Origin: Mesorhizobium metallidurans STM 2683
GTDB taxonomy: Bacteria > Pseudomonadota > Alphaproteobacteria > Rhizobiales > Rhizobiaceae
Assembly (NCBI RefSeq): GCF_000350085.1
Contig: NZ_CAUM01000067.1
Span: 1-64,000, forward strand
DNA: 64,000 bases
Reading direction: 5' to 3'
A program made the position numbers and the translations under genes. This document shows, piece by piece, positions 1 through 64,000 of the stretch (within the stretch, counting starts at the first letter, position 1; each line of letters starts with the position of its first letter). A model generated the notes under the pieces. The model saw nothing but the letters and a program-made list of their open reading frames with translations. It ran no database searches and had not been told where the DNA came from.

Positions 1-117
1 TGACGACTGTCCTTATCTTGAGGAGACCATAGCGCCGGCTGTCTGAACGCGCGCCGAAGCGTCGGTTCATCTGCCGTTCATCGAAACATGGCCGGCTTTT
101 TTAGCGGGAGGCAAAAT

Positions 118-146
118 CTTGAAATGCTTTCGCCTGCTCCCCAAAT
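118..146 (+). promoter_or_regulatory. Heat-shock (RpoH) promoter of hsp20
   Basis: CTTGAA at 118-123 and CCAAAT at 141-146 are separated by 17 bases, which fits the alphaproteobacterial RpoH pattern as I recall it (CTTGAA, about 17 bases, CCANAT). Read in the E. coli sigma-32 form it is CTTGAAA, 14 bases, CCCCAAAT. Transcription would start near 152-156, giving a leader of about 100 nt. Seen: the motif and spacing. Inferred: recognition by RpoH. Confidence 0.75.
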
Positions 147-151
147 GTCGG

Positions 152-251
152 ATGCGGCCGCCAATGTCGGGGCCGCTGGCCCATCCGGAACGCCTCAACG
201 GGTTTCGCACCGGCCATACGCAAACCATGTTGCTCAACAGGAGAACACACC
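152..251 (+). promoter_or_regulatory. ROSE-like RNA thermometer in the hsp20 leader
   Basis: The leader ends with TTGCT (230-234), a four-base loop, and the Shine-Dalgarno AGGAG (239-243), nine bases before the ATG. These arms pair with one G opposite G (G232 with G241), the hallmark of the temperature-labile hairpin of ROSE elements of rhizobial small heat-shock genes. GC-rich segments upstream (about 150-215) could form the other ROSE stems. The proposed role is to hide the ribosome site at low temperature and release it on heating. The exact 5' end is estimated from the promoter. Confidence 0.75.
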
Positions 252-719
252 ATGCGTCACGTTGATTTTTCCCCGCTTTATCGTTCGACCGTCGGTTTCG
301 ACCGGCTGTTCACCATGCTCGATACGCTTGCGCAGCCCGACGGCGCGCAGACCTATCCGCCCTACAATATCGAGCGCACCGGTGAGGATTCCTACCGCAT
401 CTCGATGGCTGTCGCCGGTTTCTCGGACGAGGAAATCTCGATCGAGGCCCACCGCAATGTGCTGACCGTCAAGGGTGAGCGCAAGGAAGAGGGCAATGGC
501 GAAGGTTCCGAGCTGCTCTACCGCGGCATCGCCTCGCGCGCCTTCGAGCGCCGCTTCCAGCTTGCCGACCATGTCGATGTCGTCGGCGCCACGCTGAAGA
601 ACGGCCTGCTCTTCGTAGACCTCAAGCGCAACATCCCCGAGGAGCTGAAGCCCCGCAAGATCGCGATCACCGCGTCTTCGGCCAAGGCCAAGCAGATCGA
701 GGCCAAGACCGCTGCGTAA
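252..719 (+). CDS. Small heat-shock protein, Hsp20 (IbpA-like)
   Basis: This 155-residue cytoplasmic chaperone would bind unfolding proteins without ATP and hold them for refolding by DnaK/ClpB. An alpha-crystallin domain spans about residues 35-130, with the typical strand NGLLFVDLKR at 117-126 and a C-terminal IxI-type motif (IAI, 137-139) used for oligomer assembly. Length is normal for class A rhizobial Hsp20. The ATG follows AGGAG by nine bases. The promoter, thermometer-like leader and following terminator make it a one-gene heat-shock unit. Rhizobia usually carry several hsp20 copies, so I give no specific symbol. Confidence 0.93.
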   Translation: MRHVDFSPLYRSTVGFDRLFTMLDTLAQPDGAQTYPPYNIERTGEDSYRISMAVAGFSDEEISIEAHRNVLTVKGERKEEGNGEGSELLYRGIASRAFERRFQLADHVDVVGATLKNGLLFVDLKRNIPEELKPRKIAITASSAKAKQIEAKTAA

Positions 720-744
720 TCGCAGTTCAGCGTAAAGTCTCTGA

Positions 745-769
745 AGCGGCGCCGAAAGGCGCCGCTTTT
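745..769 (+). terminator. Rho-independent terminator of hsp20
   Basis: A perfect 9-bp stem (745-753 with 758-766) closes a GAAA tetraloop and is followed by TTTTGTTT. It lies 26 bases after the hsp20 stop codon. Confidence 0.9.
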
Positions 770-801
770 GTTTGCCTTGGTGCCCGTGCCACCCCCAACC
801 G

Positions 802-1024
802 ATGGTACTGGCCCTCACCGTGTCCACAATGGCGCTGGCCGCCGGCCCTACCTCACATGGAGCCTTCCAGGTCGAGCATATCGCGCTGTCGTCGTTGGCC
901 GTCGCACCGGCTTTGCGCGGCATGTGGCTCGGCCAACTGCTCAGGCAGCGGATCAGCCCGGCGATCTTCCGGCGCTTGGTTTCTGATCCTGCTTGGCCTT
1001 GAGCCGCTGGCGCGCCCTTTTTGG
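802..1024 (+). pseudogene. C-terminal remnant of a TauE/SafE-family exporter
   Basis: The + strand from 802 encodes a membrane-type stretch (VLALTVSTMALAAG), then text like the end of TauE/SafE sulfite/anion exporters (VAPALRGMWLGQLLRQRISP, then AIFRRL). Near 978 the frame is broken: one extra base moves the continuation FLILLGLEPLARPFW into the next frame, ending near 1024. No start codon with a ribosome site and no N-terminal transmembrane half are present, so this is a truncated, frameshifted relic. The family call rests on resemblance of the terminal motif and is moderately secure. Confidence 0.6.
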
Positions 1025-1025
1025 G

Positions 1026-2090
1026 TTAACCGCTTCGCTTTCCGGCGAGTAGGTGACCAAGGTGATCAACCTCTTCCGCCGTGGTCTCGAAGCTAGCGAC
1101 GAAACGGTAGATCGCTTCATTGTCGCCGAGGTGACCATCGAAGCCGTCCGGCACGCCCCATTCGTAGAATTTCGCGCCGGCCGCCTGCAGCTTTTCGGCC
1201 TTGGCGCGGTCGAGGATCGCGAAAACCTCATTGGCCTGCGGCAACCAGGCCAGCCTGCCGGCCGGCGCGTCTTCGATCGTCTCGGCCAGCCGGGCCGCCA
1301 TTCCGTTGGCGTGGCGGGCCATCCTCAGCCATAGTTCGTCGGTGAAATAGGCTTCGAACTGAGCCGAGATAAAGCGCGCCTTGGAGAAGGTCTGCCCGGC
1401 GCGCTGGCGAAGCAGGCGCAGTTCATGCCCGACATCGGGGTTCAGGACGACGACCGCGTCGGCCATCCAGCAGCCGTTCTTGGTGCCGCCAAAGGAAATG
1501 ATGTCGACGCCGCTCTTCCAGGTCATTTCCGCCGGGCTGATGTTCGTCGCGGCAATCGCATTGGCGAAGCGCGCGCCGTCCATGTGCAGAGGCAGCCCGT
1601 GGCGTCGGCTCACTTCAGCGATCGCCTTGACATCCTCGACCGTATAGACGGTGCCGACCTCGGTCGCCTGGGTGATCGTCACCGCCATCGGCTGGCCGGC
1701 GGGGACGAGATCCTGTGAATAGCGCGTGATGGCCCGGTCGAGAGCCTGCGGATTTATGCGTCCCAATGGCCCGGGAACGGGCGACATGCGCGCTCCGCCG
1801 GTATGGAAGCCCGCCGCGCCGAACTCATCGACATTCATATGCGCTTCGGAATGGCAGAAGGCGACGCCGCCAATACGATTGCACGCCGCCATGGAGAGCG
1901 CGTTGGCAGCGGTGCCGGTCGCGACGAAGAACACCGCCACCTCCTTTTCGAAAATCTCGCTGAAGCGCCGGTAGATGGCACGGTCGAGCTCGCCGTCGCC
2001 ATAGGCGGTCGCGATGCCCGCGGCATGCCGGGATAAATTGGCCGAGATGTCGGGATGGACGCCCGCCCAGTTGTCGGATGCAAAGAACAT
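1026..2090 (-). CDS. ltaE: Low-specificity L-threonine aldolase
   Basis: A PLP-dependent cytoplasmic enzyme that cleaves threonine or allo-threonine to glycine and acetaldehyde. I place the start at ATG 2090, where the protein begins MFFASDNWAGVHP, the family's usual N-terminus. The frame continues upstream to a GTG at 2162, but those 24 residues are Arg-rich and unconserved in style. Visible motifs are the glycine-rich FVATGTAANALS cofactor region, HMDGARFANA, and the Schiff-base lysine in SFGGTKNG. About 354 residues, normal for the family. It is transcribed away from gltB, sharing a roughly 475-bp divergent region. Confidence 0.88.
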   Translation of the reverse strand: MFFASDNWAGVHPDISANLSRHAAGIATAYGDGELDRAIYRRFSEIFEKEVAVFFVATGTAANALSMAACNRIGGVAFCHSEAHMNVDEFGAAGFHTGGARMSPVPGPLGRINPQALDRAITRYSQDLVPAGQPMAVTITQATEVGTVYTVEDVKAIAEVSRRHGLPLHMDGARFANAIAATNISPAEMTWKSGVDIISFGGTKNGCWMADAVVVLNPDVGHELRLLRQRAGQTFSKARFISAQFEAYFTDELWLRMARHANGMAARLAETIEDAPAGRLAWLPQANEVFAILDRAKAEKLQAAGAKFYEWGVPDGFDGHLGDNEAIYRFVASFETTAEEVDHLGHLLAGKRSG

Positions 2091-2316
2091 CGGGAAGCCT
2101 GTAAATCGGTTGCAAAACGGGCGCGACCTTGACCGCTTTGGCCTCTGGCGCGCAAGGGCCACGCGCCGAAAAAGCGGTAAAGCCAGGCGGCAGCGGAAGG
2201 CTGCTTGCGACCGAAGCTTACGTTTCGCAATCTTCTCACGAAATTTTGTGTCGCAAGATGCCTAAGATTTTTGTGAATCGGTCTTGTGCCCGTCCAGGAT
2301 TTCTGTCATAAAAATT

Positions 2317-2337
2317 TAGGACAGTAGTGCTGTCTTA
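2317..2337. promoter_or_regulatory. Interrupted inverted repeat upstream of gltB
   Basis: TAGGACAG and CTGTCTTA flank TAGTG: 7 of 8 arm positions are complementary around a 5-bp centre, in an AT-rich patch about 230 bp before gltB and about 225 bp before ltaE. This has the size and symmetry of a dimeric repressor or activator site. I cannot name the protein. The rest of the 2091-2566 intergenic region shows no other gene. Confidence 0.4.
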
Positions 2338-2566
2338 TTTTGTCGTACAAATCAGGCTGGAGTGGCGTATCATTGGCCTCTCCGGCTATAGCTGCGAGCG
2401 ACAGGTAGACGGCCCGGCTCTGGCCAGTACGAATACCATATGCGAAGCATGCGGAAAGTCGCATGGTTCGGCAAGGATTTCGCAAGACGTGCCGCAAGGA
2501 TGAAGGGGAAGCCACGCGCTTCCCGACGCAAACCAGCGCCCTATGGGGCGCGGAATGGAGGACAGG

Positions 2567-7318
<4,752 letters not shown>

Positions 7319-7328
7319 ATTTTGCGGC

Positions 7329-7353
7329 TGCCGGGAAGCCTGGCTTCCCGGCA
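7329..7353 (+). other. Perfect intercistronic hairpin between gltB and gltD
   Basis: Ten bases (7329-7338) are repeated as an exact reverse complement at 7344-7353, with a 5-base loop and no following U-run. It starts 11 bases after the gltB stop and 108 bases before gltD. Without a U-tract it is unlikely to be a classic terminator. An RNA-stability or processing structure that sets the gltB:gltD ratio is the simplest reading, which is an inference. Confidence 0.7.
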
Positions 7354-7460
7354 CGGGCCTCATCGACAATCCTGACCTCGTGCTGAAGGTTGCCATGGCT
7401 GCCTCAAGAGGTTAACGGGTGCGGCGAAAACCGCACCATCTGGACAGCAGGAACTGGACT

Positions 7461-8915
7461 ATGGGCAAGGTAACAGGCTTTCTCGAGATCGACCGGCAGG
7501 TGCACAAGTACCAGCCGGCCTCCGACCGCATCCGGCATTTCCGCGAATTCACGCTGCCGATGTCGGACAAGGAGGTCGAGAAACAGGCGGCGCGCTGCAT
7601 GGATTGCGGCATTCCGTTTTGCCATGGGCCGACCGGCTGTCCGATCCACAACCAGATCCCGGACTGGAACGACCTCGTCTACAATGGCGACTGGGACAAC
7701 GCGATCCGCAACCTGCATTCGACCAACAATTTCCCGGAATTCACCGGCCGCATCTGCCCGGCGCCGTGTGAGGAAGCCTGCACGCTGAATCTCGAGGACA
7801 TCCCGGTCGCCATCAAGACTGTCGAGCAAGCGATCGCCGACAAGGCCTACGAGACCGGCCATATCCGGCCCTATCCGCCGGAGAGGAAGACGGGCAAGCG
7901 CGTCGCGGTCATCGGCTCGGGGCCGGCCGGCATGGCGGGCGCCCAGCAGCTCGGCCGCGCCGGCCATGACGTGCATGTCTATGAGCGCGAGAGCCGGCCG
8001 GGCGGGCTGATGCGCTACGGCATCCCCGACTTCAAGATCGAGAAGCACTATATCGACCGGCGCATCGAGCAGATGCAGGGCGAGGGCGTGAGCTTCTACT
8101 GCGGCGTCAATGTCGGCGTCGACAAGAAGGTGGCGGACTTGCTCGCCGAATATGATGCGGTGCTCTATTGCGGCGGTTCGGAAACGCCGCGTGCCGCCGA
8201 CATTCCCGGCGACGATCTTGAGGGCGTGCATGACGCGATGCCCTATCTGGTGCAGCAGAACAAGCGTGTCGGCGGCGAAGCGATCCAGTCGGTCGCTTGG
8301 CCTTCGCCCCCGATCGTCGCCGGCGGCCAGCATGTCGTCGTCGTCGGTGGCGGCGACACCGCTTCCGACTGCGTCGGCACCGCCTTCCGCCAGGGCGCCG
8401 TGCGCGTCACCCAGCTCGACATCCGCCCGCAGCCGCCGGAGAAGGAAGACAAGCTCGCGGTCTGGCCCTATTGGGCGACGAAGATGCGCACTTCGTCCTC
8501 GCAGGCCGAGGGCGCGGAACGCGAATTCCAGGTGGCGACACTGGAGTTCATTGGCGAGGACGGCCAGCTGACCGGCGTCAAATGCTGCGAGGTCGATGAA
8601 AAGCGCAAGCCGATCGCCGGTACCGAATTCGTCATCCGCGCGGATCTGGCCTTTATCGCCATCGGCTTTGCCGGGCCGGCCGCGGCCGGCGTGGTGCAGG
8701 AGCTGGACGGGCAGATGAAGATCGCCACCGACAGCCGCCGCTCCAGGAATGTCGAGGCCAACGACCGCGATTACAGGACCAGCGTCGACAGGCTCTATGC
8801 AGCGGGCGACGTGCGCCGTGGCCAGTCGTTGGTCGTCTGGGCGATCCGCGAAGGCCGCCAGGCGGCGCGTGCGATCGACGAGGCGCTGATGGGATCGACC
8901 GTCCTGCCACGCTGA
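7461..8915 (+). CDS. gltD: Glutamate synthase (NADPH) small subunit
   Basis: The FAD and iron-sulfur subunit passes electrons from NADPH to GltB. I start at ATG 7461 ([10 protein letters not shown]), the family's usual N-terminus; the frame is open to a GTG at 7419. The N-terminal third holds the cysteine clusters [16 protein letters not shown] and CPAPCEEAC for 4Fe-4S centres. Then come an FAD-binding [14 protein letters not shown] and an NADPH-binding [12 protein letters not shown]. About 484 residues, as expected. The 142-bp gap after gltB contains the perfect hairpin. Confidence 0.97.
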
Positions 8916-9120
8916 GATCGTTTGGAAACCCTACTCCTGCGGGCCATCTGCGGGCGTTTTCTGCGCTTCCGGCCTTCGCCGGCCGGAGCACTTATGAGCC
9001 GTCGTGGTAGTTAAGGCTACGGCCGGCGTAGGCCGGTGCTCACGTACTCAAATGTACGCTCCGCTCCGGTTCTCGAAAACACGCTCATATGACTCACAGG
9101 AGCGAGTTTCGAAACGATCT
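8914..9120. repeat. Long imperfect palindromic intergenic element
   Basis: The outer arms 8916-8939 and 9097-9119 are imperfect reverse complements (about 20 of 24 positions with one gap). Further inside, GGCGTTTTCTGCG-like and CGAAAACACGC-like pieces, and GCACTTATGAGC against GCTCATATGA, also oppose each other. The element fills the gap between the convergent gltD and DUF459 genes. It resembles the mosaic intergenic repeats (RIME type) of rhizobia rather than a transposon: no coding sequence and no clear target duplication. Confidence 0.55.
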
Positions 9121-9136
9121 CCGGGAGCTTGTCGTA

Positions 9137-10381
9137 TCAAGGATTGATGGCCGTCGTCGTGTCGTTTCCAGCGGCTGCCGTCGCGGGCTGGACCTTGGGC
9201 GGCCAGGAAAAATCGTCGGCGCGGCCGGGCGATGCATCGGGTGCTTTGCCCTTGATGACCAGCTTTTCGCCGGACCTGTCCGCCTTTTTCAGCGGGACGG
9301 CGCCGAGAAGTTCCGAGCCGCCATCGAGCGCGGGATCGCTGAGCAGCATCGGTACGGTTCGGTCGACTTCTATGGGCGCGGCCGCAGCCGCCGGTGCCTC
9401 AACGGGAGCGCCAGCCGGCGCGGCGGCGGTCGTGACGCCTCCCGGTGCACTCAGCCCCAGGATCTTCAGCAGCGGTTTTTCGGCATAGAAGGCGAGCTTG
9501 CGTTTGCCGGCTCTCGTCACATTGATGCCGTCATCGGTGCGCAGCCGCACCGCCTGGCCGTTGATGTCGGGCCCGCTGATGACGAAGGCGCCGTTCTCGT
9601 CGACGAAACCGTCCCACACGTCGACGAATTCACCACCGTGACCTTCGGCCGCCGACCGGTAAATGTCGTTGAAAGCCAGCATGTCGGAGGTCATCTTCGC
9701 CACCCGGAATGCCGGCATGCCGACCCACAGATAGGGAACCTTGGTCGATGCGATGGCCTTGCCGAGCGCCTCGGTCCGGCGCTCGTACTCCTTGGTCCAG
9801 TTCTCCGACCGCGGTTGTTCGCGCGTATCGTCGATACGCATTTGCTGCCGGTCGTTGGAACCCAGCATGACGACCACGGCGGCGGGCTTTTCAGTCTCGA
9901 TCAGCGATTTGATCTGTTCGGGCCAGTTGTAGACGTCGTCACGCACGAGACCGGACGAACCATTGCCGCGAACGACGATCCTGACGCCAGCGTTTTCGGC
10001 AAAAGCGGCATCCAGGCCTTCGGCCAAACCGGAGGCAATGAAATCGCCCACCACCAGGACGGTGCGGGCGTCCGGCGCTTTCTCGACCACAGGGGTTGTC
10101 GGCTCGGCCGGCGCCCGGGGAGCCGCACGAGGCTTTCTTGCCTTTGGCTTGGGCGGCCTGGCTCGCTGAATTCGCCGGGGCGGTTCGATCCGCAGCGGCG
10201 GTTCCAACCGCTCGCTCCGGCGTGGAAACAACAGGTCGCGCAGAGACCAGCCGCGACTTTCTTCCTGCGCCATGGCCGGCGTGTGAAAGGCGCCGGCGAT
10301 GCCCGCCACCAGGACGACAATGGCCAGAGCGAGTACCGGCACGCGACGAAGGATCACCCGGATGCGCGCAGCCGAAACCAA
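9137..10381 (-). CDS. DUF459 (SGNH-like) secreted or membrane-anchored protein
   Basis: 414 residues. An N-terminal hydrophobic segment (about 12-35, ending TPAMA) looks like a signal peptide or anchor. An Arg/Pro-rich linker (about 50-100) follows, then a DUF459 domain related to SGNH hydrolases, which in some bacteria act on cell-wall or exopolysaccharide acyl groups. The block GSND is intact, but block I reads GDFIASG rather than GDS, and the C-terminal block reads DGIN rather than DxxH, so the canonical Ser and His are not where expected. The tail after 330 is Ala/Pro-rich. Function is unproven. Confidence 0.75.
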   Translation of the reverse strand: MVSAARIRVILRRVPVLALAIVVLVAGIAGAFHTPAMAQEESRGWSLRDLLFPRRSERLEPPLRIEPPRRIQRARPPKPKARKPRAAPRAPAEPTTPVVEKAPDARTVLVVGDFIASGLAEGLDAAFAENAGVRIVVRGNGSSGLVRDDVYNWPEQIKSLIETEKPAAVVVMLGSNDRQQMRIDDTREQPRSENWTKEYERRTEALGKAIASTKVPYLWVGMPAFRVAKMTSDMLAFNDIYRSAAEGHGGEFVDVWDGFVDENGAFVISGPDINGQAVRLRTDDGINVTRAGKRKLAFYAEKPLLKILGLSAPGGVTTAAAPAGAPVEAPAAAAAPIEVDRTVPMLLSDPALDGGSELLGAVPLKKADRSGEKLVIKGKAPDASPGRADDFSWPPKVQPATAAAGNDTTTAINP

Positions 10382-10402
10382 TCACCCTCTCCATCCCTGT
10401 GC

Positions 10403-10498
10403 GCGCATGGCCCGAAAGCGGATTTTCGGAAGGGGCCATGCACGCGAATTAACGTGCTACAGCGTCCTCTGCGCGTTCGAAGGGACGCGCGCTGTAGA
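10403..10498. repeat. Double-palindrome repetitive element
   Basis: Two hairpins stand side by side. GCATGGCC (10405-10412) pairs with 10434-10441 around a CGAAA...TTTCG core. CTACAGCG (10458-10465) pairs with 10490-10497, with an inner GCGTCC/GGACGC stem. It lies between the mltB-like stop and the DUF459 start on the minus strand. The CCGAAA...TTTTCGG core resembles the palindrome at 39121, suggesting one repeat family. Confidence 0.55.
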
Positions 10499-10503
10499 CG
10501 GCT

Positions 10504-11730
10504 CTAGTTCTTTCTGAGCCATTTGAGCACTTCCATGCTCGGATGTCCGTCCTGGGTCAAGCCGGCCTTCGCCTGGAAGGCCATGATGGCGGCTTTCGAC
10601 CCGTCGCCGATCTTGCCGTCGAACTTGCCCGAATAGTAGCCGTGCTCGGAAAGCCTCTGCTGGAGCTCCTGCCTTTCTTCGAAGGAGAGCTTGGTGAAAG
10701 GCCGCTTCCAATCCTGCACAAGTCCACCGTAGCCGGCGATATCATCGGCAAGCAGACCGACGGCAATCGCGTATTTGTCGGCATTGTTGTAGCGCTTGAT
10801 GACCGAAAAATTCTTGATCATCAGGAAAGTCGGTCCACCGCGTCCGCCGGGCACTTTCAGCGTCGCCTTGTCCGCGCCATTCCTGAACGGCTTGCCGTTG
10901 GCACGCGTGACACCCAGCGCCTGCCATTGCGACAGCGACATCGATCCCTTCGGGAATTTCTTCCCGTCCGGAAGGACGACTTCATAGCCCCACGTCTTGC
11001 CGGCCTGCCAACCGTTCTTTCTAAGCAGATTGGCAGACGTTGCCAGGGCGTCGGGAATCGAATTCCAGATATCACGCCTGCCGTCGCCGTCCATGTCGAC
11101 TGCGTAGGACTGGTAGCTGGTCGGAATGAACTGGGTATGGCCCATCGCGCCTGCCCATGAACCGACCAGCTGGCTTTCGTCGATGTCGCCCCTTTGCAGG
11201 ATCTTCAAGGCAGCGATCAACTGGGTGCGGGCATATTTCGACCGTCTCTGATCGGCATAGCCAAGCGTTGCCAGCGAACGCACGACACTGCGGATGATGT
11301 CGTCGCGCTTGAGGGTTTCGCCATAGTTCGATTCCATCGACCAGATGGCCAGCAGGATGTTGCGGTCGACGCCGTACTTGGCCTCGATCCTGTCCAGCCA
11401 CGGCTTCCATTTCCTTGCCATCTGCTGGCCGATGGCGATCGACTGGTCATGGACGCGATTGTCGAAATAGTCCCAGGCGGGCGCCGTGAATTCGGGCTGG
11501 AAGCGCGCTTTCTCCAGCACCTCCGGGTCGGCATCCCTGATGTCCCTGAATGCCTGGTCGTAGACAGCGCCGGAAACGCCGTTCTGCACCGCGGTAGCGC
11601 GGAAGCTGGCAACCCATTGGCGGAACCCGGCGTCGGCAAAAGCCGACCCGGCGGGCAACAGCAAGGCAAGTGAGAGGCCGGCGGCCGCCATGACGCTTGT
11701 CAGGCGCCTTGCTGCATTGCGTAGGGACAT
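10504..11730 (-). CDS. Lytic murein transglycosylase, MltB-like with peptidoglycan-binding domain
   Basis: About 408 residues. The start ATG at 11730 follows GGAGG closely; a longer frame to 11766 is not needed. A signal peptide (residues 1-33, LLLPAGSAFA) is followed by an SLT_2 catalytic domain (about 38-330) with the presumed acid Glu133 in SMESNYGE, and GAMGHTQFIPTSY. A C-terminal peptidoglycan-binding type 1 repeat follows (about 345-405, LSEHGYYSGKFDGKIG). It should cleave the MurNAc-GlcNAc bond in the periplasm, forming 1,6-anhydro ends. There is no lipobox, so it is soluble or peptidoglycan-bound rather than a lipoprotein like E. coli MltB. Confidence 0.92.
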   Translation of the reverse strand: MSLRNAARRLTSVMAAAGLSLALLLPAGSAFADAGFRQWVASFRATAVQNGVSGAVYDQAFRDIRDADPEVLEKARFQPEFTAPAWDYFDNRVHDQSIAIGQQMARKWKPWLDRIEAKYGVDRNILLAIWSMESNYGETLKRDDIIRSVVRSLATLGYADQRRSKYARTQLIAALKILQRGDIDESQLVGSWAGAMGHTQFIPTSYQSYAVDMDGDGRRDIWNSIPDALATSANLLRKNGWQAGKTWGYEVVLPDGKKFPKGSMSLSQWQALGVTRANGKPFRNGADKATLKVPGGRGGPTFLMIKNFSVIKRYNNADKYAIAVGLLADDIAGYGGLVQDWKRPFTKLSFEERQELQQRLSEHGYYSGKFDGKIGDGSKAAIMAFQAKAGLTQDGHPSMEVLKWLRKN

Positions 11731-11939
11731 ATTTTCCTCCTTTTTCATCACAGGAAGATCATTCATCGCCGAACCCGGTTAGGATTTAGTTTACCATAGG
11801 CGTCGTTGGGAACGAAAAGACGCTTCGGTGCTTTAGTAACCGCAAATTTTCATCTGGCTGGTCAGTAATCCTCGATTCCGGCATGAAAATGTCTCGAAGC
11901 GGGATTGCCGAACGGGCTCGCAAGCGGATAATTGGCTGC

Positions 11940-12845
11940 ATGAAGAGAGTTCGCAAGGCAGTTTTCCCGGTCGCCGGCCTCGGCACGCGGTTTCTCCCGG
12001 CCACCAAGGCCATCCCCAAGGAAATGCTGACCGTCGTCGACAGGCCAGTCATCCAATATGTAGTGGACGAGGCGCGCGAAGCCGGCATCGAGCATTTCAT
12101 CTTCGTGACCGGCCGCAACAAGGCGGTGATCGAGGATCATTTCGACGTCCAGTTCGAGCTCTATGACACGCTTGCTCAGCGCGGCAAGGACGACCAGCTC
12201 GCCCGCCTGCAGCGGTTGCAGCCCGCGCCGGGGCAGACCAGCTTCACCCGCCAGCAGGTACCGCTGGGCCTTGGTCATGCCGTCTGGTGCGCCCGCGAAC
12301 TGGTCGGCGACGAGCCTTTCGCGCTGCTCTTGCCCGACATGATCATGCAGTCGGAGAAAAGCTGCATGAAGGACATGGTCGAGCTCTATGCCGAGACCGG
12401 CAACAACATCATCGCGGTCCAGGAATGCGACCCGGCCGAAGCCCATAAATATGGCATCGTCGGCCGCGGCGAGGATACGCATCATGGTTTCCGCATCACC
12501 GAGATGGTGGAGAAGCCAAAGACGGGCACCGCGCCCTCCAATCTCTACATCAACGGACGCTACATCCTGCAGCCGGAGATATTCGGGATACTCGAAAGCC
12601 AGGAGAAGGGCGCCGGCAACGAAATCCAGCTCACCGATGCGATGCTGAAACTGGAAAAACAGCAGCCCTTTTATGGCTACCACTATCAAGGACGCACCTT
12701 CGATTGCGGATCGCCGGAAGGCTTTGTCGAGGCCAATGTCGCCTTCGCGCTGTGGCGCAGCGACATGAATGCGAGCATGGCGGGCGTCATCCGCACGCTG
12801 CTCGACGAGTTGAAGCCGTCGGAGCGACGGGGCGCTGCTTTTTAG
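11940..12845 (+). CDS. galU: UTP-glucose-1-phosphate uridylyltransferase
   Basis: Makes UDP-glucose from UTP and glucose-1-phosphate for exopolysaccharide, LPS and glucan synthesis (called exoN in some rhizobia). The N-terminal nucleotidyltransferase signature is complete: [20 protein letters not shown]. Also visible are GLGHAVWCA and EIQLTDAM. About 301 residues, normal. I start at ATG 11940 ([13 protein letters not shown]); an upstream ATG at 11883 gives an atypical extension. It is convergent with the outer-membrane gene, with only 28 bp between stops. Confidence 0.95.
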
Positions 12846-12873
12846 GCCGCTTGTCGATGCCGGTCGGCTTGCC

Positions 12874-14640
12874 TTACCGCTGAACCTTCACGCCAAGGAA
12901 TATGCTGTTGGCCGTGTAGTCGCGGCCCTCCAGGTTGCTGGTCTGCTTTTCGGTCCTGACGCGGGTGGTGAGGCCGGCATAGCGATTCAGCCACCATGTC
13001 AGCTCCGCCTCGGCGCTCAGCGTCAGATCATGGCCGTCGGACCCTGCATAATCGCGCCAATCCGCGCCAAGGGCCGCGTTGCCGGTCAGGTTGGCACGGA
13101 TTTCCCGCTCGCCGGTAAGGCGGCCGGAATAAAGGATGTCGCCGCTTTGTCCAGCGGTCGTCGTGCCCTCGACGGTCGTCTGTCCGGTAAGGCCGATCGT
13201 GGTGCCGCGTTCGGGCGACCATTTGAGGTCGGCGTTCACCGTGGCGCCCGAAATCGCCTGCAGTCGGTCGTCGTCGATGGCTTCCCTGAGCCAACCGGCG
13301 GAGAATTCGCCGGCAAGCTTCTCGCCCATGTCGAGTTCGACGCCGGCCCGGGCGCCGAGCCGTGTCGAGGATCGTTCGAAGCCGCTGGAGTCGATACGCT
13401 GATCATAGAGCCGGCGGCCGACCTCGACCTCGGTGAAGGGTGTGATGGCGGGCGAGATCTCGTAGCCAGTGCGCAAGGTCGCCGTATAGAGCGTGGAGTC
13501 GCGGTCTTTCTGCGACAGCGATCCACCCGTCGAAAGCTTGGCATCGCCATAGATGTCGTGCTCGACCGCGCCGGTCAGGGCAAAGCGCATCTTGCCGGCA
13601 TCCTTCTCGACCGCGAGACTGCCGTCGATGGTCTGGCGCACCGGCTGCTCGGCGGTGCCTTCGATGACGACCGGCGACGAAGCCGATTCGGGCGCCGCCT
13701 CGTAACCGAGCTTGGCGATGGCGCGCAGCTCGTTGTCGAGGTCGACATTGAGCGTGCCTTCGACACGGCCCCGCGCCTCCTGAACCTCGTCGCCCGATAT
13801 GGTCTTGAGAAAGGTGCCGTAGCCGTCGATGACAGCTGAATTCTCCGCCCAGTCGGAGACGGCGTTGAAGCGCAACGTCGTTTCCGACAGCAGCGCCGGC
13901 TTGCCGCCATTGCTCGAATCGGCGTTCGACGTCGCCGTCAGGCCTTGCTCGAGCGTCGGCCTGATCACGAAGGAGCCGAGTCTGATGCCGGTGGCGGCGA
14001 AGGGGTCGTCCTCTGCCTTCTTGTCCTGACCCTCGATGGCCTCGGCACGCTCGGCGCCAGGGTCAAGCTGCAGCCTGTCGGCGGAATCAATGGTCACGGC
14101 ACGGCGATTGGTGTCCTGATCCGTCTCGGCGGTGTCGGTGTCATCCGTCGTGGCCGTGCTTGTTGTGTCGACGCTGGTTTTCTTTGTCTTCTTGCTGTCG
14201 CCGGCCTCGTCCTCCGCCTTGTCTTGATCGGCGGCGCGTTGTCTGGCGCTTGCCGAGCGGCGCGGCGGGACGGGGCCAGGGTTGTCGGCAAACGGGTCGT
14301 CGGTGGCGGCGGGCGGATCGAAAATACTGCCGGTCGTGGCTGCCGTGCCCGCGTCGTCCGGTACCGCGCCGGGACTGGCCGGTTTATAGGTGGGTGCCGG
14401 CGCGTCCCCCCGGGCAGTCGCGCCGGGCGTTGTCGCCAGATTCCGGGAACTGGCCATTTGCCTGGTTTTGCGCTGCTGGTCGTCCAGGATCGCCGATTCC
14501 GAAACCTCGCCACGCAACTCGGTCTCCTGGGCGTAAGGCAGCGCCGGCCGCAGCAAGGCAAAGACGCTGGTCGCCAGCAACAAGGCGCAGACCGCCTTGC
14601 CCTTGCGTCCTCTTTTCTTTTCGGGCCGGACCTTGGACAT
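12874..14640 (-). CDS. Outer-membrane beta-barrel protein with long disordered N-terminal region
   Basis: About 588 residues. A Lys/Arg-rich N-terminus and hydrophobic stretch (about 15-37, ending PYAQ) form a signal peptide. Residues 40-210 are low complexity (Ala, Thr, Asp, Pro) and probably disordered. From about 220 on, alternating polar/hydrophobic strands (for example SFVIRPTLEQGLTATSN) and the terminus SIFLGVKVQR fit a 14-18 strand barrel. This resembles the rhizobial 'outer membrane beta-barrel' family (BBP2-like), whose substrate is unknown. ATG 14640 is chosen over GTG 14649. It is divergent from the isomerase gene at 14835. Confidence 0.75.
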   Translation of the reverse strand: MSKVRPEKKRGRKGKAVCALLLATSVFALLRPALPYAQETELRGEVSESAILDDQQRKTRQMASSRNLATTPGATARGDAPAPTYKPASPGAVPDDAGTAATTGSIFDPPAATDDPFADNPGPVPPRRSASARQRAADQDKAEDEAGDSKKTKKTSVDTTSTATTDDTDTAETDQDTNRRAVTIDSADRLQLDPGAERAEAIEGQDKKAEDDPFAATGIRLGSFVIRPTLEQGLTATSNADSSNGGKPALLSETTLRFNAVSDWAENSAVIDGYGTFLKTISGDEVQEARGRVEGTLNVDLDNELRAIAKLGYEAAPESASSPVVIEGTAEQPVRQTIDGSLAVEKDAGKMRFALTGAVEHDIYGDAKLSTGGSLSQKDRDSTLYTATLRTGYEISPAITPFTEVEVGRRLYDQRIDSSGFERSSTRLGARAGVELDMGEKLAGEFSAGWLREAIDDDRLQAISGATVNADLKWSPERGTTIGLTGQTTVEGTTTAGQSGDILYSGRLTGEREIRANLTGNAALGADWRDYAGSDGHDLTLSAEAELTWWLNRYAGLTTRVRTEKQTSNLEGRDYTANSIFLGVKVQR

Positions 14641-14834
14641 TGCCACCACTGCTTGCGCTGCGCCTGCGCGCTATACTTACCGAACCGTAAATGGGGATGG
14701 TTAACGGAGGGTTGAGGCGGCGGCTGATTAGCCCGTCGCGCGCCTACGATCTAAGGGATTCATGCGGTTCGCTGCATGGATGAGGCGGCAATTCCGTTGG
14801 ACAGGCGCGCGGCAAAGCGCTAATCGCATCAGCC

Positions 14835-15836
14835 ATGCATGCGGGATCCCCAGAGAAGAAGCCGCTGGACAGGCAAGCTTCAATCGCCTCGGCGCTCAGA
14901 ACGGTGGCAACCGAGCAGGCCGGTGTCGCAGCACTGGCGTCCGCGCTCGAAAACGGGCTGGCCGAGCCATTCGCGCGCGCCGTCGACATGGTGTCGCAGA
15001 TCGACGGCCGCGTGATCGTCACCGGCGTCGGCAAGAGTGGCCATATCGGCTCCAAGATCGCCGCGACGCTCGCCTCGACCGGCACGCCCGCCTTCTTCGT
15101 CCACCCTGCCGAAGCCAATCATGGCGATCTCGGCATGATCGCCAGGGATGACGCCATCATCGCCATGTCGTGGTCGGGCGAAAGCAGGGAACTCATGGGC
15201 ATCGTCGCCTATTCCAGGCGTTTCTCGATCCCACTGATCGCGGTCACTTCCGGGGAGACGTCGGCGCTGGCACGCGAGGCGGATGTAGTGCTTCTGCTGC
15301 CGCGTGCACCGGAAGCCTGCCCGCACGGCCTGGCGCCGACGACATCGACGCTGCTGCAACTGGTGATCGGCGACGCACTGGCCATCGCGCTGCTCGAAGC
15401 CCGCGGTTTTACGCCGGACCATTTCCGCACCTTCCACCCCGGCGGACAGCTGGGCGCCAATCTGACGCAGATCCGCGACATCATGCATGTCGGCGACCGG
15501 TTGCCGCTGGTGTCCTCCGGCACCGGAATGCAGGAGGCGATCCTCGAACTGTCGCGCAAGGGATTTGGCTGCGTGGCGATCACCGGCGCGGACGGCGCGC
15601 TGATAGGCATCATCACCGATGGCGACATCAGGCGCCATATCGGCAGCAATCTCCTGGCGATGAGCGTCGATCAGGTCATGACCAGGGAGCCGAAGACAGC
15701 CGGACCCGATACGCTGGTGGCGACCGCGCTGCAGACGATCAACAACTCGGCCATCACCAGCCTGATGGTGGTGGAAGGCAAGCGTCCGGTCGGGCTCGTC
15801 CACCTGCATGACCTACTACGCATCGGCGCGGCCTGA
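14835..15836 (+). CDS. kdsD: Arabinose-5-phosphate isomerase (KpsF/GutQ family)
   Basis: Interconverts ribulose-5-phosphate and arabinose-5-phosphate, the first step toward Kdo for lipopolysaccharide or capsule. An SIS sugar-isomerase domain (about 45-180) contains VTGVGKSGHIGSKIA and SWSGESREL. Two CBS domains (about 215-330) contain VMTREPKTAGPDTL and the linker ITDGDIRRHI. 333 residues, typical of KdsD/KpsF. It is convergent with the NfeD-like gene, six bases between stops. KdsD, KpsF and GutQ cannot be told apart from sequence reading alone. Confidence 0.9.
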   Translation: MHAGSPEKKPLDRQASIASALRTVATEQAGVAALASALENGLAEPFARAVDMVSQIDGRVIVTGVGKSGHIGSKIAATLASTGTPAFFVHPAEANHGDLGMIARDDAIIAMSWSGESRELMGIVAYSRRFSIPLIAVTSGETSALAREADVVLLLPRAPEACPHGLAPTTSTLLQLVIGDALAIALLEARGFTPDHFRTFHPGGQLGANLTQIRDIMHVGDRLPLVSSGTGMQEAILELSRKGFGCVAITGADGALIGIITDGDIRRHIGSNLLAMSVDQVMTREPKTAGPDTLVATALQTINNSAITSLMVVEGKRPVGLVHLHDLLRIGAA

Positions 15837-15842
15837 AAACCC

Positions 15843-16307
15843 TCAGACAGCCTCTACGGTCAGCTCCAGATCCGTGTCGGCGGCGCCTGTCACGCGCACT
15901 TGTGTGCCCGCCGGCAGATCCGGGCCGGAAACGCGCCACAGCGTGTCGCCCAGCCTGATGCGGCCGCGGCCGTTCTTGATCGGTTCGGCCAGCGTCGCCA
16001 TTCTGCCGACCATCTGCGCGGCGCGACGGTTGAGCAGCGGCTGGTCGGCGTCGCCATGACGCCCGCCGACCAGCTTCTTGCCGACAAAGGCCGAGACCAG
16101 CGATAGCGCAAGGAAAGCCAGCACCTGGACCTGCCAGGTCCAGAAACCGGCATCCCAGGCAAGCAGCGACACGGCGCCGATGATCAGGGCGGCGATGCCG
16201 ATCCAGAGCATGAACACGCCCGGCGCAACGACTTCCATCACCAGGAGGATGAAGCCGAGAACCATCCAGTTCCATGGGCCGAGTTCGGAAACGATGCGTT
16301 CGAACAT
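15843..16307 (-). CDS. NfeD-like membrane protein
   Basis: 154 residues. Two or three hydrophobic segments (about 10-40 and 45-65) are followed by a C-terminal NfeD/DUF107 OB-fold (about 85-152, IKNGRGRIRLGDTLWRVSGP). Short NfeD proteins are membrane partners of SPFH proteins and are thought to help organise or repair membrane domains. The gene lies 12 bases after the SPFH gene in the same direction, so the two form an operon. Confidence 0.88.
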   Translation of the reverse strand: MFERIVSELGPWNWMVLGFILLVMEVVAPGVFMLWIGIAALIIGAVSLLAWDAGFWTWQVQVLAFLALSLVSAFVGKKLVGGRHGDADQPLLNRRAAQMVGRMATLAEPIKNGRGRIRLGDTLWRVSGPDLPAGTQVRVTGAADTDLELTVEAV

Positions 16308-16319
16308 GGGAGAGTGGCC

Positions 16320-17270
16320 TCAGTTTTCGCTCGATCGAACCACGGGCGGGCGGCCGCCCTGCCGCTGCGTGCCTGTGGAACCATCGCCTTTGAAGACCTC
16401 CCTGGCGATCTCGCCGATGCCGCCGAGCGTACCAATCAGCGACGAGGCCTCGATCGGCATCAGCACCACCTTGCTGTTGGTGGCGGAGCCGATCTTGGCC
16501 AGCGCTTCGGTGTATTTCTGCGCGACGAAATAGTTGAGTGCCTGCACGTCGCCCTTGGCGATCGCCTCCGACACCACTTGCGTGGCGCGGGCTTCCGCCT
16601 CGGCCGAGCGTTCGCGCGCCTCGGCGTCGCGGAAAGCGGCTTCCTTGCGGCCTTCCGCCTCGAGGATCTGCGACTGCTTGAGGCCCTCGGCATCGAGGAT
16701 CTGCGCGCGCTTGTTGCGCTCCGCCATCATCTGGCGGCCCATCGATTCGATGAGGTTGGCCGGCGGGTTGATGTCCTTGATCTCGACGCGGGTGATCTTG
16801 ATGCCCCAGGGGTGCGCGGCCTCGTCGACGACGCGCAGCAGGCGCTCGTTGATGGCGTCGCGGTTCGACAGCAATTCGTCGAGGTCCATGGAGCCCATCA
16901 CGGTGCGGATGTTGGTCATCGTCAGGTTGAGGATGGCGTTCTCGAGGCCGGCGACCTGGTAGGCGGCCTGCGCGGCGTTGAGCACCTGGTAGAAGGCGAC
17001 GCCGTCGACGGCGACGATGGCGTTGTCGCGAGTGATGATCTCCTGCGTCGGGACATCGAGCACCTGCTCCATCATGTTCATCCTGGCGCCGACGCGCTCG
17101 AAGATGGGGTTGATGATGTTGAGGCCGGGGCTCAGCGTCTTGGTGTAACGGCCGAAGCGCTCCACCGTGTAATTGTAGCCCTGAGGCACTGTCTTGATGC
17201 CTTTGAAAAGAAGGATAATGACCAGGAAGACAAGAACAACGATGGCAATGTCGAAACCGCTAAAGCCCAT
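16320..17270 (-). CDS. SPFH/band 7 (stomatin-like) membrane protein
   Basis: 316 residues. A single N-terminal transmembrane helix (about 5-23) is followed by a band 7 domain (about 24-190, [20 protein letters not shown]) and an Ala/Glu-rich coiled coil (about 190-260, [19 protein letters not shown]). This is the QmcA/stomatin class, which scaffolds membrane microdomains and regulates membrane proteases. It is co-transcribed with the NfeD-like gene. A 10-bp palindrome CACTTAAGTG at 17308-17317 lies in its upstream region, of unknown meaning. Confidence 0.92.
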
Positions 17271-17407
17271 TTCGTTTCTCCCTCAATAGGCGCCGACTTC
17301 ACAGAATCACTTAAGTGTGTTTCCGCAGCGTTACAATCAGGTGATCATGAATATTGGTTAGCGAAGGTTTTTGCACACGGGTTTTCGGACGCAGGCCTGA
17401 TGGCCGG

Positions 17408-18472
17408 TCAAACCCAGCCGGAAAGCTCGCGCCGTACCATCGCTTCGATCACCGCCATCCCCTCGGCACTGTCGTTGAGGCATGGTATATGCGCGAAGTT
17501 CCCGCCGCCGGCGTGATGAAAGGTTTCGGCCGCCTCGCGGCCGATCTCGTCCAGCGTCTCGATGCAATCGACGGAAAAGCCGGGGTTGACGATGGCGATC
17601 GATTTCACGCCTTCCCTGGCCAGTTTCTCGACCGTCTTGTCGGTGTAGGGCTGCAGCCATTCCTGCGCGCCGAAGCGGGACTGGAAGGTGGTGATCAGCC
17701 TCTTCTCGTCCCAGCCGAGCTTTTCGCGCAGCAGCCGCGTCGTCTCCAGGCAATGGGCCTGATAGGGATCGCCCTTGTCGGAATAGGGTTTCGGTATGCC
17801 GTGATAGGAAGCGATGACCACCTCCGGCTCGAAATCGAGGCCTGCCAGATGCCGCTCGATCGAATGGGCGAGCGCTTCGATATAGACGGGCTCGGCAAAG
17901 TAGGGCGGCACGCTGCGGACAGCCGGCGCGCGGCGCATCTTCATCAGGGCGCGAAACAGCTGGTCGTTGGCGGTCGCCGTCGTCGTCGCCGAATATTGTG
18001 GGTAAAGCGGGAAGGTGAGAATACGGTCGCAGCCCTGCTCGACCAGTTTCTGGGCGATGCTCGCAGTCGAGGGATTGCCGTAGCGCATCGCCCAGTCGAC
18101 GACGACGTCAGGCAGGTCGCCGAGCGCCCCGGCAAGCTTTTCACCTTGAGCGCGGGTAAAAGTGCGCAGCGGCGATTCATTGCGCGCCCGGTTCCAGATC
18201 CTGGCGTAGTTGGCGCCCGACTTCTTCGGCCGCGTGGTCAGCACAAGTCCGTAGAGGATCGGATACCAGATCGCCTTGTTGAGTTCGATGACGCGTGGGT
18301 CGGAAAGGAATTCCCTGAGATAGCGCCACATCGGCTTGAAGTCGGTGCCATCGGGCGTGCCGAGATTGACCAGCATGACGCCTATCCTGCCGGCTCCGTC
18401 CGGCCGCAGTCCTGCAGGCAGCGGGCCGAGGGCCTTCGCAGCTTTGGGTTCGACAGGGCTGGAAAGCGGCAT
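17408..18472 (-). CDS. hemH: Ferrochelatase
   Basis: Inserts ferrous iron into protoporphyrin IX, the last step of haem synthesis, at the inner membrane. About 354 residues from ATG 18472; the frame continues to 18556 without conserved sequence. Family features are VMLVNLGTPDGTD at the N-terminus, the active-site His in ASYHGIPKPYSDKGDPY, LITTFQSRFGAQEWLQPYTD, and the late FSVDCIETLDEI. The transcript runs toward the SPFH gene across a 137-bp gap. Confidence 0.96.
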   Translation of the reverse strand: MPLSSPVEPKAAKALGPLPAGLRPDGAGRIGVMLVNLGTPDGTDFKPMWRYLREFLSDPRVIELNKAIWYPILYGLVLTTRPKKSGANYARIWNRARNESPLRTFTRAQGEKLAGALGDLPDVVVDWAMRYGNPSTASIAQKLVEQGCDRILTFPLYPQYSATTTATANDQLFRALMKMRRAPAVRSVPPYFAEPVYIEALAHSIERHLAGLDFEPEVVIASYHGIPKPYSDKGDPYQAHCLETTRLLREKLGWDEKRLITTFQSRFGAQEWLQPYTDKTVEKLAREGVKSIAIVNPGFSVDCIETLDEIGREAAETFHHAGGGNFAHIPCLNDSAEGMAVIEAMVRRELSGWV

Positions 18473-18551
18473 AAGGGGTCTCCGGACATCCGCGAAACTA
18501 GCGATGCCGCGCCGGTTTTCAATGCAGCGTCTGGCCGCACCTTGCCTTGAA

Positions 18552-18581
18552 AGCAAAACCCGCCCGGCTTGCCGAGCGGGT
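18552..18581 (-). terminator. Rho-independent terminator after the 5'-nucleotidase gene
   Basis: ACCCGC (18558-18563) pairs with GCGGGT (18576-18581), with an inner CGG/CCG stem. Read on the minus strand it is followed by TTTTGC and TTTC. It lies 27 bases past the 5'-nucleotidase stop and upstream of hemH, separating the two minus-strand genes. Confidence 0.8.
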
Positions 18582-18607
18582 GCTCCTGAATTCGACTCCC
18601 GAGATTC

Positions 18608-20716
18608 CTATTTGCCGGCCGTTGGAATGACGAGGCTTGCGCCGATCGGGAGATGGTGTGGCTCATAGCCCTTGTTGGCGCTGGAGATCAGCTTCCACTT
18701 GGTGCCGTCGCCATAGGCCTTCACCGCCAGATCCCAATAGGTGTCGCCGGCAACGATCACGTGGCTGCTTTCGGCTGCCTCGGTTGGCTTTGCAGGTTCG
18801 GCAGGCGTGGGTGCTGTCTCTGCGGGCGCTGGGGCAGGGGCCGGTGTTGCGGGGGCCGGTGCAGGTTCCGCTGGAGCAGGTGCCGCCTCGGATGGCTTTG
18901 CAGGCTCGGCAGGCGCCGGAGCTGTCTCAGCCGGCACACTTGGCGGCGTCGTGGCGATATCGCCGGAACCGGCCGGCAATGCAGGCATCGCCGGTTCAGC
19001 GGGTGCGGCCGGGGCCGCCTCCGCCGGTTTTGCCGGCTCGGCCGGAGCGGGCTCGGCCGGCTTGGCTGGTTCAGCGGCCGGTGCCGCGGGAGCCGCCGTA
19101 ACGTTCGCCGCGATCTCGGTGATGCGGCCATCGAGCTTCGGCGTATAGGGCCGGTGCACGCCGAGATAATCGGCGACCACCTGTTCGAGGCCCGGACCGT
19201 AGTCGTAGGCGTTCCTGGCCTTGTCGGCGAAGATCTTGTAACCGTCGCCGCCCTGGCGGACAAAGTTGTTGGTGGCGACCAGATAATCCTTGTCCGGATT
19301 GATCGGCGTCCAGGCGCCGCCTTCCATGACCTCAACCGACTTGACGCGACCGGCATTGGGCGCGACCGATTTGTCGAACGCGTATTTCAGGCCGGCAACC
19401 TGCGGGAAGCGGCCGGCGCCGTCCTCGACCTGGCTGAGGCCGCTTTCGAGCCCGGCGACCAGATCCTTGCCGGAAATCTGGAAGGTCGCCAGCGTGTTCT
19501 GGAACGGCAGCACGGTCAGCACCTCGCCCATGGTGACGGTGCCCTGGTCGATCGAGGCCCGCAGGCCGCCGCCATTCGAAATGACGATCTCGACGCCCTG
19601 GCCCTTGACGCGGTCGAGGATGGCGTCGGAGACAAGATTGCCCATCTCGCATTCGCGGGCGCGGCAATTCTGGCGGCTGCCGTCGATCGCCTTGGTGGTC
19701 TCGGCGACCTCCTTGTTCTTCAGCGCCTCGATCGGCGCGCCGAGCTCCTTGATGCGGGCAAGCACGGCGGGATCGGGGGTGATCGACTTGTCGAGATAGA
19801 TCGGGTCGCCGCTGGCCTCTTTGACGAGGCCGTTGTCGTCGAACACGACCTTGAACTCGCCGAGATATTTCGAATAGGAAGCGGCCTGGACGACGGGTAC
19901 CTTGTAGCCGTCCGGATTGTCGACCATCGTCGGATAGGAGCCTTCGGCCTTCGGGTCGGTGTTGGACAGCAGCGAATGGCTGTGGCCGCCTACCACCACG
20001 TCGATGCCCGGGATCTTGGCGATGACATCGCGCTCGCGCCTGTAGCCGATATGGGTGACCGCGATGATCTTGTCGACACCTTGTGCTTTCAGCTTCTCGA
20101 CCTCAGCGGTGATCGACTTGACGTCGTCCTCGATGGTGATGTTCGGCCCGGGGGAGGCCAGTTCCGGCGTGTCGTTGGTGACCGCTCCGATGATGCCGAT
20201 CTTCTGGCCGCCGACTTCGACGACGATCGACGGCTTCACCCGGTCGCCGAGCTTGGACTGCGCATTGGCCTTCACATTGGCGCCAAGCACCGGAAACTTG
20301 ATCATGTCGAGGAACGGCGCGAGTGCGGCCTCGCCATCGTCGAACTCGTGATTGCCGAGCGCCATGGCGTCGAACTTCATCTGGTTGAGGAACTCGCCTT
20401 CGACATTGCCCTTGTAGGTGGTGTAGAAGAGCGAGCCCTGGAAATTGTCGCCGGCGCTGAGCAGCAGCACGTTCTGGCCTTCCAGCTTCTTGCGTTCCTG
20501 GGCGATTGCCGTGATCAATCGCCCGGCGCCTCCGATGCACTCGCCCTTGGTCTCTTCCTCGGCCGAGCAGGTCGATTCATATTTGTTGTTGCCTTCGATG
20601 CGGCTGTGCCAGTCGTTGATGTGCAGGATGTTCAGCGTGTAGTCGGCAAAGGATGCTTCGGCCGACAGGCCGAGCGTGGACGCAGACAGGATGGCAATAG
20701 CTGCGATCTTCTTCAT
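18608..20716 (-). CDS. Secreted 5'-nucleotidase/UDP-sugar hydrolase with C-terminal LysM domain
   Basis: 702 residues. A signal peptide (1-24, ending ASFA) is followed by a calcineurin-like phosphoesterase domain (about 25-300; HINDWHSR, GDNFQGS, MALGNHEFDDG, VVGGHSHS). The 5'-nucleotidase C-terminal domain follows (about 330-540; ISNGGGLRASIDQGTVTMGE). A linker of about 110 residues is almost only Ala, Pro, Glu and Lys. A terminal LysM (about 650-702, VIVAGDTYWDLAVKAYGDG) could hold the enzyme on peptidoglycan in the periplasm. It would recover nucleosides from extracellular nucleotides. Ordinary family members lack the linker and LysM. Confidence 0.93.
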   Translation of the reverse strand: MKKIAAIAILSASTLGLSAEASFADYTLNILHINDWHSRIEGNNKYESTCSAEEETKGECIGGAGRLITAIAQERKKLEGQNVLLLSAGDNFQGSLFYTTYKGNVEGEFLNQMKFDAMALGNHEFDDGEAALAPFLDMIKFPVLGANVKANAQSKLGDRVKPSIVVEVGGQKIGIIGAVTNDTPELASPGPNITIEDDVKSITAEVEKLKAQGVDKIIAVTHIGYRRERDVIAKIPGIDVVVGGHSHSLLSNTDPKAEGSYPTMVDNPDGYKVPVVQAASYSKYLGEFKVVFDDNGLVKEASGDPIYLDKSITPDPAVLARIKELGAPIEALKNKEVAETTKAIDGSRQNCRARECEMGNLVSDAILDRVKGQGVEIVISNGGGLRASIDQGTVTMGEVLTVLPFQNTLATFQISGKDLVAGLESGLSQVEDGAGRFPQVAGLKYAFDKSVAPNAGRVKSVEVMEGGAWTPINPDKDYLVATNNFVRQGGDGYKIFADKARNAYDYGPGLEQVVADYLGVHRPYTPKLDGRITEIAANVTAAPAAPAAEPAKPAEPAPAEPAKPAEAAPAAPAEPAMPALPAGSGDIATTPPSVPAETAPAPAEPAKPSEAAPAPAEPAPAPATPAPAPAPAETAPTPAEPAKPTEAAESSHVIVAGDTYWDLAVKAYGDGTKWKLISSANKGYEPHHLPIGASLVIPTAGK

Positions 20717-20851
20717 TTTGTGTCTCCCGGGTGACCTAACCAGAGGCGCTTAACGCTCTTGTTTGACTGGGCTATAACAGCCCAGCTTTTGGCCATGTTC
20801 ACACTGCGTTGGGGTCGAGGCAAGCGGAATCGGAATCAGTTTTGCCGGCGC

Positions 20852-20882
20852 AAAAAAAGGACGGCGACCTAGGCCGCCGTCC
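20852..20882 (-). terminator. Terminator of the omp10 gene
   Basis: GGACGGCG (20859-20866) and CGCCGTCC (20875-20882) form an 8-bp stem. On the minus strand the stem is followed by seven T. It lies 27 bases after the omp10 stop. The other strand also has TTTT after the stem, so it could act both ways. Confidence 0.9.
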
Positions 20883-20908
20883 TTTTGCAAAGCAATTCAG
20901 TGCAGCGC

Positions 20909-21283
20909 TCAGGTGCGTCTGGTCAGCACGAAGTTCTGTCCGCTACCACTGGTGCAATTGAGCTGCGAGGTGGAGATCAACAAGCAGTTGAAGCTGATCG
21001 GCGTCTGGCGGATCAGCGAGGTGCCGCGGATCTCGACCGAGGTGCCGCCGGTCATGGTGTAGCTGCCATCGGCAAGCTTCTGGCCGGTATCGGTGGCGAC
21101 AGTCTTGAAGCTGCCGCCGGCAAAGGTCGACAAGCCCGTGCCCTGCGCGTCGATCCAGGAGCCTTCGACCCCCTTTGCCGAGATTGCCGGCGGCTCGTTC
21201 GGGCCGGTGGTGGTGCAGGCCGCCAAGGCGACGGCCGTGGCCGCGGCAATGCCGGCCGAAAGCAATTTTCGCGCGATCGTCAT
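20909..21283 (-). CDS. omp10: Outer-membrane lipoprotein, Omp10 family
   Basis: 124 residues from ATG 21283, preceded by GGAGAGGA; the frame runs to 21349 but has no better site. A signal peptide with lipobox LAAC (Cys about residue 22) marks a lipoprotein. The mature part matches the Brucella/rhizobial Omp10 pattern as I remember it: GVEGSWID, ADGSYTMTGGTSVEIRG, SLIRQT, a C-L-x(6)-QLNC pair of cysteines likely forming a disulfide, and a final LTRRT. This family resembles small beta-barrel protease inhibitors (Inh-like), but no activity is established here. Confidence 0.82.
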   Translation of the reverse strand: MTIARKLLSAGIAAATAVALAACTTTGPNEPPAISAKGVEGSWIDAQGTGLSTFAGGSFKTVATDTGQKLADGSYTMTGGTSVEIRGTSLIRQTPISFNCLLISTSQLNCTSGSGQNFVLTRRT

Positions 21284-21407
21284 GAAAAATCCTCTCCTCG
21301 AGCATCGGACCGAAAATCTGTTCGATTTCGGAAAACACGATGGGTCCATTCAAAGTGCTAGAGCGTACTTTCCAAATAGACGCACATCGCTCCAGGCCGC
21401 TTCCTTC

Positions 21408-21430
21408 AATCGCCCGATTTCCGGGCGATT
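21408..21430 (-). terminator. Hairpin after the homospermidine synthase gene
   Basis: AATCGCCCG (21408-21416) and CGGGCGATT (21422-21430) form a perfect 9-bp stem with a 5-base loop, 30 bases after the synthase stop. There is no strong U-run, so termination efficiency is uncertain. Confidence 0.6.
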
Positions 21431-21460
21431 GCAAGGCGGTGCGGCATGCTCGCGGGACCG

Positions 21461-22906
21461 CTATCGAACGAGGATGTTGCGGAATTGCCACGGGTCGTTT
21501 TTGTCGAGGTCTTCCGGGAACAGGCCAGGGCGGTTATCGAGCGGCGTCCAGTCGGTGTAGTAGCCCTTGACAGGTCCGAGATAGGGAGACTGCACTTCCA
21601 GGCAGCGCTTGTAATCCATTTCGTCGGCCTCGACGATGCCGGCTTCCGGATTTTCCAGCGCCCAGACCATGCCGGCCAGCACCGCTGAGGTAACCTGCAT
21701 GCCGGTCGCGTTCTGATAGGGCGCCAGCTTGCGGGCTGCGGCCAGCGACAATTGCGAGCCATACCAATAGGCGTTCTTGTCGTGGCCGTAGAGCAGCACG
21801 CCGAGCTCGTCGACGCCGTCGACCAGCTCATTCTCGTCGAGCACATGATAAGCGGCCTGCGGCTTGCCGGCGGCGCCGAAGATCTCGTGCATCGACAGCA
21901 CGGCATCGTTGCAGGGATGGTAGGCGTAGTGGCAGGTGGGGCGGTAATGCACCTTGCCCTTCTTGCCGCGCACGGTGAAGAAATCGGCGATCGATATCGC
22001 TTCATTGTGCGTCACCAGGAATCCGTATTGCGGGCCCGGCGTCGGGCACCAGGTGCGCACACGGGTGTTGGCGCCGGGCTGCTCCAGATAGATCGCGGCC
22101 TTGGAGCCATGCTTGTGCTTTCTGGCGTTCTTGGGCATCCATTTCTCATGCGTGCCCCAGCCGAGCTCGGCCGGCTGCATGCCTTCCGAAACGAAGCCTT
22201 CGACCGACCAGGTGTTCCAGAAGACATCCATCGGCTTCGGCTTCTTGGTGCGCTGGGTGTCGCGCTCGGCGATGTGAATGCCCTTGACGCCGGCCTTCTT
22301 CATCAGCTTGGCCCAGCCCTCGCGATCCTCCTGCCCCGGCTCCGAAAACTCCAGGCCAAGATCGGTGGCAAGGTTGACCAGCGCCTGCTTGACGAACCAC
22401 GAGACCATGCCGGGGTTGGCGCCGCAGGTGGAGATCGCCGTCGCGCCGCCGGGCTTGTCGTGCTTTTCCTTGATCATGGCTTCGCGCAACGCGTAGTTGG
22501 TGCGGCTGGCATTATCAGCCTTGGCGTCGAAATAGAACCCAAGCCATGGTTCGACGACGGTGTCGATGTAGAGCACGCCGAGCTTGCGGCAGAGCCGCAT
22601 CAGGTCCACCGAGCCGGTGTCGACCGACAAGTTGACGCAAAAGCCCTGGCCGCCGCCCTTGGTCAGAAGCGGCGTCAACAGCTTCTTGTAGTTCTTCTGT
22701 GTCACCGCTTCCTGGACGAAGGCGATCCCGCGTTCGTCGAGCAGCTTGCGGTCGGTATCGCGCGGGTCGACGACCGTCATGCGCGATTTGTCGAACTTGA
22801 AATGGCGTTCGATCAGCGGCAGCGTTCCCCGTCCGATCGAGCCGAAGCCGATCATCACGACAGGGCCGGTGATTTCACCGTAAACGGGCCAGTTTTCATT
22901 CGCCAT
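21461..22906 (-). CDS. hss: Homospermidine synthase
   Basis: Makes sym-homospermidine, a major rhizobial polyamine, from two putrescines (or putrescine plus spermidine) with NAD as a catalytic carrier. About 481 residues from ATG 22906 (MANENWPVYGEITG), preceded by AGGAG. The NAD-binding motif is VVMIGFGSIGRGTLP. The saccharopine-dehydrogenase-like fold continues with VVEPWLGFYFDAKADN, STCGANPGMVSWFVKQAL and the C-terminal GMVWALENPEAGIVEADEMD. Substrate putrescine could come from the ornithine decarboxylase at 43669. The gene stands alone. Confidence 0.93.
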   Translation of the reverse strand: MANENWPVYGEITGPVVMIGFGSIGRGTLPLIERHFKFDKSRMTVVDPRDTDRKLLDERGIAFVQEAVTQKNYKKLLTPLLTKGGGQGFCVNLSVDTGSVDLMRLCRKLGVLYIDTVVEPWLGFYFDAKADNASRTNYALREAMIKEKHDKPGGATAISTCGANPGMVSWFVKQALVNLATDLGLEFSEPGQEDREGWAKLMKKAGVKGIHIAERDTQRTKKPKPMDVFWNTWSVEGFVSEGMQPAELGWGTHEKWMPKNARKHKHGSKAAIYLEQPGANTRVRTWCPTPGPQYGFLVTHNEAISIADFFTVRGKKGKVHYRPTCHYAYHPCNDAVLSMHEIFGAAGKPQAAYHVLDENELVDGVDELGVLLYGHDKNAYWYGSQLSLAAARKLAPYQNATGMQVTSAVLAGMVWALENPEAGIVEADEMDYKRCLEVQSPYLGPVKGYYTDWTPLDNRPGLFPEDLDKNDPWQFRNILVR

Positions 22907-23016
22907 TTTATCGAACACTCCTAAAAACACAGGGAAAATCCGGCATTTCCTGCCGGACGACCAAGCGCTACACCACAGATCATTGTCACAAACCAGTGAA
23001 AAGCGCCAACCGCAGG

Positions 23017-23937
23017 CTAGGCCGCATTCGCCATTTGGTTAAGGAAGGCAACCAGCCGGTCGCGGTCCGAAGTCATGCCCTTGTAGTCGAGCTGGGCCTC
23101 GTCGAGCGCCAGAAGTTGCGCGGCGAAAGACGCTGCCAGCCTTGCACGATCGGGATGGCGCGCGAGCACAACGAGCGGGTCGAGATGGATGCGAATGGTG
23201 AACAGGACGTCACGCGAAGCGGGAAGTTTCCTGAGCGTCTGCCGCTCGACACGGATGAAGGCACGGGCATCGATGTCGCCGTCCGAAAATTTGGAAGGGC
23301 GGTGGGTGGCGCGGTCGATGCGCTGAAGGTTCGAGAGTGGATGGTAGAGCGCATCGCCCGCCTGGATCGACCAGTTGCAGCGCTCGACGGCCTGGCCCTG
23401 AAGGCCGTCGAACATGCGGTTGATAAGGTCGGCGGGGCGCGTTCCCGGGCCGAAGCCGGGCACCGGCGCATGGATCTCCTGCAGCGGCCTGCCGAATTTT
23501 TCGATCAGCGACCATGACGAGGGAAAGCAGAGCGAGCCGGCGACCAGCCGCCAGCCGCTCTCGTCGCGGCGCATCAGGATCAGGTCTTCCTGGACAAGCA
23601 ACGAGGCTGCGACAAGCGGCGCATCGCTGAAGCCGCCGGCGGTTCCGGCCTCAGTGCCGATCACCTCGATCCTTGTGCTCGAGCGCCGGTAGATGTCGGG
23701 ATATTTCGCCGGCAAATGCGCACCGAGCAGGTCGAGCACTTCGCGCTGGGCGTCGCGCGTGCCGTCCTCCTCGACAAAGACGCTGCCGGGGATTTCGGTA
23801 TACAGCCGGCGCTTTTCGGCGAGATAAGGCAGCAGATGCCCATCGACCTCGATCCATCCGTCGAAGTCGAGCGGCTTCAGTCCGATGGAAAAAAGCTTCG
23901 ACGAGCCGTCATAGGGCGTGTGGGTGGGGATGCTCAT
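23017..23937 (-). CDS. DUF3445 (haem-dependent oxidative N-demethylase alpha-like) protein
   Basis: 306 residues matching the DUF3445/HODM_asu-like family: GLKPLDFDGWIEVD near the N-terminus, LCFPSSWSLIEKFGRPLQEIHAPVPG in the middle (split here only by description), and FTIRIHLDPLVVL late. Some relatives are alpha subunits of haem-dependent oxidative demethylases, but this substrate is unknown and no partner subunits lie nearby. It begins 32 bases after pabC on the same strand, so it may be the last gene of a pabB-pabC operon. Confidence 0.8.
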   Translation of the reverse strand: MSIPTHTPYDGSSKLFSIGLKPLDFDGWIEVDGHLLPYLAEKRRLYTEIPGSVFVEEDGTRDAQREVLDLLGAHLPAKYPDIYRRSSTRIEVIGTEAGTAGGFSDAPLVAASLLVQEDLILMRRDESGWRLVAGSLCFPSSWSLIEKFGRPLQEIHAPVPGFGPGTRPADLINRMFDGLQGQAVERCNWSIQAGDALYHPLSNLQRIDRATHRPSKFSDGDIDARAFIRVERQTLRKLPASRDVLFTIRIHLDPLVVLARHPDRARLAASFAAQLLALDEAQLDYKGMTSDRDRLVAFLNQMANAA

Positions 23938-23969
23938 GCCTCTATATGGGAGTCCAATCAGGTTGCCTG

Positions 23970-24632
23970 TCAGCCCAGCCGCGCCGGGATCAGTCCGCGC
24001 AGCGAATTGCCGACGAACAGCGCCTTGGCCGACTTCAGATCGTCCAAGGTGTAGATCGCTTCGCGGGCGCGGCCTTGATCCAGCAGCTCACCGCGCAGGA
24101 CACCAGGAAGCAGGCCGCAATCCAGCCGCGGCGTCACCAGCGCGCCGTCGCCGAAATCGGCGAAGAGATTTGATATCGTGCCCTCGCAGATTTCGCCACG
24201 TTCGTTGGCCAGCAGCACCTCGTCGGCGCGGCTGATCAGATATTCGGCGCGCGCCCGCTGGTAGGTTTCCCGGCGACTGGTCTTGTGGCGCAGCAACGTG
24301 TCGTTCGAATCGAGCCGCACCCGCGCCAGTTGCAGCCGCCAGACCTTGTCGGCGGCGAGCGGCTCGAAGGGTACGGCCGACGCCGTCGCCTTGCCGTTGC
24401 GCGACAGGACGAGGCGTGTGCGCAAGGCGATGCCAGGCCGGTCGATGACGTTTGTCAGCACCTCGCCGACCTTGCGCGGATCGCAGGCAAAGCCCAGTTC
24501 GCTTGCCGAGCCGTAAAGTCGCGCAAGGTGGCGGTCGAAACGCAGGAAGCCCGGGCCGGGCTCCCAGCGCATGGTCTCGATCAGCTCGAAATCGGCGGCG
24601 TTCCCGTCGCGAAGCGCGCTTTCAGCAGACAC
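23970..24632 (-). CDS. pabC: Class IV aminotransferase, aminodeoxychorismate lyase-like
   Basis: Splits 4-amino-4-deoxychorismate into p-aminobenzoate and pyruvate using PLP. Start chosen at GTG 24632, where GAGGAG sits about 8 bases upstream; this makes a 52-bp overlap with the end of pabB. About 220 residues. Motifs: FELIETMRWEPGPGFLRFDRHL, then KTSRRETYQRARAEY with the PLP lysine, NERGEICEGTISNLF, and TPRLDCGLLPGVLRGELL. Some rhizobia carry fused pabBC; here they are separate but overlapping. Confidence 0.85.
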   Translation of the reverse strand: MSAESALRDGNAADFELIETMRWEPGPGFLRFDRHLARLYGSASELGFACDPRKVGEVLTNVIDRPGIALRTRLVLSRNGKATASAVPFEPLAADKVWRLQLARVRLDSNDTLLRHKTSRRETYQRARAEYLISRADEVLLANERGEICEGTISNLFADFGDGALVTPRLDCGLLPGVLRGELLDQGRAREAIYTLDDLKSAKALFVGNSLRGLIPARLG

Positions 24633-25726
24633 TCCTGATACTCCTCCTCGGCCGTCGAATCGAAGACGACGCCGCCGCCGATATTGTAGACTGCTTCGCC
24701 ATTGGAAAAGAGCGAGATGGTGCGGATCGCCACCGAAAAGCGCATCGTGCCGACCGGTGCGATCCAGCCGATGGCGCCGCAATAGACGTCGCGTGGCGCG
24801 GTTTCCAGATCATGCAGGATTTCCATGGCGCGGATCTTCGGCGCGCCGGTGATCGAGCCGCAGGGGAAGAGTGCCGCAAAGACCTCGCGGATTGTCAGAC
24901 CGGGCAACAGCCGCGCCCGCACGCGGCTCACCATCTGGTGGACGGTCGGGTAGGTCTCGATGCGGAAAAGCTCCGGCACCTCCAGCGTGCCGACCTCGCT
25001 GATCAGCGAGATGTCGTTGCGCAGGAGATCGACGATCATCCGGTTCTCGGCCTGGTTCTTCTCGTCGTTGGACAAGAATGCCTTCAGCCGCTTGTCCTCC
25101 GCCCTGGTCGCGCCGCGCGGAGCGGTGCCCTTCATCGGATGCGTTTCGATCATGCCTTCGGCGTCGATCTCGAAGAACAGTTCCGGCGAACGCGACAGAA
25201 CGATGGGATCACCGAGCGCGACCAGCGCGCCGTATTTCACCGGCTGGCGTTCGGTCAGCGCGTCGAAAGCGGCCAGGGGATCACCCGACCATTGCGCATG
25301 AACTGGAAAGGTCAGATTGCCTTGGTAGCAATCGCCTTTGCGGATGTGGTCGTGGAGCCGCGCAAAGCGCTCCGCATAGTCTTGCGACGACCAGGCAGCT
25401 TTTGCGTCGAAGATCGGGCCGTTGGTTGCCGCCGCGTTGCTGCGCCCGACCGCCTGTTCGACAGGCGCATCGAAGACGCCGAAGCAGACAAGCGGGGCGC
25501 GGCGCCAGCCCGGCAGCAGCGGAACGAGCTTCGGTTCGAGCAGATAGCCGGCTTCGTAGGAGACATAGCCGGCCAGCCATTTGCCGGCGTTGTGCGCGGC
25601 CTGCGCGGCTTCGAGCGCCGGCAGGAAATCCTGCGCCTCATGCGCCACAATGATGTCGGCCGGATCGTCGAAGACGAGCTGAATTGCGCTCTTGTCGTTG
25701 CGAAAAATTGCAGAGGGCAGGGACAT
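24581..25726 (-). CDS. pabB: Aminodeoxychorismate synthase component I
   Basis: Uses chorismate and ammonia to form aminodeoxychorismate for folate. About 381 residues from ATG 25726; the frame extends upstream to 25819 without conservation. The chorismate-binding domain shows YQGNLTFPV, FFEIDAEGMIETHPMKGTAPRG, ENRMIVDLLRNDIS, and PCGSITGAPKIRAMEI near the C-terminus. The N-terminal domain is short, as in stand-alone PabB. It lies head-to-tail with and overlapping pabC. Confidence 0.92.
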   Translation of the reverse strand: MSLPSAIFRNDKSAIQLVFDDPADIIVAHEAQDFLPALEAAQAAHNAGKWLAGYVSYEAGYLLEPKLVPLLPGWRRAPLVCFGVFDAPVEQAVGRSNAAATNGPIFDAKAAWSSQDYAERFARLHDHIRKGDCYQGNLTFPVHAQWSGDPLAAFDALTERQPVKYGALVALGDPIVLSRSPELFFEIDAEGMIETHPMKGTAPRGATRAEDKRLKAFLSNDEKNQAENRMIVDLLRNDISLISEVGTLEVPELFRIETYPTVHQMVSRVRARLLPGLTIREVFAALFPCGSITGAPKIRAMEILHDLETAPRDVYCGAIGWIAPVGTMRFSVAIRTISLFSNGEAVYNIGGGVVFDSTAEEEYQECLLKARFATGTPPISS

Positions 25727-25849
25727 GAGGCTCGGATGCTGCGGCCAATGGCGATCATCGATCGCTCTATATGGGGCCTCGATCCCGCGCAATCGAGGGA
25801 ACGGCGTCTCAGGACGCAAAGACAGCCTTGGATAAAAAGACGGTCTTGG

Positions 25850-25882
25850 GCAAAAACAAAATGGCGGCGTCCCGAGGCCGCC
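25850..25882 (-). terminator. Terminator after the helix-hairpin-helix gene
   Basis: GGCGGC (25863-25868) and GCCGCC (25877-25882) form a stem with an 8-base loop. On the minus strand it is followed by ATTTTGTTTTTG. It lies 35 bases past the stop of the gene at 25917. Confidence 0.75.
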
Positions 25883-25916
25883 GCCAGTTGTCTTGGGTTC
25901 GATGCCGGCAGGCAGG

Positions 25917-26654
25917 TCAGGTGTTGCTGGCGGTCCCCGCGGTCGGGAAGCGGCGCGCGAATTCCGTTTCGTCGCCGGCGGCGAGCAGCTTGGCCTGCTC
26001 GATCCAGCGCTCGCGTTCGATGCGGCCGTCGAAGTTCAACGTCTTCTCGATGCGCGCAACGTCGGCGGCCGTCCATGCGGCGATCTGAGCATAGGTCGTG
26101 ACCCCCAGCCCCTTGAGCAGCTTCTCATTGGCCGGGCCGATGCCGATCAGGCGGCGCAGATCGTTGGCCTTGCCGGCTGCCGCTGCTGTCGCCTTGCCTG
26201 CCGTGGCTTTCTTTGCCGCCGGTGCGGCCTTCCTCGCAGTAGTGCTCGTCTTCGCGGCGCCCGCCGTTGCCGCCTTCGATGCGCCTGCTTTGGTCGCACC
26301 CGCCTTGGAGGCACTTGCCTTGGTCGCACTTGTCTTCGATGCCGCTGCCGCGGGTTTGCTTGACGCCGGCGTCGACATCAGTGCCGCCGGCGCCTGGGCA
26401 GCAGCCTTGGCCGGGCCGGTCCTGCCGGCTTGCGCCTCGGCCAGCCGGCGCTCGAGATCGGCGCGGGTGCGGCCGCATGCATCCAGTTCACCGGTCAGAC
26501 GATCGGAGTCGGCGCGCAGCCTGTCGCGCTCACTGCGCGTACGGTCGAGGTCGCCGCGCAGGCTGTCGAGTTCGCCACGCAGCCGTCCCCAGATGAACCA
26601 GCCAACCAACACACCTACCAGGAACGCCAGGAGCATGTAGAAAAAAGTGCCCAT
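25917..26654 (-). CDS. Membrane-anchored protein with coiled coil, Ala/Lys-rich spacer and helix-hairpin-helix domain
   Basis: 245 residues, not identified beyond its parts. A transmembrane helix (about 5-23) is followed by a coiled coil (about 25-72, with Arg/Asp/Leu heptads). Residues 80-165 are a low-complexity spacer of Ala, Lys, Ser and Thr with imperfect repeats such as ATKAGASKA, resembling histone H1-like tails. The C-terminal domain (about 168-235, DLRRLIGIGPANEKLLKGLGV) is a helix-hairpin-helix of the COG3743/NADH-dehydrogenase-associated type. A possible DNA or nucleoid tether at the membrane is only a suggestion. Confidence 0.8.
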   Translation of the reverse strand: MGTFFYMLLAFLVGVLVGWFIWGRLRGELDSLRGDLDRTRSERDRLRADSDRLTGELDACGRTRADLERRLAEAQAGRTGPAKAAAQAPAALMSTPASSKPAAAASKTSATKASASKAGATKAGASKAATAGAAKTSTTARKAAPAAKKATAGKATAAAAGKANDLRRLIGIGPANEKLLKGLGVTTYAQIAAWTAADVARIEKTLNFDGRIERERWIEQAKLLAAGDETEFARRFPTAGTASNT

Positions 26655-26988
26655 TGTCTCTCTCTCCAGTCCGATCCATCCGCCGCGGCCAGGAGTAGCG
26701 ACCTTGGCGAAGGACCATTCGATGGTGGTTCCGCGGTTCGCGGAACAGCCGGCTTCGATCGAGCTGTCGGCAACCGGCTTTTTCCCGCCATGGCCAACGG
26801 CCGCTGTCGCATTCGCCGAAGCGCCATGGCCGGCCGGAGAATCTCCCGGTCCGAGCCGCGCGCCCGGTTGAGCTTGAGGCGGGACGCTATCATACAGCCC
26901 CCGGAAAGCTAACGGAAAAATTCCATAGAAAGTTATTCAAGAACAAATATTCAGTGCAAGAATAGAATGGTTTCAATATGCATCGCGG
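26655..26988. other. Gene-free interval with one strong hairpin
   Basis: No convincing gene. GTTCCGCG (26728-26735) and CGCGGAAC (26739-26746) form a perfect 8-bp hairpin with a 3-base loop. The stretch 26905-26985 is markedly AT-rich for this genome. The interval holds the promoter side of the helix-hairpin-helix gene and the 3' side of pepF. Confidence 0.5.
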
Positions 26989-28869
26989 CTAAACTGTTCT
27001 GCCTACCCCGCGCGTTCGTCGGCGGCCATCAATGTCCAGCGCTTCCAACTCGTCGATCAGGCCGCTGATCACGCCGAGCCCGATCTGCCAGAAGGCCGGG
27101 TCTGTGGCATCGAGGCCGAAGGGCGCCAGAAGCTCGGAATGATGCTTTGTGCCGCCGGCGCGCAGCATGGCAAAGTACTTCTCCTGAAAGCCGCGCTCGG
27201 CATTCTGGTAGACCGCATAGAGCGAATTCACCAGGCAGTCGCCGAAAGCATAGGCATAGACGTAGAAGGGCGAGTGGATGAAGTGGGGGATGTAGGTCCA
27301 GAAGACCTCGTAACCTTCGCGCAGCTTGATCGCCGGCCCGAGGCTTTCCGCTTGCACTTCCAGCCAGAACTGGCCCAGCCTGTCCGACGTCAGTTCGCCG
27401 TTCTTGCGCTCGGCGTGCACCTTGCGCTCGAATTCGTAGAAGGCGATCTGGCGCACGACCGTGTTGATCATGTCCTCGACCTTCTGGGCGAGCATGGCCT
27501 TGCGCTCTCGCTTGTCGGTTGTCTGCTCGAGCAGCGAGCGGAAGGTCAGCATCTCGCCGAAAACGGATGCCGTCTCGGCCAGCGTTAGCGGCGTCGACGC
27601 CATCAGTGCGCCCTGGCCGCCGGCCAGCACCTGGTGCACGCCATGGCCGAGCTCATGCGCCAGCGTCATCACATCGCGCGGCTTGCCCATGTAGTTGAGC
27701 AGCACGTAAGGGTGCGCCGACGGCACGGTCGGATGTGCGAAGGCGCCCGGCGACTTGCCGGGCCTGACCGGCGCATCGATCCAGTTGCGATCGAAGAATG
27801 TCCTGGCGATTTCCGCCATGTCGGGGGAGAAGCGCTGATAGGCTGACAGCACCGTGTTCTTGGCCTCGCCCCAGCCGATGACCGCTTGCGGCGTCTCGGG
27901 CAAAGGTGCGTTGCGGTCCCAATGGTTCATCACGTCCATGCCGAGCCAGCGCGCCTTCATCGCGTAATAGCGGTGCGACAGGCGCGGATAGGCCTCGCGA
28001 ACGGCAGAGGCCAGCGCGTCCACCACACTGCGTTCGACGCGGTTGGCGAGGTGGCGCGAATCGGCGATGTCCTCGAAACCGCGCCAGCGGTCGGAAATCT
28101 CCTTGTCCTTGGCCAGCGTGTTGGTGATCAGCGTGAAGGTGCGCAAATTCTTGCGGAAGGTCGTGGCCAGCGCCTCGGAGGCCCGGCGGCGCACTTCGCC
28201 ATCGGCGTCCTGCAGCCGGTTGAGCGCCGGCTCCAGCGTTAGTTCCTCGCCATCGATGTCGAAGCGCTGATCAGTCATCGTCTCGTCGAACAGGCGGTTC
28301 CAGGCGCCGCGCCCGGTGATCGACTTCTCGTGGAAGAGCTGCTCGACCCGATCCTCGAGCTGGTAGGGCTTGTCCATGCGCAGATCGAGCACCCACGGCC
28401 GGTAGTGGGCGAAGCCGGGATCGGCGGCGAGCGCGGTCGCGATCGCGGCATCGTCGATGAGGTTCAGTTCGAGCGCGAAAAACAGAAGATGCGCGCTGGC
28501 GTCGGTCATCTTCTCCTGGACGTCGCCATAGAGCTTGGCGCGTTGCGGATCTGCTGTGTTGCCGGCATAGACCAGCCCGGCATAGGAAACGATCCGGCCG
28601 ATCAGTTCCTCCAGCGCTTCATAGGCTGCAAGCGCCTCGCCCAGCCTGCCGCCCTCGCCGCGCCCGGCCTCGGCGGCGAGCGTGCCTTTCCAGCGGCTCT
28701 CGAAGCTGATGGCATCGGCGGCCGCCTTGGCGATGTCACGTTTCAACTCCGGGGCGTTCATGCCCGAATAGAGATCGGCGAGGTTCCATTCCGGCAGGTC
28801 GCCGAGCTCCGCCGCGCCCTGACCGGACGCCGCCGCAAGCTGCCGACCAAAAACCATGCGCATTGCCAT
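26989..28869 (-). CDS. pepF: M3-family oligoendopeptidase (PepF-like)
   Basis: About 626 residues. A cytoplasmic zinc metallopeptidase that degrades oligopeptides. The zinc motif HELGHGVH sits in MTLAHELGHGVHQVLAGG, with a downstream Glu in AETASVFGEML as third ligand. The N-terminal M3 helical domain starts at LPEWNLADLYSGM. The start is uncertain: ATGs at 28869, 28863 and 28857 are in frame; I use 28869, which follows GAAAGAT. Gene name is by family similarity to oligoendopeptidase F. Confidence 0.92.
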   Translation of the reverse strand: MAMRMVFGRQLAAASGQGAAELGDLPEWNLADLYSGMNAPELKRDIAKAAADAISFESRWKGTLAAEAGRGEGGRLGEALAAYEALEELIGRIVSYAGLVYAGNTADPQRAKLYGDVQEKMTDASAHLLFFALELNLIDDAAIATALAADPGFAHYRPWVLDLRMDKPYQLEDRVEQLFHEKSITGRGAWNRLFDETMTDQRFDIDGEELTLEPALNRLQDADGEVRRRASEALATTFRKNLRTFTLITNTLAKDKEISDRWRGFEDIADSRHLANRVERSVVDALASAVREAYPRLSHRYYAMKARWLGMDVMNHWDRNAPLPETPQAVIGWGEAKNTVLSAYQRFSPDMAEIARTFFDRNWIDAPVRPGKSPGAFAHPTVPSAHPYVLLNYMGKPRDVMTLAHELGHGVHQVLAGGQGALMASTPLTLAETASVFGEMLTFRSLLEQTTDKRERKAMLAQKVEDMINTVVRQIAFYEFERKVHAERKNGELTSDRLGQFWLEVQAESLGPAIKLREGYEVFWTYIPHFIHSPFYVYAYAFGDCLVNSLYAVYQNAERGFQEKYFAMLRAGGTKHHSELLAPFGLDATDPAFWQIGLGVISGLIDELEALDIDGRRRTRGVGRTV

Positions 28870-29082
28870 ATCTTTCAGAACCAAGATTTCGTGGGGTCAG
28901 AATTCGAGAGGCCAAAAATTCAAGGAGAATGAGAAGCCGGTCAAATCCTAAGGAATTCGTTCACCGGGTTTTTTGAAACCTTATTTAGAACCCTGTGCCA
29001 AGATGATCCATAGGGCGGGGTCTCCCCTTTCGGTGAGCACATTGGGGGGTGGGCAAATTGGGCGAGCATAGTTGATCCAGTC

Positions 29083-30627
29083 ATGACAGGTTCCATACTC
29101 ATAGTCGATGACGATCCCGTGCAGCGCAGGCTGATCGAGGCGGCGGTGACGAAATTCGGCCATACCGCTGTTGTCGCGGACAGCGGCGAGGCTGGTCTCG
29201 ACGCGCTCGACGGGCCCAATGCGCGCGACGTCTCGGTGGTCATCCTCGATCTCGTCATGCCGGGCCTCGACGGCATCGGCGTGCTGAAGGCGATGCGCGA
29301 ACGCGGCATCCATGTTCCGGTCATCGTGCAGACCGCCCAGGGCGGCATCGAGACCGTCGTTTCGGCGATGCGTCACGGCGCTTTCGATTTCGTCGTCAAG
29401 CCTGCCTCCCCCGACAGGTTGCAGGCGTCGATCGGCAATGCGCTCAAGGTCGAGGCGGTGGAGGGTGAGGTTAAACGCACGTCGCGGCGGCGCGGCGACC
29501 ATCTGACCTTCAAGGACCTGATCACGCACAGCCCGGCAATGGACCGCGTGATCCGTCTCGGCCAGAAGGCGGCCGCTTCCAACATTCCGATCCTCATCGA
29601 AGGCGAATCGGGTGTCGGCAAGGAATTGGTGGCGCGCGCCGTCCAGGGCAGCAGCGACCGCCGCTCGAAACCCTTCGTCACCGTCAATTGCGGCGCCATT
29701 CCCGACAATCTGGTCGAATCGATCCTGTTCGGCCACGAGAAGGGCTCGTTCACCGGTGCCACCGAAAAGCACAGCGGCAAGTTCGTCGAAGCGCATTCGG
29801 GCACGCTTTTCCTCGACGAGATCGGCGATCTGCCGCTCGACGTGCAGGTCAAGCTTCTGCGCGCCGTGCAGGACGGCGAGGTCGATCCGGTCGGCGGGCG
29901 TTCGACCGTCAGGGTCGACATCAGGCTGATTTCGGCGACGCACCGCAATCTTCTGCAGCAGGTCAAGGACGGCAAGTTCCGCGAGGATCTGTTCTACCGG
30001 CTCAATGTCTATCCGATCTTCGTGCCGCCGTTGCGCGATCGCCGCGACGACATCCCTTACCTTGTCGACCACTTCATGGAAAAGGTCGCGCCCGCCGATC
30101 CGCGCCGTCGTCTCAACGGCATCTCGGCCGCGGCACTCGCCATGCTGCAGGCTTATGACTGGCCGGGAAACATCAGGCAGCTCGAAAATGCCGTCTTCCG
30201 CGCCTCGGTGCTTTGCGAAGGCGACGTGCTCACGGTGGAGGAATTTCCGCAGATCCGGGCGCAGGTCGATGGCACCGTCAATCTCGATGCGCATAGCGCA
30301 CCCCTGCCTCACGCATTGCCTGGACTGGCCATCGAATCGCGTGGCCAGGGGCCGGCGGCCGAGGACGGCATCGCCGCGACCGAGTTCGATGCGCCGGCCA
30401 GGCTGCAGCCTCGCTTCGGCACGCTGCGGGCACTCGACGAACGCGGCAATGTACGCGCTCTGGCCGACGTCGAACTTGAAATGATCAAGCTCGCCATCGA
30501 CCACTATAACGGCCAGATGAGCGAGGTCGCCCGCCGCCTGGGCATCGGCCGTTCCACGCTCTACAGGAAGCTCAAGGAATACGGCATCGACCCCGAAACG
30601 GGCCGTATCGACCGGCTCGCCTCCTAA
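29083..30627 (+). CDS. Sigma-54-dependent response regulator (NtrC family)
   Basis: 514 residues. A receiver domain (1-120) has the phosphorylation site Asp56 (VVILDLVMPG) and Lys106. An AAA+ domain (about 145-385) has Walker A GESGVGK (174-180) and the sigma-54 contact loop GSFTGA (221-226), where GAFTGA is more usual. A Fis-type helix-turn-helix ends the protein (about 465-505, MSEVARRLGIGRSTLYRKLKEYGI). It should activate RpoN promoters when phosphorylated. No sensor kinase lies next to it, so its partner and target genes are unknown. It is divergent from pepF. Confidence 0.95.
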   Translation: MTGSILIVDDDPVQRRLIEAAVTKFGHTAVVADSGEAGLDALDGPNARDVSVVILDLVMPGLDGIGVLKAMRERGIHVPVIVQTAQGGIETVVSAMRHGAFDFVVKPASPDRLQASIGNALKVEAVEGEVKRTSRRRGDHLTFKDLITHSPAMDRVIRLGQKAAASNIPILIEGESGVGKELVARAVQGSSDRRSKPFVTVNCGAIPDNLVESILFGHEKGSFTGATEKHSGKFVEAHSGTLFLDEIGDLPLDVQVKLLRAVQDGEVDPVGGRSTVRVDIRLISATHRNLLQQVKDGKFREDLFYRLNVYPIFVPPLRDRRDDIPYLVDHFMEKVAPADPRRRLNGISAAALAMLQAYDWPGNIRQLENAVFRASVLCEGDVLTVEEFPQIRAQVDGTVNLDAHSAPLPHALPGLAIESRGQGPAAEDGIAATEFDAPARLQPRFGTLRALDERGNVRALADVELEMIKLAIDHYNGQMSEVARRLGIGRSTLYRKLKEYGIDPETGRIDRLAS

Positions 30628-30962
30628 CGCTGCCAGCGAATCCGCGCATGACAGCTGCCGGAGTTGCATGTCGGCGGCCCGTTCACGGATTGCGGCAACT
30701 CGTAACAGATCGTGTTTCTGGCAAAGGCCGAAACATGATCTAAACCAGCAGTTTACCAAGAAACCCTGCGCAATAATTTTGACGGGATATCGCCACGGTG
30801 TTACCGCATTTCGGCTTCAATAAGTGATGATTAACCATTAGGATCGATATTCGGATGTGACAACAACGCATCCGTTTGGGCAAATCCGGGGACAAACGGC
30901 AGCCTGCAAGGCCTTTTGATTTGAACCAAGTCGAACGACACACAAACGGGCGGCACGATCAC
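30628..30962 (+). other. Intergenic region with two inverted repeats and a likely DUF882 promoter
   Basis: No gene seen. GAGTTGC (30661-30667) is the reverse complement of 30695-30701. GATC...GATC at 30708-30740 forms an imperfect 15-bp hairpin (12 of 15 positions) around GTTTC/GAAAC, which may end the regulator transcript. The AT-rich block 30745-30860 is where a promoter for the next gene is most likely; I cannot fix -35 and -10 with confidence. Confidence 0.5.
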
Positions 30963-32807
30963 ATGAGCGCCTGGCCGAAATGGCTGGCAGCGGTGATTTT
31001 TGCCTGTGGATTCCTCGCCGCTGCCGCAACCGGCGCCAGCGCCGAGACACGTTCGCTCAAGCTGTACCACCTCCATACGAAGGAGAAGGCGGAGATCGTC
31101 TACAAGCGCAATGGCCGCTACGATCAGGCGGGTCTGAGGAAGCTCAACATCATCCTGCGCGACTGGCGCCGCAACGAGCCGACCAAGATGGATCCGCGCC
31201 TGCTGGACCTGGTCTGGGAGGCTTATCGGCAAAGCGGCGCCACCGACTACATCCAGGTCGTCTGCGGCTACCGTTCGCCGTCCACGAATTCGATGCTGCG
31301 CAGTCGTAGCAGGGGCGTCGCCGAGAAAAGCCAGCATGTGCTCGGTAGGGCCATGGACTTCTACATTCCGGGCGTGCCGCTGAAGAAGCTGCGCGACATC
31401 GGCCTCAAGATGCAGGGCGGTGGCGTCGGCTACTATCCGTCGTCAGGCTCGCCCTTCGTCCACATGGACGTCGGCAATGTGCGCCATTGGCCCGGCATCA
31501 GCCGCCAGGAACTGGCGCGCGTGTTCCCCAATGGCAAGACGCTGCATGTGCCGAGCGACGGCAAGCCGCTGCCCGGTTATGCGCAGGCGCTCGCCTCCTA
31601 CAAGGCGCGCAAGGGCGCTGGCACTCCCAACATCGAATTGGCCAGCGCTGGTGGCGGGTCTAAAAGATCCGGTGGCTTGCTTGCCGCTTTCTTCGGCGGC
31701 GGTGATGACGAGGCCGATGACGGCGCCGATGTGGCGTCGGCCGCGCCCGCGCCGAAGTCGAAGAGCATAAAGCTGGCGAACGCAAAGCCGGCCGCCAAGA
31801 GCGGCAACCTTCCGGGCATTGCCATCGTGTCGCCCAAGGATGCGAAGCGCGCCGAGATTCCGCAGATCGCCGATGCGCCTGAGCCAGTTCCGGAGCCGGA
31901 GGAGGATACGCCGGAGACAATCATCGCGGCGCTGCCGGCGCGCAGTGTGCCGCTGCCTGATTTCGCGCCGCGTCCGAAGGCCGATGTCGGCGCCCAGCCA
32001 CCCGAGGACGTCCCCTTCGGCATGGCCGATGCCACCGCCACCACCGAACAGACGGTGGCGACCGCGCAAGCGCCGGCAAGCGTTCCCTTCGGCATGGCGG
32101 ACCCGTCCGCTGATCCGTCAACTGTCGGCGATCCGGCTCAGATTGCGGCCAACAACATACCGCTGCCGACCTGGCGTCCCGATCATTCGCTGCCGGTCGA
32201 CCTTGCAGGGGACGACCTGGCGCCGCAGGACAAGGATGTGCTTATGGCGCTGGCCGACACCGCCGGGCATGGCGAGGCCGCTACCGACGCGTTCTCGGTG
32301 CTGCCGACGGCGCGTCCCGACGCCGCCCAACCGGACGCGGTCAAGGCGGTTCTCGAAAAGGTCAGCGTAACCGACGGATACCAGGTGGCTTCGCTCTCCG
32401 AGCCGGCCCCGGTCTTCAACGATGCGGCAAGCGCCGACGCGGCATCGCCGCGCGAGGCTGTCGTTGGCCGGCCGGCCGGTTCCGATCCGGCAGCGGCGAT
32501 CGGCGCGGGTGTGAAGACCACCCGCAAGGAAGCCCGGGCAACCGCCCGCGATCTGAAGCCCGGTCCCAAGGCCCTGGTGGTTGCCGCCGAGCCGCAGGCC
32601 GCGCGCTGGGCACTGAACAGCGGCGAGCAGGTCGCCACCGTTTCCAGCGCAACGACGGCGCCGCGCTACGCCTATAATATCGTGCACACGCCACCGAGCG
32701 AGGTCTATACCGCAGGCTTCCAGTCGGACGACCAGATGGCCGACGCCAACCGGTTCACCGGCAACGCCGTCAAGTTCCTGTCGGTCGCCCGCTTCCAGAC
32801 CAAATAG
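30963..32807 (+). CDS. DUF882 (M15-like, YcbK-type) peptidase with long C-terminal tail
   Basis: About 614 residues from ATG 30963. A signal peptide (1-28, ATGASA) precedes the catalytic DUF882 domain (about 30-190), with zinc-ligand pattern His125 and Asp132 (SQHVLGRAMDF) and His167/Asp169 (FVHMDVG), as in D-Ala-D-Ala peptidases. The remaining 420 residues are Ala/Pro/Asp-rich with two copies of VPFGMAD (near 350 and 377), probably a disordered envelope spacer. Likely a periplasmic murein peptidase or remodelling factor. Rhizobial DUF882 proteins often have such tails of variable length. Confidence 0.88.
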   Translation: MSAWPKWLAAVIFACGFLAAAATGASAETRSLKLYHLHTKEKAEIVYKRNGRYDQAGLRKLNIILRDWRRNEPTKMDPRLLDLVWEAYRQSGATDYIQVVCGYRSPSTNSMLRSRSRGVAEKSQHVLGRAMDFYIPGVPLKKLRDIGLKMQGGGVGYYPSSGSPFVHMDVGNVRHWPGISRQELARVFPNGKTLHVPSDGKPLPGYAQALASYKARKGAGTPNIELASAGGGSKRSGGLLAAFFGGGDDEADDGADVASAAPAPKSKSIKLANAKPAAKSGNLPGIAIVSPKDAKRAEIPQIADAPEPVPEPEEDTPETIIAALPARSVPLPDFAPRPKADVGAQPPEDVPFGMADATATTEQTVATAQAPASVPFGMADPSADPSTVGDPAQIAANNIPLPTWRPDHSLPVDLAGDDLAPQDKDVLMALADTAGHGEAATDAFSVLPTARPDAAQPDAVKAVLEKVSVTDGYQVASLSEPAPVFNDAASADAASPREAVVGRPAGSDPAAAIGAGVKTTRKEARATARDLKPGPKALVVAAEPQAARWALNSGEQVATVSSATTAPRYAYNIVHTPPSEVYTAGFQSDDQMADANRFTGNAVKFLSVARFQTK

Positions 32808-32826
32808 CGGATCGACCAAGCCACAT

Positions 32827-32860
32827 AAAAAGCCGCGCCGGGCGACCCGCGCGGCTTTTT
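32827..32860. terminator. Bidirectional terminator between the DUF882 gene and eda
   Basis: AGCCGCGC (32831-32838) pairs perfectly with 32849-32856, flanked by AAAA on the left and TTTTT on the right, so it works for both convergent genes. Confidence 0.92.
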
Positions 32861-32904
32861 GCTGTTAATCTGCGAAAAGCCGATCGGTTTTTTTCATCCT
32901 GGCG

Positions 32905-33543
32905 TTATCGCCCGAGTTGGCTCGCCGCGCGTGCGAGAGCCTCGATTTCATCCCATCTGCCGGCCTTGACCATGTCGTCCGGCGCCACCCAGGAGCCGCC
33001 GACGCAGATGACATTGGGCAGGCTGAGATAGTCGGCGGCGTTCTTGCCGGTGATGCCGCCGGTCGGGCAGAATTTCACATCGGCGAGCGGCGAGGCGAAT
33101 GCCTTGAGCGAGGCGATGCCGCCCGACTGCTCGGCCGGGAAGAACTTCAGGAAACGCAAGCCTGCTTCGCGGGCGGCCATGATCTCACCGGGGGTGATGG
33201 CGCCCGGCAGCAGCGGAACCGGGCTGTCTTTCGCCGCCGCCAGAAGCTCGTTTGTGATGCCGGGGCTGACGATGAACTTCGAGCCGGCTGCCGCCGCCTC
33301 GTCGAACTGGCGGGCATCCAGAATGGTGCCGGCGCCGACAATGGCGCCCTCGACTTCGCCAGCCACGCGCCGGATCGCCTCCAGCGCATCGGCGGTCCTG
33401 AGCGTGATCTCGATCGCCGGCAGGCCGCCACGCGCCAGCGCGCGGGCCAGGGGCACCGCGTCAGCGACATTGGCAATCTTCAGTACCGGAACGACCGGCT
33501 GGCCATTGAGGAGCGACAGGAGTTTCTCGGTCTTGGCTGACAT
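32905..33543 (-). CDS. eda: 2-keto-3-deoxy-6-phosphogluconate aldolase
   Basis: Class I aldolase of the Entner-Doudoroff pathway: splits KDPG into pyruvate and glyceraldehyde-3-phosphate. 212 residues, the standard size. The Schiff-base lysine is Lys133 in RFLKFFPAE, and the general-base Glu is in AIEITLRT (about 45). GAITPGEIMAAREAG and KFCPTGGI are also typical. Other Entner-Doudoroff genes (edd, zwf) are not in the window. Confidence 0.95.
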   Translation of the reverse strand: MSAKTEKLLSLLNGQPVVPVLKIANVADAVPLARALARGGLPAIEITLRTADALEAIRRVAGEVEGAIVGAGTILDARQFDEAAAAGSKFIVSPGITNELLAAAKDSPVPLLPGAITPGEIMAAREAGLRFLKFFPAEQSGGIASLKAFASPLADVKFCPTGGITGKNAADYLSLPNVICVGGSWVAPDDMVKAGRWDEIEALARAASQLGR

Positions 33544-33714
33544 TGGCTTGTCTCTCCGGTATCGATGATTTCAACCGATTAGCAGAAGGCGGATTCCGAG
33601 TCCACGAAGGCAGGCGTGTCGCGATGTCACGCACGCCGGCAGGCAAGCCTCCAACGCCCGTGCTTCATCCGCGCCGCCTTGAAATGGCTTTCAGCAGAGT
33701 TTAGTGGCTTGGCG

Positions 33715-34644
33715 ATGACAATTTCCACCCACGATCAACCTGTCCGCGTCGCCGCGCTCTACCGCTTCGCCCGGTTCGATGCCTTCGAGGCGCTGCGGGC
33801 ACCGCTTGCTGCCTTCTGCTGCGGGCGCGGCATCAAGGGGACGCTGCTTCTGGCGCATGAGGGCATCAACGGGACCGTCGCTGGCAGCGAGGCTGATATC
33901 GCGGCGCTCATCGACCATCTGGAATCGATCGAAGGTCTTGCCGGTCTTGAGGTCAAATACAGCAGCGCTGCCGAGATGCCATTTCACCGCATGAAGGTGC
34001 GGCTGAAGCGCGAGATCGTCACAATGGGTATCGAAGGTCTCGATCCGGCGGCAAGCGCCGGTACCTATGTCGCGCCGGCCGACTGGAACGCATTGATCTC
34101 GGATGTCGACACGATCGTCATCGACACGCGCAACGCCTATGAGGTGTCGATCGGCAGCTTCAAGGGGGCGGTCGATCCGGCAACGAGCAGCTTTCGTGAA
34201 TTTCCGGCCTGGGTCGAGCGGCATCGGGCCGAACTCGATGGCCGCAAGATCGCCATGTTCTGCACCGGCGGCATACGCTGCGAGAAGGCGACGGCCTATG
34301 TTAAGTCGCTCGGTTTCGAGAATGTGTTCCATCTCAAGGGCGGCATCCTGAGATATCTCGAAGAGGTGCCGGCCGAACAAAGCCTCTGGCAAGGCGAGTG
34401 CTTCGTCTTCGACGAGCGTGTTTCGGTATCACACGGCCTGGTCGAGGGCGAGGCCGAACTCTGCCGCGCCTGCCGGCATCCGCTGACCGGGCACGACCTG
34501 TTGTCGCCGCACTATGCCGCCGGCATATCGTGCCCACATTGTTTCGATGCCCGTTCCGACGAAGACCGTGCGCGCTATGCCGAGCGCCAGCGCCAGGTCG
34601 AACTGGCGCATGCGCGTGGCAGAGGCCCGCATATCGGAGGTTAG
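33715..34644 (+). CDS. trhO: tRNA uridine-34 hydroxylase, rhodanese-domain (UPF0176)
   Basis: About 309 residues from ATG 33715 ([10 protein letters not shown]); the frame is open from 33616 but without conserved sequence. An N-terminal acylphosphatase-like domain ([23 protein letters not shown]) is followed by a rhodanese domain (about 125-225) with the active-site loop [12 protein letters not shown], then a Cys-rich tail ([13 protein letters not shown]). TrhO forms 5-hydroxyuridine at tRNA position 34 using oxygen. It is divergent from eda. Confidence 0.93.
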
Positions 34645-34864
34645 AGCCAACTATACATCGCGCTTTTCCAAAGGTCAGCACAGCAAAAATCGATTCCGAT
34701 TTGCGACCGACGCGCTAGGACAAGGTAAATCCTGACGTCACCTTGTTTCGACCGTCACTGGCAAAGCGTTCATCCGTCATTGTAATGTCGCTATGCGGGG
34801 CCTACGTCTTTGACGTCCGCAACCTGCCCGTGCACGTTCGGCCGGGCCAATTCTGGAGGCATTG

Positions 34865-35635
34865 ATGCTCGATCCCAAGAAGCTTCTCGACGATCTGCTT
34901 GGCTCGCAAGTTCCCGGAACAGGGTCGACCGTCCGTGACAAGGCGGGTCAGGCTGTGCAGATGGCCAAGGACAATCCGCTGGCCGCTGGTGCTCTGGCCG
35001 CGGTGCTGCTTGGAACCGGCGCGGGACGTCAGGTCACCGGCGCCGCGGTCAAGCTTGGCGGCCTGGCCGCGATCGGCGGCCTCGCCTACAAGGCCTACCA
35101 GAACTACAAGAACGGCAGCGCGCCGGCGGAGGCACAAACGGCCGGCGAGCCGGAATTGCTGCCGCCGCCCACCGACACCAGCTTCCACCCCTCGCAGGCG
35201 CCGCAAGGCGAGGACGCCTTCACGCTGACGCTGGTGAGGGCGATGATTTCGGCGGCGAAGGCCGACGGCCATATCGATGACGGCGAGCGGCAAAAGATCG
35301 CCGGCAAGCTCAGCCTCGCGGGCATTGGCCCCGATGCGGAGAAGTTCCTGATGTCGGAGCTGGAGACGCCGCTCGATCTGGACACGCTGATCGCCGGCGC
35401 CCAGACCGACGCGCAGAAGCTCGAACTCTACACCGCGTCGCGCCTCACCATCGATCCCGACACGCGTGCCGAGCGCGGCTATCTCGATCTGCTCGCCGGC
35501 CGCCTCGGCCTGCCGGACGCGCTGGTCGACCATGTCGAGGCGACGGTGTCGGCGGCAAAGGTGCCGGCATCGGACAAGGCGGCCGGCAAGACAGCAAAGG
35601 CGGCCAGCAAGACCGCGCCCAATTCGCGCTGGTAG
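34865..35635 (+). CDS. TerB-fold/DUF533 inner-membrane-associated protein
   Basis: 256 residues from ATG 34865, 5 bases after GGAGG; a TTG one codon upstream is rejected. An N-terminal helical part (LDPKKLLDDLLGSQVPG) is followed by a Gly/Ala-rich hydrophobic region (about 40-80, GGLAAIGGLAYKAYQNYKNG), then a TerB-like helical domain (about 115-230; ISAAKADGHIDDGERQKI), the DUF533/YebE arrangement. Some relatives are linked to envelope stress, but no tellurite role is shown. A Lys/Ala tail ends it. Confidence 0.85.
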   Translation: MLDPKKLLDDLLGSQVPGTGSTVRDKAGQAVQMAKDNPLAAGALAAVLLGTGAGRQVTGAAVKLGGLAAIGGLAYKAYQNYKNGSAPAEAQTAGEPELLPPPTDTSFHPSQAPQGEDAFTLTLVRAMISAAKADGHIDDGERQKIAGKLSLAGIGPDAEKFLMSELETPLDLDTLIAGAQTDAQKLELYTASRLTIDPDTRAERGYLDLLAGRLGLPDALVDHVEATVSAAKVPASDKAAGKTAKAASKTAPNSRW

Positions 35636-35752
35636 GCTGCAACCGTAGAGCGCTGACCGGCAAGATTTCGCGCTAACGTATCGTTAACCCGGCAAGCGCA
35701 TGATTTTAGGCAGTCGGATCGGCTTTCCTCCTCCCAAGCCCGGTTCAGATCA

Positions 35753-35779
35753 GGGCGGCCGCCAATGGCCGCCCTTTTT
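35753..35779 (+). terminator. Terminator after the TerB-like gene
   Basis: GGGCGGCC (35753-35760) and GGCCGCCC (35767-35774) form a perfect 8-bp stem with a 6-base loop, followed by TTTTT. It lies about 120 bases after the stop. Confidence 0.9.
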
Positions 35780-35790
35780 GTCCGGTCCTG

Positions 35791-35849
35791 CCTCGGCAGC
35801 TTCGGCTTGCCCTGGCAGCTTCGGCTTTGCCCTGGCAGCTTCGGCTTGC
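35791..35849. repeat. Three 19-20 bp direct repeats
   Basis: Units at 35791-35810, 35811-35830 and 35831-35849 share the core GGCAGCTTCGGCTT. They are contiguous, with one-base length differences, between the terminator and the SDR gene. Too few and without spacers, so not CRISPR. Confidence 0.75.
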
Positions 35850-35904
35850 CATCGGCGCCGTCATTTGCGATGGCACTTCCAGCCATGACCTCGGGAGGAC
35901 GGCG

Positions 35905-36669
35905 ATGACAGCCAAGACAGATTCCAGAACCGCCATCGTCACCGGCGCCGGCACCGGTATTGGCAAAAGCGTCGCCACGACACTGCTCAGGGCCGGCTGG
36001 AACACGGTGTTCTGCGGGCGCCGCAAGAAGGTGCTGGACGAGGCGATCGCCGAGGCCGGGTCGACACAGGCCAAGGCATTGGCTGTCGCCTGCGATATCA
36101 GCAGGGCCGACCAGGTCGACGATCTGTTCGAGACGGTGGCGGAGGCCTTCGGGCGCGTCGATCTGCTCTTCAACAATGCCGGCATGAGCTACAAATCGAC
36201 ACCGATCGACGAGATCCCGGTCGACGTGTGGAACGACATTGTCGGGGTCAATCTCACCGGCTCGTTCCTGTGCGCCCGCGCCGCGTTCGGCGCCATGCGC
36301 AAGCAGCAGCCAATGGGCGGCCGCATCATCAACAATGGCTCGGTGTCTGCCTATGCGCCGCGGCCGGGCTCAGTGCCCTATACGGCGACCAAGCACGCCA
36401 TTACCGGGCTGACCAAGACGCTGGCGCTGGATGGCAGGCCCTATGACATCGCCTGCGGCCAGATCGACATCGGCAACGCGCTGACCGACATGGCACAGGC
36501 GATGACGGTCGGCGTGCCGCAGGCCAATGGCTCCGTCGCCGCCGAAGCGGTGATGGACGTCCAGCATGTCGCCGACGCCGTCGTCCACATGGCCAACCTG
36601 CCGCTCGACGCCAATGTGCTGTTCATGACCGTGATGGCGACGAAGATGCCGTTCGTCGGGCGGGGGTAA
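35905..36669 (+). CDS. Short-chain dehydrogenase/reductase
   Basis: 254 residues from ATG 35905, preceded by GGGAGGA. A classical SDR with NAD(P)-binding TGAGTGIG (residues 13-20), NNAG, and the catalytic Ser/Tyr/Lys in NGSVSAYAPRPGSVPYTATK. An Arg pair after TVFCGRR suggests NADP preference. The substrate is unknown; neighbours do not define a pathway. It is convergent with the YciI gene, four bases between stops. Confidence 0.9.
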   Translation: MTAKTDSRTAIVTGAGTGIGKSVATTLLRAGWNTVFCGRRKKVLDEAIAEAGSTQAKALAVACDISRADQVDDLFETVAEAFGRVDLLFNNAGMSYKSTPIDEIPVDVWNDIVGVNLTGSFLCARAAFGAMRKQQPMGGRIINNGSVSAYAPRPGSVPYTATKHAITGLTKTLALDGRPYDIACGQIDIGNALTDMAQAMTVGVPQANGSVAAEAVMDVQHVADAVVHMANLPLDANVLFMTVMATKMPFVGRG

Positions 36670-36673
36670 CTGC

Positions 36674-37048
36674 TCATCCCTGCGATAGGGGCACGCCGGG
36701 AAGATACAGTGAAATCGGGCGGATTTCGTAGACGGCCGTCGGATTGACGCGGCGCAGGTCGCGCGCGATCGCGATCGCTTCATCGCGCGCGGCGCAGTCG
36801 ACGACATAGAACCCCAGCAATTGCTCCTTGGTCTCGGCGAAGGGGCCGTCGATGACCAGTCCGTCGCCCGGTCCGCGCAAGGTGCAGGCATCCTGGGTCG
36901 CTCCGAGCCGTGCCGCCGGTCCAAGGACGCGTTCCCGGTAGAGCCGATCGTTGATCTGGAGCAGATCGGTCATCAGCGCCGCATCCTGCTGCGGCGTCAG
37001 CGCCTCAATCGCTTCTTCCACGTGATAGGCAAGGATGGCGTAAAACAT
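36674..37048 (-). CDS. YciI/DGPF-domain protein
   Basis: 124 residues with a YCII-related ferredoxin-like fold. The DGPF signature appears as VIDGPFAETKEQLLGFYVVD (about 66-85), and the N-terminus MFYAILAYHVEEA is typical. Such proteins often sit beside ECF sigma factors, but none is here. It lies 81 bases after the aminotransferase gene on the same strand and may be co-transcribed. Biochemical role unknown. Confidence 0.88.
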   Translation of the reverse strand: MFYAILAYHVEEAIEALTPQQDAALMTDLLQINDRLYRERVLGPAARLGATQDACTLRGPGDGLVIDGPFAETKEQLLGFYVVDCAARDEAIAIARDLRRVNPTAVYEIRPISLYLPGVPLSQG

Positions 37049-37129
37049 CGAGGTTCCCTTCTTCGGTCGTGAATATCCAAGGACGATCGGCCGGAGCGTT
37101 TCCCGACAGGGTCAGCCCGATTCCCGTTC

Positions 37130-38314
37130 TCACTTGCCCAGGAAGGCCTCGATCCGCTCCAGCGCGCGCAGGATGTTCTCTTCGGAATTGGCGTAGGACA
37201 GCCGGACATAGCCTTCGCCGAGAATGCCGAAATCCGGGCCGCCGATCAGCGCGACGCCGGCATCGTCGAGCAGCGCCGAGGCGAGTTTCTTGGCTTTCCG
37301 GCCCGTCTTGGAAATGTTGGGGAAGGCATAGAATGCGCCTTTCGGCGTGATGCAGGAAACGCCGGGCAAGGCATTCAACCCCTCGACCACGACCTTCCTG
37401 CGACGATCGAAGGCGCGCATCATCTTGTCGACGTCGTCCTGCGGGCCATCGATGGCGGCGATGCCGGCATACTGGCTCGGCGCGTTGACGCAGGACCAGC
37501 AGTTGACCGCCAGCTTGCGCACCTTGTCGTAGAGATGAGCGCCGCTGTCGCCGTTCGGCCAGATCGACCAGCCCATGCGCCAGCCGGTCATCGCCCAGGT
37601 CTTCGACCAGCCGTTGAGGATAATCAGCCGGTCGCGGATCTCGGGAAAATTGAGCAGCGAGCAATGCGTCTCGCCGTCATAGGTCATCACGTCGTAGATC
37701 TCGTCTGAAAGGATGGCGACATGCGGGTGCGCTTCGAGCCCCTTCACGAGCTTCTCGATCTCGGTACGGGGCGTGACGCCGCCGGTCGGGTTGGCCGGCG
37801 AGTTCAGGATCAGGAGCCTGGTCTTCGGCGTGATCAGCGCCAGCGTCTCCTGCGCCGAAAAGGCAAAGCCGTTTTCCTCGCGCATCGGTACCGGCACCGG
37901 CGTGGCGCCGGTGAATTCGATCATCGAGCGGTAGATGGGAAAGCCGGGATCGGGATAGAGGATCTCGGCGCCCGCTTCGCCGAACATCAGGATCGCGGCG
38001 AACATCGTCGGCTTGCCGCCGGGCAGGATCATCACTGCCTCGGGCGACACTTCGACACCGGTGGTGGCCAGCGTGCGGCGCACCACCGCCTCGCGCGTCG
38101 CCAAGAGGCCGTTGGCCGGTGTATAGCCGTGATGGCCGTCGCGCAGCGCCTTGATCGCCGCCTCGACAATGTGCTGCGGCGTCTTGAAGTCGGGTTGGCC
38201 GATGCCGAGATTGATGATGTCGCGGCCTTGCTGCGCCAGTGATGTCGCACGCGCGAGCACCGCGAAGGCATTTTCCTCGCCGAGACGGTCGAAGGCCGCA
38301 ATCGTGTGGAGCAT
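37130..38314 (-). CDS. Class I/II PLP aminotransferase (aspartate aminotransferase-like)
   Basis: About 394 residues from ATG 38314 (MLHTIAAFDRLGEENAF). The frame is open another 174 bases upstream only because it crosses the repeats before the divergent GNAT gene. Features: INLGIGQPDFKTPQHI, GHHGYTPANG, NSPANPTGG, LSDEIYDVM, and the PLP lysine in NGWSKTWAMTGWRMG. This is the fold I AspC/alanine-type subgroup; the amino donor cannot be set by reading alone. Confidence 0.9.
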   Translation of the reverse strand: MLHTIAAFDRLGEENAFAVLARATSLAQQGRDIINLGIGQPDFKTPQHIVEAAIKALRDGHHGYTPANGLLATREAVVRRTLATTGVEVSPEAVMILPGGKPTMFAAILMFGEAGAEILYPDPGFPIYRSMIEFTGATPVPVPMREENGFAFSAQETLALITPKTRLLILNSPANPTGGVTPRTEIEKLVKGLEAHPHVAILSDEIYDVMTYDGETHCSLLNFPEIRDRLIILNGWSKTWAMTGWRMGWSIWPNGDSGAHLYDKVRKLAVNCWSCVNAPSQYAGIAAIDGPQDDVDKMMRAFDRRRKVVVEGLNALPGVSCITPKGAFYAFPNISKTGRKAKKLASALLDDAGVALIGGPDFGILGEGYVRLSYANSEENILRALERIEAFLGK

Positions 38315-38396
38315 TTTTCCCGTCCCTGTGGTTCTTACTGTGGGCGAGCGTTTTTGTGAGCGTCCGTTGCCAAAAGTCAAACGGATTGGAGCCCAA

Positions 38397-38450
38397 GTGT
38401 CGGAAAAAATTGGGGTGTCAGAAAATATTGGAGTGTCGGAAAATCTCGAG
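38397..38450 (+). repeat. Three tandem 18-bp repeats at a translation start
   Basis: Three contiguous 18-bp units (38397-38414, 38415-38432, 38433-38450) each begin GTGTC and encode VSEKIG, VSENIG and VSENLE in the GNAT frame. Each GTG could initiate. Only the first has a good ribosome site (GGAG at 38388-38391). Confidence 0.85.
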
Positions 38451-39119
38451 AATTGGCAGCCGCGACCGCGGCCGGTACGCAGGATCATTGAAGGCCGCCA
38501 TGTCAGGCTCGAACCGCTGAGCGCGGCAAAGCATGGCGACGGCCTCTACGAGGCGTCGTCGGTGCCTGACGTCGACGGCCGCTTTGCCTGGCTGCCCGAT
38601 TATCCGCCGGAGACCCGCGCCGCCTTCCAGCCCTGGCTTGACAAGGTCGAGGCCAGCGAGGATCCGCTGTTCTTCACCGTCATCGACAAGGCCAGCGGCA
38701 AGGTCGCCGGGCGCCAGACGCTGATGCGCATCGATCCGGCCCATGGCGTGATCGAGATCGGCAACATCTATTGGGGGCCGCTGATCTCGCGCAAGCCGGC
38801 GGCGACGGAAGCGCAGTTCCTGTTCATGAAATACATCTTCGACGAACTCGGCTATCGCCGCTACGAATGGAAATGCAACAACCGCAACGAGCCTTCGAAG
38901 CGCGCGGCGGAGCGTTTTGGTTTCAAGTTCGAAGGCATTTTCCGTCAGCATCTTGTGGTCAAGGGTGAAAACCGCGATACCGCGTGGTATTCGATCATCG
39001 ACAAGGAGTGGCCGGCGTTGCGCAGAGCCTATGAGGCATGGCTCGATCCGGCCAATTTCGACGGCGATGGCCGACAGAAGCGACGGCTCGAGGATTTCCG
39101 CGCGGAGTTCGGGGCGTAG
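38397..39119 (+). CDS. GNAT acetyltransferase, RimJ/RimL type
   Basis: About 240 residues if translation starts at GTG 38397, 5 bases after GGAG; the frame is open further upstream into the divergent aminotransferase gene but without another good start. The GNAT domain covers about 30-200: RIIEGRHVRLEPL, EIGNIYWGPLISRKPAATEA as the acetyl-CoA region, YIFDELGYRRYEWKCNNRNE, SKRAAERFGFKFEG. This subfamily acetylates protein N-termini or small amines. The substrate is unknown. The N-terminus contains the VSE(K/N)xx repeat. Confidence 0.85.
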   Translation: MSEKIGVSENIGVSENLENWQPRPRPVRRIIEGRHVRLEPLSAAKHGDGLYEASSVPDVDGRFAWLPDYPPETRAAFQPWLDKVEASEDPLFFTVIDKASGKVAGRQTLMRIDPAHGVIEIGNIYWGPLISRKPAATEAQFLFMKYIFDELGYRRYEWKCNNRNEPSKRAAERFGFKFEGIFRQHLVVKGENRDTAWYSIIDKEWPALRRAYEAWLDPANFDGDGRQKRRLEDFRAEFGA

Positions 39120-39120
39120 A

Positions 39121-39166
39121 ACCATGATCCCGAAAAGGGAAACCGGTTTTCGGACAAGATCATGGT
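39121..39166. repeat. 46-bp palindromic rhizobial repeat
   Basis: ACCATGATC (39121-39129) and GATCATGGT (39158-39166) are exact reverse complements, with an inner CCGAAAA...TTTTCGG stem. I recognise this CATGATC...CCGAAAA...GATCATG palindrome as frequent between genes in Rhizobiales. It starts two bases after the GNAT stop and may act as its 3' end. Confidence 0.75.
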
Positions 39167-39230
39167 CAAACAAGAAGATAGAAGTTCGTCCCGATTCCAT
39201 CGGGATGGAAATTCTAGCAGGAGCAGGCGG

Positions 39231-39413
39231 ATGGCGCATAGCCACGACCACGGCTCGCAAGGGCACGACCACAGCCACGCCGGCCATGTGCATGGCTCGA
39301 CCGACAAGAAACGCGTGCTGATCGCGGCTTGCCTGACCGCAGGCTTCATGGCCGTGGAAGCGCTTGGCGGCATCCTCACCGGGTCGGCACCGCATGGTGG
39401 CCACTATCACTAA
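39231..39413 (+). pseudogene. Truncated cation-diffusion-facilitator (CzcD/ZitB-like) gene
   Basis: 60 codons from ATG 39231 behind AGGAGCAGGCGG. The start reads like a CDF zinc/cadmium exporter: a His-rich cytoplasmic tail (MAHSHDHGSQGHDHSHAGH) then the first membrane helix (RVLIAACLTAGFMAVEALGG, ILTGS). Homologues continue LALLADAGH; here the frame passes into APHGGHYH and stops. The other five helices are absent, so the gene lost its 3' part by deletion. The ribosome site looks intact, so a 60-residue His-rich peptide may still be made. Confidence 0.72.
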
Positions 39414-39476
39414 TCCAGGGAACCCCATGGCATTGGCAATGAGCTTGATGAACCCCTTGCGCTCCGGGTTTGCGTG

Positions 39477-39683
39477 ATGGATCGCGATACGCGCAATGCG
39501 GCGATCGGCGCCGCCTGGGTCCTGCTCTTGTTCGGCATTGCCGCCTACTATCTGCCAACAGTGATGCTGGCGGTCGGCAGCGTCTCGACCGTGCTTGCCG
39601 GTGTCGTCGCCGCCGTCTTCATGGTGGCGATTTTTGTCGTGTTCTGGCTGCGCGGCCGCAGCCAGCGCAAAAAGGGTCTTTGA
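39477..39683 (+). CDS. Small two-helix membrane protein
   Basis: 68 residues with two hydrophobic helices (about 10-30 and 36-57) and a basic C-terminus (RGRSQRKKGL). Not recognised. Its ATG overlaps the stop of a 16-codon open frame (39427-39477) as TGATG, and its own stop is one base before the denD-like ATG, so three short units may be translationally linked. It follows directly on the deletion scar of the metal transporter gene, so it could be partly a remnant. Confidence 0.55.
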   Translation: MDRDTRNAAIGAAWVLLLFGIAAYYLPTVMLAVGSVSTVLAGVVAAVFMVAIFVVFWLRGRSQRKKGL

Positions 39684-39684
39684 C

Positions 39685-40662
39685 ATGCGCATTCTGATTA
39701 CCGGTGCCGCTGGCATGGTCGGCCGCAAGCTCGTCGCCCGGCTGGCGAAGGATGGAACGCTCAACGGCCGCAAGATCGCCGCGCTCGACCTCCACGATAT
39801 CGTGCCGCCGCGGGTGCCGGTCCTGGAAGGCGTCGACGTCGCCATCCATACCGGCGATCTTGCCGCGCCTGGCGCGACGCAAAGGCTGGTCGCGTCACGC
39901 CCCGATGTAATCTTCCATCTTGCCGGCGTCGTGTCGGGCGAGGCTGAAGCCAATTTCGACCTCGGCTACCGCGTCAATCTCGACGGCACGAGGGCGCTGT
40001 TCGATGCGGTAAGGTTGGCGGGTTTTGCACCGCGGGTCGTTTTCACCTCGTCGATCGCGGTGTTCGGCGCACCGTTCCCGGATGTCATCCCCGACGAATT
40101 CCACCCGACGCCGCTGACCTCATACGGCACGCAGAAACTGATGGGCGAGGCGCTGCTTGCCGACTATTCCAGGCGCGGCTTCCTCGACGGCATCGGCATC
40201 CGGCTGCCGACCATCTGCGTGCGGCCCGGCAAGCCGAACAAGGCGGCTTCGGGCTTTTTCTCGGGCATCATCCGCGAGCCGCTGAATGGCAAGGAGGCGA
40301 CACTGCCTGTGCCGCGCTCGGTGGTGCATACCCATGCCAGCCCGCGCTCGGCGGTGAATTTCCTGATCCACGCGGCAGGGATCGACGGCGGCACTGTGGG
40401 GCCGCGGCGCAACCTGACGATGCCCGGTGTCGCCGTCACCGTCGGCGAACAGATCGAGGCCCTGGAACGCATTGCCGGCGTCGAGGCGGTGAAACTGATC
40501 CGCGAGGAACCGGACGAGACGATCTGGGCGATCGTACAGGGCTGGCCGACGCGGTTCGAGGCCCGGCGCTCGCGGGAGCTTGGCTTCGCCGCAGAAGAAA
40601 GCTTCGACGACATCATCCGCGCCCATATCGAGGATGAGCTGGACGGCAAGATTTGCGCTTAA
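39685..40662 (+). CDS. denD: NAD-dependent epimerase/dehydrogenase, D-erythronate dehydrogenase-like
   Basis: About 325 residues from ATG 39685. An extended SDR with N-terminal NAD site ITGAAGMVGRKL, FHLAGVVSGEAE, and catalytic YxxxK in SYGTQKLMGE. The C-terminal region (RNLTMPGVAVTVGEQIEAL) matches the DenD group, which oxidises D-erythronate in tetronate catabolism. The usual partner genes (OtnK-type kinase, otnI, OtnC) are not adjacent, so the physiological substrate is uncertain. Confidence 0.8.
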   Translation: MRILITGAAGMVGRKLVARLAKDGTLNGRKIAALDLHDIVPPRVPVLEGVDVAIHTGDLAAPGATQRLVASRPDVIFHLAGVVSGEAEANFDLGYRVNLDGTRALFDAVRLAGFAPRVVFTSSIAVFGAPFPDVIPDEFHPTPLTSYGTQKLMGEALLADYSRRGFLDGIGIRLPTICVRPGKPNKAASGFFSGIIREPLNGKEATLPVPRSVVHTHASPRSAVNFLIHAAGIDGGTVGPRRNLTMPGVAVTVGEQIEALERIAGVEAVKLIREEPDETIWAIVQGWPTRFEARRSRELGFAAEESFDDIIRAHIEDELDGKICA

Positions 40663-40702
40663 GGCGGACCACTATGCGTCCAGTCGTTGACGCGAAAGGG
40701 CG

Positions 40703-40921
40703 TCACGCGCTGCCCGTCAGGCTTGCCGACAAAAGCAGCAGTCCGAACAGGAAGACGAAGGCGGCGCCGCCAATCTCGACGATCGAGTGGATGCGGTTGC
40801 TCAGCACCACTTCGAGGCGGGCCTCCGCGAAGACGTGGGGGTGCGCTCCGGCTGGCCCGGCCACGGCAAACATCGCCGCCAAGGCCGAAGCCAGCATGAT
40901 TGCTTGCCGTTTCAGGTGCAT
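40703..40921 (-). pseudogene. Fusion remnant: DUF1007 N-terminus joined to the end of a nickel/cobalt transporter
   Basis: 73 codons from ATG 40921 (another in-frame start at 40936). The first half is a signal peptide plus AHPHVFAEARLEVVLS, the characteristic mature start of DUF1007 periplasmic proteins, which are normally about 210 residues. After a switch near NRIHS it reads SIVEIGGAAFVFLFGLLLL, like the last helix of NiCoT/RcnA-type nickel-cobalt exporters. In many rhizobia these two genes are neighbours, so an internal deletion best explains the chimera. The assignment of the second half is by resemblance only. Confidence 0.55.
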
Positions 40922-40948
40922 TATCGGTCGCGCCATTCCATCGGCTTC

Positions 40949-40968
40949 GGTAACTGTCGAGAGTTACC
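40949..40968. promoter_or_regulatory. Inverted repeat upstream of the fusion remnant
   Basis: GGTAACT (40949-40955) and AGTTACC (40962-40968) are exact reverse complements around 6 bp, 28 bp before ATG 40921 on the minus strand and 43 bp past the LysR stop. It could be a surviving operator of the lost metal-export genes. Confidence 0.4.
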
Positions 40969-41010
40969 AGAAAGGGGGCGAAATTCGGACCACGACGCGG
41001 CTGGAACGCA

Positions 41011-41910
41011 TCAAGCGCTTTCACGCGTCTTGAACCACTGCACCAGGAAGTCGACGAAGACACGGACCTTTGCCGGCAGATAGCGGCGGTGTGGATAGAC
41101 GGCGAAAATGCCAGCGCCCGACAGGATGCGGTCGTCCAGCGCGGTCACCAGCCGACCACTATCGAGGTCGGGCGCAGCGATGAAATCCGGCAGTATGGTG
41201 AATCCCAGCCCCGACACGGCGGCAGCTCTTGCCGCCATCGGGCTGTTGACCTCAATCGGACCGGAGACCGAAACGCTCACAGTGTCGCTGCCGTCGCCCT
41301 TGAATTGCCAATTGTTCAGCCCGCGACCGTTGGTGTCGACGATACAGGGGATGCGAGCAAGGTCCTGGGCCCGCGCCGGCATGCCATGCTTGGCGATCAG
41401 CTCAGGAGATGCGCACAGCCGCACCGAAAACGGCGCCAGCCGCCTTGCGATCAGCGAGGAGTTTTCCAGCCGCGAAATGCGTACGGCGAGATCGAAACCT
41501 TCCTCGACCAGATCGACGAAGCGGTCGTCGAGATCAATATCGAGCACGATGTCGGGATACTGCTTGGCGAAGTCGATCAGCGACTGGCCGATCGGTGCGT
41601 CGGCAAAGGTGCGCGGCGCCGAAAGCTTGATCCTGCCGCGCACGTCGCCGGAGGATTCGCGTACCGCATCGGCCAGGCTGTCGACCTCGCGCACGATTTC
41701 GGAGGCGCGCCGGTAATAGGTGTGGCCGGCCTCCGTCATCGAGAATTGCCGCGTGGTGCGGTTCAACAGCAGCGCGCCGAGTTCGTCCTCCAACTCGCGC
41801 ACATATTTCGACAGCAGCGCCTTGGAGCGGCCGATTTTGCGCGCGGCCGCCGAAAAGCCTTCGGCCTCGACCACGTCGATGAAGGCGCGCATGCGGGTCA
41901 GCGTGTCCAT
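41011..41910 (-). CDS. LysR-family transcriptional regulator
   Basis: About 299 residues from ATG 41910 (MDTLTRMRAFIDVVEAEGFS). Winged helix-turn-helix at 1-60 (FSAAARKIGRSKALLSKYVRELE), followed by a periplasmic-binding-like effector domain (about 90-295). Subtype resembles the CrgA/DmlR group (IGQSLIDFAKQYPDIVLDIDLDDRFVDL described in part). Its start overlaps the end of the amidase gene by 13 bp, an unusual order for LysR, which is more often divergent from its target; they may be co-expressed. Confidence 0.92.
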   Translation of the reverse strand: MDTLTRMRAFIDVVEAEGFSAAARKIGRSKALLSKYVRELEDELGALLLNRTTRQFSMTEAGHTYYRRASEIVREVDSLADAVRESSGDVRGRIKLSAPRTFADAPIGQSLIDFAKQYPDIVLDIDLDDRFVDLVEEGFDLAVRISRLENSSLIARRLAPFSVRLCASPELIAKHGMPARAQDLARIPCIVDTNGRGLNNWQFKGDGSDTVSVSVSGPIEVNSPMAARAAAVSGLGFTILPDFIAAPDLDSGRLVTALDDRILSGAGIFAVYPHRRYLPAKVRVFVDFLVQWFKTRESA

Positions 41911-43157
41911 GTCATGGGCTCCCCATATTGTTCGCTCCCGGAGGTGGCAAGGATGCGCGCGGCGAGCGCCAGCAATTGCCGGTCGCTGTTCTTCGGCCCG
42001 AGCAATGAGAGGCCGAAGGGCGCGCCGTCGACCTTGCCCAGCGGCAACGTGATCTGCGGAAAGCCCGACAGGCCGGAAAGGCACAGCAACCTCAGCGCGC
42101 GCTCGCGATAGGTCTGCAAATCGTCGAAGGCAGCGGCCTTGAGCGGAGCGGCACTGGGGACGGTCGGCAGCACGAGCACGCCGTCCTCGCCAAGGCGCTC
42201 GGCAAGTTCGCGGCGGAAGGCATCGCGCCGCTCCGTTTCATGTCGCGCCGTCGCGGCGTCGATGGTCGCGCCGTGCTCGAAGCGTTCCTTGACGAAGGGG
42301 CCAAGCATGCGGCCGCTCCGCGAAATCCAGGCACCGTGGCTTTGCCAGGCCTCGTATCCCTGCAGCTTGCGGAAGCACCAATAGAGATCGTCGGTGGAAT
42401 GCGACAGCGGCGTGATCGTGCGCGGTGCGCCCGTCACCGAAGAGATGCGCTGGACCATGCCGGCATATTCATCGGTCTCTTGCTGGCCGAGCACGAGCCC
42501 GTCCAGCGCATCGAGCGCAAAGGGGCGCTGCAAGTCGCGAGGCTGCGGATCGTCGCCGAGCAGCACCGCGCCGACCTTGTCATAGGTGGCCATGTCCCTG
42601 GCGAACCATCCAAACGTATCGAAGGAAGGGGCGAGCGGCATGGTGCCGGCGAGCGAGATGCGGCCATGCGTCGTCCTGAGGCCGATCAGGCCGCAGAAAC
42701 CTGCCGGCGCGCGGATCGAGCCGCCGGTGTCGGACCCGGTGGCGATGTCGGCAAGACCGCCGGCGACCGCCGAGGCGGATCCGGACGACGAGCCGCCGGT
42801 GATACGGTCGGGTGCGGCCGGATTGATCGGCGAGGGGAAATGCGCGTTCAGCCCCATCAGGGAAAAGGCGAGCTCGTCGGTCTGCGTCTTGCCGACGAAG
42901 CGCGCGCCCGAATCAAGCAGCGCCTGGACTGCGGGCGCGGTTGCCGCGGCGGGCGAGGCTTCCTCATATTTTTGCGGATTGCCGCAGCCGGTGCGGTAGC
43001 CGGCGACGTCGAAAATGTCCTTGACGGCCAGCCGCAGGCCGGCAAGCGGGCCTGATTGCCCATTCGCAACTGGGATCTGGTCGAGGTCGAGAAAAGCGTT
43101 CAAAGGGCCGCGAGTGCCTGTCATGCGTTCAATATCCGGATACAGTCTGTCCAACAT
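41898..43157 (-). CDS. Amidase-signature family amidase
   Basis: 419 residues. Hydrolyses a carboxamide using a Ser-cisSer-Lys triad: Lys46 (LAVKDIFDVAG), the Ser cluster in GGSSSGSASA (121-130), and nucleophile Ser147 (GSDTGGSIRAP). Late motifs SGLSGFPQITLPLG and PFGLSLLGPKNSD are typical. It is shorter than GatA (about 480) and no gatB/gatC is adjacent, so it is a stand-alone amidase rather than the tRNA amidotransferase. Start ATG 43157; ATG 43124 is an alternative. Confidence 0.92.
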   Translation of the reverse strand: MLDRLYPDIERMTGTRGPLNAFLDLDQIPVANGQSGPLAGLRLAVKDIFDVAGYRTGCGNPQKYEEASPAAATAPAVQALLDSGARFVGKTQTDELAFSLMGLNAHFPSPINPAAPDRITGGSSSGSASAVAGGLADIATGSDTGGSIRAPAGFCGLIGLRTTHGRISLAGTMPLAPSFDTFGWFARDMATYDKVGAVLLGDDPQPRDLQRPFALDALDGLVLGQQETDEYAGMVQRISSVTGAPRTITPLSHSTDDLYWCFRKLQGYEAWQSHGAWISRSGRMLGPFVKERFEHGATIDAATARHETERRDAFRRELAERLGEDGVLVLPTVPSAAPLKAAAFDDLQTYRERALRLLCLSGLSGFPQITLPLGKVDGAPFGLSLLGPKNSDRQLLALAARILATSGSEQYGEPMTWTR

Positions 43158-43200
43158 TGTGCGCTGCTGGAAATTTTACAACCTTGCCCTACGATTTTTA

Positions 43201-43228
43201 TTGATTGTGAAACCCTTCGCTCTTATAT
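43201..43228 (+). promoter_or_regulatory. Possible promoter of the ornithine decarboxylase leader
   Basis: TTGATT (43201-43206), 16 bases, TTATAT (43223-43228) in an otherwise AT-rich patch. It would start RNA near 43235, giving a leader of about 430 nt. Assigned by eye. Confidence 0.45.
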
Positions 43229-43235
43229 CGCGCTT

Positions 43236-43668
43236 GCCCAAAGTCGCACGTGCCTGTGGGTGTCCGCCGATCCTCGAATGGTGAGGGCAATCGGTAAGGT
43301 AACTGGAGCCAACCCCTCCAGTCGGTTTAGTGGCCAACCACCAAACCGAGGACACCTTGAAGCAACGACGGTGCGGGCCTTTCTGGTGTTCTGCCGGTCG
43401 TCCAAAGACCGGGGTTACTGAAGAGGCACACCTTCATTGCCGGCAGTGCGGACGGGTCTCCCATCCAAGCCAAGGCAGACAAAGCGAACCGAGGCCGGGC
43501 AAGGCCAAGGTTCACCGCCGCGAGACGGCGATTCGTGGTTCCGGGGTCTCCACCGGCTGGTTCCATGGATTTTCGCCCCGCCTTTGTTTGACCGCGTGTT
43601 CGCGAGGCCGAGAGCCCGTGTCCCGCAGCCTTTGTGCACGCCGCAAGGCGTGATTGGAGAGACCCCGA
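43236..43668 (+). ncRNA. speF-type structured leader RNA
   Basis: About 430 bases without a credible gene separate the amidase start from the ornithine decarboxylase. Strong local structure is visible: ACTGGAG/CTCCAGT around 43302-43322, and a long stem CGGTTT-TGG/CCA-AAACCG at 43323-43350. Alphaproteobacteria are known to carry a conserved cis-regulatory motif called speF (Rfam) before this gene, and position, length and GC-rich folded character agree. I could not align it to the covariance model; start and end are approximate. It probably controls decarboxylase translation or transcription. Confidence 0.65.
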
Positions 43669-44801
43669 TGGCTACCCAGCGCATCCTTGACTTCCTCGCC
43701 ACCCGACGTCCGAGCGGCCCCTGCCTCGTCGTCGACCTCGATGTCGTGCGCGACAATTTCCGCGCCTTTCAGAAGGCGCTTCCCGATTCCAAGATCTACT
43801 ATGCGGTGAAAGCAAACCCGGCGCCGGAAATCCTGCGCCTCCTTGCTACGATGGGCTCGTCCTTCGACACCGCCTCCGTTGCCGAAGTCGAGATGGCGAT
43901 GGACGCCGGTGCGCCGGCGCATCGCATCTCCTTCGGCAACACCATCAAGAAGGAGCGTGACATCGCACGCGCCTACCAGCTCGGCATCCGGCTGTTCGCG
44001 GTCGACTGCGTCGAGGAGGTCGAGAAGATCGCCCGTGTCGCGCCAGCCGCCCGCGTGTTCTGCCGCGTGCTCACCGACGGCGCGGGCGCCGAGTGGCCGC
44101 TGTCGCGCAAGTTCGGCTGCGTGCCGGCGATGGCGGTCGACGTGCTGCGCCATGCCAAGTCGCTCGGCCTCGACGCCTATGGCGTGTCGTTCCATGTCGG
44201 CTCGCAGCAGACCGATTTGAACGCCTGGGACCGCGCGCTCGGCGACGCCAAGAAGGTGTTTTCGACGCTCGCCGAGGAAGGCATCGTCCTGAAGATGGTC
44301 AATATGGGCGGCGGCTTCCCGACCCGTTACCTCAGGGACGTGCCGGTGGCGCAGGACTATGGCCAGGCGATCTTTTCGGCGCTGCGCAGGCATTTCGGCA
44401 ACGCGATCCCGGAAACGATCATCGAACCGGGCCGCGGCATGGTCGGCAATGCCGGCGTCATCAAGTCGGAAGTCGTGCTGATCTCGAAGAAGGCCGACAA
44501 CGACAATGTGCGCTGGGTGTTCCTCGACATCGGCAAGTTCGGCGGTCTCGCCGAGACGATGGACGAGGCGATCCGCTACGCGATCACGACTGCCTATGAC
44601 GGCACCGAGACCGCGCCTTGCGTGCTCGCCGGCCCGACCTGCGATTCGGCCGACGTGATGTACGAGAAGACGCCGTATCCGCTGCCCTTGTCGCTGACCA
44701 TCGGCGACGACGTGCTGATCGAGGGCACCGGCGCCTACACCACCACCTATTCGGCGGTCGCGTTCAACGGCTTCGAGCCTCTCCGATCCTACGTGATCTG
44801 A
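43669..44801 (+). CDS. speF: Ornithine decarboxylase (speF/group IV type)
   Basis: Decarboxylates ornithine (perhaps lysine) to putrescine with PLP. 377 residues from ATG 43669, preceded by GGAGAG; the open frame continues upstream to 43437 but only through the leader. It has the alanine-racemase-like fold: Lys48 in YYAVKANPAPEIL, HVGSQQTD, GGGFPTRY, EPGRGMVGNAG, and the active-site Cys in GPTCDSADVMYE. This is the eukaryote-like ODC/LODC class. Putrescine would feed homospermidine synthase (21461). Confidence 0.95.
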
Positions 44802-44831
44802 CGGTTCGAAAGAACCGATCAGATCATCCCA

Positions 44832-44851
44832 GGCGGGCGCTATCGCCCGCC
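44832..44851 (+). terminator. Hairpin after ornithine decarboxylase
   Basis: GGCGGGCG (44832-44839) and CGCCCGCC (44844-44851) form a perfect 8-bp stem with a 4-base loop, 30 bases past the stop. There is no U-run, so it may be a stability hairpin rather than a full terminator. Confidence 0.6.
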
Positions 44852-44897
44852 CGGGCTCGCCTGTGGAACAGATCTCCGCTCGTGAAGGATCGCGGAA

Positions 44898-45470
44898 ATG
44901 GAAATGCCAGTTGAAATTGTAGGCCGCTCGCCGGCTTTTTTGATCGTCGCCGAAACCGCTGCCGATATCGCGGCGCGCGAGGCTTTGCTCGACCGCGCGA
45001 TGGGACCGAAACGCAGGAAGAAATCCTCCGAAAAGCTGCGGCGCGGCCGCCGGCCTTCGGAAGGCCTGGCCTTTGTCGCGCGCGATGCGTCGGGTGCGGT
45101 CACCGGCACCGTTCGGATGTGGGACGTGGTGCTGGGCGAGGGCGGTCAGGCGGCGCTTCTGCTCGGTCCGCTCGCTGTCGATCCGGCGCTCAAGAATGCC
45201 GGCATCGGCTCGGCGCTGATGCGCCATGCCGTGGCGGAGGCCGCGCGGCTTGGCCACACCGCGATCCTGCTCGTCGGCGACGCTCCTTACTACGGGCGTT
45301 TCGGGTTCTCGGCCGCAGAGACCGGCGCGCTTGCCATGCCGGGGCCCTATGAGCGGCATCGCCTGCTGGCGCTGGAGCTGGCGGACGGCGCGCTCAACGA
45401 TGTTCAGGGCACGCTGAAGGCGGCGGGACGGAAGCTGAAGGCGCCTGTGGCGCTGACCGTCGCCGCCTGA
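44898..45470 (+). CDS. GNAT N-acetyltransferase (YhbS-like)
   Basis: 190 residues. A single GNAT domain (about 8-165) with the acetyl-CoA loop LGPLAVDPALKNAGIGSALM and VGDAPYYGRFGFSAAET, characteristic of the YhbS/COG3153 group. An extra basic insertion (GPKRRKKSSEKLRRGRRPSE, about 36-55) lies before the core. Substrate unknown. It follows ornithine decarboxylase by 96 bp in the same direction, so acetylation of a polyamine is conceivable but not shown. Confidence 0.88.
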   Translation: MEMPVEIVGRSPAFLIVAETAADIAAREALLDRAMGPKRRKKSSEKLRRGRRPSEGLAFVARDASGAVTGTVRMWDVVLGEGGQAALLLGPLAVDPALKNAGIGSALMRHAVAEAARLGHTAILLVGDAPYYGRFGFSAAETGALAMPGPYERHRLLALELADGALNDVQGTLKAAGRKLKAPVALTVAA

Positions 45471-45486
45471 AGAATGTAGATGCAAA

Positions 45487-45509
45487 AACGCCGCCCATCG
45501 GGCGGCGTT
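45487..45509. terminator. Bidirectional terminator between GNAT and SCP2 genes
   Basis: A perfect 10-bp stem (45487-45496 with 45500-45509) with a 3-base loop. On the minus strand TTT follows the stem, and on the plus strand a weaker TCTGCTTT. It sits between two convergent genes. Confidence 0.9.
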
Positions 45510-45530
45510 CTGCTTTCATCCGTGACTAGA

Positions 45531-45815
45531 TCAGCCGATCAGCTGGCTCAGCGCCATGGCGACGCTCATGTCGCCCTCGACCTTTATCTTGCCGCTCATG
45601 AACGCCATGGTCGGGTTGAGATCACCAGCGATCAGGGAATCCAGATCGTCGAGCGAAAGCTTTATGGTGCAGTCGGCCGGTGCGTCGGCGGTCGAGACAT
45701 CGGCGCCGTCGATGACGATGACGCCGTCAGCGCCGGTATCGAATTTCACGGAACGATCGAACCCGGCACTCGCCACGCGCGATCTGATCTTGTCGGCAAT
45801 TTCCTGAACGCTCAT
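45531..45815 (-). CDS. SCP2 sterol-carrier-domain protein
   Basis: 94 residues that are almost entirely one SCP2 fold: a hydrophobic pocket that binds fatty acyl-CoA or other lipids. Recognisable parts are IKLSLDDLDSLIAGDLNP and AFMSGKIKVEGDMSVAM, with leucines at the end. ATG 45815 follows GAGGAGAA. It has its own promoter with a palindromic operator. Likely tied to lipid or branched-chain acyl-CoA metabolism. Confidence 0.92.
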   Translation of the reverse strand: MSVQEIADKIRSRVASAGFDRSVKFDTGADGVIVIDGADVSTADAPADCTIKLSLDDLDSLIAGDLNPTMAFMSGKIKVEGDMSVAMALSQLIG

Positions 45816-45861
45816 GCCGTTCTCCTCGTCTCGTTGCGTTTGTCGCGCATTGGCGCTGGCG

Positions 45862-45891
45862 CATATAGCTTCGGGTTGACGTTTACGTCAA
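45862..45891 (-). promoter_or_regulatory. SCP2 promoter overlapped by a 16-bp palindrome
   Basis: On the minus strand: -35 TTGACG (45891-45886), 18 bases, -10 TATATG (45867-45862). The -35 lies inside the 16-bp palindrome TTGACGTTTACGTCAA (45876-45891; 7-bp perfect arms, 2-bp centre). Such TTNACGT-type palindromes are, from memory, sites of MerR-family LiuR-like regulators of acyl-CoA/leucine catabolism. Symmetry and promoter overlap are seen; the regulator is inferred. Confidence 0.6.
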
Positions 45892-45965
45892 CGCAGTTTC
45901 CCATGACGCGGTGGTCTTATCGACGCAGTGAGCCGCGCTGTCCGCGCCGCCTTCCGGCGGCCGGC

Positions 45966-47819
45966 ATGGCGGTTGCCATGCGATGTCGCCGGGCGTATCA
46001 GGCTTTCACTTTCCCTAGATATCGGCGAGCCGCTCCGGTGCTTTCCAGAAACCACCCGCAAGTCTATGCCCGCCGGATGCGCGCGGTGCTGATCAGGTCG
46101 CTGCCGCTGCTCGAGGCGCGCGGCATCGCAGTCGTCATCCTCGCCGGCGTAGTCGGTGTGATTGCGGGCATATTCGTCACCGCGATGAGCCAGATGGTGC
46201 TGGACCTGCACGGGCTGCTGTTCGGCGTTCAGCCGGGCGGGCGGCTTTCGGCGATGTTTTCGCTGAAGAGCCCGGTGCAGGCGCTGATCCCGGCGATCGG
46301 CGGCATCCTGCTCGGATTGACCGTGATCTGGTTGAGGATTCGAAAATTCCGCACGCCCGTCGATCCGATCGAAGCCAATGCGCTTTACGGCGGGCGCATG
46401 TCCCTGACCGACACGTTCATCATCGCCGGCCAGACGATGATCTCGAGCGGCTTCGGCGCCTCGGTCGGGCTGGAGGCCGGCTATACGCAAGTCGGTTCCG
46501 GCCTGGCGTCGCGGCTGGCGCGCGTCTTCAGGCTGCGCCGCAACGATGTCCGCATCCTGGTCGGCTGTGGTGCTGCCGGCGCGATCGCGGCCGCCTTCGA
46601 TGCGCCGCTGACCGGCGCCTTCTATGGTTTCGAGCTGGTCATCGGCATCTACTCGGTCGCCAATGTCGCGCCGGTGATGACGGCGGCGATCGCGGCCTCG
46701 CTGACCGCCGAGGTCTTCGGCGGCGTTCCGTTTCCGCTGGAACTCTCCGGCCTGCCGGCGCTCACCGCCAGCCAGTATCTGCCGTTCCTGCTGCTGGGAT
46801 TGCTGGGCGGTGCCGCCTCGATCGCCATCATGCAACTGGTGACCCTGATCGAGCGTGGTTTCGTGCGGCTGTCGATCGATGCCGCGCTGCGCCCCTTCAT
46901 CGGCGGCTGCATCGTCGGGCTGCTTGGGCTGATCACGCCGCAGGTCCTATCCAGCGGCCACGGCGCGCTGCATCGTGAATTCGCGATGAATTACGGGCTT
47001 GCCGTGGTGACCAGCGTCTTCTTGCTGAAACTGGCGGCATCGGCGGTCTCGCTGGGCTCGGGCTTTCGCGGCGGACTGTTCTTCGCCTCGCTGTTCCTCG
47101 GCACCCTGCTCGGCAAGATGTTCGCCGAAATCATGGCCGTCGTTTCGCCGGCAACCGGCATCGATCCCGCCGTCGCCGCCGTGGTCGGCATGACGTCGCT
47201 CGCCGTCGGCGTCGTCGGCGGCCCGCTGACGATGACGTTCCTGGCTCTGGAATCGACCCGCGACCTGACGCTCACCGGCGTGGTGCTGGCGGCCTCGATC
47301 ATGGCGGCGATCCTGGTGCGCGAAACCTTCGGCTATTCCTTCTCGACATGGCGTTTCCATCTGCGCGGCGAGACGATCCGCAGCGCGCATGATGTCGGCT
47401 GGATGCGCAGCCTGACGGTCGGCTCGATGATGCGCAAGGATGTCCGCACCATCGATGCCTCGAAAACGCTTTCCACCTTTCGCAAGGAAGTGCCGCTTGG
47501 TTCGGCCCAGCGCGTTATCGCGGTCGACGCCGGGCAGCATTATGTCGGTGTGCTGATCGTCGCCGAACTGCACAGCGACCTGTCCGACGGCGAGACGCCG
47601 GTGCTGTCGCTCGCCAAGTACAGGGATGCCGTCCTGGTGCCGACCATGAATGTGCAATCGGCGGCCGAGACTTTCCAGCGCGCCGGCGCCGAGGAATTGG
47701 CCGTGGTCGAGGATTTCACCGACCGCGTCGTCGTCGGGCTCCTGACCGAAGGCCATCTGATGCGGCGCTACGCCGAGGAACTCGACAAGGCACGGCGGGA
47801 TTTGTCTGGTGAGGGGTAG
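45966..47819 (+). CDS. ClC-type chloride channel/antiporter with C-terminal CBS region
   Basis: About 617 residues if started at ATG 45966; ATG 45903 and 46077 are alternatives. About ten hydrophobic segments span 45-440, then a cytoplasmic CBS-pair region (about 470-600, VGSMMRKDVRTIDA and the tail VGLLTEGHLMRRYAEEL). ClC identity comes from GASVGLEAGYTQVGSGLAS (the gating-Glu segment), GCGAAGAIAAAFDAPLTGAFYGFE and SLGSGFRGGLFFASLFLG. The first anion-binding motif, normally GSGIP, reads ALYGGRMSL, so it is a divergent subtype. Ion and direction unknown. Confidence 0.88.
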   Translation: MAVAMRCRRAYQAFTFPRYRRAAPVLSRNHPQVYARRMRAVLIRSLPLLEARGIAVVILAGVVGVIAGIFVTAMSQMVLDLHGLLFGVQPGGRLSAMFSLKSPVQALIPAIGGILLGLTVIWLRIRKFRTPVDPIEANALYGGRMSLTDTFIIAGQTMISSGFGASVGLEAGYTQVGSGLASRLARVFRLRRNDVRILVGCGAAGAIAAAFDAPLTGAFYGFELVIGIYSVANVAPVMTAAIAASLTAEVFGGVPFPLELSGLPALTASQYLPFLLLGLLGGAASIAIMQLVTLIERGFVRLSIDAALRPFIGGCIVGLLGLITPQVLSSGHGALHREFAMNYGLAVVTSVFLLKLAASAVSLGSGFRGGLFFASLFLGTLLGKMFAEIMAVVSPATGIDPAVAAVVGMTSLAVGVVGGPLTMTFLALESTRDLTLTGVVLAASIMAAILVRETFGYSFSTWRFHLRGETIRSAHDVGWMRSLTVGSMMRKDVRTIDASKTLSTFRKEVPLGSAQRVIAVDAGQHYVGVLIVAELHSDLSDGETPVLSLAKYRDAVLVPTMNVQSAAETFQRAGAEELAVVEDFTDRVVVGLLTEGHLMRRYAEELDKARRDLSGEG

Positions 47820-47837
47820 GGGCGGCCGGGGAGGTTG

Positions 47838-48083
47838 CTAGCCTCCGGCAAGACGCGGCAGCAGAAAAATCTCCGCCCCCTGCGGCAATTCCTTCGACCA
47901 GGTATCGCGATAAATCGTCCCGTCGATCGCCACCGCAATGCCCTTCTCGATCAAGGGCTCGAGGCCGGGATACTGCTCAGCCAGCTTCCTGAACAGCTCC
48001 CGAATATCCTTCGCCTCGATCTCGACCTTGCTCTTGCCTCCGGCGAGCGCGGCGAGCGATCCCCAGAGCGTTACTTCGACCAT
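47838..48083 (-). CDS. MoaD/ThiS-like sulfur-carrier protein
   Basis: 81 residues with a beta-grasp pattern (MVEVTLWGSLAALAGGKSKV) and the diagnostic C-terminal Gly-Gly (LLPRLAGG) that is adenylated and thiocarboxylated in MoaD and ThiS. Its ATG overlaps the stop of the molybdopterin subunit gene (TGATG), so it is the last gene of the molybdenum hydroxylase operon. Possibly a dedicated sulfur donor for cofactor maturation. General MoaD is normally elsewhere, next to moaE. Confidence 0.8.
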   Translation of the reverse strand: MVEVTLWGSLAALAGGKSKVEIEAKDIRELFRKLAEQYPGLEPLIEKGIAVAIDGTIYRDTWSKELPQGAEIFLLPRLAGG

Positions 48084-50353
48084 CAGCCTTCCCGTTCCGC
48101 CTCGATCGCCGCCAGGATGCGCGGCGGCGACATCGGGATGTGCGTCATGCGCACGCCGACCGCGTTCGACACCGCATTGGCGATCGCCGCCAGCGGCGGC
48201 ACGATCGAGGTCTCGCCGACGCCGCGCACCCCGTAGGGGTGGTTGGGATTGGGGATCTCGAGGATCTGCGTGTCGATCATCGGCAGGTCCGAGCAGACCG
48301 GGATGCGGTAGTCGAGGAAGCCGGGGTTCTGCAGCCGCCCGTCCTTGCCGTAGATATACTCCTCGTTGAGCGCCCAGCCGATGCCTTGCGCGGCACCGCC
48401 CTGGTACTGCCCCTCGACATAGGTCGGGTGCACCGCCTTGCCGGCGTCCTGCACGACGGTGTAGCGCAGCACCCTGGTGGAGCCGGTCTCGGGATCCACC
48501 TCGATATCGCAGATATGGGTGGCGAAGGAGACGCCGGCGCCGTCGGCGACGAGTTCGCTGTGGCCGGCGATGGGTCCGCCCGTCTTGCCCGACGCGGCCG
48601 CGATCTCCTTCAGCGACAGCGCGGCTAGGTTGCCGTACTTCTCGCCCTTGGCAATGGCGTGGCCCTTTTCCCAGATCACGTCGTCCACCGGGATGTCCCA
48701 CGTCTGCGCGGCGCGCTCGCGCAGGACCTTGATCGCGTTGCGGGCGGCCGAGATCGTCGCCATCGAGGAGGAGAAGGTGCCGCGGCTGCCGTCCGTCATG
48801 TCGTTGTAACCCAGGCTCGACGTATCGGCGACCACCGCCTTGACCTGCCCGTAGTCGATGCCGAGCTCCTCCGCCGCCACCAGCGACAGCGACGCGCGGG
48901 AACCACCCACATCGACCGTGCCGACGGCAAGCGAGACCGAACCGTCCATGCCGATGTTGAGGTCGGTGCAGGTCTGGCCGCCGAAGTTGAACCAGAAGCC
49001 GCAAGCCATGCCGCGGCCCTGGTTCTTGCCGAGCGGCGCCTTCATGTGCGGATGGTTCTTCGCCGCTTCCAGCGTCGGGCCGATGCCGATCGGGCCGTAG
49101 ACCGGACCGTAGGACGATCTGGTGCCTTCCTGGGCGGCATTCCTGATCCGGAAATCGACCGGATCCATGCCGATCTCCTTGGCCAGCTCGTCGACGGCGC
49201 TTTCCACCGCGAACGCCGCCATCGGCGCCGACGGCGCGCGATAGGCCGCGGTCTTGGGCCGGTTGACCAGCACTTCGTAGCCGACCGTCTTGACGTTATC
49301 GAGCTTGTAGCAGGCAAAGGCGGTCATGGCGCCGATCTCGGCCCACATCCCGGCATAGGGGCCGCAGCTATAGCGCAGCGTCGCTTCGGCCGCGGTGATC
49401 GTGCCGTCCTTGCGGGCGCCGATCCTGACGTCGATCGAGGTGGCGCTGGTCGGGCCGGAGGCGCGGAACACCTCGTCTCGCGTCATGACCAGCTTGACCG
49501 GGCGGCCCGCCTTGCGCGACAGCGCCAGCGCCACCGGCTCGGCCCAGACATGGGTCTTGCCGCCAAAACCGCCGCCGATCTCCGAGGAGGTGACGCGCAG
49601 CTTCGAGGCCTCCATGCCAAGCAGTTGGGCGCAATGCTGGCGATAGACGAAATGGCCTTGCGTGCAGACCCAGAGGTCGGCGGTGCCGTCGGAGCTGACA
49701 TTGGCCACGCAGGCATGCGGCTCGATATAACCCTGATGCGTCTGCTCGGTCTTGAAGGAACGTTCGACGACGAAGTCGGCCTGGCCGAAACCTTCTTGGA
49801 TGTCGCCATGGCCAAACTGGGTGCGCTTGGTGACGTTGGAAGGCTTGACGGGCTTTTCGTCAAGGCCCTCGGTGAAGATGGCGTCGTTGAGCAGGGGTGC
49901 CGTGTGCTTCATCGCCTCGTCGACATCGACCACATGCGGCAGCACCTCATAGTCGACCTCGATCAGCTTCAGCGCCTGCCTCGCCGTGCGGGCATCGACC
50001 GCGGCGACCGCGGCCACGGCATGGCCGTCATAGAACGCCTTCTCGCGCGCCATGCAATTGTCGAGGATGTCGTACATGGCGGCATCGCCATCGGTGAGGT
50101 CGGGCAGGTCGGCCGCGGTGATCACCGCCTTGACGCCGGCGAGCTTCTCCGCCTTCGACGTGTCGATCTTCCTGATTTTGGCGTGGGCGTGCGGGCTTCG
50201 GAGCACGCGCCCGACCAGTTGCCCGGCCATGTTGAAGTCGGCGCCATAGCGTGCGCGGCCCGTCACCTTGTCGACGCCGTCGGGACGGATTGGACGCGTG
50301 CCGACGGATGTGAAACTGCGTCCGGAGTAGCGCGGATCGAAATTCATCGTCAT
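48083..50353 (-). CDS. Xanthine dehydrogenase family, molybdopterin-binding subunit
   Basis: 756 residues. The large catalytic subunit of a three-part molybdenum hydroxylase. An N-terminal Ald_Xan_dh domain (about 15-130, RPDGVDKVTGRARYGADF) is followed by molybdopterin-binding repeats (IGGGFGGKTHVWAEPVAL; AYRAPSAPMAAFAVESAVDEL). The catalytic Glu near the end is in GVRGVGETSIVPPLAAI. The CO-dehydrogenase loop AYRCSFR is absent, so it is not CoxL form I. The substrate is an unknown aldehyde or N-heterocycle. It overlaps its upstream partner (ATGA). Confidence 0.9.
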   Translation of the reverse strand: MTMNFDPRYSGRSFTSVGTRPIRPDGVDKVTGRARYGADFNMAGQLVGRVLRSPHAHAKIRKIDTSKAEKLAGVKAVITAADLPDLTDGDAAMYDILDNCMAREKAFYDGHAVAAVAAVDARTARQALKLIEVDYEVLPHVVDVDEAMKHTAPLLNDAIFTEGLDEKPVKPSNVTKRTQFGHGDIQEGFGQADFVVERSFKTEQTHQGYIEPHACVANVSSDGTADLWVCTQGHFVYRQHCAQLLGMEASKLRVTSSEIGGGFGGKTHVWAEPVALALSRKAGRPVKLVMTRDEVFRASGPTSATSIDVRIGARKDGTITAAEATLRYSCGPYAGMWAEIGAMTAFACYKLDNVKTVGYEVLVNRPKTAAYRAPSAPMAAFAVESAVDELAKEIGMDPVDFRIRNAAQEGTRSSYGPVYGPIGIGPTLEAAKNHPHMKAPLGKNQGRGMACGFWFNFGGQTCTDLNIGMDGSVSLAVGTVDVGGSRASLSLVAAEELGIDYGQVKAVVADTSSLGYNDMTDGSRGTFSSSMATISAARNAIKVLRERAAQTWDIPVDDVIWEKGHAIAKGEKYGNLAALSLKEIAAASGKTGGPIAGHSELVADGAGVSFATHICDIEVDPETGSTRVLRYTVVQDAGKAVHPTYVEGQYQGGAAQGIGWALNEEYIYGKDGRLQNPGFLDYRIPVCSDLPMIDTQILEIPNPNHPYGVRGVGETSIVPPLAAIANAVSNAVGVRMTHIPMSPPRILAAIEAEREG

Positions 50354-50829
50354 GCTCCCTTCATCACGCTTGCCGCGTCCTGGACGGCGCGCACGATCTT
50401 GTCATAGCCGGTGCAACGGCAAAGGTTCCCGGCAAGGCCGAAGCGGATTTCCTCTTCGGTCGGATCGGGGTTCTTGGCCAAAAGGTCCTTGGCCGCGATC
50501 AGGAAACCAGGCGTGCAGATGCCGCATTGAAGGGCGGCGTGTTCGAGGAATTTCTGCTGCAGCGGATGCAGACTGTCGCCATGCGCCATGCCCTCGATGG
50601 TCTCGACGCGCCGGCCCTCGGCCTCGGCGCCGAGCACCAGGCACGAGCACACCAGCCGGTCGTCGAGGATGATGCTGCAGGCGCCGCAGTCGCCGGTGCC
50701 GCAGCCTTCCTTGGCGCCCGTCAGCCCGAGGCGGTCGCGCAGGACGTCGAGCAGCGTCTCATCGGGCTGGCAAAGGTACTCGACGTCGTCGCCGTTGATT
50801 GTCGTTGAAACTGCTACACCAGCCATCAT
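50350..50829 (-). CDS. Xanthine dehydrogenase family, 2Fe-2S subunit
   Basis: 159 residues. A plant-type ferredoxin domain with GCGTGDCGACSI (about 42-53) and a second helical 2Fe-2S domain with LQCGICTPGFL and GNLCRCTGY. It transfers electrons from the molybdenum site toward FAD. Two adjacent ATGs at 50829 and 50826; the first overlaps the stop of the FAD subunit (ATGA). Size and cysteine spacing are standard for CoxS/XdhC-like subunits. Confidence 0.94.
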   Translation of the reverse strand: MMAGVAVSTTINGDDVEYLCQPDETLLDVLRDRLGLTGAKEGCGTGDCGACSIILDDRLVCSCLVLGAEAEGRRVETIEGMAHGDSLHPLQQKFLEHAALQCGICTPGFLIAAKDLLAKNPDPTEEEIRFGLAGNLCRCTGYDKIVRAVQDAASVMKGA

Positions 50830-51686
50830 TTGCCTCCTGCACGCTTATAGGCGGCGATAGCGGCCCGCTTGGCCAGCACCCCCGCAACTTTCCTTCTGAA
50901 TTCGATGGTGCCCCGCTTGTCGTCGATGGGGCGGCAGGCCCCCGAGCAGACCTTGGCGAGCCGCTCCAGCGTGGCTTCGTCAAGCTTGGAACCAACGAGA
51001 ACCTCCGCAGCCTCCTCGACCAGAATCACCGTCGCTGCCACGGCGCCCAGCGCCAGTCGCGCCGATTTGACACGACCTTGCTCATCGAGCGTCAGGTTCA
51101 CGCCGGCGCTCACCACCGCGATATCCATCTCCGTACGTGGAATGAAACGCAGATAGGCATCGCCCGCACGCGGCGGGCGACGGTCGAGCAGGATCGCCTC
51201 GATGATCTCGCCCTTGGCGAGCGACGTCTTGCCCGGCCCGGTCGGCACCGCTTCCACGGCAATCGTGCGCCGGCCTCCCGGCCCAACGACCACCGCCTTG
51301 GCGCCGGCGGCCACCAGGGCCGGCACGCTGTCGGCGGCCGGCGAGGCGTTGCACAGATTCCCAACGATGGTGCAGCGTCCCTGCACCTGCTTCGAGCCGA
51401 TCAGGTTCGCGGCTTCGACGACGCCGGGCCACGCCTTCTTCAGGGCCTTGCTCTCGCCCAGCACGGCGCAGGGGACCGCAGCACCTATGCCAAAACCTTC
51501 CGACGTTTCCCGGATCTCGTTCAAGCCCTCGATCGCCTTGATGTCGACGATCAGGTCGGGTTCGATAAAGCCGCCTTTCATCCTCACCAAGAGGTCGCTG
51601 CCTCCGGCAAGTATGGCGGCCGTACCGGTCGACCCGGCCAGCAGGCCGGCGGCATCTTCAATTGAAAGCGGACGTATGTAACGCAT
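50826..51686 (-). CDS. Xanthine dehydrogenase family, FAD-binding subunit
   Basis: 286 residues, first gene of the molybdenum hydroxylase operon. FAD-binding motifs AILAGGSDLLVRMKGG (about 24-39) and CTIVGNLCNASPAADSVPAL (about 105-124), with a CoxM-like C-terminal domain (SARLALGAVAATVILVEEAA). FAD passes electrons to a soluble acceptor. All four genes overlap by 1-4 bases, so the subunits are probably made in fixed ratio. Confidence 0.93.
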   Translation of the reverse strand: MRYIRPLSIEDAAGLLAGSTGTAAILAGGSDLLVRMKGGFIEPDLIVDIKAIEGLNEIRETSEGFGIGAAVPCAVLGESKALKKAWPGVVEAANLIGSKQVQGRCTIVGNLCNASPAADSVPALVAAGAKAVVVGPGGRRTIAVEAVPTGPGKTSLAKGEIIEAILLDRRPPRAGDAYLRFIPRTEMDIAVVSAGVNLTLDEQGRVKSARLALGAVAATVILVEEAAEVLVGSKLDEATLERLAKVCSGACRPIDDKRGTIEFRRKVAGVLAKRAAIAAYKRAGGK

Positions 51687-51805
51687 CGTCTCCCCTTGGT
51701 GGTCATAATCACGTCAACCGTTATAGAGCGTCTCTTCATAATGGCCATCCTGTTCGTGCATTCGCGGATTAGGCCAGGCGCCGCAATTTCAGTCCCCAAT
51801 GAACC

Positions 51806-51846
51806 AGGACTGACGGGCGTCGCTGCGGACGCACTCCGCCAGTCCT
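51806..51846. other. Imperfect two-tier hairpin between the MFS and molybdenum hydroxylase genes
   Basis: AGGACTG (51806-51812) pairs with CAGTCCT (51840-51846), enclosing an inner GCGTC/GACGC stem (51817-51821 with 51828-51832). It lies 31 bases after the MFS stop on the minus strand; no U-run follows. Probably the MFS transcript 3' structure. Confidence 0.5.
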
Positions 51847-51877
51847 CCGGATCAATCGTTGTCGAGGCTGTCTAGTC

Positions 51878-53521
51878 TCAATGCTCGATCGGGCCTTTCG
51901 GCATGACCAGCGCGGTGCCGGCGGTGGTCGGGCGCTCGATCATGCGGCGGACGCGGGGCGGCTCGGCGCCGCTGTGCAGCGCCCTTATGCGCTCGCCGAC
52001 CACGGCGTCGGCATGGGTCGCCCGCTTGTTGTGGCGGATATATTCGAGCCATGTCGGCGTGTGGTAGTGCTCGATCCACACGGATGGGTTTTCCAAGTCC
52101 CGCGCGAGCGTCCAGTTGCGGGCGCCATCCCTGCGGCGGATACGGCCGCGTTCGGCCATGGTGGCGAGGAATTCCGTAACATCCTCCTCGCGGATGATGT
52201 ACTCGATCATGATGGCGATGGGGCCGCTGCGCGGCTTGAGGTCGAGCCCAAGATGCGGCTCCTTGAAGCGGTTCAGCGGATCGAGGTTGAGCACCGCATG
52301 CTGCGGCAACGGCAAAAGCAGGCCGATGGCGCCGCCCGCAAGCATCGCCACGCTTGCCGCGATCAGCGCGGTTTCGGCGCCATGGGCGTCGGCAACGACG
52401 CCCCAGATCCAGCTGCCGAGCGCGATGCCGCCGAAGGTCGCCGTCTGATAGACCGAGAGCACCCGGCCGACCACCCAGCGCGGCGTCGACATCTGCACCG
52501 TTACGTTGAAATGCGACAGCGCGAGCACCCAGCAGGCGCCGCCGACGAGCAGCCCGAGCGAGGTCTGCCAGGCGTTGTGGCTGACGGCGGCATTGAAGGC
52601 GCAGAGCGCGAAACCGGCGAATGCCATGCGCACCATCGTCTCGCTGGTCAGGAGCTGGCGCAACCGGACGCTGATCAGCGCGCCGCCGACCGCGCCGATG
52701 CCGAAAGCGCCGAGCATGATGCCGTAGGTCAAGGCATCGCCCTTGACGACGTCGCGCGCCACCAGCGGCAGCAGGGCGAGCACCGCGCCGGCGCTGAAGC
52801 CGAAGGCCGAACCCCTGACCAGAACCTTGCCGATATTGGGCGACATGGCGACATAGCGCAGGCCGGCGCCCATTGCCGCTCCCAGCGTCTCGCGCGGCAG
52901 CGTCGATGCCGGCAGCTCCGGTTTCCAGCGGGCAAGCACGATGATGAGGCCGACATAGCTCAATGCGTTTGCGGCAAAGGCCGCGGCAGCACCGGCAGCG
53001 GCGACGATGATGCCGCCGATTGCCGGGCCGACGCTGCGCGTCAGGTTGAAGCCGAGCGAATTAAGCGCCACCGCCGCCGGCAGCTTGTTGCGCGGCACCA
53101 TGTCGCCGACGGCAGCCTGCCAGGACGGGTTGTTGAGCGCTGTGCCGCTGTCGATCAGGAAGGTGAAGGCAAGCAGCGTCCACGGCGTTATCAGGCCAAG
53201 ATAGGTGAAGGCCGTCAGCAGCACCGAGACAACCAGCATGAAGGTCTGGGCGACAAGCATGACCTTGCGCCGGTTGAAGCTGTCGGCGATGGCGCCGGCG
53301 ACGAGCGCAAACAGCATGATCGGCAAAGTGGTCGAGGCCTGGACGAGCGCGACCTGGTAGGACGAGGTAGCGATGGTGGTCATCATCCAGGCGGCGCCGA
53401 CGCCCTGGATCAGGCCGCCGAAATTCGAGACCAGGCTGGCGGACCAGACGGCGCGGAAAATCCCGTGCCGGAACGGCGCCAGCGCCGAGACGCGTTCGCT
53501 GTCCGGCTCGTCGTCGATCAT
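51878..53521 (-). CDS. MFS_3 family transporter with cytoplasmic C-terminal domain
   Basis: 547 residues. Twelve hydrophobic helices span about 20-415, starting RHGIFRAVWSASLVSNFGG; the A-motif loop is GAIADSFNRRKVML. The last 120 residues (about 425-547, IAIMIEYIIREEDVTEFLATM, WIEHYHTPTWLEY) form a soluble domain resembling an antibiotic-biosynthesis-monooxygenase fold, as found in the MFS_3 (transmembrane secretion effector) family. Exporter of an unknown compound. It stands alone between flaF and the molybdenum hydroxylase operon. Confidence 0.88.
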   Translation of the reverse strand: MIDDEPDSERVSALAPFRHGIFRAVWSASLVSNFGGLIQGVGAAWMMTTIATSSYQVALVQASTTLPIMLFALVAGAIADSFNRRKVMLVAQTFMLVVSVLLTAFTYLGLITPWTLLAFTFLIDSGTALNNPSWQAAVGDMVPRNKLPAAVALNSLGFNLTRSVGPAIGGIIVAAAGAAAAFAANALSYVGLIIVLARWKPELPASTLPRETLGAAMGAGLRYVAMSPNIGKVLVRGSAFGFSAGAVLALLPLVARDVVKGDALTYGIMLGAFGIGAVGGALISVRLRQLLTSETMVRMAFAGFALCAFNAAVSHNAWQTSLGLLVGGACWVLALSHFNVTVQMSTPRWVVGRVLSVYQTATFGGIALGSWIWGVVADAHGAETALIAASVAMLAGGAIGLLLPLPQHAVLNLDPLNRFKEPHLGLDLKPRSGPIAIMIEYIIREEDVTEFLATMAERGRIRRRDGARNWTLARDLENPSVWIEHYHTPTWLEYIRHNKRATHADAVVGERIRALHSGAEPPRVRRMIERPTTAGTALVMPKGPIEH

Positions 53522-53623
53522 AAATGCTTTCCCGACTTCAAATGCTCTTTGTCTTCCGGTGAATCGGTCCTCTCACACCGCTCCTTCAAAGTAGAACATC
53601 ACATCGCAAAGGGCGAACGCATT

Positions 53624-53660
53624 CTCGAAAAAGATCATGGTCCAACAACGAGATAGAGAG
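53624..53660. repeat. Degenerate half copy of the 39121 palindromic repeat
   Basis: CTCGAAAAAGATCATGGTCC plus AACAACGAGATAGA matches the right half and downstream flank of the element at 39121 (ACAAGATCATGGTC plus AAACAAGAAGATAGA). The left palindrome arm is missing. Confidence 0.55.
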
Positions 53661-53727
53661 AGCGGAACCGGTCTGGCTGGAACTCGCCCAGCAGCAACCT
53701 CGACGTTTGCCGGGCAGCCTCAGCCGG

Positions 53728-54075
53728 TCATTGAATGCCGTCCCTGATAATCGCCGACACTTCGATCAGCCCTTCGAAATTGTCCGTGCGGCCCTGGCGG
53801 ATGTCCTCGGCCTCGCGCAGCAGCCAGAGGCCAATGGAGATGAGGTTGGCGCGCAGCTCCCTGGGCAAGGCATTGTCACTGGAGCCGAGATCCTCGACGA
53901 AGGTTGTCCAGACGCTGTTGGTGAAATGCAGCGCCTCGATCGCTTCCGTCGAGCCGTGACCGGCGAGTGCGGCCGCCGACAACATGTCGATCGAGCGGGT
54001 GAGAAGCTGCCTCTCTCGGTTTCTTGCATCGGCCACGGAGCCGATCGGGATGTCGGCGTGGGAGAATTGATACAT
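53728..54075 (-). CDS. flaF: Flagellar biosynthesis regulator FlaF
   Basis: 115 residues matching FlaF throughout: MYQFSHADI at the N-terminus, NRERQLLTRSIDML, EALHFTNSVWTTFVEDLG, LPRELRANLISIGLWLLREA, and FEGLIEVSAIIRDG at the end. FlaF works with FlbT to control flagellin translation and secretion in alphaproteobacteria. Here no flbT, flagellin or other flagellar gene is adjacent, so it is detached from the usual cluster or is an extra copy. Its stop is about 205 bp downstream of the MFS start on the same strand. Confidence 0.88.
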   Translation of the reverse strand: MYQFSHADIPIGSVADARNRERQLLTRSIDMLSAAALAGHGSTEAIEALHFTNSVWTTFVEDLGSSDNALPRELRANLISIGLWLLREAEDIRQGRTDNFEGLIEVSAIIRDGIQ

Positions 54076-54508
54076 CGTTGGCGCTCTATCGTTCCGTTGA
54101 GAGTTATCGCGTCAGGCTGAGTTGCCGCAATTCCTGATGCCCGGCTGCTGACATCGCCAGCGGCCGGACCCGAATACGCATCACTTTCACGAAGGCACAC
54201 ACCAGACACGGGGGACCGCGTCCAATCGGACCCTTCCAGGGAACGCGAAGCTATCCGCATCCGGCCCCGGAACGGCTCCGGAGCATGAGACTTTGGGTGA
54301 TCGCCGCGCCCCCCGAGGAACGGCTGATTCGGGTACAATCTAACCGCAGACGAATCCGACTTCAAACGCGATTTAATACTGTGGAATCTTATAGGGCGCC
54401 GGGACTTCGTTAGACGCGCCGCGTGCCTTGCAGTCACGAAAAGCTCGAACCCGTTACAACCGTGCCGTTACGGCAACTGCGCATCGTGCTGCCCTTATGC
54501 GCGACGCG
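54076..54508. other. Gene-free interval upstream of flaF
   Basis: 433 bp with no convincing gene. It contains CCGGCCCCGGAACGGCTCCGG-like palindromic text near 54256-54278 and an AT-richer patch (54330-54395) that could hold the flaF promoter. No tRNA or obvious sRNA terminator was seen. Confidence 0.4.
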
Positions 54509-55540
54509 TCAGCGATCCTCGAACCCCGTCAGCACGCCGACGGCGTTGATGCCGATCTCCTCGACGGCATAGCCGCCTTCCATGACGAACAGCGTCGGCA
54601 GGCCGAGCCTGGCGATGCGGCGGCCGATCTTGGGATAGTCGGCGCTTTTCAGCTTGAACTGGCTGATCGGATCCTTCTCGAAGGTATCGACGCCGAGCGA
54701 GACGATGACGACATCGGGAGCGTATGCGGTCAGCTTCGCGCAGCCATCCTCCAGGGAGGCGTTCCAGGCGTCCCATGACGTGCCGAACGGCATGGGGTAG
54801 TTGTGATTGAAGCCTTCGCCGGGGCCGGCGCCGCGTTCGTCGGCATGGCCGAGGAAGAACGGATATTCGGTCATCGGATCGCCATGCAGGTTGATGACCT
54901 GGATGTCGCCGCGGCTGTAGAAGATCTCCTGCGTGCCGTTGCCGTGATGGTAGTCGACGTCGAGGATCGAGACGCGCCGGGCGCCCTGGTCGCGGAACCA
55001 TTGCGCGACGACGGCGGCGTTGTTGATGAAGCAATAGCCGCCCATGAAGGCGGCGCCGGCGTGATGGCCGGGCGGGCGGCAGAGCGCGAAGGCCGACGGC
55101 TCGCCGGCCTTGACCAGGGCGGCCGCGGTCAGCGCCACGTCATAGGAGGACTTGATCGCGTCCCAGGTGCCTTTGACGAAAGTGGCGCCGCCGTCGAAGG
55201 AGTAGAAGCCAAGCTGTGCATCGATGGTTTTCGGGCGCACGTCGCCGCGCAGGCCGCGCGTCGGCCAGGTGAAGGGGATAGCCGAGCCGGAACGGCCGGA
55301 TGCTTCCCAGAGCGGCCACACGGTCGGCAGGAAATCGATATAGTCGTCCGTATGAACCTTCTTGGCGGCAGCCAGGTCGTGGCTCTCTGGTGGCAGGATC
55401 GGGCCGAGCTCTTCGCTCTCCACCCGCGCCTTGATGAACTCGGCGCGCGAGGGCTTTTCGAAAGCCGGGACGACGGCGCCCGCGATCAGTTCCACATTGC
55501 CGGCATGGCCGGCGTGAAGCGGGGAAAAAACAGTCTTCAT
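54509..55540 (-). CDS. aphA: Acetylpolyamine amidohydrolase (class II histone deacetylase-like)
   Basis: About 343 residues from ATG 55540 (MKTVFSPLHAGHAGNVEL). Zinc-dependent deacetylase that removes acetyl groups from acetylputrescine or related polyamines. Motifs: LCRPPGHHAGAAFMGGYCFINNAA, zinc ligands in LDVDYHHGNGTQEIFY and SLGVDTFEKDP, and the catalytic Tyr in MEGGYAVEEIG. Layout matches Mycoplana AphA as I recall it. It is divergent from the amidohydrolase-polyamine transporter genes, separated by 142 bp. Confidence 0.92.
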   Translation of the reverse strand: MKTVFSPLHAGHAGNVELIAGAVVPAFEKPSRAEFIKARVESEELGPILPPESHDLAAAKKVHTDDYIDFLPTVWPLWEASGRSGSAIPFTWPTRGLRGDVRPKTIDAQLGFYSFDGGATFVKGTWDAIKSSYDVALTAAALVKAGEPSAFALCRPPGHHAGAAFMGGYCFINNAAVVAQWFRDQGARRVSILDVDYHHGNGTQEIFYSRGDIQVINLHGDPMTEYPFFLGHADERGAGPGEGFNHNYPMPFGTSWDAWNASLEDGCAKLTAYAPDVVIVSLGVDTFEKDPISQFKLKSADYPKIGRRIARLGLPTLFVMEGGYAVEEIGINAVGVLTGFEDR

Positions 55541-55682
55541 GAAAATCCTTCCGTGGCGAAACCGAGCGACGGTAACCATGCGCCGCCGTTTTTAACAAGC
55601 CGCTGGGCCAAGCGGCTATGGCTTGCTGGCTCGGCGGCCGGTCGTCTAGCGTGCCGGAATCGCAATCAACCCGCAGGCAATC

Positions 55683-57347
55683 ATGAGTTCAACCGCCGAC
55701 CTGATCGTCATCAATGGCCGCGTTTTGACCATGGATGAGGACGATCCGGCGGCTGAGGCGGTTGCGATCGGCGGCGGCGTGATCCTCGCGGTCGGCGACC
55801 GCAAGACAATCGAGGCCCTGAAGGGGCCCTCCACCGGGATTGTCGATGCGCAGGGTAGTTCGGTCGTGCCGGGCTTCATCGAGGCGCATATGCATCTGTT
55901 TTCGGGCGCGGCCGAACTCGCCCATCTGCAACTCGCCGGCGTTGCCGGTTTCGATGCACTGCAAAAGGCGGTCCGCGCCTATGCGCAATCCCGGCCCGAT
56001 GCAAAAATGCTGGTCGGGCAAGGCGTCGACTATTCCGTGCTCGGCGCCGAACGGGTGACGCGCCGTCATCTCGACGCCATCCTGCCCGATCGGCCCTTCT
56101 GCATGGCCGCTCCCGACCATCACACGATGTGGGCCAACACCAGGGCGCTGGAGATGGCCGGCATCCTGCAGGGGCGCACGCTCGGTCCGGGCAACGAGAT
56201 CGTCATGGATGCCGATGGGCTGGCCGAAGGCGAATTGCGCGAAGGCGAGGCGTTCGGCCCGGTGCTCGATCTTGCCGGCGAAAGCCGGGTGCGGTTGGGG
56301 CTGGCAACCGGGGGCGAGCCGGATCCGCTGCCGACGCCGGCCGAGCGTGCGGCCGACCGCGATATCATGCGGCGCGGGCTTGCCTGGTGCGCGCGTCACG
56401 GCATCACCTCGATCCAGAACATGGACGGCAATCTCTACCAGCTCGAACTGCTTGCCGAGATCGAAGCGGAGGAAGGCCTGCCCTGTCGCGTCAAGGTGCC
56501 GTTCCACTACAAGAACTTCATGACGCTCGACATGCTCGACAAGGCGTCGCTGATGACTGAGCGCTACAACAGCGAATGGCTGTCGTCGGGCATGGTCAAG
56601 GTGTTCTATGACGGCGTGCTGGACTCCTGGACGGCTGTCATGGTCGAACCCTATGCGGACCGTCCGGATTGGGTGGGCGAGCCGCTGTTTACGCCGCAGC
56701 AGTTCGCCGAACTCGCCGTGGCGGTCGACAAGCGCGGGTTGCAGATCGCGGTGCACGCGATCGGCGACGGTGCGGTGCGCGCCGTGCTCGACGGCTACGA
56801 AGCGGCGATCACGAAAAATGGCGGGCGCGACAGCCGGCATCGGATCGAGCACATCGAGGTCACCACCGTCGCAGATGTGCCGCGTTTCGCCGCGCTCGGC
56901 GTCATCGCCTCGATGCAGCCGCCGCATCCGCCCGGCGCAATGGACTTTCCGCTCGAGCCGACCGTGTCGCGCATCGGGCCGGCGCGCTGGCCGCTGAGCT
57001 ATGCCTGGCGGACGCTGAAGAATGCCGGCGCGCGCGTCGTCTTCGCGTCGGACTGGCCGGTCGCGCCGATCGATCCGATCCTGGGCATTCGGGCGGCAGT
57101 GCTGCGCAAACCGTGGGCAGAGGGCGATCCGGACCAGAGCTTCTCGCTTCAGGAGTCGCTTGCAGCCTATACGGTGGAGGGCGCCTATGCCGAATTCGCC
57201 GAACATCGCAAAGGCAGGCTGAAACCGGGATACATGGCTGATCTGGTGGTGCTTTCGAGCGATATCGAGGCTATTGCGCCGGAAACGCTGCATGAGGTCC
57301 GGCCGACGACGACGATCTGCGGCGGGAAAATCACCTATCAGGCATGA
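55683..57347 (+). CDS. Amidohydrolase family protein (YtcJ/Amidohydro_3)
   Basis: 554 residues. A metal-dependent hydrolase with HxH in FIEAHMHLFSG (about 62-71), DHHTMWANTRALEMAGI typical of the YtcJ/N-substituted-formamide-deformylase group, AVHAIGDGAVRAVLDGYE, HRIEHIEV, and the late metal Asp in FASDWPVAPIDPI. Cytoplasmic (no signal peptide). It hydrolyses C-N bonds of an unknown amide. It heads the row of polyamine transporter genes, 141 bp before potA. Confidence 0.88.
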   Translation: MSSTADLIVINGRVLTMDEDDPAAEAVAIGGGVILAVGDRKTIEALKGPSTGIVDAQGSSVVPGFIEAHMHLFSGAAELAHLQLAGVAGFDALQKAVRAYAQSRPDAKMLVGQGVDYSVLGAERVTRRHLDAILPDRPFCMAAPDHHTMWANTRALEMAGILQGRTLGPGNEIVMDADGLAEGELREGEAFGPVLDLAGESRVRLGLATGGEPDPLPTPAERAADRDIMRRGLAWCARHGITSIQNMDGNLYQLELLAEIEAEEGLPCRVKVPFHYKNFMTLDMLDKASLMTERYNSEWLSSGMVKVFYDGVLDSWTAVMVEPYADRPDWVGEPLFTPQQFAELAVAVDKRGLQIAVHAIGDGAVRAVLDGYEAAITKNGGRDSRHRIEHIEVTTVADVPRFAALGVIASMQPPHPPGAMDFPLEPTVSRIGPARWPLSYAWRTLKNAGARVVFASDWPVAPIDPILGIRAAVLRKPWAEGDPDQSFSLQESLAAYTVEGAYAEFAEHRKGRLKPGYMADLVVLSSDIEAIAPETLHEVRPTTTICGGKITYQA

Positions 57348-57488
57348 CATGGTACAGGGCTTGCTAAGCGTGGATTGCTATCTGAACTGTGATTCAGTGC
57401 CGGGCTTGCCAACATCCCGGCCATGTGGTCACATCCAAAAGGGGACAAACTCCGCCACCAAGAGCGGGGCCAACAGTGAGGCGTAATC

Positions 57489-58583
57489 GTGCCGGACAAA
57501 CCGGGTCGGAATGCGATTGAAGTAAAAAACGTCAGGAAAATTTTCGGAACAGGTGAGGCGCAGGTTGCCGCTCTCGACACGGTCTCCGTGTCAATCCGTG
57601 AAAACGAATTCTTCACGCTGCTCGGGCCCTCTGGCTGCGGAAAGACGACGCTGCTTCGGCTGATCGCCGGTTTCGATTTCCCGAGCGCCGGCGAAATCCT
57701 GCTGCACGGCCAGGACATCGCGTCGCTGCCGCCGTTCAAGCGGCCGGTCAACACCGTGTTCCAATCCTACGCGCTGTTTCCGCACATGACGGTGGCCGAA
57801 AATATCGGCTTCGGCCTGGAGATGCTCGGCAAGCCGAAGGCCGAGATCAAGGCGCGCGTCGCCGAGATGCTGAAGCTGGTCAAGATGGAGGCGCTGAGCG
57901 GCCGCCGCACCAGCCAGATCTCGGGCGGCCAGCAGCAGCGCGTGGCGCTGGCCCGGGCGCTCGCGCCGCAGCCGAAGGTGCTGCTGCTCGACGAGCCGCT
58001 GTCGGCGCTCGACTACAAGCTGCGCAAGGAGATGCAGATCGAATTGAAGCGGCTGCAGCACGAGACCGGCATCACCTTCATCTTCGTTACTCACGACCAG
58101 GAGGAAGCGCTGACGATGTCGGACCGTATCGCGGTGATGTCGTCGGGCAAGATCCTGCAGGTCGGCACGCCCTGGGACATTTACGACAAGCCGGCGGAGC
58201 GCTTCGTCGCCGACTTCATCGGCGAAACCAATTTCCTGACCGCCGCCATCGCCAATATCGGCAATGGCAAGGTACGCGCGACGCTCAAATCCGGCGCGAC
58301 GATCGATGCGACCGTGGCCGAAGGTTTCCAGCCGAAGGACAATGCCACCGTGGTGGTCAGGCCCGAACATGCCAAGCTGACCAACGGCAAGGGCGAGCTT
58401 TCGGGTGCGGTCGAAAACATCGTCTATTTCGGCACCGACACGCATATCCATGTCCGGCTCGACAGCGGCGAGGCCTTTACCGTGCGCCAGCAGAACACGC
58501 GCAGCGCCGGCTGCGGCTTCGAGCGCGGCGACACGGTCGGCATCTCGATCGGCAATGACGCCGCGCAAGTGCTGAGGGACTGA
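57489..58583 (+). CDS. potA: Polyamine ABC transporter ATP-binding protein
   Basis: 364 residues from GTG 57489, with GAGG eight bases upstream. Walker A GPSGCGKT (46-53), signature [14 protein letters not shown], Walker [13 protein letters not shown], and a C-terminal TOBE domain (about 285-360). This CUT/MOI-type ATPase energises spermidine/putrescine uptake. Its stop overlaps the next start (TGATG). Confidence 0.93.
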
Positions 58584-59503
58584 TGGCGAGCGCGGAGGAA
58601 GTCGCCAGGGAAGCAGAACGGCGCGACATCCGCACGCGCTGGCTGTTGTCGGCGCCGGCCCTGCTGGTCATTTTCTTCGCCGCGACCGGGCCGTTGCTGA
58701 TCGTGCTCGTCTATTCGTTCCTGACGCCCGGCCCCTATGGCGACGTGAAATGGCAATTCTCGCCGGAAGCCTGGATTTCGGTGTTCATGGAACGCGACAT
58801 CTTCGACGATACGCTTTCGCTTGCCGCCGCCCATGTCACCATCTTCTGGCGCTCCATCAAGCTGGCGATCATCACCACCATCGCCACGTTGGCGCTTGGT
58901 TTTCCGACCGCCTACTTCATGGCGACACGCAGCGAAAAGACGCGCGATCTCTGGCTGTTCCTGATCACGATACCGTTCTGGACCAACCTTTTGATCCGGA
59001 CCTTTGCCGTGCTGCAGATCATCCGCAACGAAGGTCTGATCAACACGGTGCTGCTGAAGCTCGGCATCATTTCGGCGCCGATCCAGATACTGTTCACCGA
59101 CACCGCGATCCTGATCGGCATGGCTTATGTCTACCTGCCGCTGATGGTGCTGCCGATCTACGCCAGCATGGAAAAGCTCGATTTCCGTTTGGTGGAAGCC
59201 GGCTACGACCTTTATGCGACTCGCTTCCAGGTGCTCAGGCGCATCATCTTCCCGCTGGTCAAGCCGGGCGTCATCGCCGGCTCGATCCTCGTCTTCATTC
59301 CGGCGCTCGGCGCCTATGTGACGCCCATCGTGCTCGGCGGCGGCAAGAACATGATGCTCTCCAACCTGATAGAGCTGCAGTTCGGGCAAGGCCGCAACTG
59401 GCCGCTCGGTTCGGCGCTGTCGATCGCCGTCATGGTGATCGTCATGGTGGCGCTGCTCGCCTATGTGCGCAACGCCGGCCGGTCGGAGGTGCGCCATGGC
59501 TAG
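58583..59503 (+). CDS. potB: Polyamine ABC transporter permease (PotB/PotH-like)
   Basis: 306 residues, about six transmembrane helices from residue 20. The conserved EAA loop is EAGYDLYATRFQVLRRIIFPLVKPG (positions about 212-236, quoted only as the core EAGYDLYA). Forms the inner-membrane channel with the next gene product; the two overlap by 8 bases. Large first periplasmic loop as in PotB/PotH. Confidence 0.92.
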   Translation: MASAEEVAREAERRDIRTRWLLSAPALLVIFFAATGPLLIVLVYSFLTPGPYGDVKWQFSPEAWISVFMERDIFDDTLSLAAAHVTIFWRSIKLAIITTIATLALGFPTAYFMATRSEKTRDLWLFLITIPFWTNLLIRTFAVLQIIRNEGLINTVLLKLGIISAPIQILFTDTAILIGMAYVYLPLMVLPIYASMEKLDFRLVEAGYDLYATRFQVLRRIIFPLVKPGVIAGSILVFIPALGAYVTPIVLGGGKNMMLSNLIELQFGQGRNWPLGSALSIAVMVIVMVALLAYVRNAGRSEVRHG

Positions 59504-60296
59504 AAGCTTCGCAATCAAGCACCAGCCGGGATTCACCGCGATCGCGGCGACCTGCTTCGTCGTGCTCTATCTGCCGATCGTCGTGCTGGTCGCCTATGCC
59601 TTCAACGCCGCGACATCGACATCCGAATGGGGCGGTTTCTCGCTCAAATGGTTCCAGTCGGCATGGCAGAATTCGCAGGTCATCGACGCCACCTTGCGCT
59701 CCTTCCAGATCGGCGCCGTCGCGGCGATCCTGGCGACGATCTTCGCCACCATGGCTGCGCTCGCAACCACGCGCACCGCGCCGTATCGCGGCCTGACCTT
59801 CAAATACGCGGCGATCAACCAGCCGCTGATGGTGCCCGAGATCGTGACCGGCGTGGCGCTGCTGATCTTCTTCTCGCGCATCAAGATTTTCACCGGCTAT
59901 TCCGGTCTGGGCTATCTGATCGCCGCGCACACGGCGTTCTGCATTCCCTTCGCCTATCTGCCGATCCGGGCGCGGCTGGAGAACATGGATCTGACGCTGG
60001 AGCGGGCCGCGGCCGACCTCTACGCCACCCCATGGCAAACCTTCCGGCGCATAACGCTGCCGCTTCTGTGGCCCGGCATTCTTGCCGGGCTGATGCTGGC
60101 CTTCGTCATCTCGCTTGACGATGTTGTCATCACCGAGTTCGTCAAGTCGGGCGGCCAGGACACGCTGCCGACCTACATGCTCGGCCAGATACGCCGAGGG
60201 ATAACGCCCGAGATCAACGCGATATCGACCGTGTTCCTGCTCTTGTCGGTCGTCATCGTGACTTTGTTTTTCTTCATCAGCAGGAAACGGGACTGA
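59496..60296 (+). CDS. potC: Polyamine ABC transporter permease (PotC/PotI-like)
   Basis: 266 residues from ATG 59496, behind GGAGG. Six hydrophobic segments; the EAA loop core is [40 protein letters not shown] is the usual PotC/PotI text after it. Second subunit of the channel. It ends two bases before the binding-protein start. Confidence 0.92.
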
Positions 60297-60298
60297 GT

Positions 60299-61354
60299 AT
60301 GAAAATGGGAGCTAAGAGCATGAACTGGAAGACAACAGCAACCGCCATCGGCTTGGCGTTGCTCGCCTCGACGAGCCTGGCTCGCGCCGACGGCGAACTG
60401 AACATCTACAATTGGGGCAACTACACCAGCCCCGACGTGATCAAGAAGTTCGAGCAAAAATACAACGTCAAGGTGACCATCACCGACTACGATTCCAACG
60501 ACACCGCGCTGGCCAAGGTTCGCCAGGGCGGCACCGGTTTCGACATAGCGGTGCCTTCACAAACCTTCGTTCCGATCTGGATCCAGGAAGGCCTCGTTCA
60601 GGAAACCGATCCGGGCAAGATGGAGAACTTCAAGAACGTGGCGCCGGAATGGGCCAATCCCGATTTCGATCCCGGCCGCAAATACTCCGTGCCGTGGGCC
60701 TGGGGCACGGTGGGCGTCGTGGTGAACACCGATGCCTACAAAGGGCCGTCGGACAGTTGGGGCATCATCTTCAACACGCCCGACGAACTGAAGGGCAAGG
60801 TCAACGTCGTGCCGGAGATGAACGACGTCATGTTCGCGGCGACAAAATATGTCGGCGGCGCGCAATGCGCCAGCGACAAGGAAACGCTGAAGAAGGTGCG
60901 CGACACGCTGGTTGCCGCGAAGCCAAACTGGATCGCGATGGAATACAACACCATCGAGAAAATGGGCGCCGGCGATTTCAAGGCGACGAGCGACTGGAAC
61001 GGATCGGCCCTGCGCCAGCGGTTGGCGAATCCCAAGATCCACTATTTCTATCCCAAGGAAGGGTTTGGCCTCTGGAGCGACAATGTCATGGTCCTGAAGG
61101 AGGCCAAGAACGTCGAGAACGCCAAGCTGTTCCAGAACTTCATCATGGATCCGGAAAACGCCGCCGGCCTGTCCGCCTTCCACCGCTACGCCAACGGCAT
61201 TGCCGGTTCGGACAAGTACATGCCGGCCGACATGAAGGACGCGCCGGAGGTGATCATCCCGGAAGACGTCAAGGCGCATGGCGAGTTGCAGAGATTGTGT
61301 TCCCCCGAGGTGCAGGACATCTACAGCAAGATCTGGACCGAACTGCAGAAGTGA
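60299..61354 (+). CDS. potD: Polyamine-binding periplasmic protein (PotD/PotF-like)
   Basis: 351 residues, or 344 if ATG 60320 (behind GGGAG) is the real start. Signal peptide ends LARADG. The mature start [17 protein letters not shown] is the PotD/PotF hallmark, and [35 protein letters not shown], and [11 protein letters not shown] follow. It delivers spermidine or putrescine (perhaps acylated forms) to PotBC. Last gene of the transporter operon, followed by a terminator. Confidence 0.93.
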
Positions 61355-61368
61355 TCCACATCCAGCCG

Positions 61369-61398
61369 AACCCGGCGGCATTGCCGCCGGGTTCTTTT
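61369..61398 (+). terminator. Terminator of the polyamine transporter operon
   Basis: A perfect 11-bp stem (61369-61379 with 61383-61393) with a 3-base loop, followed by CTTTTCC, 15 bases after the potD stop. Confidence 0.92.
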
Positions 61399-61415
61399 CC
61401 GCGATCGGACTGCCC

Positions 61416-62612
61416 ATGATTTCCTATCGCAACTCAGAACCGCGGCCGCCGATCATGCAGGGTTCGCCGCCACGAATGGTGCCGCCGAGGCTGGATTGGG
61501 ACAGGGCACCCTGGAACCGCTGGGCGTTCCAGCATATCCGCGAGCTCCTGCCGACCGTTGAGGTCTGGCGCGGCAACGGCCATCGCCACCGGCTCGAGCG
61601 GGCCAAGGTCGATCTCGATCAACTGCCGGTCAGCGACAGCACCGGCGCGCCGACGACACTGGCCGGTCTGCTCGATGAGACCTATACGGACGGTTTCCTG
61701 GTGCTCAGGGACGGCAAGGTCGCCTATGAGCACTATTTCAACGGCATGACCGACCGCACGCTGCATCTGTCGCAGTCGATGGCGAAGTCGGTCACCGCTT
61801 CGGTGTTCGCCATATTGGTCGGGCGCGGCCTGATCGATCCGGCAGCACCGGTAATGAGTTATCTGCCGGAACTGGCCGCAACAGGCTGGACCGGCGCCAG
61901 CGTGCAGCATGTGCTCGACATGACAACGGGCGTGCGTTTTTCCGAGGAATACACCGATCCCTATTCCGATGTCGGCCAGGTCGATGTCGCCTCCGGCTGG
62001 AAGCCGGTGCCGCCGGGCAGCGATCCGGCCTTCCGGTGGCCATCGCACATGTTCGAATTGATCCTCGGGCTCAAGGAGACAAGCCGGCCACACGGTGCGG
62101 CCTTCGAATATCGCTCGATCGAGACCGATGTGCTCGCCTTCATCATGGAGCGGGTGAGCGGCAAGCGGCTGGCGCAACTGATCTCCGAAGAGCTCTGGCA
62201 AAAGCTCGGCGCGGACGAAAGCGCCTGCTTCACCGTCGACAGCGCCGGCTATGCGCTGGCCGATGGCGGCTTCAACGCCACGCTGCGCGACTATGGCCGT
62301 TTCGGCCAGCTGATCCTCGACAATGGCGGCGGCGTGGTGCCGGCCGACTGGATCGAGGCGACGCGCAACGGCAGGCACGGGCCGGATTTCAATGACAGCC
62401 TGCCGGAAGGCAGCTACCGCAACCAGTTCTGGATCGAGGATCCGCGCTCGCGCGCGCTGATGTGCCGGGGCGTGTTCGGGCAATTGATCCATATCGACTG
62501 GGACACAAGAATGGTCGTGGTGAAGCTTTCGACCTATCCGGATTTCAGCAACATCGCCTATTCGGTGGCGACGCTGAAAGCCGTGCACGCCATCGCCAAG
62601 GCGTTGGCCTGA
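61416..62612 (+). CDS. Class C beta-lactamase-related serine hydrolase (NylB-like)
   Basis: About 398 residues from ATG 61416. Penicillin-binding-protein-like fold with SxxK at 121-124 (SQSMAKSVTA). The Tyr motif is FEYRSIETD, and a late G-x-G-type segment is CRGVFGQLIHIDWD. No signal peptide is evident, so probably cytoplasmic. Relatives include 6-aminohexanoate oligomer hydrolases (amide bonds of a diamine-like substrate) and esterases. It follows the transporter terminator by 18 bp and is paralogous to the next gene. Confidence 0.85.
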   Translation: MISYRNSEPRPPIMQGSPPRMVPPRLDWDRAPWNRWAFQHIRELLPTVEVWRGNGHRHRLERAKVDLDQLPVSDSTGAPTTLAGLLDETYTDGFLVLRDGKVAYEHYFNGMTDRTLHLSQSMAKSVTASVFAILVGRGLIDPAAPVMSYLPELAATGWTGASVQHVLDMTTGVRFSEEYTDPYSDVGQVDVASGWKPVPPGSDPAFRWPSHMFELILGLKETSRPHGAAFEYRSIETDVLAFIMERVSGKRLAQLISEELWQKLGADESACFTVDSAGYALADGGFNATLRDYGRFGQLILDNGGGVVPADWIEATRNGRHGPDFNDSLPEGSYRNQFWIEDPRSRALMCRGVFGQLIHIDWDTRMVVVKLSTYPDFSNIAYSVATLKAVHAIAKALA

Positions 62613-62639
62613 GCCCCAAGAAAATTCGTAAGGACCATC

Positions 62640-63821
62640 ATGATCGGCAAGACCGTGTTCGAGACCAGGTATGGCTTTGCCCGCAACAAGGTGCTGCTTG
62701 GCAATTGGCGGGAAAGTCCGTTCAGCCGGTGGTCGTTCCAGAATGTTGGCGAGCTTGTGCCGAGCGCGCCTGTTGCAGCGGCTGCGGGTGCGAGCGAGGC
62801 GCCCGCGCAAGATATGACCGGACTGCTCGGTGAGAAGGTCGCTTTGGCGGGCGGACCGGAGAGCGTTGCCGCCTTCCTGAAGCGCTCCGACACGGACGGG
62901 CTGACAATCATGAAAGGCGGCAAGATCGTCGGCGACTGGTTGGCGCCGCATATGGATTTCGGCGCCCGCCACATCATCTTCTCGATCAGCAAATCGCTGA
63001 CCGCCATTGTCGCCGGCATATTGGAGGGCGAAGGGATTTTCGATCCGGACGCTCCGGTGACGCAGTACATCCCCGAAGCCGCCGGGTCGGCCTATGGCGA
63101 CGCCAGTGTGCGCCATGTGCTCGACATGAGCGTCAGCCTCGATTTCGAGGAAGCCTATCTCGAACCCGAAAGCGCCTTTGCCCGCTATCGCCGCGCCACG
63201 CTGTGGAACCCGGGCGGTGGTACGGAAAGCCTCCGCGAATTCATCTTGACGCTGCAACGTCTCGCAGAGCCGCATGGCCAGACCTTCCGCTACCGTTCGC
63301 CCAATTCCGACCTGCTCGGCATGTTGCTCGAACGCGCGTCCGGCCAGCGCTTCACCGAGCTGTTGCGCGAGAAATTGTGGCAGCCGCTCGGTGCTGCCAG
63401 CGAAGCCTCGGTCACGGTCGACATGCAAGGCACCGCGCGCACGGCCGGCGGTATTTCGGTGACGCCGCGCGATCTGGCGCGCGTCGGCGAGATGATGCGG
63501 CAAGGCGGAACCGTCAATGGCCGCCGCGTGGTGCCGGAAGCCTGGGTGCGCGACACCGTAGAGACAGGCGGCAGTTCCGAAGCCTGGCAGCGCGGCACGA
63601 TGGCGTTCCTGTTTCCGCAAGGACGCTACCGCAACAAATGGTGCCAGACCGGCGCGCAAAGCGGCGCCTTCTGCGGCATCGGTATCCATGGCCAGTGGCT
63701 CTATGTCAATCCGAAGGCAGAGATCGTCATTGCAAAGATGTCGTCGCAGCCGCTGCCGGCCGACGATCCGCTCGATCTCGATATGGTGACCTTCTTCGAG
63801 GCGCTGGGCAGGATGGTCTGA
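62640..63821 (+). CDS. Second class C beta-lactamase-related serine hydrolase
   Basis: 393 residues, 27 bases after its paralogue. SxxK is SISK (115-118), the Tyr motif is FRYRSPNSDLLG, and the C-terminal part holds SGAFCGIGIHGQWLYVN. The N-terminus contains an Ala-rich insert (about 43-58). Shared text with the first hydrolase includes a W-[AS]-F-Q-[HN] start and RHVLDM/QHVLDM around the middle. Substrate unknown; see the cluster hypothesis. Confidence 0.85.
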   Translation: MIGKTVFETRYGFARNKVLLGNWRESPFSRWSFQNVGELVPSAPVAAAAGASEAPAQDMTGLLGEKVALAGGPESVAAFLKRSDTDGLTIMKGGKIVGDWLAPHMDFGARHIIFSISKSLTAIVAGILEGEGIFDPDAPVTQYIPEAAGSAYGDASVRHVLDMSVSLDFEEAYLEPESAFARYRRATLWNPGGGTESLREFILTLQRLAEPHGQTFRYRSPNSDLLGMLLERASGQRFTELLREKLWQPLGAASEASVTVDMQGTARTAGGISVTPRDLARVGEMMRQGGTVNGRRVVPEAWVRDTVETGGSSEAWQRGTMAFLFPQGRYRNKWCQTGAQSGAFCGIGIHGQWLYVNPKAEIVIAKMSSQPLPADDPLDLDMVTFFEALGRMV

Positions 63822-63936
63822 CCCTGGCACCATAGCTTTCCTGTGGACCCGCCGTGCTGGTGAAAACGTCGCGGTTGGCGCAGGGAGTGTCTGCGCCTAT
63901 GGTCGCCGCTCTTTTCGACAAGGCATCGGGAACGAC

Positions 63937-64000
63937 ATGGCATCCGACATCAAGCGCATCGCAACGATCATAGCGGCCGAGATCGGCGCACGGGCCGAAC
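63937..64000 (+). CDS. tex: Start of a tex-like transcription accessory gene (cut by window end)
   Basis: The last 64 bases begin with an ATG at 63937 and read MASDIKRIATIIAAEIGARAE. This is how rhizobial Tex proteins begin, in my recollection (a helical N-terminal domain before YqgF and S1 domains). Only 21 residues are visible, so the call is tentative. Confidence 0.5.
   Translation, partial: MASDIKRIATIIAAEIGARAE

Follow-up and report, generated by a model that had tools for sequence, protein, structure and literature searches.

The window analyzed here, a stretch of 64,000 nt from Mesorhizobium metallidurans STM 2683, contains an ornithine decarboxylase (ODC) gene separated by a gap of 510 nt from a divergent amidase gene. 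The best PDB chains found by phmmer for its 377-aa product were lysine/ornithine and ornithine decarboxylases; no NCBIfam cut-off was reached by the protein, the lysA model giving 183.5 of 297.9 bits. The ODC relatives kept (best 80 of 566) were 98–91% identical and lay nearly all on contigs named Mesorhizobium. The start codon of ODC, an ATG, lies at 43668–43670 of the forward strand rather than beginning at 43669 as an earlier note on this DNA had it, so that the leader end given there (43668) already falls on its first base. Downstream of ODC, a gene at 44898–45470 (forward strand) showed weak acetyltransferase-type matches, with NCBIfam scores far under the cut-off. The features referred to below are the following:

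21461–22930, reverse strand: homospermidine synthase (HSS) gene; phmmer E 6.8e-243 to PDB 4plp, 21 kb from ODC.
41898–43157, reverse strand: divergent amidase gene, bounding the gap before ODC.
43201–43229, forward strand: putative promoter, TTGATT (43201–43206), 17 nt and TATATC (43224–43229), read from the sequence.
43236–43382, forward strand: ar45 domain (Rfam RF02347), the 5' half of the leader, 147 nt; cmscan 159.2 bits, E 8.7e-37.
43236–43259, forward strand: near-invariant 5' block A5, GCCCAAAGTCGCACGTGCCTGTGG; fuzzy match in 168/170 loci.
43236–43239, forward strand: GCCC, putative left strand of the State T stem, pairing with GGGC at 43375–43378 (folding; compensatory rewrites elsewhere).
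43362–43378, forward strand: shared strand GCAACGACGGUGCGGGC, predicted partner of the 5' end in State T and of the speF strand 43417–43440 in State R (covariation and folding).
43379–43387, forward strand: U-run equivalent CUUUCUGGU, a six-U run in most families but broken here; pairs with ACUGAAGAGGC in State R.
43392–43538, forward strand: speF leader (Rfam RF00518); cmscan 88.2 bits.
43394–43412, forward strand: P3 hairpin with a UCCAA loop; covarying stem, columns 48–68 of alignment A1.
43417–43440, forward strand: speF strand ACUGAAGAGGC..CACC..UUGC, which captures the ar45 strand in State R (covariation).
43446–43451, forward strand: near-invariant GUGCGG; its pairing with CGCAC of A5 (P1) is without covariation support.
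43450–43466, forward strand: P4 hairpin GGACGGG-UCU-CCCAUCC; 3' strand, candidate anti-Shine-Dalgarno; 5' strand, resembling a Shine-Dalgarno.
43541–43556, forward strand: P5 hairpin CCGG-GGUCUCCA-CCGG with a conserved UCCA loop.
43656–43665, forward strand: Shine-Dalgarno (SD) region GGAGAGACCC, pairing with GGGUCUCCC (43454–43462) in the full-leader fold (covariation).
43668–44801, forward strand: ODC gene.

The 432 nt from 43236 to 43667 bear out the proposal of a structured leader of about 430 nt before the decarboxylase. The strong stems ascribed to it were also recovered, with a minimum free energy of −192.2 kcal/mol compared with −172.6 (sd 6.6) in shuffles (z −2.98; 0/100 shuffles equally stable). 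Its identification as an alphaproteobacterial speF leader directly upstream of an ODC of the COG0019 type holds too, given the 88.2-bit covariance match of the Rfam model. At gathering thresholds (37 bits for RF00518 and 40 bits for RF02347, both exceeded), ar45 and speF were the sole Rfam matches in the window, with 9 nt between the models and a joint span of 43236–43538; RF00518 had a single match in the whole genome. A custom model, R1, with the window sequence included in its build, scored 133.1 bits at 43349–43478. A TTG-type −35 element was present at the matching distance in 103/105 nonredundant leaders as a raw count, and the promoter-like block together with the near-invariant 5' block would place the leader start at about 43236. 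Beyond the earlier note, the first 147 nt are assigned here to ar45, and a candidate expression platform is proposed, made of the stem before the U-run plus an SD-sequestering strand.

RF00518 matches were found in 145 of the 297 genomes of the order, and R1 matches in 147, one per genome, the latter count being partly a product of construction since most of the 83 sequences behind R1 come from those same 297 genomes. R1 also matched in 16/385 genomes of the class, 11 of these outside the order, and in 1/43, 2/3, 7/10 and 10/100 genomes of four further groups overlapping the order and class sets. ODC lay downstream in 90/90 loci selected solely on the speF RNA (L001–L030 and L111–L170), in 16/16 class-search loci, one of them the window itself, and in 13/13 further loci. 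As the 147 element-carrying genomes all fall among the 151 that carry ODC (of 297) and ODC lay downstream in every one of these loci, the element belongs to the ODC gene. Block A5 was found in 168/170 loci, block A3 in 169/170, and both in 168/170.

For the comparison of leaders, 219 oriented loci were available, five of which (the repeats L171, L178 and L181, and L179 and L180) stayed outside the swap tests. All anchors were present in 204 of the remaining 214, giving 106 nonredundant leaders; 104 leaders with a long enough 3' region made up the SD x P4 swap set, and 102 the State T/R folding set. The strict sets comprised 62 strictly nonredundant leaders and 55 distinct combinations inside Mesorhizobium, and 79 of 81 Mesorhizobium leaders were long enough for the frame test. 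Two overflow values, 'upstream of TSS' (near 949) and 'SD22 x 3p leader' (923), were left out, and the U-run-helix index of the 102-leader folding was not used because it is wrong for CUUU-type leaders.

ar45 carries the annotation of an sRNA gene, and covariation between its 3' strand and a strand of speF indicates that the two are one RNA. In alignment A1 (83 rows), State R columns 24/94 hold UA in 48 rows, GC in 30 and AU in 2, and columns 25/93 hold AU in 52 and UA in 28. Own State R strands beat swapped ones across the 106 nonredundant leaders (z −13, 0/2000), the GNNG part still giving z −6.8 in the 62 strictly nonredundant ones. Moreover, in L148, L156 and L201 the U-run is one U shorter and its State R partner one A shorter. 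In RNAfold predictions, the probability of State R exceeded 0.5 in 91/102 leaders once the RNA extended through P4. Alternatively, ar45 could be an sRNA gene of its own, acting in trans and simply situated upstream of an unrelated speF leader, in line with its Rfam type (Gene; sRNA), with the binding of the S. meliloti RNA SmrC45 by Hfq (described in PMC2848018) and with its expression apart from speF in B. bacilliformis, where the Northern blots of PMC7717549 display ar45 separately from a speF RNA of >700 nt. This explanation is highly improbable in our judgment, given the covariation of the ar45 3' strand with speF, the joint presence of both blocks in 168/170 loci and the distance of only 9 nt between the models in the window. 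The strand that ar45 shares with speF speaks for a leader product more than for an independent transcript, although such a terminated product may still act in trans.

The same ar45 strand is predicted to pair with the 5' end of the leader in State T. In the window (L001), this state had a probability of 0.96 for a transcript stopping at the U-run and of 0 for one reaching through P4; likewise, RNAfold gave it a probability >0.5 in 100/102 leaders ending at the U-run and in 0/102 extending through P4. States T and R thus appear to be mutually exclusive, so that ar45 probably arises from the ODC leader by premature termination. Over all 106 nonredundant leaders the State T strands produced no swap signal (z 0.3), as these strands are mostly invariant. 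Divergent lineages have other versions of the stem, with compensatory changes: ACCC:GGGU (L195, L196), CCGUC:GACGG (L186), GUCCGU with ACG-C-GGC (L218, L220) and GACGC:GCGUC (L208), with weaker forms in L190–L192 and L194. Own partners were equalled or beaten by 6/720 permutations of six lineages and by 6/5040 of seven, in a comparison that suggests conservation of the stem from a few lineages, selected because a stem strand departs from consensus, and in which two (f23a and f23b) pair weakly.

A six-U run occupies the U-run site in 84/106 leaders, compared with 4/748 control windows. At the two U-run columns that face G in State R, U was found in 67 and 79 and C in 14 and 4 of the 83 rows, and this retention of U opposite G suggests that the run is conserved for its own sake. 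Its role as an antiterminator target was considered and dropped, since the State R partner is transcribed only ~30–48 nt later. In S. meliloti, PMC2780559 places the 3' end of SmrC45, a 181-nt RNA, at the U-run of a Rho-independent terminator, and a 148-nt RNA, SmelC706, is listed beside RF00518 in PMC2873474. ar45 is also among the RNAs reported from dRNA-seq and Term-seq in Methylosinus sporium (PMC12403871). These published ar45, SmrC45, SmelC706 and speF transcripts fit a one-leader model; the disagreement between the lengths given in the S. meliloti reports, 181 and 148 nt, counts against it.

In the window itself, CUUUCU stands in place of U6 where an intrinsic terminator would have a U-run after its stem. 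As the run is interrupted, termination is probably weak in Mesorhizobium, a genus that has probably lost or weakened this step. Consistent with this, Smr45C has not been discovered in M. huakuii 7653R according to PMC5596092, which lists a 325-nt entry with RF00518, an absence that agrees with doubtful termination in the window without proving it.

A second pair of competing helices was found between P4 and the ribosome site. The strands of P4 covary with each other (own versus swapped, z −7.5), and the SD with the P4 region: own combinations beat swapped ones with z −6.8 (0/2000) in 104 leaders, z −6.3 (0/2000) for the 3' half of P4, and z −5.3 and −3.8 in the 62 strict leaders and the 55 Mesorhizobium combinations, respectively (0/5000 each). 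Four control regions gave z −0.5 to +1.8 against the SD, and P3 and the region from ATG−71 to ATG−26 gave −1.3 and −1.7, a weak lean to the SD. Examples of matched P4 and SD sequences are UCCCGUUCCAA with UUGGAACGGGA (L015), CCCCUUC with GAAGGGG (L152), CACCCG with CGGGUG (L125) and CCCAUUCCAU with GUGGAAUGGG (L221). The 3' strand of P4 fits both its own 5' strand and the SD, hence the resemblance of the 5' strand to a ribosome site. When the window sequence was folded, RNA ending just past P4 formed this hairpin, and the full leader paired GGGUCUCCC with the SD instead; P4 with at least 3 expected pairs was obtained in 81/106 leaders ending after P4 and in 42/106 full leaders. The candidate expression platform thus displays, by computation, the mutually exclusive pairings typical of riboswitches. 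Two results count against the proposed P4:SD pairing: in full-leader folding the SD core lay on P4 with P>0.5 in only 49/106 leaders, even if it was paired somewhere in 100/106, and a contiguous P4:SD helix of at least 8 bp was present in 33/104 leaders, only mildly above the 20% of swapped pairs.

Two other candidate pairings found no support. For the UCUCCA loop of P5, considered as an anti-SD, the regions ATG−71 to ATG−26 and be+45 to be+90 gave z −1.7 (105/2000) and z −0.5, respectively. P1, formed in the energy fold between UCGCAC of A5 and GUGCGG, gave an own-versus-swapped z of 0.2; moreover, GUGCGG changes to GUGAGG in three nonredundant leaders with no matching change among the pair counts.

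Taken as a whole, the comparative evidence supports a single RNA, State R, the P4 and P4/SD pairings, the exclusivity of the alternatives and, in divergent lineages, the rewriting of the State T stem. The reading that we favor, with a probability of about 0.6, is that of one cis-acting leader RNA taking two successive decisions, on transcription and then on translation, as the two sets of alternative pairings would provide a transcription checkpoint followed by a translation checkpoint. During synthesis of the first ~150 nt, GCCC at the 5' end would pair with the GGGC beside the U-run to form State T, and a halt of RNA polymerase at this run may release the ar45/SmrC45 RNA. If transcription passes the U-run, the emerging speF strand would capture the ar45 strand and the run itself (State R). 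In the second step, the 3' strand of P4 would lie either on its own 5' strand, leaving the ribosome site free (ON), or on the SD of ODC (OFF). A signal presumably biases these choices; by the logic of the pathway, it could be a polyamine from the product side, or a protein reporting on such a polyamine. Termination in vivo, the coupling of both steps and the signal itself are what we infer here. With its interrupted U-run, this Mesorhizobium probably depends mainly on the second step.

States T and R could instead be folding intermediates of no regulatory meaning, SD sequestration alone being the active step. The broken U-run of the window and the silence of the State T swap test over all leaders would agree with this; the compensated rewriting of the State T stem in divergent lineages, the frequency of the six-U run relative to control windows and the published short RNAs of roughly matching size (as given in PMC2780559 and PMC2873474) speak against it, and we consider it rather unlikely. 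Going further than the two-decision leader, we tentatively envisage a riboregulator with two checkpoints and two rounds of competition for a single strand. Its early fold would terminate transcription and free an aptamer-like, Hfq-bound ar45, possibly active in trans; escaping transcripts would then be gated by a hairpin with an SD-mimicking 5' strand, which competes with the SD for one anti-SD strand. If this were true, other genes would be tied to polyamine synthesis through a trans-active ar45, an RNA whose function a 2025 paper describes as unclear (PMC12403871).

Regarding the signal, the statement of the earlier note that ligand and mechanism of speF are not established agrees with what is written on this motif in PMC1273637, PMC7717549 and PMC11477304. 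Its suggestion of polyamine or ornithine sensing is weakened by the binding experiments on the A. tumefaciens RNA, in which ornithine, lysine, meso-diaminopimelate, putrescine, cadaverine and spermidine are listed as having no measurable binding (PMC1273637). A protein or an Hfq/RNase complex could sense the leader in place of a small molecule, with the UCCA loops of P3 and P5 as contact sites. The failure of these six pathway metabolites to bind, the UCCA loop of P5 (96/105 nonredundant leaders, compared with 10% of shuffles), the occurrence of UCCA also in the P3 loop and the association of SmrC45 with Hfq reported in PMC2848018 favor such a protein; on the other hand, the long, near-invariant internal-loop sequences of A5 and A3 look to us like a folded aptamer. 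Protein sensing is therefore possible in our opinion, if on the unlikely side.

The binding list of PMC1273637 does not include homospermidine, and the leader could be a riboswitch for this polyamine. HSS (E <= 1e-60) and the element were both present in 141 and both absent in 135 of the 297 genomes; in the window the HSS gene lies 21 kb from ODC, and in other genomes (e.g. G195, G173 and G146) it directly follows ODC on the same strand within 240 bp. Against this, the element goes with ODC, all 147 of its genomes being included in the 151 with ODC, and it is missing from all 15 genomes with a match for HSS and none for ODC (the HSS match being weak, E about 1e-61 to 1e-71, in three). Furthermore, no HSS match was obtained in six genomes that carry the element, of which five (G044, G116, G157, G164 and G271) have a completeness of 93% or more; this weakens an obligate homospermidine ligand. 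A homospermidine riboswitch is thus improbable, and homospermidine is unlikely as the sole possible signal.

The gammaproteobacterial speF leader, which is also a long leader before an ornithine decarboxylase, acts through the ribosome-arrest peptide SpeFL. An equivalent peptide in the present leader would be in accordance with the same gene function, the length of the leader and the GTG of block A5, which is present in 106/106 leaders and opens a 15-codon frame whose stop is kept in 64/79 Mesorhizobium leaders. Over the 106 leaders, this GTG opens frames of anything between 6 and 170 codons, and its presence is hence explained by conservation of the RNA. The open frame at 43330–43653, put forward by the earlier note as a possible regulatory peptide, exists in the window and is not conserved among Mesorhizobium leaders: the triplet at 43330 is a start codon in 31/79, the length of the stretch is a multiple of 3 in 21/79, and no stop interrupts it in 47/79. 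A TTG start at 43437, in frame with ODC, was rejected as well, its stretch being divisible by 3 in just 19/79 Mesorhizobium leaders. ATG occurs within the A5, A3 and speF-core blocks in just 3, 1 and 1 of the 106 leaders, and an ATG frame behind a purine-rich site in 7/106. No conserved short ORF of the SpeFL type was found in the 79 Mesorhizobium or the 106 nonredundant leaders, a difference from the gammaproteobacterial leader that makes an arrest peptide here barely credible. Work on the Salmonella speF leader is described in PMC6386406.

The closest known system is the speF motif (RF00518) itself, described in 2005 by Corbino et al. without a ligand being found (PMC1273637), as it is the same element before the same gene in the same bacterial class. 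In that description the conserved 5' region, insertion included, and the ~80-nt core had already been united into a single extended element, and no structure could be assigned to the last 150 nt, whereas pairing between the 3' strand of P4 and the SD, as well as the State T stem, finds comparative support here. A revision of the speF model by Greenlee et al. in 2018, which according to PMC7266159 added conserved sequence and structure, may overlap with P4. The alpha-r45 family (RF02347, SmrC45, SmelC706) is the same as the first 147 nt of the leader, and termination at its U-run had been proposed earlier in PMC2780559; the difference is that we read it not as an independent gene but as the 5' part of the ODC leader released by termination, with one strand in common with speF. 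The spermidine riboswitch, a variant of the SAM aptamer, likewise represents RNA sensing of a bacterial polyamine (PMC10853860); the main text of that paper makes no mention of speF, homospermidine or ornithine decarboxylase. Within the portions of the open-licence literature consulted, no paper joined ar45 and speF as exclusive folds or named an anti-Shine-Dalgarno strand. With the family already published, what is new here would be comparative: the union of ar45 and speF, the competing State T stem and the pairing between the 3' strand of P4 and the SD.

If speF and ar45 are one switch, two puzzles merge into a single one with assayable states. This would guide the design of RNAs (full-length, running from the 5' start beyond the initiation codon of ODC), the choice of helices to break and restore, and the 3' ends to seek; it also warns that treating ar45 as a free-standing sRNA may mislead.

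Several loci depart from the common arrangement. A second RF00518 match, of 27.8 bits and under the cut-off, is present in a Mesorhizobium genome (G265, C30:408282–408384), where R1 gave only one match, at the ODC leader. Two ODC genes (L206 and L207, in genomes G043 and G083) lack the element, and the stretch just before them resembles by eye what we take to be the end of a spermidine-synthase-type gene. In the clade formed by L190–L192, L194, L148, L156 and L201, the big insertion arm of ar45 is shrunk to a short loop, leaving an ar45 domain of ~50–55 nt that amounts to a natural minimal construct. A shrunken leader was also found in L208 (genome G003; ODC 58% identical), which R1 did not match and which keeps just an ar45-like hairpin, GACGC..GCGUC, followed by U5; the likely ODC start comes soon after this hairpin and is preceded by AAAGGGGG, complementary to the CCUUUUU run. 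Finally, the leader of L224 (genome G779) is ~280 nt longer than those of its relatives, with the insert located between UUGCC and the P4 region.
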